From the NCBI RefSeq assembly GCF_900114585.1, contig NZ_FOTL01000027.1:1-32764 (forward strand): DNA of 32,764 nucleotides, read 5' to 3'. The notes under the pieces are model-generated. The model was not told where the DNA came from. It made no database searches and worked only from the letters and a program-made list of their open reading frames with translations. This document shows positions 1 to 32,764 of this stretch, in pieces; within the stretch, counting starts at the first letter, position 1; each line of letters opens with the position of its first letter. Position numbers and translations under genes: made by a program. The stretch comes from Methanobrevibacter olleyae (lineage in GTDB: Archaea; Methanobacteriota; Methanobacteria; Methanobacteriales; Methanobacteriaceae).

Positions 1-318
1 TTTGATTTAAATGATTATTATGAAGCTGAAAAAGAATTACAAGGTTTAATTTATCGTAAAAATGAATTTCATAATGTTATTTATGAAATTATAAGAAAAT
101 TTATTGTTTCTAGGTATAAAAGCTTTATTTATCATTTAAAAGATAAGAAAATTGAGAGAACAACTAATAAGCTTGAAAATGCTTTTCAAAAAACTATGCC
201 TAAATCAAGAAAAAGAACTTTTAAGACTATTCGTGGTGTTTTAAAGAGAATTTATCGCAGAGATTTGATTTGGAATGAAAATCGAAAACTTAATCAAGTT
301 CATCAACAAAGTTTTTGA
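1..318 (+). CDS. Transposase, C-terminal fragment (5' end outside window)
   Basis: The frame is open from base 1 and gives 105 residues before TGA at 316-318. It is rich in Lys, Arg, Tyr and Phe, and the last 50 residues are strongly basic, as is common at the DNA-binding tail of transposases. I see no complete catalytic motif in this part. The call rests mainly on position: the stop codon lies inside the terminal inverted repeat at 302-325, and the same repeat opens the element at 32434, which carries a frame of similar composition in the same direction. The two fragments are probably the two ends of one protein type. Whether this copy is intact upstream cannot be seen. Confidence 0.75.
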   Translation, partial: FDLNDYYEAEKELQGLIYRKNEFHNVIYEIIRKFIVSRYKSFIYHLKDKKIERTTNKLENAFQKTMPKSRKRTFKTIRGVLKRIYRRDLIWNENRKLNQVHQQSF

Positions 319-325
319 AAGAGCC
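302..325 (+). repeat. Terminal inverted repeat, right end of left IS copy
   Basis: These 24 bases, ending tttttgaaagagcc, are the exact reverse complement of 32434-32457. They overlap the last codons and stop of the transposase fragment. The inner bases beyond the 24 do not match. Confidence 0.9.
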
Positions 326-561
326 TCTCTAACTTTTTAAGGATAAATTAAAATAGCCTTTTTTAATAATTTATTGATTATAGAATTTTTAGCATAGAAT
401 CTTTATTATAGAATTTTTAGTTTTAATATATTAGAATTAATTATTAATTTAAAAAAATTTCAGAAAATACTTAATTATTTTTTAATTAATTATTTCCAGT
501 TTTAAGATTAGAAATATATTTAAATTTAGCTTCTCAGCATAATTATTTAAAAAAGATAAAC

Positions 562-569
562 TTTATATG
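562..569 (+). promoter_or_regulatory. Candidate TATA box for the Get3/ArsA-type ATPase
   Basis: TTTATATG, preceded by the A-rich purine stretch agataaac, looks like an archaeal BRE/TATA pair. Transcription would start about 25 bases on, near 590, and leave a leader of about 68 bases before ATG 658. Confidence 0.5.
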
Positions 570-589
570 TTATAAGAATAAAATAACTT

Positions 590-619
590 ATTGTTACTAA
601 AACTATTGTTGCTAAAACT
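590..619 (+). repeat. 15-bp tandem repeat in the leader of the ATPase gene
   Basis: Two adjacent copies, attgttactaaaact and attgttgctaaaact, differ at one base. They sit at and just after the predicted transcription start and before the Shine-Dalgarno sequence. Confidence 0.7.
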
Positions 620-639
620 TTTTAACATTAATTTTATAA

Positions 640-1665
<1,026 letters not shown>

Positions 1666-1666
1666 G

Positions 1667-1834
1667 ATTATATTCTACTTTTTTCTATTTTTACTATTTT
1701 TACTTATTTTTAATTATTCTTTCTATTTTTATTTATTTTTACTTATTTTTACTATTTTTAATTATTCTTTCTATTTTTACTATTTTTACTTATTTTTTCT
1801 ATTTTATTATTTCAATATTTCTTATTATTTAATA
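1667..1834 (+). terminator. G-free T-rich tract, probable terminator region
   Basis: From just after the ATPase stop there are 168 bases without a single G on the + strand. They consist of T runs broken by A and C, with the phrase ctatttttactatttttac and close variants recurring. Archaeal RNA polymerase terminates at oligo-T tracts, so this probably acts as a multi-site terminator. The rest of the gap to 2025 is A+T-rich DNA with no other clear feature. Confidence 0.55.
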
Positions 1835-2025
1835 GCATACTTTATATTCTAGAAATACTATAAATTTATTTGTAGTTTAATTATTATTTTCAAAGTTTTT
1901 CAAATATTTAATATTTCAAATTTAAATTCATATAAATTATTTTAAATATTAAATATTATTTCTAAGTTTTTGCTTTTTTTTAAATGAGGGTTATTTTTAA
2001 TTATTTTCTAAAAAGGAGACTATTA

Positions 2026-2502
2026 ATGAACCCCAATAATTTAAAACTAAAAGAAATAATGAAATTTAATCCTGAAGAAATATCTGATGATGATATGGTG
2101 CTATTTGTTAATGAATTCATGAGTTCTAATTTAATCATGTTATGTGAATTAGATTATGAAATTGAAGTAATTAATGAAGAAAATCAATACTTAAGTTTTG
2201 ATGATTTTAGTGAATTTAATATTATAAGACTTGAAGATGATGAGGGTAATGAATTTATTCCATTATTTACAGATGATGATGAAATTTTTGACTTAGAAGT
2301 TCCAGGTTATGGTATTGTAATCTCTATGAGTGATTTAGCTAATTTATTATTTGATAATCCTGAAAATAATGAAAATTTAGAAGGCTTAATTTTAAATCCT
2401 TTTACAGATTATGCAGCTTCAATTCCTTATTCTTCTTTACTTGGAATGTTTAATCTTATAGAATGTGATGATCCTGACTGTAATCACGAAGATCATAATT
2501 AA
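2026..2502 (+). CDS. SseB-like acidic protein
   Basis: This is a 158-residue acidic cytosolic protein. The middle and C-terminal half resemble the SseB N-terminal domain family: an IPLFTDDDEI strand-turn, the segment YGIVISMSDLANLLF, then EGLILNPFT. These match in order the (P)xFTxxxE, V-x-M-x-x-L and LNP signatures of that family. The function of archaeal members is unknown. In bacteria the domain occurs in several unrelated contexts. The tail CDDPDCNHEDHN has two Cys and two His that could bind a metal. Start: the frame is open from 1984, but AAAAGGAG at 2011-2018 points to ATG 2026, so I shortened it by 14 residues. It stands alone, convergent with the DUF2115 gene. Confidence 0.65.
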   Translation: MNPNNLKLKEIMKFNPEEISDDDMVLFVNEFMSSNLIMLCELDYEIEVINEENQYLSFDDFSEFNIIRLEDDEGNEFIPLFTDDDEIFDLEVPGYGIVISMSDLANLLFDNPENNENLEGLILNPFTDYAASIPYSSLLGMFNLIECDDPDCNHEDHN

Positions 2503-2633
2503 AATTAGGTTTTTTCTTTTTTAATTCTTCTCTGTTTTTCTCTTATTTTTTATTTTATAATATTTGTTTCCATTTTTAATTTTTTTTAATTGGTCTCTGT
2601 TTTTCTTTAATTTTTTATTTCATTATCTAAACA

Positions 2634-3119
2634 TTATTTTACTTCTTTACAAATACAATATTTACAAGTATAATACTCATTACTTCTCATTTTTAATTCT
2701 TCTTTTATATCACAATAGTAATTAATCTTATTATTCTTTTCTTCTTTAAAAACGGTCTTACCATTACTAAAGTCCATTCCCACAGGGTGTAATGGCTTTC
2801 TAGCTATTAAACTTAAATACAAACAAATAGATTCAATGAATTTTTTAAAAATTTCTTCACTTTCAGGGGAACAGCCATCAAAAAATTTAGCTATTTCTTT
2901 TTTAATGCTATATATTTTCTTATCGGAAATTTCAATATTCTCCTCACTTTCCTCATCAATATTTAATGAGATAATCTCTTTATAGTTTTCAATATTATAA
3001 GCTGACACTTGTTTAGATATTGGGTTAATGTCTACCTTTTTCACTTTTTCTTCTAAAACCTTTATATCGTAATCTTTGATATTTTCTTTAATTTCTTCTA
3101 ATAGATCTCGTGTTTTCAT
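2634..3119 (-). CDS. DUF2115 (UPF0305) family protein
   Basis: This is a protein of 161 residues of unknown function, from a family restricted mainly to methanogenic archaea. The part that supports the call is the C-terminal third: KPLHPVGMDFSNG, then a Tyr/Cys segment ending in CDIKEEL, then a closing CKYCICKE cluster. The four C-terminal Cys could bind a metal. The N-terminal half is charged and probably helical. Start: the frame can be extended to a GTG at 3128, but that GTG lies within AGTGAT, the Shine-Dalgarno form used by tag next door and by map at 21158. ATG 3119 is therefore the better start. It lies downstream of tag on the same strand with a 47-base gap, so the two may be cotranscribed. 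Confidence 0.7.
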   Translation of the reverse strand: MKTRDLLEEIKENIKDYDIKVLEEKVKKVDINPISKQVSAYNIENYKEIISLNIDEESEENIEISDKKIYSIKKEIAKFFDGCSPESEEIFKKFIESICLYLSLIARKPLHPVGMDFSNGKTVFKEEKNNKINYYCDIKEELKMRSNEYYTCKYCICKEVK

Positions 3120-3166
3120 TTTAATCACTTATATTGCTTATTTATAAATATTTAAAATATTCAATA

Positions 3167-3724
3167 TTATAATTCTGTATATCTAAAACATTCATGAATG
3201 TGGTTATTTATTATTCCAATAGATTCTAAATAAGAATAAATGATTGTAGTTCCTACAAATTTCATTCCTCTTTCCTTTAAATCTTTAGCTATTTGATTTG
3301 AAAGTGGGGAATTAGTTTGATAATTTTCTTCACTATCTTTTAATATTTGATTATCTGTAAAATGCCAAATATAATTAGAAAAAGAACCGAATTCTTCCTG
3401 TATTTCTATAAAGATATTTGCATTATTAATTGCAGCATTTATCTTTCCTTTATGTCTGATTATTCCTTTATCGTTTCTCAGTTCTTCTATTTTATCTTCA
3501 TCGTAATTTGCCACTTTTCTAACATCAAAGTTATCAAAAGAATTTCTAAAGTTTTCTCTTTTCTTAAGTATTGTAATCCATGCAAGCCCTGCTTGAAATG
3601 ATTCAAGAACAAGCATTTCAAATAATTCTCTATCATCGTAGGTAGGTACTCCCCATTCTTTATCATGATATTCTACATAAACATCATCTACATCTTCAGC
3701 CCAAGAGCAACGTTTTTTATTCAT
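3167..3724 (-). CDS. tag: DNA-3-methyladenine glycosylase I
   Basis: This 185-residue enzyme removes 3-methyladenine from alkylated DNA and starts base excision repair. It matches the bacterial Tag family along its whole length: RCSW at the N-terminus, YHDKEWG at 19-25, LESFQAGLAWITILKKRENF in the helix-hairpin core, GIIRHKGKI, and FVGTTIIYSYLES near the end. The zinc ligands of the family appear as C6, H20, H175 and C179, and E41 sits at the place of the base-recognition glutamate. Start: AGTGAT lies three bases before the ATG. Tag is typical of bacteria and patchy in archaea, so an old transfer is plausible, although base composition here is like the neighbours. It is divergent from the endonuclease Q-type gene, which makes a small DNA-repair locus. 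Confidence 0.93.
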   Translation of the reverse strand: MNKKRCSWAEDVDDVYVEYHDKEWGVPTYDDRELFEMLVLESFQAGLAWITILKKRENFRNSFDNFDVRKVANYDEDKIEELRNDKGIIRHKGKINAAINNANIFIEIQEEFGSFSNYIWHFTDNQILKDSEENYQTNSPLSNQIAKDLKERGMKFVGTTIIYSYLESIGIINNHIHECFRYTEL

Positions 3725-3866
3725 AGAATCACTTTAAATAAGCTTAAAATTTTAATTTAATAAGATTTTATTTAATTAAATTTAATCTAATAAGTTTGAG
3801 TAAATTTTTATTAGATAAATTCATTGTTTTATTAAATATTTGTTTTTAAATTATTTATTATTTTAT

Positions 3867-3941
3867 TTTAAAAATTATTTATATTAATTTTTTTTAGTGA
3901 TGAGGTCAATCATTTTTTTCTTTAAAAATTATTTATATTAA
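3867..3941 (+). promoter_or_regulatory. Duplicated TATA-containing element before the endonuclease Q-type gene
   Basis: The 21-base string beginning tttaaaaattatttatatta occurs at 3867-3887 and again at 3921-3941. Each copy carries TTATATTA, an archaeal TATA box. The second box is centred about 26 bases before ATG 3962. That is the usual TATA-to-start-site distance, so its transcript would start at or next to the ATG. Confidence 0.55.
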
Positions 3942-3961
3942 AAAATTAAAATAATAATCAT

Positions 3962-5155
3962 ATGTTAATTAATGCAGATTTACATACTCATAGTTGTTTT
4001 TCAGCAGCTACTTCAAAGGACATGGTAATTAGCAATATAGCTCCAAAGTCTCGTGAAAAGGGATTAAACTTAGTTGGTACTGGGGATGCTTTTCATCCTA
4101 AATGGTTAGATATTATAGAAGAAAGTACAGACTATAAGGGAGATGGAATATATTCCCATAAAGATTGTGATTTTGTTTTAACAACAGAGGTAGAGGCTAA
4201 ACATAAAATTCATCATTTAATTATTTTGCCGAATATTGAAGTTGCTCGTGAATTGTCTCATAAATTAGTATCTTCCAATAAATATATTGATGGAAGACCA
4301 AGAAGTCCTTTAAGTGGTGCTGAACTTTTAGAGCTTGTTAAGGAATATGATTGTATGATTGGACCTGCTCATGCATTTACTCCCTGGACAGGTATGTATA
4401 AAACTTATGATAGTATTTATGATTGCTATGGGAAGAAGCCTGACTTTGTGGAATTAGGTTTATCTGCAGATACTGATATGGCTGATACTGTAAAAGAACT
4501 ATCTGATTTTGTATTTTTAACTAATTCTGATGCACATTCTCCATGGCCTCATAGATTAGGGAGGGAGTTTAATCAAATAGAGATGAAAGATATTTCATAC
4601 TCTTCACTTCAAAAAGCATTAAAACATAAGGATGTTAAAGCAAATTATGGCCTTCTTCCTAATTTAGGAAAGTATCATATGACTGCATGTACTAATTGTT
4701 ACAAAATCATAGATCCTGAAATTGCAAAGTCTAATAATATGAAATGCTCTTGTGGAGGAAGAATTAAAAAGGGAGTAGATTTTAGAATTAGTGAAATTGC
4801 AGATTATAAGAACGCCAAACATCCGAGCTTTAGGCCTCCTTATGTTCATTTAATGCCTCTTGCTGAAATTATTAGTATGATTTACGATAAAGGAATCACT
4901 ACTAAAACAGTTCAAAGGACTTGGCAAAGATTAATTGATTCATTTGGTCCTGAAATAGATGTTTTAATAAATACTCAATTAGAAGATATTTCAAAAATAG
5001 ATGATAAAATAGCCCTTGGAATAGAAGGATTTAGAAATAAAACACTTGATGTAGTTCCTGGAGGTGGAGGAAAATATGGTGAAATACATTTTAGTGAAAG
5101 AATAGATGAGCCTAAGCCTAAATCTGAGAAAATACTTACTTTAGATAATTTTTAA
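3962..5155 (+). CDS. Endonuclease Q-type PHP-domain nuclease
   Basis: This 397-residue protein belongs to the archaeal/bacterial PHP family that includes endonuclease Q, which nicks DNA 5' of deaminated bases (uracil, hypoxanthine) and abasic sites. The N-terminus DLHTHSCFS (H8, H10) is the first PHP metal motif. GTGDAFHP, TTEVEAKHKIHHL, GPAHAFTPW and LTNSDAHSPWPHRLGREF follow in family order. A Cys4 zinc site is at C243, C246, C262 and C264 (CTNC...CSCGG), then a helical C-terminal part with a GGGGKYGEI loop. The length fits a complete family member. The start is fixed by the metal motif directly after it. No Shine-Dalgarno sequence is visible, and the TATA box about 26 bases upstream suggests a leaderless mRNA. 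Divergent tag supports a repair role. The exact substrate is inferred from the family. Confidence 0.85.
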   Translation: MLINADLHTHSCFSAATSKDMVISNIAPKSREKGLNLVGTGDAFHPKWLDIIEESTDYKGDGIYSHKDCDFVLTTEVEAKHKIHHLIILPNIEVARELSHKLVSSNKYIDGRPRSPLSGAELLELVKEYDCMIGPAHAFTPWTGMYKTYDSIYDCYGKKPDFVELGLSADTDMADTVKELSDFVFLTNSDAHSPWPHRLGREFNQIEMKDISYSSLQKALKHKDVKANYGLLPNLGKYHMTACTNCYKIIDPEIAKSNNMKCSCGGRIKKGVDFRISEIADYKNAKHPSFRPPYVHLMPLAEIISMIYDKGITTKTVQRTWQRLIDSFGPEIDVLINTQLEDISKIDDKIALGIEGFRNKTLDVVPGGGGKYGEIHFSERIDEPKPKSEKILTLDNF

Positions 5156-5304
5156 TCTTTTCTTAACCTTATAAGAATTTATTTCAGATGATTTATAGTC
5201 TTTTTTTATTTATTATTTTTAATTCCTTAATTTTAGATTTAATATTGTAATTAGAATTATAAATAGTTACAATGATTGGATATTTTTTAAAATAGAAATT
5301 TAAA

Positions 5305-5379
5305 CAGGCTTGGCGGGATTTGAACCCGCGGTCTTTAGATTAGGAGTCTAACGCCTTATCCAAACTGGGCTACAAGCCT
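5305..5379 (-). tRNA. tRNA-Arg (anticodon CCU)
   Basis: The minus strand folds into a full cloverleaf: acceptor AGGCTTG/CAAGCCT, D arm GCC...GGC, anticodon stem TTAGA/TCTAA with loop CTCCTAA, T arm GCGGG-TTCAAAT-CCCGC, discriminator G. It is 75 nt with no encoded CCA and no intron, and it reads AGG codons. Confidence 0.93.
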
Positions 5380-5405
5380 ATTATAATTGATTTAGAAGCA
5401 TTTAA

Positions 5406-5416
5406 GATATATTAAG
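5406..5416 (-). promoter_or_regulatory. Candidate TATA box of tRNA-Arg(CCU)
   Basis: On the minus strand this reads CTTAATATATC, a TATA-like element starting 27 bases upstream of the tRNA 5' end. It lies between the two tRNA genes, so they are probably transcribed separately. Confidence 0.5.
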
Positions 5417-5467
5417 CCTTCTTATTTTCTAAGATTATGATAAAAAAATAGTTAAAAATAGTAATAG

Positions 5468-5543
<76 letters not shown>

Positions 5544-5573
5544 TATATACAACATTTAATATTATGTTTTTTA

Positions 5574-5586
5574 TGATATATAAAAC
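5574..5586 (-). promoter_or_regulatory. Candidate TATA box of tRNA-Arg(UCU)
   Basis: The minus strand reads GTTTTATATATCA, a strong archaeal TATA box starting about 31 bases upstream of the tRNA 5' end. Confidence 0.55.
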
Positions 5587-5763
5587 TATTGGTAAACTTT
5601 TTGTTTGCTTTTTTATTAATTTAAATAATTTTTTTTTAAAAAATAATCTTTTAATAATGTTATATTTTTTAAATATTATTAATTTTTTAATAATTCAATT
5701 AAGCACTTAAAAAATAAAAAAAATTAAATTAAATGAATAATTTAATTTTTTATATGAAAGTAT

Positions 5764-6318
5764 TTATTTACTGTCCTCATCAGTTGAATTACTGGTTTTA
5801 TTGGTTTTAGTTGAGTTTTTAGACTTATTATCATCTCCACCATCATCCTTTCCTGGTGAAACTTCATTACTCCATGCACCTTCTAAAATTTTACCAGTAC
5901 CTGATCCAACAAGTGCATAGCCAGTATTACCTTTAGAGTCTTTTAAAAGACAAGTGTAATATCCGCGAGAATTATATTTTACACTATAACACCAGGAACC
6001 TTCCCATCCAGCATTTTCAGCTATTTTTTTAGCTTTTTCAGGACTGATATTGTGTTTAGTTGTAGAACTTGAGCTAGAGCCACTACTGCCACTTGAGTTA
6101 GCACTACCACTACCACTATTTGTACCATTTCCAGTTATTCCTGTTCCGTTTCCACCAGTGGAGTTATTTCCTATTCCAGTATTACCTTTTTCATCAGGTG
6201 TAAATCCTGAAAGGTCATTAAATACATTATTACTATCATTAATTAATCCATATGCTGTTACTCCTGCAGCAATACATAATACGATTATTACAGAAATAAT
6301 AATGCTTGAATTATCCAT
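5764..6318 (-). CDS. Membrane-anchored Ser/Gly-linker protein with PepSY-like domain
   Basis: This is a 184-residue protein, probably outside the membrane. Residues 6-24 form an N-terminal hydrophobic anchor or signal. A Gly/Ser/Asn/Thr linker runs to about 90. Residues 91-149 (beginning ISPEKAKKIAENAG, ending TGKILEG) have the helix-then-strands pattern of PepSY domains. The last 35 residues are a charged, Asn/Thr/Lys-rich tail. Two Cys lie in the folded part. Function is unknown. PepSY domains in other proteins often act as inhibitors or binding modules of secreted enzymes. Start: the frame extends nine codons further, but AGAGGTGA lies directly upstream of ATG 6318, and the paralogue at 7254 starts with the same MDNS motif. 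N-terminal residues 1-24 are almost identical in both, so they arose by duplication. Confidence 0.7.
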   Translation of the reverse strand: MDNSSIIISVIIVLCIAAGVTAYGLINDSNNVFNDLSGFTPDEKGNTGIGNNSTGGNGTGITGNGTNSGSGSANSSGSSGSSSSSTTKHNISPEKAKKIAENAGWEGSWCYSVKYNSRGYYTCLLKDSKGNTGYALVGSGTGKILEGAWSNEVSPGKDDGGDDNKSKNSTKTNKTSNSTDEDSK

Positions 6319-6723
6319 ATTTTCACCTCTTATAAAAAGATTCAATATTTTTTAAGATAATTATATATAAATTTAAAAATCATTTTTCATAAATTCAAAA
6401 TCTTTTTAACAAAAATATTATCAAAATATTTTTTAATTTTTTAAATTGACAATATAGTATTTTATTTAGCAAAGCTATATTATAAATTTATTTATTTTCA
6501 TTGTTTTTATGATTTTTTTAAAATTAGTTTTTTAGCTGATGTTTTATACTGGGGATATGATTTTTTTAAAATTAGTTTTCTTATTTTTATTATTTTAAAT
6601 TTTATTTAAAAAAAGTTTTTAAGTTATTTTAATTTAAGTAATTATTTTAACTTTATTTTTTTATTTTTTTAAAAGAAATAAAAGGAATATAATTTAATTA
6701 TATTCCACAATATTAATTAAGGA
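6319..6723. other. Intergenic A+T-rich region with a direct repeat
   Basis: No gene is visible. The string atgatttttttaaaattag with its T-rich tail occurs at 6509 and again at 6557, a 48-base spacing. The rest is A+T-rich with several T runs. Confidence 0.5.
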
Positions 6724-7254
6724 CTATATTTTTCCTAAGTTTTTACCACTATAACTAATTGCTATTGCATCAACTACAGTTCCATTGGAATTTGCAATAT
6801 AACAAATATATTGGGTTCCATCATCTTTAACATTACTGACATAAGCTCCTTCTTCACCAATAAAACCACTAGCTATGCTTTTTGCTTGACTGGAACTTAT
6901 TTTACTTGGTTCTTGGTTCTGACTTGAGTTTCCAGAACTACTACTTCCAGATCCTCCATTTGAACTAGATGAACCAGAATTACTTCCTCCATTTGAGGAA
7001 GTTCCGCTTCCACCATTGTTTCCACTACTACTAGAACTTGAGCTTCCTGAAGTAGAAGCACCTGAATTAGTTCCATTCTTTGAATCAGTACCTAAATCAC
7101 CTATTCCATTATCACTAGGACTTGAGCTTTCTGGTGAGAATCCAGTTAAATCATTAAAAACTGTATTTTCACCTTCGCTTATTCCATAAGCAGTTACTCC
7201 TGCAGCAATACATAAAACGATAATTACAGATATAATTATATTGGAATTGTCCAT
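6724..7254 (-). CDS. Membrane-anchored Ser/Gly-linker protein with PepSY-like domain, paralogue
   Basis: This 176-residue protein has the same plan as the gene at 5764-6318. The hydrophobic N-terminus differs at only one or two positions over residues 1-23, and VFNDLTGFSPE repeats VFNDLSGFTPD of the partner. The linker (about 40-118) is longer and almost only Ser, Gly and Asn. The C-terminal domain (119-176, from ISSSQAKSIASGF to SYSGKNLGKI) again fits the PepSY pattern. The charged tail of the paralogue is missing, so the protein ends with the domain. Start: GGAGGTGA lies four bases upstream of the ATG. The 405-base gap between the two genes suggests separate transcription. Function is unknown, but a surface location is likely. 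Confidence 0.7.
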   Translation of the reverse strand: MDNSNIIISVIIVLCIAAGVTAYGISEGENTVFNDLTGFSPESSSPSDNGIGDLGTDSKNGTNSGASTSGSSSSSSSGNNGGSGTSSNGGSNSGSSSSNGGSGSSSSGNSSQNQEPSKISSSQAKSIASGFIGEEGAYVSNVKDDGTQYICYIANSNGTVVDAIAISYSGKNLGKI

Positions 7255-7322
7255 TTTTTCACCTCCTTCATTTGGAAGATATTTATAGATAAAACTTTAA
7301 ATTATTTTTTTAATTTATTTTT

Positions 7323-7453
7323 TAAATATTTATTAAAATTAAAAAATCTTAATACTTTTTATTTTTTAAATATTTATTAAAATTAAAAACTCTTAATAAT
7401 TTTTATTTTTTAAAATATTTGTTGAATTAAAAATTCTTAATAATTTTCATATT
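7323..7453. repeat. 44-bp tandem repeat, three copies
   Basis: A unit beginning taaatatttattaaaatt starts at 7323, 7367 and 7411. The first two copies are nearly identical and the third has diverged. It lies upstream of the PepSY-like gene (start 7254) and some 370 bases before frhA. Confidence 0.75.
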
Positions 7454-7586
7454 ATTATTAGTTCATTATCTTAAATATATTTTTTCATAAATTTTTGCAT
7501 TGTTTTTCATTTATTTTTATGCTGTGAAAAGTAAAAATTTAAAAAATTTGTCATTCTTATTTGTCATGATTTATCATTTTAATTTT

Positions 7587-7698
7587 TTAGCTTAACCTAA
7601 TTAATTCAATTTATTTAATGCCTATGTTCTTGTTTTCTTTCTATTTTCTTAATTCTTAATGAATTTTATTTCCTTTCCTGATATTTAGGCCAACCTAA
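7587..7698 (+). promoter_or_regulatory. Two related operator-like motifs upstream of frhA
   Basis: TTAGCTTAACCTAA at 7587-7600 and TTAGGCCAACCTAA at 7685-7698 share 11 of 14 bases. The second is part of a perfect 6+6 inverted repeat, TTTAGG-ccaa-CCTAAA, at 7684-7699. Dyads at this place, before the TATA box of a metal-dependent enzyme operon, suggest a regulator site. The regulator is unknown. Confidence 0.4.
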
Positions 7699-7743
7699 AA
7701 AATAAAAGTATTTAAATCTTTCTTTTTGATTTTAAAAGTTTAA

Positions 7744-7772
7744 TTTATATTAGTTTACTGTAATATATATTA
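7744..7772 (+). promoter_or_regulatory. Candidate frh promoter
   Basis: TTTATATTA at 7744-7752 and TAATATATATTA at 7761-7772 are both possible TATA boxes. Starts would fall near 7775 or 7795, leaving a short leader with the Shine-Dalgarno sequence GAGGTGA at 7811-7817. Confidence 0.5.
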
Positions 7773-7822
7773 ACGTTAGTTTCTAACTTTTAAAATTTTA
7801 AATAAAATAAGAGGTGACACAT

Positions 7823-9040
7823 TTGAGCGATAAAATAGTTATATCCCCAACATCTCGTCAAGAAGGTCATGCAGAACTTGTCATGGAAATTGACGATGAA
7901 GGGATAGTTACCAAAGGTAGATACTTCAGTATCACACCTGTCAGAGGCTTAGAGAAAATGGTTACAGGTAAAGCACCTGAGTCTGCACCAGTTCTTTGTC
8001 AAAGAATCTGTGGGGTATGTCCAATACCTCATACAATGGCATCTGTTGAAGCAATGGATGACTCTTTAGACATTGAAATTCCAAAAGCAGCGGCATTGTT
8101 AAGAGAATTAACAATATCTGCTTCTAACTTAAACAGTCATGCAATTCACCATTTCTTAGTTGCACCTGACTTCGTACCTGAGGATCTTTTCAAAACTGCA
8201 GTTGACAGTGTTGGAACAATTAGGAAAAATGCACAATATGTTGTAGATATGGTTGCTGGTGAAGGTATCCACCCATCTGATGTCAGAATTGGTGGTATGG
8301 CAAGAAACCTTTCAGAACTTGCACGTAAAAAATTATACACCAGACTTAAAGCATTAGTCCCAGTATTAGACAATCATGTTGAATTAATAACTAATTTAGT
8401 CCTTGAAAAGGATATTCCTGAAGGATTAGGTGTTATTGATGCTCCTGTATTTGCAAGTGATGTTGTTTACGGTAAAAGAGAATTCTTCGATCTTGATAGA
8501 TTTACTGAAATTGTACCAGAATTATGGTATGATGATCCAGAAATTGGTAAAAGAGCATGTACTACTGTACCATTATACGATGGTTTAAATGTAGAAACTG
8601 GTCCTAGAGCAAGATTAGATAGATTCCAAGCTTACAAAGAAAGAGGTGTTGTAGCTCAACACTTAGCTAGAGCTCGTGAAATGAAAACTTACCTTTCCAG
8701 AGCTATTGCTATCTTAGATGAATTAGATACTTCTGCCCCTACTCTCGCAGATTTTGACCCAAGAGGTACCAATAAATTAGGTATAGGTGTAATAGAAGCT
8801 CCTAGAGGAACTGATATTCACTTAGCACAAGTAAAAGATGGAAAAACTGCATTTTACAGTGCTTTAGTACCAACTACTTGGAACATCCCAACTATGGGTC
8901 CTGCAACTGAAGGATTCCATCATGAATGGGGACCTCATGTTATTAGAGCTTACGACCCATGTTTATCTTGTGCAACTCATGTAATGGTAGTTGACGATGA
9001 AGATAAATCTATAGTCGAAAATAAAATGGTGAGAATTTAA
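7823..9040 (+). CDS. frhA: Coenzyme F420-reducing hydrogenase, alpha subunit
   Basis: This is the catalytic large subunit of the F420-reducing [NiFe] hydrogenase, which couples H2 oxidation to F420 reduction in hydrogenotrophic methanogens. The protein has 405 residues. [10 protein letters not shown] near the N-terminus and DPCLSCATH near the C-terminus give the four nickel-iron ligands C63, C66, C380 and C383. The Cys in the last motif means this is not a selenocysteine version. The segment after the final His (VMVVDDEDK...MVRI) is the peptide that the maturation protease removes. The frame reaches a GTG at 7814, but that triplet is part of the Shine-Dalgarno GAGGTGA. TTG 7823 gives the family N-terminus [19 protein letters not shown]. 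It is first in frhADGB. Codon choice is more C-rich than in the adhesins, as expected for high expression. Confidence 0.96.
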
Positions 9041-9069
9041 ATTAATTTATTTTAATAGGATGGAAATTT

Positions 9070-9546
9070 ATGCCTTATGACACAGCAAGATTAGTAGTTG
9101 GATGTGGAAACATCTTGTTTAAAGATGATGGATTTGGGCCAACAGTTATTCATAAGATTGAAGAAAAACTTCAAAATGGGGAAATTGAAAAACCTGAAGA
9201 TACTCAGTTTATTGATGCAGGAACTGGAGCAACACATTTTATCTTTTCCATGCCTGATGACAATTGGAAAAAAATAATTGTAATTGATGTTGTAGAATGG
9301 GATGCAGAACCTGGTACCCTTAGATATTTCAGTCCTTATGACATGCCTAAAGGTAAGTATGAAAATGCACATACATGGCCTGTAGAAGAACCACTTCATG
9401 ATTTAGCGGATAGAGGCATTGAAGTTGTTATTGTTGGTTGTAAACCCGCAGAGATTACTGCACCTGATGTTGATTTGGGCCTTACAGAGCCGGTAGAGGC
9501 AGCTATTCCAGAAGCTATTGAAATGATATTAAAAGAACTTAATTAG
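9070..9546 (+). CDS. frhD: F420 hydrogenase maturation protease
   Basis: This 158-residue endopeptidase of the HyaD/HybD family is not part of the mature enzyme. It clips the C-terminal tail of FrhA once nickel is in place. The family start [16 protein letters not shown] (residues 9-24) includes the acidic nickel-sensing position. [12 protein letters not shown] and [12 protein letters not shown] follow, and the C-terminal [21 protein letters not shown] holds the usual strand and loop. The complete length is normal. It begins 29 bases after frhA, with GGATGG just upstream as a weak Shine-Dalgarno sequence. The next gene, frhG, begins 10 bases after it, which fits one operon. Confidence 0.94.
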
Positions 9547-9556
9547 GGGTTTAGCA

Positions 9557-10495
9557 ATGCTTGCAAGAATTAAAAACAGTATTAGAAAATTTTTAGGCCT
9601 TGAAGCTAAACCGGATGAAGATGATGATGCAAAAGCTAAACTAAAACAAGAAATTAAAAAAGAAGTTGAAGCTCAATCCAAGCCTGCTGAAGATGCTAAA
9701 AAAGAAGCAGATGCTAAAAGAGCTGAAGAAGAGGCAAAACAAGCAGAATCATCTGAAATAACTAATGAATCTTCAACTCAGGAGGTTGAAAAAGTGGCTG
9801 ACAAACCAAAAATAGGATATATTCACATGAGTGGTTGTACTGGAGACGGTATGTCATTAACTGAAAACTATGACATTCTCTCAACCTTACTCACTGATAT
9901 GGTGGACATTGTTTACGGAACAACTTTAGTAGATTTATGGGAAATGCCTGAAATGGATTTAGCATTAGTCGAAGGGTCTGTCTGTTTACAAGATGAACAC
10001 AGTGTAAAAGAACTTATGGAAGTAAGAGAAAAAGCAGGATTAGTTTGCGCATTTGGATCTTGTGCAATGACTGGTTGTTTCACTCGTTACTCACGTGGTG
10101 GACAATTAGCTCAACCAAAACATGAATCATTTGTACCAATTTCTGACTTAGTAAAAGTAGATTGTGCTATTCCAGGATGCCCAGCATCCCCAGAGATTAT
10201 TGCAAAAGTTGTAGTTGCATTAATTAACGGAGACATGGATTACTTACAACCTATGTTAGATATGGCAGCATGCAACTTAGCGTGTGGTTGTGACTTACAA
10301 ACAAATGTTGTAAGCAGAGCATTATGTACTGGTTGTGGAACTTGTGTATTAGCTTGTCCAACTAGAGCTCTTGAAATGATAGAAGGTAGACCTTCCCACA
10401 ATAAAAACAGATGTATTAAATGTGGTGCATGTTCTACTCACTGTCCAAGAACATGGTTCCCTGAAGAGCAAATCAAAAAAGACTTAGGATTATAG
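9557..10495 (+). CDS. frhG: F420-reducing hydrogenase, gamma subunit
   Basis: This is the small, electron-transfer subunit. Residues 1-23 ([23 protein letters not shown]) are a conserved start. About 55 residues of Lys/Glu/Ala-rich, probably helical sequence follow. From 83 comes the [NiFe] small-subunit core: GCTGD with C94 and D97 (the family has an Asp in the proximal-cluster motif), [21 protein letters not shown] and PGCPASPE. The last 70 residues hold two ferredoxin-type motifs, [12 protein letters not shown] and [12 protein letters not shown], which bind two [4Fe-4S] clusters passing electrons to FrhB. At 312 residues it is longer than the Methanothermobacter protein as I remember it (near 275); the extra length is in the charged linker. 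AGGGG lies 9 bases before ATG 9557. A second in-frame start signal is at 9794. Confidence 0.95.
9780..9796 (+). promoter_or_regulatory. Internal Shine-Dalgarno and GTG within frhG
   Basis: AGGAGG at 9780-9785 is followed, eight bases later, by an in-frame GTG at 9794-9796 (codon 80). It stands at the junction between the charged linker and the conserved core. Initiation here would give a 233-residue core protein. Confidence 0.35.
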
Positions 10496-10507
10496 GAGGA
10501 TATTAAA

Positions 10508-11353
10508 ATGGCATTCGGTACATATAAAGAAGTAGTATCTGCTAGAGCTACTGATAAACAAATCCAAAAAGTCGCACAAGATGGTGGAATCGTAACAGCT
10601 TTATTAACTTATGCTTTAGAGGAAAATATTATTGAAGGTGCAATCGTAGCTGGTGACACCGAAGATGCATGGAAACCAGAACCTACTATTGCAATGACTC
10701 CAGAAGAAATTATTGCAGCAGCAGGTACTAAATACACCTTCTCTCCAAATGCAATCAAATTAAAAGAAGCTGTAAGACAATATGGTCTTGAAAAGATTGG
10801 AACTGTAGGAACTCCTTGTCAAATAATGGGATTAAGAAAAATGCAATCTTATCCATTTTCTACCAGATTTGTTGCAGATAAAATTGCATTATTAATCGGT
10901 ATTTTCTGTATGGAAAACTTCCCAAGAGATTCCTTAAAAACTTTTGTAGAAGGAAAAATGAATTCTTCCTTAGAAAATGTTAACAAGATGGATATTGGAA
11001 AAGGAAAATTCTGGATTACTGATCCTGAAAAAGAATCTGGACTTGCATTAAAAGAAACCCACGGATATGAACAAGCTGGATGTAACATTTGTCTTGACTA
11101 TGTTGCAGAATTAGCTGATCTATCTACTGGATCTGTAGGTTCTCCAGATGGATGGTCTACTGTGTTCACTAGAACTGACAGTGGAGCAGACATCTTTACC
11201 GCAGCTGTTGAAGCTGGTGTAATCGAAACCAAATCTATGGATGATGTAAAACCAGGTTTAGAATTACTCGAAAAATTAACTAACGGTAAAAAGGATAAAG
11301 GTAGACAAGAGATTGAAAGAAGAGTTAATATGGGACTTTCAACTCCTTTCTAA
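10508..11353 (+). CDS. frhB: F420-reducing hydrogenase, beta subunit
   Basis: This 281-residue flavoprotein takes electrons from FrhG through a [4Fe-4S] cluster and FAD and reduces F420. Family signatures in order: [15 protein letters not shown] (about 26-40), the Cys loop [27 protein letters not shown], the cluster segment [21 protein letters not shown], and [16 protein letters not shown]. Length and ends are those of a complete FrhB. AGGAGG at 10494-10499 gives the ATG at 10508 a good ribosome binding site that overlaps the frhG stop, so the last two genes are translationally close. A T-rich tract after 11360 probably ends the operon. Confidence 0.96.
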
Positions 11354-11724
11354 ACTCTTTTTTCTTTTTTCTTTTTTATTTAATTTCTTTATTCTTCTAT
11401 TTTTTTTAAAATTTTCAACTATTTTTAACTATTTTTAAGTATTTTTCACTATTTTTAACTACTTTGAAATGATTTATCTTAATTTAGCATTTTTCTTTTT
11501 TGCACTGATTTCTTATTTTTAAAATTAGAACCATTTTTTAATTTAATCAAAATAATAATTAATAGTAATTAATAGTAATTAATAATAATTAAATAATAAC
11601 TTGAATTATTTTTTCAGATTTAATCAAACAATTAATATATAATAAAATAAAAACTCTAATATAACATATACAATTATAATTTAATAATAATAATAAATTT
11701 GAATTTAGATTATCTGGGAAAATT
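11354..11724. other. Intergenic region: frh terminator and adhesin upstream DNA
   Basis: Runs of T between 11356 and 11415, and the repeated phrase aactattttt to about 11460, look like an oligo-T terminator zone after frhB. A short tandem repeat of taattaatag lies at about 11556-11590. No gene is visible. No clear Shine-Dalgarno sequence precedes ATG 11725. Confidence 0.5.
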
Positions 11725-14700
11725 ATGAAGAAATTAAGTAAAATTGGTATATTATCATTTTTTATTATTTTAAGCATTTCTTTTGCAAGTGCTTCAGACT
11801 TAGATAATGATAATAATCAATATTGTATTAGCGAAAATATTATTAGTGAAAATAATATTCAAGAGATTTCTATTGATGAAGCTTCTGTTACTCAAGAGAT
11901 GGGAGAGGATATCTCTTTAAATGAAAAAATAGAAAATAAGCCATCTTTTTCTAATTCTAATCAATTTTATGATGTAAATTATGATGTGGATTATAAAAAT
12001 TCTGATTTAAGCTATAAAAATTGTGATGCGAGTTATATTGATAATATTGATAATAATTATAACGATTGTACTGATTATAATAATTATAATAATCGTAATG
12101 ATTATAAAGATTATAATAATTATAATAATTATAATAATTGTAATAATTATGAGGTGTTTGATTCTCGCTTGATTGTTGATAATGAAATTAATGAAAAAAA
12201 CTCTCAAAAAGGTCTTTTATCTTTACAGCCTAGTGAAAATATACATAAACTAAGCCCTAGTAATTATTCAAGATATTTCAAAAATTCTTATGTAAATACA
12301 TCTATTGTTAAATCTGGAGATATTATTGATTTATCTGGTAATTTTAATAAAGTGAATTTTACATTTACAATTCCTTGCTCAATTACAAGTAGCTTAAATG
12401 ATGCTTATCTTACTAACTGTGTAATTAAATATGAAAACCTTAACTCTACAACTTATTCAAATGTTTCTAATTTGAAATTTACAACAGATATTGAAAAACA
12501 TCCATCTGTTTATATAGTTTATTCAAGCCATGTAAATGTTTTTAACTGTAATGCTTATTCTACTGGTGCAAATAGCAATCCAACTCTTTTAGTAGGTTCT
12601 AGATATTGTAATATTCACCATAATGTTTTTGAAACTACTTTTACCGGTTATATGAATATGTCTTGGAAACGTGCAGGTATTTTACTTGGTGAGTCTCATT
12701 ATAATAATATTTATTCTAATTTTGTAACTGTTAAAGACTCAAATCCTATTTATTTAACAACTTATGGCTTTGATAAATCTAATTACAACAATATTTATAA
12801 TAACACTGTCACATCTTCTGCTATTAGTGAAGAAACTGGTTTACATAATCCTTCTGCATGGGCTTATGGTATTCATATAATGGGAGATTATAATAGCATT
12901 ATAAATAATACAATTTATAATCTGTATAGGGGAGTAGATTCGGAAGGTAGCTTTAACCAGATTATTGGCAACAAGATTTATAATTTAGTAGGAAGTTATT
13001 ATGAAGGAAATAATGGTACTGATGGTGGAGATTATGGAATTCATGCCTCTTATAGTAATGTAATTATTAATAATACAATTCAGGATAGTAAAATAACCGG
13101 GTCTGCTATTTATATTAGTGTAAATTGCACTGCTTTAGATAATGTCATTCAAAATATATCTGGAGCAAATGCTATTGAATTTTCTATTTCTGGGTCCAAT
13201 ACTTTAGTGGATAATAATTTAATTAATATGACTTCAGGTAATGGTATTTACATTAGAGGAAATATGACAAATGTAACTTTATCTAAGAATATTATTAGCT
13301 CTCCCGATGCTACAGCTATTTTAATCAAGGCCTTGTCAAAAGCAAAGTATCCGGATTTTATTATCATTGAAAACAATATGATCCTTGATTTTAATAGAAG
13401 TGCTATTGATTTTTCAGATATTGAATCTAAGGCAAATATTAGCTCATTGAATAATTCTATTATTATAACTAACGCTACATTTTTTAATACATTTGACAAT
13501 CAAGGATTCTTAAAAAATCAAAAATCTATTGACTATATTTTATTTAAAGGAATCTTCTCTAATTTGCCTATTGATTCAATCACAATTAATCAAAATATCT
13601 CTATTTTAGGTTTAGATTCTCAAATTATGGATATTCCTTTCATCATTAATTCTTCAAACATTAAAATTGAAAATATTTCATTAAATATTGGAAAGAGTAT
13701 TGATGCTTTTTATTTAGATAATGTTGAGAATATAAGCTTTATAAATAATACTATAATTGTAGATTCTAAAAACTATGCTTTAGTTTTAAATAATTCAAAA
13801 ATTAGCATGCTTGATAATTTCATTATTATTAATGATTATAATCCAGCTATATTAAATGATAACGCAAGTTATATTTTATATGGTGAAAATATTATTCAAA
13901 CGTTATTTGATATTGATATTCTATCGCTTAATGATTCTATATTTAAAATCACGGTATATATTGTAGGTGATGATAATTATAATTCATTATTTAATTCGGA
14001 AGGAAAGTTTTATGATGATTTTGATATAACTATTGGAGATACTTTGAAAATTGCTAATTTAACTAATAAAACTATTAGAATTGATATACCATTAATCATT
14101 TCATCTTATAAAGATTCTATAATTAATAATTCCACTATAATATTGGAGGATATGGCTTCAAATACCAGTATCACTAATTTAAAATTTAAATTAGAAAACA
14201 ATAGTATCAATAAAGATTTTTCATTTATTAGAATTAAAGATGGAGTATCTAACTTAATCATTGCGAATAATCAGTTTTATGTTTCTAATATTAGTGGTGA
14301 AGCTAGTTTATCTGCTGTTAAAATTCTTGGATTTGATGAGGGTGCTAGAAATATAAAATTATTAAATAATATTTTTAATTTATCTGCAGATTCAGCTTCT
14401 GTTTTAGCTATTTCTGTACTTAATGAAGGATTGGATAATTATAATGAAATTACAGATGCTTTATCAATTTTGAATAATGATATTTATATTTACAATAGTC
14501 ATGAAGATGGTTTGGCTTATGGAATTAATATAGTAAACAGTAATAACTTAGAGATATCCTCTAATAATGTTTATTCTAATGGAAATACTGCATTTGGTGT
14601 TTATATTAGCAAAGTAACAAACTACATTATAAAAGAAAATCTTATTGATGTAAGTGGCTTTAATTATCAAAAATTTATTCATTATCTTAATTCAATAGAT

Positions 14701-16272
14701 TTCAATAATGGATCTTATGATTTTAATATAGCTAGTTATATATCTGAGAATCTGACTAATACTGATTCAGCTATTTGTGTAGAAAATTGTCAAAATCCAG
14801 TATTAAGAACTAATGAGCTTTATGAAAACGGTGCTTTAGTAAGTGTCATTCATTCTAATAATCCTAGTCAAGATATTCAAAATATTATTAAAAGTTCAAG
14901 TAATGGGGATATTATTTATTTAGGAAACAATGTTTATTCTATTAAATATTCTTTAATAATTAATAAATCTATTAGTTTAGTAGGTGGAACTTTAGTAGAT
15001 AATATTGATTCAAGTGGAGGGGGCTTATTGGATAATATTAATTTAGAAAATAATAATCCTTTGTTTATAATATTACCTAAATCTAATCTTCAAAATACTG
15101 TTAATTTGCTTAATATGACTGTGATATTTGATAATAATGATTTGTTTGTTTTATCTCTCTTAAAAAATTCTACAAATCCAATAGACATTGATTATCCTAT
15201 CATTAATATTAAAAATAATACTTTCCTAAAAATGAATAATGAACTTGATGGAGAATCAATCAATCTTATTAAATCAATTGCAGAAAGGGCTTTATTAAAG
15301 TTTATAAATAATATTAATCTTGAAAATAACAATCTTATAGAGAATATGAATCAGATTAGATATTATCTCTTTAATGATTCTAGTTCTAATGAAATTAATT
15401 TTAAAAATGGCATTAAAACTATTATTGTATCTAATAATTTAGTTTGTACTGCCTTAGATAAAGATATTTATGGAAATAGTATGAAATATTTTGAAGCTAA
15501 ATTATTAGATGAAAATAATAATCCTTTAGCAAGTAAATCAATTTATATTTCATATAACAATGCAATTTATAATCTTATAAGTGATTCTAATGGAATTATT
15601 AAATTAGCAGTTGGTATCAATACTTATGGAATTTATAATCTTCTAATTAGCTTTCTTGGTGATAGTAGATATGGTGCTTCATTTTCAGGAGCTAAATTAA
15701 CTGTCAATAAACAAAAGGCAAGTTTAACAGTTCCAAACAAATCTTATCTAGTAACAGCAAATAAATATTTGACAGCTACATTTAAAGATATAAATGGCAA
15801 AGCAATTAAAAATAAAAAGATTAGTTTTATTTTAAATGGCAAAACTTATAGGGTTTATACCAATTCAAAAGGGGTCGCTACTGTTAAAGTTAAAATAAGT
15901 GCTGCTAAAACTTATACTGTCACAGTTAATTATGAGGGGGATAGTGTTTATAGTTCAATTAGTAAATCTTCAAAATTTTATATTAAAAAGATTAGCACAA
16001 AGCTTATTGTAAAAAACAGATCTTATAAAAAATCTAAAAAGATTAAAAAACTAACTGCCACCTTAAAGACAAAAAGTGGAAAAGCTATTGCTAAAAAGAA
16101 ATTAACTTTCATTGTAAATGGTAAGAAATACACTGTAAAAACAAATAAAAAAGGGGTAGCTACTTTTAAAGTTAATTTACCTAAAAAGAAAACTTATAAG
16201 CTTAGAGTTAAGTTTGCAGGGGATAATATTTATCTAAAAGCAAGCAAAAAAGCTAAAGTTAAAATAAAATGA
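11725..16272 (+). CDS. Adhesin-like surface protein, beta-helix plus three Ig-like domains
   Basis: This is a secreted surface protein of 1515 residues. A Sec signal (about 1-23) ends in FASASD. Residues near 85-145 are an Asn/Tyr/Asp low-complexity stretch with DYNNYNN repeats. Module 1 begins at about 176 (PSNYSRYFKN, then SGDIIDLSGNF), followed by many beta-helix-like rungs of the type NNTI/NNxI, including a GGDYGIHA segment. A second module begins near 748 (DDNYNSLFNSEG). Three Ig-like domains of about 95 residues start near 1233, 1331 and 1424. The last is very Lys-rich and ends KAKVKIK, perhaps binding the pseudomurein wall by charge. The beta-helix class includes carbohydrate-binding and carbohydrate-cleaving folds, but no catalytic site is evident. 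Host-cell or syntroph binding is inference. The start has no clear Shine-Dalgarno sequence. Confidence 0.85.
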   Translation: MKKLSKIGILSFFIILSISFASASDLDNDNNQYCISENIISENNIQEISIDEASVTQEMGEDISLNEKIENKPSFSNSNQFYDVNYDVDYKNSDLSYKNCDASYIDNIDNNYNDCTDYNNYNNRNDYKDYNNYNNYNNCNNYEVFDSRLIVDNEINEKNSQKGLLSLQPSENIHKLSPSNYSRYFKNSYVNTSIVKSGDIIDLSGNFNKVNFTFTIPCSITSSLNDAYLTNCVIKYENLNSTTYSNVSNLKFTTDIEKHPSVYIVYSSHVNVFNCNAYSTGANSNPTLLVGSRYCNIHHNVFETTFTGYMNMSWKRAGILLGESHYNNIYSNFVTVKDSNPIYLTTYGFDKSNYNNIYNNTVTSSAISEETGLHNPSAWAYGIHIMGDYNSIINNTIYNLYRGVDSEGSFNQIIGNKIYNLVGSYYEGNNGTDGGDYGIHASYSNVIINNTIQDSKITGSAIYISVNCTALDNVIQNISGANAIEFSISGSNTLVDNNLINMTSGNGIYIRGNMTNVTLSKNIISSPDATAILIKALSKAKYPDFIIIENNMILDFNRSAIDFSDIESKANISSLNNSIIITNATFFNTFDNQGFLKNQKSIDYILFKGIFSNLPIDSITINQNISILGLDSQIMDIPFIINSSNIKIENISLNIGKSIDAFYLDNVENISFINNTIIVDSKNYALVLNNSKISMLDNFIIINDYNPAILNDNASYILYGENIIQTLFDIDILSLNDSIFKITVYIVGDDNYNSLFNSEGKFYDDFDITIGDTLKIANLTNKTIRIDIPLIISSYKDSIINNSTIILEDMASNTSITNLKFKLENNSINKDFSFIRIKDGVSNLIIANNQFYVSNISGEASLSAVKILGFDEGARNIKLLNNIFNLSADSASVLAISVLNEGLDNYNEITDALSILNNDIYIYNSHEDGLAYGINIVNSNNLEISSNNVYSNGNTAFGVYISKVTNYIIKENLIDVSGFNYQKFIHYLNSIDFNNGSYDFNIASYISENLTNTDSAICVENCQNPVLRTNELYENGALVSVIHSNNPSQDIQNIIKSSSNGDIIYLGNNVYSIKYSLIINKSISLVGGTLVDNIDSSGGGLLDNINLENNNPLFIILPKSNLQNTVNLLNMTVIFDNNDLFVLSLLKNSTNPIDIDYPIINIKNNTFLKMNNELDGESINLIKSIAERALLKFINNINLENNNLIENMNQIRYYLFNDSSSNEINFKNGIKTIIVSNNLVCTALDKDIYGNSMKYFEAKLLDENNNPLASKSIYISYNNAIYNLISDSNGIIKLAVGINTYGIYNLLISFLGDSRYGASFSGAKLTVNKQKASLTVPNKSYLVTANKYLTATFKDINGKAIKNKKISFILNGKTYRVYTNSKGVATVKVKISAAKTYTVTVNYEGDSVYSSISKSSKFYIKKISTKLIVKNRSYKKSKKIKKLTATLKTKSGKAIAKKKLTFIVNGKKYTVKTNKKGVATFKVNLPKKKTYKLRVKFAGDNIYLKASKKAKVKIK
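12057..12152 (+). repeat. Short-unit coding repeat (Asn/Tyr)
   Basis: The DNA is built of near-perfect 9-base units such as ttataataa, encoding NYN/DYN strings in the low-complexity part of the adhesin at 11725. Because the unit is a multiple of three, gain or loss changes length without breaking the frame. Confidence 0.7.
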
Positions 16273-16696
16273 TTTATTTGATGAATATTTTCCTGCTATT
16301 TTTTATTTATTTTTATTTTTTTTAAATTTTTCTTATTTAATTTACGAAATCCTCGTCTGTTTTTACTTTATTTTTTTTTAAATTTTTCTTATTTAACTTA
16401 TGAAATCCTAGTCTGTTTTTACTTTATTTTTTTTTAAATTTTTCTTATTTAACTTATGAAATCCTCGTCTGTTTTTACTTTATTTTTTCTAAATTCATTA
16501 TTACTTTAAAATAATTTTGAATATTAAATCAAATATAATTTATTTTTTATAAAATTTAATAGAAAACTTTTTTAATAGTTATATAAATATATATTACCAA
16601 TCAAAACTTTTCAAGTATTTTGGTTAAATTTGTAAATTTTTTTTTAAAAAAAATTAGCATATATGAATTATGAATTTAGGAAGAGGTTTTTTTGTT
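16273..16696. other. Intergenic region with a 56-bp triplicated T-rich unit
   Basis: The first half is the tandem repeat listed next. The second half is A+T-rich upstream DNA of the next adhesin, with a TATA-like run ttatataaatatatatta at about 16580-16597. No gene is visible. Confidence 0.55.
16325..16492 (+). repeat. 56-bp tandem repeat, three copies, terminator-like
   Basis: Units begin at 16325, 16381 and 16437. Each contains gaaatcctcgtctg or a one-base variant, followed by tttttactttatttttt. Differences are few. The T-rich end of each unit, right after a long surface-protein gene, suggests a terminator that has been copied in tandem. Confidence 0.75.
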
Positions 16697-19600
16697 ATGA
16701 AGCTTAGTAAATTCACAGCCATTTTAGCTATTTTATTGATTTCAATATTGGCTATAGGGGCTGTAAGTGCGGAATCTGTAGATGATACAGATATTGTCAC
16801 TATAACAGAAGGAGATGGTGGTGATATTCAAGAATCTATTGAACCTACAGAATCCATAGATAATATAGGTACTGCAGATACTGCAGATATGATTGTTGAA
16901 GATGATGGTAGTGCTGTTAGAGATGAAGGTGCAAATAGCTATGATCTTGATGATGATAGCTATTCTACATATTTCAATGTTGATGGTACTACTACTGGTG
17001 CTTTAAGTGCTGATGGTAATTATTCTTTAAATCTTGGTACTTTAACTAATAAGGATATTAAGATTGACTCTGGTTCTAATATTAATATAACTGCTAAAGA
17101 TGGTGCAGGCTTTATTAATAATGGTACCATTACTATTGGTGATGGTGCTGGTAGTGCGGGTTCTATTATTATTTCTGGTTTAACTTTCACAAACATTAAT
17201 AAGGATGGTATAGTTGTTAAACAATATTCTAATAAAGTTACTATTGATGATAATAAGTTTAATTTAACTTATGATAGTAGTTATTCTGATTCTCCTATGG
17301 CTATTGTTACTAAAGGTTATGTTGATGAAACTACTATTACTAATAATAAAATTATTATGAACAGTGCAGCGGATTATACTTATGGTATTGATTTAGCCTA
17401 TTACATTACTTGGACTGAATATGGCAGTAGCAATGCTGAACATTTCTATCTAGCTAACAATGACATCAATATTGTTTCTACCACTAATAGTGGTATGGGT
17501 GAAGGTATGTATTTAGATAGCATTATTAATTCAGTTATTGAAAACAATTATATTAATGTTGTTACTGAGAATGCTGCCGTTGCTAATTATGGTATGCAAG
17601 TTTCTGATTCTTGGGGATTTCTTAATACTCCATTTGCATCTTCTCCTTATAATATAACCATTAAAAATAATACTGTTGTTTTAGATTCTGCTGATATGGC
17701 TTATGGTATTACTGTAATCAGTTTATGGCCATATGATGAAGCTTATGAAACAATTGTTAAAGATATTACTATTTCTGCTAATGATGTAACTATCAATTCT
17801 CAAACTGGTGCTGTTGGTATTGGTGCTAAATCTTCTGATGTAAGTATCACTGATAACAAAGTCAATATTAGTGCTGATGTTTCTAAAGATGTTCAAGCTT
17901 ATGCTGATCCTGCATTTGGTAATGAGAGTTATGCTATTTTTGTAAATAACTTTGATAAAGATAATGGATATTATGTAAATAATACTGTAACTGGTAATAT
18001 TATTGTCTCTAATGTTCAAGCTATTAAAACCACTAAGGATGATGATAATGTTCAACCATTAACCATTGAAAATAATGAGATACAACAGATTTTAATTGAT
18101 GATGACACTTATGATACTTACTTCAATGTTGATGGTACTATTAAAGATGATGCTCCTATTAGTGCAAATTATATTCTTCTTTTAGGTGATTTAAATGATA
18201 AAAAATTAGTTATTGACATTCCATTAACTATAAATGCAGTTCCAAATAAAAAATTAGTAAACTCTATAATCAATCTTATTGCTGGTGCTGATAATACTGT
18301 CATTGAAGGTTTAACTATGGAATTTACTGGTGATGAAAACACTGGTTCTGTTGGAATTATTTACATTAAAGAGGTAAGTAATGTAACTATTTCTAACAAT
18401 AAAATCACTGTTCCTAACTTCGTTGATAAACCTGATGCAAGCTGGGGTTCTAGTGTTTATGCTATTGAAGTTGAAAGTGGTGCTTTAGGTTGCAATGATA
18501 TTATTATTGCTAATAATCTAATTGATATTAAAGGTAATAATAGTTATCTTTATGGTATTGATGTATTCCAAACTTGGGGTTCAGAAAATAGAAATAAAAA
18601 TATTAATGTCTTTGAAAATAATGTTACTATTAATGGCGGATCTAGAATGGCTGAAGGCATTTATATAAGTGCTTCAGATGATGTTGTGGTGAATGGCAAC
18701 AATATTTGTACTATATCTGATGGTGCAGCTTATGGTATTGCTACTGACCAGTTAAAGGATGCAATGATCACATCTAACAATATTACTGCAGAATCAGCTA
18801 CTATGGCTTATGGTATTACTGCAACTACTTCTGGCAGTAATGTTACTATTCGTGGAAATGATGTCAATACTAAAGGTACTGGTGCTGTTGGTGTTGGCAT
18901 TAACAAACAAGATGGAATAACTATTGAAGATAATACAATTGTTATTGATGGCGGTGATTTTACCACTATAACTTCTTATGATAGTTTAGGCACTGCAAAT
19001 GCAGCTATTTTAGTTGGAGAGGGTAATACAAATATTAAATTATCTGGTAATAATGTAAGTGAAACTAGTGCAGTTAGATTAAACTCCACTATTGAAGTAA
19101 ATAATCTTAGTCTTACTGCTGCTCCAAGTGGAAATGGCAATTTAGAAATGGTATTAAAAACTATTAGTGGTAGCATCTTGAAAAATCAAACCATAAATGT
19201 AGTATTCAACAATCAAATGTTTGAATTAACTACTGATGATAAAGGTGTTGCAAGATTACCATTTGCTCTTAATAAAGCAGGTATCTATAATGTAAATATC
19301 TTCTACTTAGGGGATGATAATTACAGAGGATTTGATACAAGTGCAAAAATAACTATTAATAAACTTGCAACTAAAACCAGTTCTGCTGATAAAACTTATT
19401 TAGCTACCTTAAATGGTAAAACTATAACTGCCACTTTAAAAGATGCAAAAGGTAATGTTCTTGCGAATAAAGCCCTTACTTTCGTTGTAAATGGTAAATC
19501 TTACACTGTAAAAACTAATGCTAAAGGTATTGCTACTTTAAAATTATCATTAACTGCTGCAAAAACTTATACTGTAAGTATTAAATTTGCAGGTGACAGT

Positions 19601-19927
19601 GTTTACGATGCATCTGCTGTTTCAGCTAAATTTAAACTCAACAAAGAGAAAACTAAAATAACTGCTCCTAAAAAGACTTTCAAAAAATCTGCAAAAACTA
19701 AAAAGGTTGTAATTACTCTTAAAAACTCTAAAGGTAAAGCTATCGCTAAGAAGAAAGTTACTTTAATTGTTAATAAGAAAAAATACACTGTAAAAACTAA
19801 TAAAAAAGGTAAAGCAAGCATTAAAGTTAAATTAACTAAAAAAGGTACCTTTAAATACACAGTTAAATTTGCAGGTGACAGTCAATACAAGTCAGTTAAA
19901 AAGGCTGGTAAAATTAGAATAAAATAA
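16697..19927 (+). CDS. Adhesin-like surface protein, beta-helix plus three Ig-like domains
   Basis: This is a secreted protein of 1076 residues. The signal peptide (1-25) ends VSAES, and an acidic stretch follows. Module 1 lies near 84 (DDDSYSTYFNVDG) and module 2 near 468 (DDDTYDTYFNVDG). These two are closely similar, so the protein is an internal duplication. Between and after them are beta-helix-like rungs with recurring MAYGIT, EGMY/EGIYIS and GAVGIG/GAVGVGI turns. Three Ig-like domains start near 803, 892 and 985; the last is rich in Lys and ends AGKIRIK. Start: the frame opens at 16670, but AGAGGT lies 9 bases before ATG 16697 and the signal peptide then starts MKLSKF, like other adhesins. 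It is more Gly/Ala/Thr-rich and less Asn/Ile-rich than the 11725 protein. A clear hairpin terminator follows. Confidence 0.85.
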   Translation: MKLSKFTAILAILLISILAIGAVSAESVDDTDIVTITEGDGGDIQESIEPTESIDNIGTADTADMIVEDDGSAVRDEGANSYDLDDDSYSTYFNVDGTTTGALSADGNYSLNLGTLTNKDIKIDSGSNINITAKDGAGFINNGTITIGDGAGSAGSIIISGLTFTNINKDGIVVKQYSNKVTIDDNKFNLTYDSSYSDSPMAIVTKGYVDETTITNNKIIMNSAADYTYGIDLAYYITWTEYGSSNAEHFYLANNDINIVSTTNSGMGEGMYLDSIINSVIENNYINVVTENAAVANYGMQVSDSWGFLNTPFASSPYNITIKNNTVVLDSADMAYGITVISLWPYDEAYETIVKDITISANDVTINSQTGAVGIGAKSSDVSITDNKVNISADVSKDVQAYADPAFGNESYAIFVNNFDKDNGYYVNNTVTGNIIVSNVQAIKTTKDDDNVQPLTIENNEIQQILIDDDTYDTYFNVDGTIKDDAPISANYILLLGDLNDKKLVIDIPLTINAVPNKKLVNSIINLIAGADNTVIEGLTMEFTGDENTGSVGIIYIKEVSNVTISNNKITVPNFVDKPDASWGSSVYAIEVESGALGCNDIIIANNLIDIKGNNSYLYGIDVFQTWGSENRNKNINVFENNVTINGGSRMAEGIYISASDDVVVNGNNICTISDGAAYGIATDQLKDAMITSNNITAESATMAYGITATTSGSNVTIRGNDVNTKGTGAVGVGINKQDGITIEDNTIVIDGGDFTTITSYDSLGTANAAILVGEGNTNIKLSGNNVSETSAVRLNSTIEVNNLSLTAAPSGNGNLEMVLKTISGSILKNQTINVVFNNQMFELTTDDKGVARLPFALNKAGIYNVNIFYLGDDNYRGFDTSAKITINKLATKTSSADKTYLATLNGKTITATLKDAKGNVLANKALTFVVNGKSYTVKTNAKGIATLKLSLTAAKTYTVSIKFAGDSVYDASAVSAKFKLNKEKTKITAPKKTFKKSAKTKKVVITLKNSKGKAIAKKKVTLIVNKKKYTVKTNKKGKASIKVKLTKKGTFKYTVKFAGDSQYKSVKKAGKIRIK

Positions 19928-20228
19928 GTTTCTTTTGTTTTTCTAGTGTTTGAGCATTTGCTCAAATCCTAGACTTTTTTATTTTTTTAATTTCTATTTT
20001 TTTAGATTTTTATTTTCATTGTAATTTTTAGTTCTATTGTAATTTATTTTGTATCTATTTTTTTAAAAAAGAGAATTTATTTAACTACCTTATTCTGAAA
20101 TTTTTAAAATTAAACTATTTTTTTTAAAAAAGAGAATTTATTCAGATATTTTATCTAAATTAATTATAAGTTGGGCTGAAAAAAAGAAAATTATTATTTA
20201 TAAGTTAATTGAAAAAAAAAAAGAAAAT
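19928..20228. other. Intergenic region between convergent genes
   Basis: It holds the hairpin at 19942-19973 and a direct repeat, tttttttaaaaaagagaattt, present near 20060 and 20121 and preceding the 3' end of map. No gene is visible. Confidence 0.5.
19942..19980 (+). terminator. Hairpin plus T run after the second adhesin
   Basis: TTTGAGCA-TT-TGCTCAAA forms an 8-bp stem. Outer arms TCTAG/CTAGA add five pairs after a two-base mismatch, and tttttt follows directly. This is a bacterial-looking terminator shape, which is less usual in archaea. Confidence 0.65.
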
Positions 20229-21158
20229 TTAAAGTGTAGTAATATGACAACCATCACTTTCAACAATTATAGTATGCTCTTTTTGTGATACCCATGCACC
20301 TGTTCTTTCTTTAAGTGCGGCATATGGATAGATGGCCATAGCATCACCTAATTGTTTAAGGCCTGAGTTCACTCTATGTTCATTAAAGTTTTCTGTAAGC
20401 CAACGTCCACTAAATGGTAAGTAACGATAATTTTTTTCAATGTGTTGAAGCATTCTTTGAGTATTTTTCATACGGAATGGTTTGTTTTGTAAAAATGAAA
20501 AGATATATGCATTTGGACAGTCATTTACAATACCTTCACCATTAGTTGCAAAAGGTTCGATTGCTACAGCTTGTCCTTCTTCAAGAATTGTTGGATCGTT
20601 ATTATCATAATTTGGTACTGAAATACCTGCATGTAAATTCCAATGTTCAAGACTGTGACCTGTAAGGTTTCTAACGGGGTTCAGCCCATATTCTGCAATT
20701 GCTTCTTCAACTGCTCTACCTACATCACAAACTTTAACACCAGCTCTTATAGTACTTATTGCAGCTTCAAGTCCTGCTTCTGATGCATCAATAATTCTTT
20801 GATTGAGTTTTAAAGTTTCTTCATCAAAAAGTTCTTCTAAATTGTCTCCAGGAACCATTATTGTAACTGCAGAGTCTGCAATATAACCATTAACTTCAGC
20901 TCCGAGATCAAGCTTCACTAGATCTCCTGTAACCATTTTATTAGTATCTCCTGCAGGAGAAGTATAATGGGCAGTTATTTCATTTATAGAAACATTACAT
21001 GGAAATGCAATACCTGCACCAGCTTTTAATATTTCACTTTCTACAAATTCTACTAAATCTAGAATTTGCAAGTCATTTTTAATCATTTTTGAAGCATCTG
21101 ATCTAACTTTTGATACGATTTTTCCAGCTTCTTCATAAGATTTAATTTCATCGGTCAT
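20229..21158 (-). CDS. map: Methionine aminopeptidase, type II
   Basis: This 309-residue metalloenzyme removes the initiator Met from new proteins. The type II (archaeal/eukaryotic) form is shown by the insert before the end and by its motifs: H64 in ITAHYTSP, metal ligands D84 in VKLDLGAEV and D95 in GYIADSAVT, GHSLEHWNLHAG with H168 and H176, IEPFAT with E201, and the last ligand E300 in HTIIVESDG. All five metal ligands are present and the length is normal for an archaeal enzyme. Start: AGTGAT lies three bases upstream of the ATG. It is convergent with the adhesin at 16697 and divergent from the small coiled-coil gene at 21494, with a palindromic TATA region between. Confidence 0.95.
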   Translation of the reverse strand: MTDEIKSYEEAGKIVSKVRSDASKMIKNDLQILDLVEFVESEILKAGAGIAFPCNVSINEITAHYTSPAGDTNKMVTGDLVKLDLGAEVNGYIADSAVTIMVPGDNLEELFDEETLKLNQRIIDASEAGLEAAISTIRAGVKVCDVGRAVEEAIAEYGLNPVRNLTGHSLEHWNLHAGISVPNYDNNDPTILEEGQAVAIEPFATNGEGIVNDCPNAYIFSFLQNKPFRMKNTQRMLQHIEKNYRYLPFSGRWLTENFNEHRVNSGLKQLGDAMAIYPYAALKERTGAWVSQKEHTIIVESDGCHITTL

Positions 21159-21493
21159 GCTATCACTTAGATTTATGAAATAAGAATATTTAATTATTTT
21201 TTAAACATTCTTATTTTTTTAGTTCATTTTATTTTTTTGATTTAGTATTAGTTAATCATAATTTTTTTAATATATTTTGAATTTTTAAGAATTTATATAA
21301 AAATTTTTATATACTCTTAATTATATAATATACTTATTCTTATTTAAATATCTTTAATTTATATTTGAATAATGTTTAATATTTATTGAATTATAATTTA
21401 AATTAATATGTTTTAAGAATAATTTAAAAAAGCAATTTTAAATGAGATTTTTTATAATTTATTAAAAATTATGATTTTTATGGAGGTAAATCT
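21159..21493. other. Divergent promoter region between map and the coiled-coil gene
   Basis: A perfect 20-base palindrome lies at 21294-21313 and a further TATA-like 15-mer at 21322-21336. Otherwise the stretch is A+T-rich without open frames. Confidence 0.5.
21294..21336. promoter_or_regulatory. Palindromic TATA element shared by divergent genes
   Basis: TATATAAAAATTTTTATATA is a perfect palindrome at 21294-21313, so it presents a TATA box to both strands. TATATAATATACTTA follows at 21322-21336; the same 15-mer occurs before the DUF2149 gene at 31946-31960. Confidence 0.45.
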
Positions 21494-21895
21494 ATGGCTA
21501 GTGAAGTTATTCCATCTCAAATTTTCATTCTTATTTTAGTATTTATATTGGCTATTGTTGTCATTATTGTTGTAAGTCAATGGAAAAAAGTAAGCCAATC
21601 TAATAATACTTTAAAATTAATGGAAAAAGAAATTGAGCTTAAAAAAATAGCTATGGTTGAAAAGGATTTAGAAAATAAACGCATGATGGAAAATCCAATT
21701 AAATTACCTGTAGAACAACAAGAACAGCTCACTCAAATTAGAGATTCTACTTCTGAAGTTATGAGTAATGTAGGATATTTGCATAGTGAAATCAATGAAC
21801 GTTTAGCTCGCCTTGAAGCTCAAACTGAACTTAAAAAATTAGAAAAAATGCTTAAAGATATTGAACTTAAAGAGAAAAAACTTAATAAAAAATAG
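21494..21895 (+). CDS. Small membrane-anchored coiled-coil protein
   Basis: I do not recognise a named family. The protein has 133 residues. Residues 9-28 (QIFILILVFILAIVVIIVVS) form one transmembrane helix close to the N-terminus. Almost all the rest is charged and helical, with two coiled-coil stretches (about 33-66 and 85-133) separated by a Pro-containing link, MENPIKLPVEQQ. The C-terminal part, built of LEAQTELKKLEKML and KDIELKEKKLNKK, is strongly Lys/Glu-rich. This is a stalk that could dimerise, probably on the cytosolic side. GGAGGT lies 6 bases before the ATG. The next gene follows after 83 bases and has the same one-helix-plus-coil plan, so they probably work or at least are transcribed together. 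Confidence 0.7.
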   Translation: MASEVIPSQIFILILVFILAIVVIIVVSQWKKVSQSNNTLKLMEKEIELKKIAMVEKDLENKRMMENPIKLPVEQQEQLTQIRDSTSEVMSNVGYLHSEINERLARLEAQTELKKLEKMLKDIELKEKKLNKK

Positions 21896-21978
21896 ATATT
21901 CAATTCTATGGGTTTAATTATTTAAAATATTAGGTTGATATATAATTGGATTATTTATTTATAATATGAGGTTTTATT

Positions 21979-22482
21979 ATGGATTACATTGAATTAATTG
22001 CTATTATTATTTTAGTTGTTGCAATAGTCTTTTTAATATATTATTATATTCAAACAGCTAATGGTGGTAATATAGACTTTAAAGAAGTTCTTAAATTTTC
22101 ACCTAAAAGTAAAGAAGATACAAGCTCTGTTCACTTAGATGATGAACTTAAAGAAAAGGTATCTGTAGGTGATAAGATTAAATATACTTTTAAAGACATT
22201 GATAAATCTTATGCTAATACTACAGATGCATTTTCAAGAAGATTAGATTCCTTTTTAGATGAAAGAAGTGAAGAATTAATTGAAAATTGGTCTTTAGTCA
22301 CTACTGATGATTTATCTACTTTAGAAGAAAGATGTGCTTCTGCTTGTGATAGTATTGATGCTTTGGAGAAAAGATTTAGTGAATATAGCAATACCACAGA
22401 TTCCAAAATCGAAGATCTTGATAAACGTCTTAAAGCTATAGAAGAAGAAAACGAAGCTTTAGAAGAAGCTGAAAAAGAATAA
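21979..22482 (+). CDS. Small membrane-anchored coiled-coil protein
   Basis: I do not recognise a named family. The protein has 167 residues with one transmembrane helix at about 4-26 (ELIAIIILVVAIVFLIYYYI). A short linker follows with KFSPKSKEDTSS, then a mostly acidic helical region, and from about 112 to the end a coiled coil (LEERCASACDSIDALEKRF, then KIEDLDKRLKAIEEENEAL). Two Cys at CASAC could crosslink a dimer. The acidic coil here and the basic coil of the gene just upstream could pair with each other, but that is inference. ATGAGGT lies upstream of the ATG. The initiator tRNA gene follows 203 bases later with its own promoter. Confidence 0.7.
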   Translation: MDYIELIAIIILVVAIVFLIYYYIQTANGGNIDFKEVLKFSPKSKEDTSSVHLDDELKEKVSVGDKIKYTFKDIDKSYANTTDAFSRRLDSFLDERSEELIENWSLVTTDDLSTLEERCASACDSIDALEKRFSEYSNTTDSKIEDLDKRLKAIEEENEALEEAEKE

Positions 22483-22625
22483 ATATTTATTCTTTTTTTA
22501 TTTACTTTTTTTAATTTTAATGTTTTTTAGATTTAAATGGTTATTTTTTAGTTTTAATTATTTTAGTTAATCTTAATTAGTTTTTTCTAAGTTTTGTATT
22601 ATTTCTTGTATTATTTATGCAAAGA

Positions 22626-22633
22626 TTTATATA
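22626..22633 (+). promoter_or_regulatory. TATA box of the initiator tRNA
   Basis: TTTATATA preceded by GCAAAGA is a near-ideal archaeal BRE/TATA pair. Transcription should begin near 22655, giving a 5' leader of about 30 bases that contains a small hairpin AAGGA-ctta-TCCTT (22660-22673). Confidence 0.65.
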
Positions 22634-22685
22634 GTAGGTAATCTAATATTATAATGTTAAAGGACTTATCCTTGATTATTCGTTT

Positions 22686-22760
<75 letters not shown>

Positions 22761-23193
22761 TTTTTTTATAGAAGGTTAATATAACATTGTTATATTATAA
22801 TGTTTTAATTATGTCTTCTTTAATTACTTTTTTACCATTATTTTATATCATTAGTTTTTTACCATTATTTTATATCATTAGTTTTTTACCATTATTTTAT
22901 AATTTTCTCTATTTTTCCAAATTTTACTTTTTTCAATAGATAAGATATATTTATTAATATAAAAAATTATAAATTAGTATATATCAATCATATTTTATAT
23001 TTTTTAAATAAAATTTAAATTATAAAATGTTTTTTTAATATAAACTTTAATTTAGTTAAAAATTTCTTAATTAAATTTCTAATAATTTTAAAAAGCTTTC
23101 AATTAAATCTTTTTGAATAATTTAAAATTTTTATTTAGGTTTTAGTTTATAGAAAATAGCTGTTGAACAAATAAAAATTACTGGAGGTGTTTG
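22761..23193. other. Intergenic region between tRNA-Met and the third adhesin
   Basis: A T run directly after the tRNA (22761-22767) probably terminates it. An inverted repeat AATATAAC-att-GTTATATT lies at 22778-22796 and a 27-base tandem repeat at 22828-22901. The rest is A+T-rich upstream DNA. No gene is visible. Confidence 0.55.
22828..22901. repeat. 27-bp tandem repeat, 2.7 copies
   Basis: The unit ttttttaccattattttata plus tcattag starts at 22828, 22855 and 22882. The two full copies are identical and the third stops after 20 bases. Confidence 0.85.
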
Positions 23194-26100
23194 ATGAGAA
23201 GTAAAAAATTAATTGAATTTAGTTTAATATTCATTTTAATTTTTCTTTTTATTGGATTAAACACTGTTAATGCATCAAATTCAGAGGATACTATTAATAA
23301 TTTATCAGATAGTTTAGAATCAGATAGTTTAGAATCAGATAGTTTAGAATCTTCTCCAGTTTCTAGTGCTGTTGATCTTGTTAATAATAATCTAGAATCT
23401 AGTTCTATTGATGATAGTTTAGATAGTTCTAATGATGATGCTAATAGTTTATCTATTTTAGATAATTCTATTGATGATAGTGATAGTATATCTAATTTAG
23501 ATGGTTCAGTTGAAGAAACATTTAGTGATAAATCTAAACTTGGTGATAGTGGAAAAACAGTCCATACTATAACTGAAGCAGACTATTCTAATTATTTTGA
23601 TTCTAATGGTAATTTAATTAATTCATTAGTAAAATCTAATGACACTATTAATTTGTCTGGTAATTTTTCTAATAAAAAATTTATAATAAATATTCCTTTA
23701 ACAATTACAAGTACTGAAAATGATGCGTTTTTAAAAAATTCTCCAATATACTATGTAAATGTTTCTAATGAGAATTTTAAATATGATGCAATTGTTTCTA
23801 AATTAAAAATTGAATCAAATTTGGCTAATATATCTGCAGTTTGGATAATCGGCTCTAGTAATATAAAAGTTTTAAATAATGATATATTTACTACTGGACA
23901 TAATGGTTATCCTATTTCTCTAGATAGTTTTACCTATAATTGTATTGTTGAAAGTAATATCATTAAAACAATTGTTCCAGTGAATTCAGCAGTTAATTCT
24001 TCAGATTTAAATACGTCTGATGAAAATTCAGGAGATAACAGCAGCTGGCAACATTCAGGTATTAGTTTAAGAGATGCACATTGGAATTCAATTGTCAATA
24101 ACCTTATTACAGTTGAAAATTCTTATGGAGTATATCTTTGTTACGGTGCTTCTATATCTAATAACAACATTATAGCTAATAATACAATTAGAGCAACTTC
24201 AAAAACTCCATCATTTTGGTCTTATGGTGTTTATTTAACTGGTAGTTACAATACTGTAGCAGATAATACTATTATTCGTATGTATAGGGGAATTCATTCA
24301 AGTTATGCTCATAATTGCATAATTGGAAATAAAATTTATGATATTAATGGGTTTGATGAAAATAATGGCATTGGTGGAGATTATGGAATTTATGGTGGCA
24401 ATGACACTTTAATTGCTAATAACTCTATATATAATGCAGATTTAATCGGTGCAGGTATTCTTGTAGGTTCCAATACTAATGTTTATGGAAACTATATTCA
24501 AATAAATAGTAGCGGGCATGGTATTATAATTGGTGATGTAGAAGGAGGCCTCAATTCAAAGGTTTATAATAACACCATTGACTTCTTATCAGGTGTAGGT
24601 ATTACTTTGAAAGGCACTCCTCAGGATACTGAAGTTTATAATAATATTATAAATTCGCTATCTGAAATTGGAGCAAGTCAAGGTTCTGGATTAGGTATTG
24701 GCATTTTATCAATATATCAATCAAGATCTAAAAGGCCTTATAATATCTCTACATACAATAATACAATTTATACATCTAATAACTGTGCTATAAATATTGC
24801 TCAATCTTCCACTGAATCATATTTGTGTATAGATAACATCATTGGTGATAAGATAATTATTTATCCAATTTCTAGTGGGAATATTCCTGAATTTGGTGAA
24901 GGTAATGTTTATGAGTTAACTGATGATGACTATGGCAAATATTTTAACTCTAATGGCTATCTAAAAGATAATGTAGAAGATGGGGATACTTTAATTTTCT
25001 CTGGCAATTTCACTCCTAAAGGTAGAATCATCTTGAATAAGGCAGTTAATATTATTGGAGATAATGCATTATTAAAAGATACTACCATATTTCTTAATTC
25101 CTCTAATTGCAGAGTTCAAGACCTTAATATTGTAAATAATGGTTCAAGTGATAGCAATTGCAACCTTTGGGGAATTTATGTTTATGAGGCAGACAATGAG
25201 ATAATCAGCGGAAATAATATCACTATATGGGATATGAATACTTCATATGGCATTTACCTTTGTGACTCCTACAATGATACTGTTGTAAACAATAGTATAA
25301 GATGTCAGGGAAACAATTTGGTATTTGCTGTTTTAACATATGAGACTTATAATACGCTTTTTGAAAATAATAGTATTTTGGCTATTGGTACAAGTGAATT
25401 ATATCCATATTATCAAACTATTTGTATAGATGGCATTCGTAGTATTTCAGAACTTTCTAAAACATATGGCGTAATTTTAGATTTCTCAAGTGATAATCAA
25501 TTTATTCATAATGATATTGAAGTCACATCTACTGTAGAAGGTTTCCAAGTACCTTATAATCCTTCTGTAAACATTCTTATAGGTCTTTATATCTATTATG
25601 ACTCTAATAGGAACAATATTAGTGAAAACAATGTATATGTTCATGGCCATGATCCTTTCTTATATGGAATGGGATCCTCTGGAGATGATACAAGTAAATC
25701 TGTAACTTATGCTTGTGAGAACATTTTCACTAAGAATAATATTACTGTTGAAGCGGATTATTTTGCTATGGGAATGATTTTAAGACACAACTCTAAAGAC
25801 ACTGTTATTGAAGAAAATTACTTTAGGCTTGATTCTAATAATTATACTTATGGTATTACTTTAGAAATATCTGAAGGCTCTAAAATTAAGAAGAATACTC
25901 TTAATAGTACTAGTAAAGCAGGTATTTATGCTATTGAACTTTATTCATCTAATAATAATTATATAATTGATAATGATATTTCTGCTGTAGGAAGTTTTGC
26001 AGCTATTGCTCTTTATGCTTCTTCTGGTAATAATGTTACTAACAATGATATTAACACTCAAGGGGATGAAAGCCAAAATCCTGCACAAGGTCCAGAACAC

Positions 26101-26733
26101 CCTGACTCTGTAGATTTATTCAATACTGGAATCTCTTTACAAAAACATTCTTGCAATAATAACATTATTAACAATAGGATTAATACATCTGGAAAATATG
26201 CAGTACATTTTGATAGAACTTCTACTAATAATACTGTAATAAATAATACCTTATCTTCTTCTGAAGCTGAAGGAGATGATGCAGTTTATGATCCAAGTGG
26301 GAAAAACAATGTTTCTGGAAATCATGGCCCTAGATATCATCCAGCTAATGGCTCTAGATATCATCCAGCTAATGGTTCTAGTTCATCTAGTAATTCTCAT
26401 AAAAATTCATATAGGGGTAATTCTAACCAATCTAACAATGGCTATAATGGAGGATCTTCATCATATCCTAGAGATGCAGACTCATCTGGCTCTAGCGCTT
26501 TTGGTGATGTAAATTCAAATTCACTTGCTAATGCATTATCTTCAATAGGCGAAGGTAGTGGTGAAGCTGGAGCTAGTGAATCTGGTGATTTATCTGAGTT
26601 GTTAGCTAGTGAAATCCAAGAACTTGCTTCTAAAACATTATCTGGTATTTATGTACCTATTGCTGCATTAGTTCTTGTATTGATATTCTGTTTCAGCTTC
26701 TTAGGTGCAAGAGATGAAGATGATGAAGAATAA
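23194..26733 (+). CDS. Adhesin-like surface protein with C-terminal transmembrane anchor
   Basis: This is an exported protein of 1179 residues. The signal (about 1-27) ends VNASNS. Residues 28-120 are Ser/Asp/Leu-rich with three SDSLE repeats. Module 1 is at about 126 (EADYSNYFDSNG) and module 2 at about 575 (DDDYGKYFNSNG), each followed by beta-helix-like rungs (NNTI, NNDI, YGIYL). C744 lies in ICIDG, which aligns with the Cys-rich block of the next protein. There are no Ig-like domains. A Ser/Asn/Gly linker with a duplicated RYHPANGS leads to one transmembrane helix (about 1151-1172, IYVPIAALVLVLIFCFSFLG) and the tail RDEDDEE. So it is held in the membrane and not by a wall-binding stalk. 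GGAGGTG is followed by TTG and then ATG; ATG 23194 is the better start. Much of it aligns with the 27106 protein, so they are paralogues. Confidence 0.85.
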   Translation: MRSKKLIEFSLIFILIFLFIGLNTVNASNSEDTINNLSDSLESDSLESDSLESSPVSSAVDLVNNNLESSSIDDSLDSSNDDANSLSILDNSIDDSDSISNLDGSVEETFSDKSKLGDSGKTVHTITEADYSNYFDSNGNLINSLVKSNDTINLSGNFSNKKFIINIPLTITSTENDAFLKNSPIYYVNVSNENFKYDAIVSKLKIESNLANISAVWIIGSSNIKVLNNDIFTTGHNGYPISLDSFTYNCIVESNIIKTIVPVNSAVNSSDLNTSDENSGDNSSWQHSGISLRDAHWNSIVNNLITVENSYGVYLCYGASISNNNIIANNTIRATSKTPSFWSYGVYLTGSYNTVADNTIIRMYRGIHSSYAHNCIIGNKIYDINGFDENNGIGGDYGIYGGNDTLIANNSIYNADLIGAGILVGSNTNVYGNYIQINSSGHGIIIGDVEGGLNSKVYNNTIDFLSGVGITLKGTPQDTEVYNNIINSLSEIGASQGSGLGIGILSIYQSRSKRPYNISTYNNTIYTSNNCAINIAQSSTESYLCIDNIIGDKIIIYPISSGNIPEFGEGNVYELTDDDYGKYFNSNGYLKDNVEDGDTLIFSGNFTPKGRIILNKAVNIIGDNALLKDTTIFLNSSNCRVQDLNIVNNGSSDSNCNLWGIYVYEADNEIISGNNITIWDMNTSYGIYLCDSYNDTVVNNSIRCQGNNLVFAVLTYETYNTLFENNSILAIGTSELYPYYQTICIDGIRSISELSKTYGVILDFSSDNQFIHNDIEVTSTVEGFQVPYNPSVNILIGLYIYYDSNRNNISENNVYVHGHDPFLYGMGSSGDDTSKSVTYACENIFTKNNITVEADYFAMGMILRHNSKDTVIEENYFRLDSNNYTYGITLEISEGSKIKKNTLNSTSKAGIYAIELYSSNNNYIIDNDISAVGSFAAIALYASSGNNVTNNDINTQGDESQNPAQGPEHPDSVDLFNTGISLQKHSCNNNIINNRINTSGKYAVHFDRTSTNNTVINNTLSSSEAEGDDAVYDPSGKNNVSGNHGPRYHPANGSRYHPANGSSSSSNSHKNSYRGNSNQSNNGYNGGSSSYPRDADSSGSSAFGDVNSNSLANALSSIGEGSGEAGASESGDLSELLASEIQELASKTLSGIYVPIAALVLVLIFCFSFLGARDEDDEE
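23305..23349 (+). repeat. 15-bp coding tandem repeat (SDSLE x3)
   Basis: Three identical copies of tcagatagtttagaa lie in the low-complexity region after the signal peptide. Perfect identity suggests recent slippage; any change stays in frame. Confidence 0.85.
26331..26378 (+). repeat. 24-bp coding duplication (RYHPANGS)
   Basis: Two copies of a unit starting tagatatcatccagctaatg differ at one base. They encode RYHPANGS twice in the linker before the transmembrane helix. Confidence 0.85.
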
Positions 26734-27105
26734 AATTTAACTTTTTATTCTTATTCTTCTTTATTTTTAATTTTTTATTAGGAAATACCTAGCAAAAATT
26801 ATTTTAAATTTATTTAAAGTTTTTATTTTTACTATTTTTTATATTTTTATTCTTTTTTTTCATTGATAGGTTTTTTATATTTTTATCAGCTTGATTTTTT
26901 TAGTTAAATTTATATTATTGTAAAATTATAGATATAAACATATAAATTTTAGTTTATATTTATTAAATTATATTTTATTTTTTTTATCAATTATAATTTA
27001 ATTTTTATAAAAACTTTTACTAAAATTAAATATAATTTAATAAATTAATTATTGTAATCTAACATGCTATTAAATGATTTATATAATAAATCGAGGTGTT
27101 AACAT
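26734..27105. other. Intergenic region between the third and fourth adhesins
   Basis: A+T-rich DNA with T runs after the stop, a short dyad TAGG-aaata-CCTA near 26780, and a TATA-like TTTATATAA at 27078-27086. That last element is too close to the Shine-Dalgarno sequence at 27093 to give an mRNA that contains it, so the real promoter may lie further upstream. No gene is visible. Confidence 0.45.
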
Positions 27106-30100
27106 ATGAATTCCAATAAAACTTTGACAATATTGGGATTATTGATATTATTGATATTAGCTATTGGATCTATAAGTGCAAGTGATTTAGATTCAGATTC
27201 AAATATTCTAGGGGATAATTCTGCTAATATTGATTTAACAGATGAAAGATATGCTGTTAATGAAATCGATGATTCTAATATTCTAGGGGAAGTAAATGCT
27301 GATAATATCAACACTAACGATAAAAATACTAATGAAAATTTAAATAATATTGATGATAATCTTAACAGTATTTGTGATGTTGAAAAATCTGTAGCTGTGA
27401 AAAATAATCCTGGTAATAATGATCTTGCATCTACAAATAAATTTAAAGAAAGTGATTATTCCACTTACTTTAATTCAAATGGAAATATAATCTCTGGAAA
27501 ATTAAAATCCGGAGACACATTAGACTTTTCAGGTGAATTTACTAATAAAATGTTTATAATTAACATTCCTTTAGTTATTACTAGTGCTGATGGCACTGCT
27601 CAGCTAAATAATTGTGGATTTAGTTTTATAAATGGTTCAAGTGCTTCTATTATTTCTAATTTAAAAATTAATAATACTGATAATGGAAAATCCTTAATTT
27701 CTCTTTCTGATGTAAATGATATGACTCTTAAAAATAACAATCTTTTCAGTTCTGGCAGGGAATCTTATCCTATGACCTTTTCAAGAGTTAATAGAATGAA
27801 TATTTTTAATAATACTCTTCAGACTACTGGCTATGTGCAAGGTTGGGGCCATCCTTCAGCTATGGTTTTGCGTAATGCGGGGTCCTGTAATATTACTGGA
27901 AACACTGTTATAACTAATGATTCTAATGGTATTTATTTCACAGGATATGTTGCAGGTTCATCAAGTGCATCAGGAGATGCAGCAAGTTATTCAAATTACA
28001 TAGTTAATAATACAGTTTATTCTATTAGGGAATTACCTTCTTCATTTGTTTATGGTATTCAAGTAATGAGCAGCAATAATTATATTATAAATAATACTGT
28101 TTGTAATACTTTTAGAGGGATTTCTACTACTGGATCTAATAATCAGATTATAGGAAATAAAATTTCAAATATTCATGGAGCTTATTATAGCAATGCTAAT
28201 ACTGAAGAAGGTGGAGATTATGCTATTTATGCAGGATCTAATAGTATAGTTAGAGACAATATCATTTCAGATTGTTATTTTGGTCTGGCATCTGATGATA
28301 GGGTTCCTGCAGCTATTTCTGCACAGAAGGGTTCTAATGTTACAAATAATATTTTAAGAGACATTGATGGTATAGGTGCTTATTTATATGGTAATGGCAT
28401 TAATTTCTTAGAAAATGATTTAAATATTACTGGATACGGTATTTATATTAAGGGCAATATTAGTAATGTTCTTATTTCAGATAATGTAATTGACTCTAAT
28501 AATCAAACTAATATTAAACTAATCAAACAGAGCAGATTTTTATTTCCAAATAATATAATTATAAAAAATAACTTATTATACAATTTAGGAGTTTTATCTA
28601 TAGATATTCCCAATGAATCTAAAAATATCACTGGTTTAGAAACTAACATTATTTTTGGAGGTACAGAGCCTCATGCATTAGATGAAGGTTCAGTTCATTT
28701 TCTTAATGAATCTAATTTTTATAATTATTTTACAAGTGCTGGGGATTTAGAAAACTTCATTAAAGAGAATGATACCTTGGTGTTTATAGGAAAATTCTCA
28801 TCAAAGAATAAGATATTCATTAACCAAAAAGTGAATCTTATTGGTGTAGCTGCTAAATTTAGTGATACAAGCTTTATAATTAATGATGATGATGTTTCAA
28901 TAAGAAATATTAAAATATATAATCCAAACACTGATTTGAAAAATCGTTTATGGGGCATTCAAGTTAATGGGGTTAAAAATGTAAGAATCGAAGATTGTGA
29001 CATCTCTATTTATGATCCTTATTCAGCCTATGCAGTTTATCTTTTAGAAGCTTCTAATTGTAGTATTATAAACAATACTTTAGAAGCAAGGGGTAATTAC
29101 TTTACAGTGGCAATACTTTCATTTAATTCTAAAGATATACTTATTGATGGCAACACCATTAAAACAATAGGTAGTGGTGAAACATATCTCATTAACAATA
29201 AAAGTTGTTTAGATGGATTTATTAATATTTATTCAGATACTTGTATAGATGGTTCTATAACTTGCCCAGATGGTTATGAACTTTGTCCTGACGGATCTTT
29301 ACTATGTCCGGATGGGGCAGTAGTTAATTCTAGCGAATATTACCTATGTGTTGATGGTTCTATTGTTTTTGCTGATGGCACTATTGTTTGTGCTGATGGC
29401 ACTACAATTGATGGGGTAGTTTGTGCAGATGGTGTTTGTGCAGATGGAAAAACTTATTGCCTTGATGGTACCATAATTCTTGAGAATGGTACAAGAATTT
29501 GTGCAGGAGATTATCAAATCACTTCTGAAAATGATGTAATATATCCTGATGGTACAATTGTTAGCTCTGAAGATTATAATATTAATGAAACAGATGGATC
29601 TATTATTTGTCCTGATGGCACTGTTATTTGCGTTGATGGGTCTGTCATTTGTCCTAATGGTACTGTTATTTGCGTAGATGGGTCCGGTTCTAATAATAAT
29701 TTAGATGGTGTAATACCGGGTTCTCATATGGTATCTGGAGTATTTAGAACTTATGGTGTATTATTGATTCATTCATCTAATATTAATTTAACAAACAATA
29801 AAATTGATGTAGGTTCTGATTTATCATCTGATTACAATTTAAATGAATCTTATAACTCTATTGCAGGTGTATTTATCCATTATGGTGGATTTAATAACAC
29901 TATTTCAAATAATGAAATTTTGCTTCATTCCAATGATCCGGTGATTTATGGTATGGGTATTATTGGAGCAAGTCCTAATAGCACTGCTGAGGGATCTAAA
30001 AATAACAATTTTACTAATAATAATCTTACTATTGTTGGCCCATTCCAAGGTGTAGGTATTGTTTTAGCTTATAAAGCCATTGGGTCTAATTTTTTAAATA

Positions 30101-31041
30101 ATAATATTGGAATTTTTACTAATCATAGTTATAATGTTTTAAAATATGCCGGTAGCGAGAATAACACTCTTGAAGGAAATGTTTTTGATAAGAAGATTAA
30201 TACTGTTTTAATTGTATCTAACACATCTTATAAATTTGATAATCCAAATAAAATTATCACAGTAACCCTTAAAGATGATAGTGGAAAAGCTATTGCTAAT
30301 CTTAATATTAAAATAACTGTAAATGGCAAAACTTACACTGTCAAAACTAATAATTATGGTATTGCAACTCTTAAAGTGACATTATCTGCTATAAAAGCTT
30401 ATGATATAAGCGCTAAGTTTGATGGAGATACTTTTTACTTTGCATCAGTGGGAACTGGTAAAATTACAGTTACTAAAGATTCAACTAGCTTAACTTCATC
30501 AGCTAAAACTTATACAGTTAGCTCAACTGCAAAATACATTTATATAACTCTTAAAGATGGAAGTAATAAAGCACTTGCTAATAAGCTGATAACTGCAACT
30601 GTAAATGGAAAAACCTTTAAAGCTTATACTAATTCTAAGGGTCTGGCTAAAATTGAGTTAACTTTAACTGCTGCTAAAACTTACACTGTATCACTTAAAT
30701 TTGCAGGTGATAATTATTACACTGGAAGTGCTAAATCTATAAAAGTTAAAGTTACTAAAACTAAAACTAAATTAGCTGTACCTAATAAATCCTATAAAAA
30801 GTCTGCTAAAGTTAAAAAATTAACTGCAACTCTTAAAGATCGTACAGGTAAAAGAATCAAAAACAAAAAAATTACCTTCATAGTTAATGGTAAAAAGTAT
30901 AAGGCAAAAACTAATAAAAGAGGAGTTGTAACTGTAAAAGTTAAATTGTCTAAAAAGAAAACTTATAAATTTACAGTTAAATTTGCTGGGGATAAAACTT
31001 ATTATTCAGCTAAAAAAACTGCTAAAGTTAAAATAAAATAG
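27106..31041 (+). CDS. Adhesin-like surface protein with Cys-rich CxDG block and three Ig-like domains
   Basis: This is a secreted protein of 1311 residues. The signal (about 1-25) ends ISASD, and an Asp/Asn-rich stretch follows. Module 1 is at about 113 (ESDYSTYFNSNG) and module 2 at about 533 (ESNFYNYFTSAG), each leading into beta-helix-like rungs similar to the 23194 protein. Residues 701-856 are a unique insert of short C-x-D-G turns with 15 Cys, and the beta-helix resumes with FRTYGVLLIHS. Three Ig-like domains begin near 1031, 1126 and 1220. The last is Lys-rich and ends AKVKIK, like the 11725 and 16697 proteins. GAGGTG lies 7 bases before the ATG. The role is presumably adhesion or cell-surface binding. 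The Cys block could form disulfides outside the cell or bind metal. A hairpin follows the stop. Confidence 0.85.
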   Translation: MNSNKTLTILGLLILLILAIGSISASDLDSDSNILGDNSANIDLTDERYAVNEIDDSNILGEVNADNINTNDKNTNENLNNIDDNLNSICDVEKSVAVKNNPGNNDLASTNKFKESDYSTYFNSNGNIISGKLKSGDTLDFSGEFTNKMFIINIPLVITSADGTAQLNNCGFSFINGSSASIISNLKINNTDNGKSLISLSDVNDMTLKNNNLFSSGRESYPMTFSRVNRMNIFNNTLQTTGYVQGWGHPSAMVLRNAGSCNITGNTVITNDSNGIYFTGYVAGSSSASGDAASYSNYIVNNTVYSIRELPSSFVYGIQVMSSNNYIINNTVCNTFRGISTTGSNNQIIGNKISNIHGAYYSNANTEEGGDYAIYAGSNSIVRDNIISDCYFGLASDDRVPAAISAQKGSNVTNNILRDIDGIGAYLYGNGINFLENDLNITGYGIYIKGNISNVLISDNVIDSNNQTNIKLIKQSRFLFPNNIIIKNNLLYNLGVLSIDIPNESKNITGLETNIIFGGTEPHALDEGSVHFLNESNFYNYFTSAGDLENFIKENDTLVFIGKFSSKNKIFINQKVNLIGVAAKFSDTSFIINDDDVSIRNIKIYNPNTDLKNRLWGIQVNGVKNVRIEDCDISIYDPYSAYAVYLLEASNCSIINNTLEARGNYFTVAILSFNSKDILIDGNTIKTIGSGETYLINNKSCLDGFINIYSDTCIDGSITCPDGYELCPDGSLLCPDGAVVNSSEYYLCVDGSIVFADGTIVCADGTTIDGVVCADGVCADGKTYCLDGTIILENGTRICAGDYQITSENDVIYPDGTIVSSEDYNINETDGSIICPDGTVICVDGSVICPNGTVICVDGSGSNNNLDGVIPGSHMVSGVFRTYGVLLIHSSNINLTNNKIDVGSDLSSDYNLNESYNSIAGVFIHYGGFNNTISNNEILLHSNDPVIYGMGIIGASPNSTAEGSKNNNFTNNNLTIVGPFQGVGIVLAYKAIGSNFLNNNIGIFTNHSYNVLKYAGSENNTLEGNVFDKKINTVLIVSNTSYKFDNPNKIITVTLKDDSGKAIANLNIKITVNGKTYTVKTNNYGIATLKVTLSAIKAYDISAKFDGDTFYFASVGTGKITVTKDSTSLTSSAKTYTVSSTAKYIYITLKDGSNKALANKLITATVNGKTFKAYTNSKGLAKIELTLTAAKTYTVSLKFAGDNYYTGSAKSIKVKVTKTKTKLAVPNKSYKKSAKVKKLTATLKDRTGKRIKNKKITFIVNGKKYKAKTNKRGVVTVKVKLSKKKTYKFTVKFAGDKTYYSAKKTAKVKIK
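29206..29688 (+). repeat. CxDG repeat block (coding)
   Basis: It encodes about 20 short turns of the form (C)-x-D-G-(S/T)-(I/V)-(I/V), with spacing mostly 7 to 8 residues and 15 Cys between C701 and C856. Variants are CPDG, CVDG, CADG, CIDG, CLDG and CPNG. The last part is a recent DNA duplication: a 42-base unit encoding ICPDGTVICVDGSV is followed by ICPNGTVICVDGSG. Confidence 0.85.
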
Positions 31042-31065
31042 CTAATTGAGCAATTAATCTTTTTT

Positions 31066-31105
31066 AATTTAAAGAGGGCTTTAACTAAGCAGTTCTCTTT
31101 GAATT
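31066..31105 (+). terminator. Hairpin between the fourth adhesin and the ExbB-like gene
   Basis: AAAGAG at 31071-31076 pairs with CTCTTT at 31095-31100. An inner stem GCTT/AAGC and outer AATT/AATT extend it with mismatches. T-rich DNA follows. It may end or attenuate adhesin transcripts before the next gene. Confidence 0.5.
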
Positions 31106-31149
31106 ACTTTTTATTTTTTTATTTTTTTTATTTATATATTGGTGATTGA

Positions 31150-31893
31150 ATGATTAATGTTGGAGATGCTTTGATTTTTGCGGATGGAGCTGTTTATCAA
31201 GGTTCAAATAATGGATTGTTTGCATTTTTTTCAAATACTAATGGTACTGGCTTAGCTATATTGGATAGCTCATTAACTGCTATTACACAGGCTTTACAGA
31301 TACCTGTAATTATACTTTTAATAGCATTTTTAATATTTGCAGTATATACTTTAGCTAAGCTATTGTCACAATACCTTTCTCGTAAGAAAGTACCTGTTAA
31401 TTTAATCAAAGAAATGATTTATGGCATATATGATGCAGATTCTGCTGATGATATTAGGACTATTGTAAATAATGCAGATATTCAAAAGTCTCAAAAGAAA
31501 ATTTTAGTTGAACTAGCTGAATCAGAGCATCTGGGCAAAAAATCAAGGGAAACTTTAGCCCGTAGATTAATAGATAATGAAGAGGATAAAATTGCACAAT
31601 ATCTTAATAAAACAGATATCGTTACTCGAATTGGACCTACTCTTGGATTAATGGGTACTTTAATTCCTATGGGTCCAGGTCTTGCAGCGTTAGGTACTGG
31701 GGATGTAGCTACACTTGCAAGTGCAATTACAATTGCATTTAACACTACAGTTATTGGTATTGGATCTGGTGCTATTGGATATTTTGCCTCTAAGATAAGG
31801 CGTAGATGGTTTGGTGAATATCTTGCAAATTTGGATGCTTTAATGGATGCTATTTTAGATAACATTAATAAAAGAGATGAGAGAATTAAATAA
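31150..31893 (+). CDS. MotA/TolQ/ExbB-type proton channel protein
   Basis: This 247-residue inner-membrane protein belongs to the ion-driven motor family MotA/TolQ/ExbB. It has a short external N-terminus, a first membrane helix at about 51-72, a cytosolic helical loop to about 155, and two more helices at about 157-182 and 189-214. The last two carry the family core IVTRIGPTLGLMGTLIPMGPGLAALG and ASAITIAFNTTVIGIGSGAIGYFASKIRRRW, with the small-residue and Thr pattern that lines the channel. Such proteins form a ring around an ExbD/TolR/MotB partner. The DUF2149 protein that follows fits that role. GGTGAT lies three bases before the ATG. In methanogens such pairs occur near surface-protein and cobaltochelatase-like genes, and what they energise is not established. 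Confidence 0.87.
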   Translation: MINVGDALIFADGAVYQGSNNGLFAFFSNTNGTGLAILDSSLTAITQALQIPVIILLIAFLIFAVYTLAKLLSQYLSRKKVPVNLIKEMIYGIYDADSADDIRTIVNNADIQKSQKKILVELAESEHLGKKSRETLARRLIDNEEDKIAQYLNKTDIVTRIGPTLGLMGTLIPMGPGLAALGTGDVATLASAITIAFNTTVIGIGSGAIGYFASKIRRRWFGEYLANLDALMDAILDNINKRDERIK

Positions 31894-31941
31894 TCGCTAA
31901 AGTGATTTTTATAAAGTATTTTTAAAGTATAGGCTATAATT

Positions 31942-31960
31942 TAAGTATATAATATACTTA
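31942..31960. promoter_or_regulatory. 19-bp palindrome before the DUF2149 gene
   Basis: TAAGTATAT-A-ATATACTTA has perfect 9-base arms. It contains a TATA-like core and shares the 15-mer TATATAATATACTTA with the region before the coiled-coil gene at 21494. Confidence 0.4.
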
Positions 31961-32031
31961 GAAAATATATGAAATTTTAGAATTCATATGGTTTAAATTA
32001 AAAGAGTTTTGCATTGTTTTTGGTGGTTATT

Positions 32032-32382
32032 ATGGCTCGTCGTCGATGTAATAGGCGTTTTGAAACTGAGGAAGAAGATCCTATGGCAGGTACTGCTAAC
32101 CTTGTAGATGCAATGTTAGTTATTGCTGTAGGTTTACTTGTATTTTTAGTACTTGCTTGGAATATGCAAAGTGTTTTATTTAATAATGACTTAAGTCAAG
32201 AGCAAAAAGAAAAAGTTATAGAATCTATGAATCGAGAAGTAATTGAGGTTCAAGAGGGCCAACTATTAAATGAAACTCCAGATACAAGTAATCAAACTGG
32301 ACAAGGTTATACTGAGATGGGTAAGGTCTATAAAGATCCATCTACAGGTAAGATGATTATGGTTCAGAATTCATCTTCATAA
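32032..32382 (+). CDS. DUF2149 protein, ExbD-like partner
   Basis: This 116-residue protein has one membrane helix near the N-terminus and a soluble, presumably external, C-terminal part. A basic cytosolic start (MARRRCNRR) and an acidic stretch precede NLVDAMLVIAVGLLVFLVLAW (23-43). D26 at the start of the helix stands where ExbD/TolR have their proton-carrying Asp in the PLVDVMLV-type motif. The C-terminal half, with TGQGYTEMGKVYKDPSTGKMIMV, is the most typical part of DUF2149. Start: the frame opens at TTG 32014, but GGTGGT lies just before ATG 32032, so I shortened it by six residues. It follows the ExbB-like gene by 138 bases with a palindrome between. An IS element begins 51 bases after the stop, so any third gene of this group has been cut off from it. 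Confidence 0.8.
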   Translation: MARRRCNRRFETEEEDPMAGTANLVDAMLVIAVGLLVFLVLAWNMQSVLFNNDLSQEQKEKVIESMNREVIEVQEGQLLNETPDTSNQTGQGYTEMGKVYKDPSTGKMIMVQNSSS

Positions 32383-32433
32383 CTTTTTAATTTTTCTTTT
32401 TAATTTCATCTTGTGATTATATTTTTTATTTTA

Positions 32434-32457
32434 GGCTCTTTCAAAAACTTTGTTGAT
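32434..32457 (+). repeat. Terminal inverted repeat, left end of right IS copy
   Basis: Begins ggctctttcaaaaacttt. All 24 bases are the exact reverse complement of 302-325. Confidence 0.9.
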
Positions 32458-32552
32458 TTGAAAATTTTTTTAATAAAAAGTAGTGGTTTTTAGAATTTTT
32501 TCTTAAAAAATTGTTTGATTTTTATTTAAAAATAGTAAAATTTAATAAAGAG

Positions 32553-32599
32553 TTGGAGCAAAGTTTTTTTCATGATAAAACAAAAAACAATTGCTCCAA
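32553..32599 (+). promoter_or_regulatory. Inverted repeat around the transposase start
   Basis: TTGGAGCAA at 32553-32561 pairs with TTGCTCCAA at 32591-32599. The 29-base loop holds the ATG at 32572, and the GGAG that could serve as Shine-Dalgarno sequence lies in the left arm. In RNA this could block initiation. Confidence 0.55.
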
Positions 32600-32764
32600 A
32601 TAGTATTTTAGATGTTGAACAATATATATTTTGCGATTTTAATGATGATTTTGTTCTTTCAAATCCTCATTTTGTAAGATTATTTAATTCTTGTCGTGAA
32701 GTTTTTAAATCTTTTGATTTAATTTTTAAAAAGGATGTTCCTTATTTTAGGATGAATTATGCTA
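32572..32764 (+). CDS. Transposase, N-terminal fragment (3' end outside window)
   Basis: The ATG at 32572 opens a frame of 64 codons that runs off the window: MIKQKTIAPNSILDVEQYIF, then CDFNDDFVLSNPHFVRLFN and a Phe/Lys-rich part. It begins 138 bases inside the terminal inverted repeat, a normal distance for a single-gene IS. Composition (Phe, Asn, Lys, Asp) and direction agree with the C-terminal fragment at 1-318, so both probably belong to the same transposase type. I cannot name the family because the catalytic region is not in the window. GGAG is 13 bases before the ATG, farther than is usual here, and lies in a hairpin arm. Whether the gene is intact is unknown. Confidence 0.75.
   Translation, partial: MIKQKTIAPNSILDVEQYIFCDFNDDFVLSNPHFVRLFNSCREVFKSFDLIFKKDVPYFRMNYA

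Follow-up and report, generated by a model that had tools for sequence, protein, structure and literature searches.

A Cys-rich CxDG repeat block fixed to one loop of a conserved beta-helix adhesin-like protein of gut and rumen methanogens, with a possible part in metal or tetrapyrrole capture at the cell surface

The window, that is, the whole stretch of 32,764 nucleotides of Methanobrevibacter olleyae analysed here (contig NZ_FOTL01000027.1), carries a gene for a large surface protein with a Cys-rich repeat block, preceded by a paralogue and followed by the genes of an ExbB-type channel protein and its DUF2149 partner. Further upstream, at 7814-11353, lie genes of the F420-reducing hydrogenase type, which encode a Ni-dependent hydrogenase large subunit, a 20-kDa/ferredoxin-type subunit, and an FrhB-like subunit. 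The features of the locus, in window coordinates, are the following.

23191..26733, + strand: upstream paralogous beta-helix protein with a C-terminal membrane anchor (31% identity over 674 aligned positions, E 4e-62; Pfam Beta_helix/NosD)
25423..25434, + strand: single CIDG of the paralogue in the equivalent loop, likely the ancestral form of the block (ICIDG in 6/6 paralogue orthologues)
27106..31041, + strand: CxDG adhesin-like protein gene, 1311 aa, with orthologues in two genera as judged by shared neighbours and a shared insertion site
27106..27183, + strand: signal peptide, about residues 1-26 (MNSNKTLTILGLLILLILAIGSISAS), read from the translation as a hydrophobic N terminus followed by SAS/D
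27376..29205, + strand: right-handed beta-helix in two units, ahead of the block (Pfam Beta_helix PF13229; homology to the paralogue over residues 92-708; pLDDT mostly 84-98)
29206..29688, + strand: CxDG block with 13 CxDG, one CPNG, and 15 Cys, within one loop of the second beta-helix
29722..30165, + strand: resumption of the beta-helix (SHMVSGVFRTYGVLLIHSSN...), with pLDDT up to 98 past the block and aligned to the paralogue
30241..31038, + strand: C-terminal Big_1/Big_3_5 Ig-like domains, probably for cell-wall attachment (Pfam PF02369, PF16640)
31150..31893, + strand: MotA/TolQ/ExbB-type proton channel protein (Pfam PF01618, E 5e-10), adjoining the CxDG gene on its 3' side in eight further genomes of the same genus
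32014..32382, + strand: DUF2149 membrane protein, partner of the ExbB-type protein (Pfam PF09919, E 5e-23; DUF2149 is linked to TolQ in PMC9425974)

The protein has the build of the beta-helix adhesin-like proteins (ALPs) of methanogens. Pfam finds Beta_helix in four stretches (1.9e-9) and Big_1, the expected kind of C-terminal domain, in three (4.4e-18), besides the signal peptide that was read by eye. Attachment to the wall is suggested as the role of such C-terminal domains in PMC2812497.

The first-pass annotation had described the block as a strikingly Cys-rich stretch of an exported beta-helix adhesin from a Methanobrevibacter-type methanogen, with 15 Cys in a protein otherwise almost free of them, and this description holds. 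The 15 Cys of the block (residues 701-861) stand at 701, 713, 720, 727, 734, 748, 762, 773, 778, 785, 799, 835, 842, 849, and 856, against seven in the remaining 1151 residues (22 in total). Along with the 13 CxDG and the CPNG, the block contains some DG turns that lack Cys (FADG, YPDG, ETDG). Shuffling of the whole protein (5000 times) gave a mean of 0.12 CxDG and a maximum of 3, and shuffling of the block only gave a mean of 0.25 and again a maximum of 3. The spacing of 7 to 8 residues that had been assigned to the Cys turns was true only in part: 7 occurs in five of the 12 intervals between Cys motifs, while the others measure 5, 11, 12, 14, and 50. At the DNA level the block consists of diverged 21/42-bp repeats with mixed codons (TGT/TGC, GAT/GAC, and all four GGN), and is no clean recent satellite. 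Since the codons for C, D, and G are mixed, it is the protein motif rather than the DNA that has been kept.

The block appears as an expansion at a single loop. In the alignment with the paralogue, the latter has one CIDG at this place and then continues into the same coil (...TYGVIL...), and the single ICIDG is kept at that loop in paralogues from different species. The insertion site is identical in all 31 aligned family members, and in every genome examined for it the array stands in the same protein, after ...NNTIxTxGTGExY... and before ...HVxxExYRTYGILxxYSS... The simplest history would therefore be that the common ancestor of both proteins had one CxDG turn at this loop, which was multiplied in one of them. 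These comparisons show the block to be a species-variable expansion of one CxDG loop motif, fixed to one loop of a secreted, probably wall-attached beta-helix protein, and this anatomy can be regarded as very likely.

The C-x-D-G repeat was looked for in other Methanobrevibacter adhesins and is present. A CxDG-7-CxDG pattern, searched at the DNA level, was found in 31 of 120 genomes of the family but in only two of its 17 genera, and a reversed control pattern gave almost no matches. Seven of the eight good-quality genomes from the window's genus yielded an orthologue; M. thaueri belongs to the second genus, as judged by sequence type. A wider DNA scan with a three-unit CxDG pattern was directed at one genome per species from 84,980 species, and the matches listed outside Methanobrevibacter were only short, wrong-frame, or chance 21-bp arrays. 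One contig labelled 'uncultured Acholeplasmatales' (L085) carries a Methanobrevibacter CxDG adhesin gene, probably through binning contamination. The viral scan for the array found none, with four chance-like matches. The gene of the CxDG protein is a conserved orthologue in two genera of gut and rumen methanogens.

The blocks of different species vary widely in extent, from 2 to 34 CxDG and 3 to 36 Cys, odd or even in number, over about 30 to 356 residues, and some orthologues have only two or three CxDG. The tetrapeptide nevertheless holds 374 of the 398 block Cys; P, A, I, L, T, and V predominate at its position x, and its third residue is nearly always D. The period depends on the species: it is 4 in the closed genome G026, while some species show 5 or 6, many 7, and a further group 14. 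The array of G026, (CLDG)8(CADG)2(CLDG), has 11 units, among which pS is 1.0 (saturated) and pN 0.11. In other arrays pN/pS is mostly 0.2-0.5, where it should be noted that most arrays were selected by the motif, which lowers pN; the cleanest case is the 4-residue array, whose units fill the whole block. As synonymous sites have diverged widely, selection has acted on the protein. Comparison of the orthologues thus shows the CxDG tetrapeptide as an element evidently held by selection, with its exact spacing tolerated. This is a protein repeat in which a tetrapeptide rather than a spacing is selected, unlike a stacked solenoid. Two readings of the motif were set aside along the way. A Cys-Pro heme-regulatory motif was rejected, since Pro at x is largely confined to part of one genus and CP is hence not the conserved element, and calcium binding of the DxDG type was dropped because each unit has only one acidic residue.

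AlphaFold2 modelling of residues 591-974, with 31 sequences, gave a pLDDT of mostly 84-98 for the flanks and about 30-69 for the block, which was drawn with scattered strands of 2-3 residues. The most regular relative, with 14-residue units, was drawn as a beta-hairpin meander at low confidence (pLDDT about 50, range 26-66). Foldseek searches with both models returned only long and poorly fitting beta-helix or hairpin-repeat matches (TM about 0.1-0.2), none of which explains the block. The models make a flexible or hairpin-like arm off the helix more likely than a solenoid, though low pLDDT is no proof of disorder.

The first-pass annotation knew no named domain for the block, and none has emerged. 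DUF6799 (PF20606) scores above its gathering cut-off and has short D/N-G turn repeats like those of the window block; it was rejected, however, as the match spans only profile positions 24-48 (about 25 of 63) and occurs in only 12 of 31 relatives, the blocks of the remaining ones matching LbR_Ice_bind, CGDB, and other unrelated families instead. Likewise, Tcp10_C (G-box) reached 18-25.5 bits against a Pfam cut-off of 36. The Tcp10_C/G-box and choline-binding-type hairpin repeats do share D/N-G turns between short strands, and the 14-residue CxDG types are drawn as hairpins, but the TM-scores are only about 0.1-0.15. To our knowledge, no Cys array is known in these repeats. Searching PDB sequences with the window block and with the (CLDG)11 segment brought up no meaningful match, NCBIfam had none for the block, and a literature search for a CxDG-type repeat or DUF6799 found nothing. 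As far as these searches can tell, the block matches no named domain.

Around the gene, the window's genus has the paralogue, the CxDG adhesin, MotA/ExbB, and DUF2149 in this order, with biotin genes and dnaJ/dnaK following where the contig reaches. In the second genus it is DUF1002 / CobN, CxDG adhesin, (other adhesin), dnaJ, and dnaK. The dnaJ/dnaK side is common to both genera and hence supports orthology. Of the 14 second-genus loci, 13 extend far enough to show what adjoins the CxDG gene on its 5' side, and in each of them it is a CobN gene; the 14th ends too early. This CobN (Pfam 3e-186; best PDB match CobN) begins with a signal-like stretch, ends in a membrane anchor, and carries the superfamily motif GTHGxxEWLPG in 13/13. 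In place of the HmuS motif LSLDHxxEFMGG (PMC12583661) it reads LDSDDYYDWFGG in 13/13, and an identity of this CobN with HmuS was rejected on that ground.

In two genomes of the window's genus, a cluster of CobN, DUF2162, ExbB, and DUF2149 is found on the strand of the CxDG gene, at a distance of about 7 kb in G053 and about 19 kb in G026; in the latter, CobN is separated from the CxDG gene by two giant adhesins, then DUF2149 and ExbB. In G053, CobN is broken into ORFs of 1429 and 336 aa (L229, G053:C24:32834-38130), by a frameshift or an assembly error. No CobN was seen in two genomes of the window's genus that have the CxDG gene (G010, G040). In the window genome itself, CobN lies on another contig (C21), has the heme dechelatase HmuS as its best PDB match (2e-90), and is followed by DUF2162-ExbB-DUF2149. 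A further ExbB-DUF2149 set of this genome follows the gene of the cobalt transporter CbiM, and such sets also adjoin other surface proteins that have no CxDG arrays. Altogether the window genome has five DUF2149 and seven MotA/ExbB matches, several of them after surface proteins and metal or cofactor genes, namely CobN, CbiM, an ECF transporter, or formate dehydrogenase (L209, G000:C21:5758-12875; L212, G000:C22, 4131-7837; L210, G000:C12; L211, G000:C4). The DUF2149/ExbB sets suggest a family of envelope systems powered by ExbB-DUF2149 in these methanogens. Gene order shows the CxDG gene as a stable member of surface loci with MotA/ExbB-DUF2149 and, adjoining or nearby in most genomes examined, a predicted exported chelatase of the CobN family. 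In M. ruminantium M1, mru2047 is according to PMC2812497 a BchH protein (CobN family) that has membrane helices at its ends, and the adhesins mru2048/2049 served as sources of surface peptides; counting from mru2047-2049, the CxDG gene of this strain would be about mru_2052.

The thiol state of the envelope bears on what the Cys may do. VKOR and DsbB are absent from all 10 genomes examined. In the window genome and in G026, an exported thioredoxin-like protein adjoins a CcdA/DsbD-like membrane protein (L222:6187-7611, L221:7248-8539), and this pair, possibly of the mru_0183/0184 type, is a candidate extracytoplasmic thiol reducer. From the absence of VKOR and DsbB together with this pair, the thiols of the block would be expected to be largely reduced.

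Gene context and conservation are best explained at present, though tentatively, by an arm that gathers metal or metallo-tetrapyrrole. The block would form a flexible arm projecting from the beta-helix, whose many, mostly reduced thiolates, with the Asp carboxylates, would bind a transition metal or a metallo-tetrapyrrole as soft ligands. The array would then enrich its ligand on the outside of the cell, to supply the exported CobN chelatase and a step energised by ExbB-DUF2149 in the manner of TonB/Hmu systems. If the number of ligands and not their geometry matters, copy number and spacing may drift while the motif is held. Several observations count against this reading: adjacency of genes does not establish function, as ExbB-DUF2149 sets also accompany surface proteins free of CxDG arrays; the CobN next to the CxDG gene lacks the HmuS motif; G010 and G040 show no CobN; and certain orthologues have as few as 2-3 CxDG.

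The alternative that survives best is an adhesive or antigenic variable loop, whose copy number would alter reach and epitopes toward partner microbes or the host, the Cys making thiol contacts, by mixed disulfides to mucin or to proteins of a partner, or being merely inherited with the seed motif. The adhesin-like nature of the protein and the range of block lengths speak for it, as does a near-identical 321-bp duplication in one species; this unit of the block (L042:9243-9846) is 93% identical between its copies, a sign of recent expansion. However, both genera keep the gene at one conserved locus next to dnaJ/dnaK, unlike the fast-turnover adhesins, and as Cys is the best kept residue while the spacers vary, it is unlikely to be incidental. 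A variable loop is thus possible, with the odds on balance against it.

Somewhat less probable is an arm stabilised by disulfides, in which the Cys would pair after export and either stiffen a hairpin or meander stalk or cross-link neighbouring wall adhesins. Disulfides are often used in exported proteins with multiple Cys, and here the Cys are regularly placed at turns, with the 14-residue types drawn as beta-hairpins. Against such pairing stand the missing VKOR and DsbB, the reducing thioredoxin/CcdA-like pair of some genomes, and the strictly anaerobic life of the organism; moreover, Cys that are odd or even in number and spaced by 4-14 residues are ill-suited to fixed partners.

An ordered 7-residue solenoid with a Cys ladder along one face is improbable. 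It corresponds to the first-pass proposal of tight coils of 7-8 residues with a ladder of disulfides or bound metal, and it draws on the period of 7, commonest in many species, on the 14 of others, and on weak Pfam matches to beta-roll and hairpin repeats. The proposal did not stand up to the low pLDDT of the block, nor to the structure searches, in which no fold match covered the block with a meaningful TM-score. Since the orthologues have periods of 4, 5, 6, 7, and 14, no fixed coil length can be required, and neither the constant coil length nor the confident regular fold of such a solenoid was found. Finally, neutral DNA slippage or functionless low-complexity sequence is scarcely credible: although many bacteria have 21-bp arrays that happen to read as CxDG in a non-coding frame, those of Methanobrevibacter lie in frame at one and the same site of long ORFs (about 1000-1670 aa), their synonymous positions have changed widely while the motif is conserved, and frame-shifted or Cys-less orthologue blocks are absent from the genomes examined.

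The metal- or tetrapyrrole-gathering arm can be compared with several known systems. Metallothionein-like and other Cys-rich metal-binding repeats combine many Cys with a low-complexity stretch that has no fixed fold. They provide a working analogy for the block, which is likewise rich in Cys and low in complexity, but no sequence relation was found, and the motif is CxDG in the block and CxC or CxxC there. With the methanogen ALPs the protein shares the signal peptide, the beta-helix, and the C-terminal Big_1-type domains (PMC2812497, PMC11532034); it differs from them in its Cys array and in being encoded by a gene conserved in synteny, and no CxDG array is described in the available parts of these two sources. 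Surface proteins apparently from the same region of M. ruminantium were chosen as vaccine peptide targets, according to PMC2812497, and by that choice the array may be accessible from outside.

The closest parallel for the gene set is the hmu system of Bacteroidota (HmuYRSTUV, with HmuS, the ExbB-type HmuU, and HmuT/HmuV), which likewise combines a CobN-family protein with an ExbB-type channel and a small membrane partner. HmuS of Bacteroidota takes iron out of heme and is thought to act with HmuTUV, whereas the role of its archaeal homologues has been called unclear (PMC12583661). In Prevotella, an operon with the order TonB receptor, CbiK, CobN, ExbB, and DUF2149 matches the archaeal CobN-ExbB-DUF2149 arrangement; the archaeal loci, in contrast to the hmu system, showed neither a TonB receptor nor HmuY. 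The CxDG gene adjoins ExbB-DUF2149 in one genus and CobN in the other, and both occur together at 7-19 kb in two genomes. It can be conjectured, with more doubt than for the arm as such, that the CxDG adhesin is the surface ligand collector of a new archaeal counterpart of Hmu, the arm capturing a metal or metallo-tetrapyrrole outside the pseudomurein wall and passing it to the exported CobN and the ExbB-DUF2149 motor.

Both the CobN/HmuS-like chelatases of archaea and the adhesin-like proteins that gut methanogens carry are abundant proteins of obscure function. Methanogen metabolism needs Ni, Co, and Fe, and the synteny of a Cys array with chelatase and ExbB-type genes offers a testable link to the capture of metal or porphyrin at the cell surface. 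If this link is true, the archaeal CobN/HmuS homologues would thereby gain a role.
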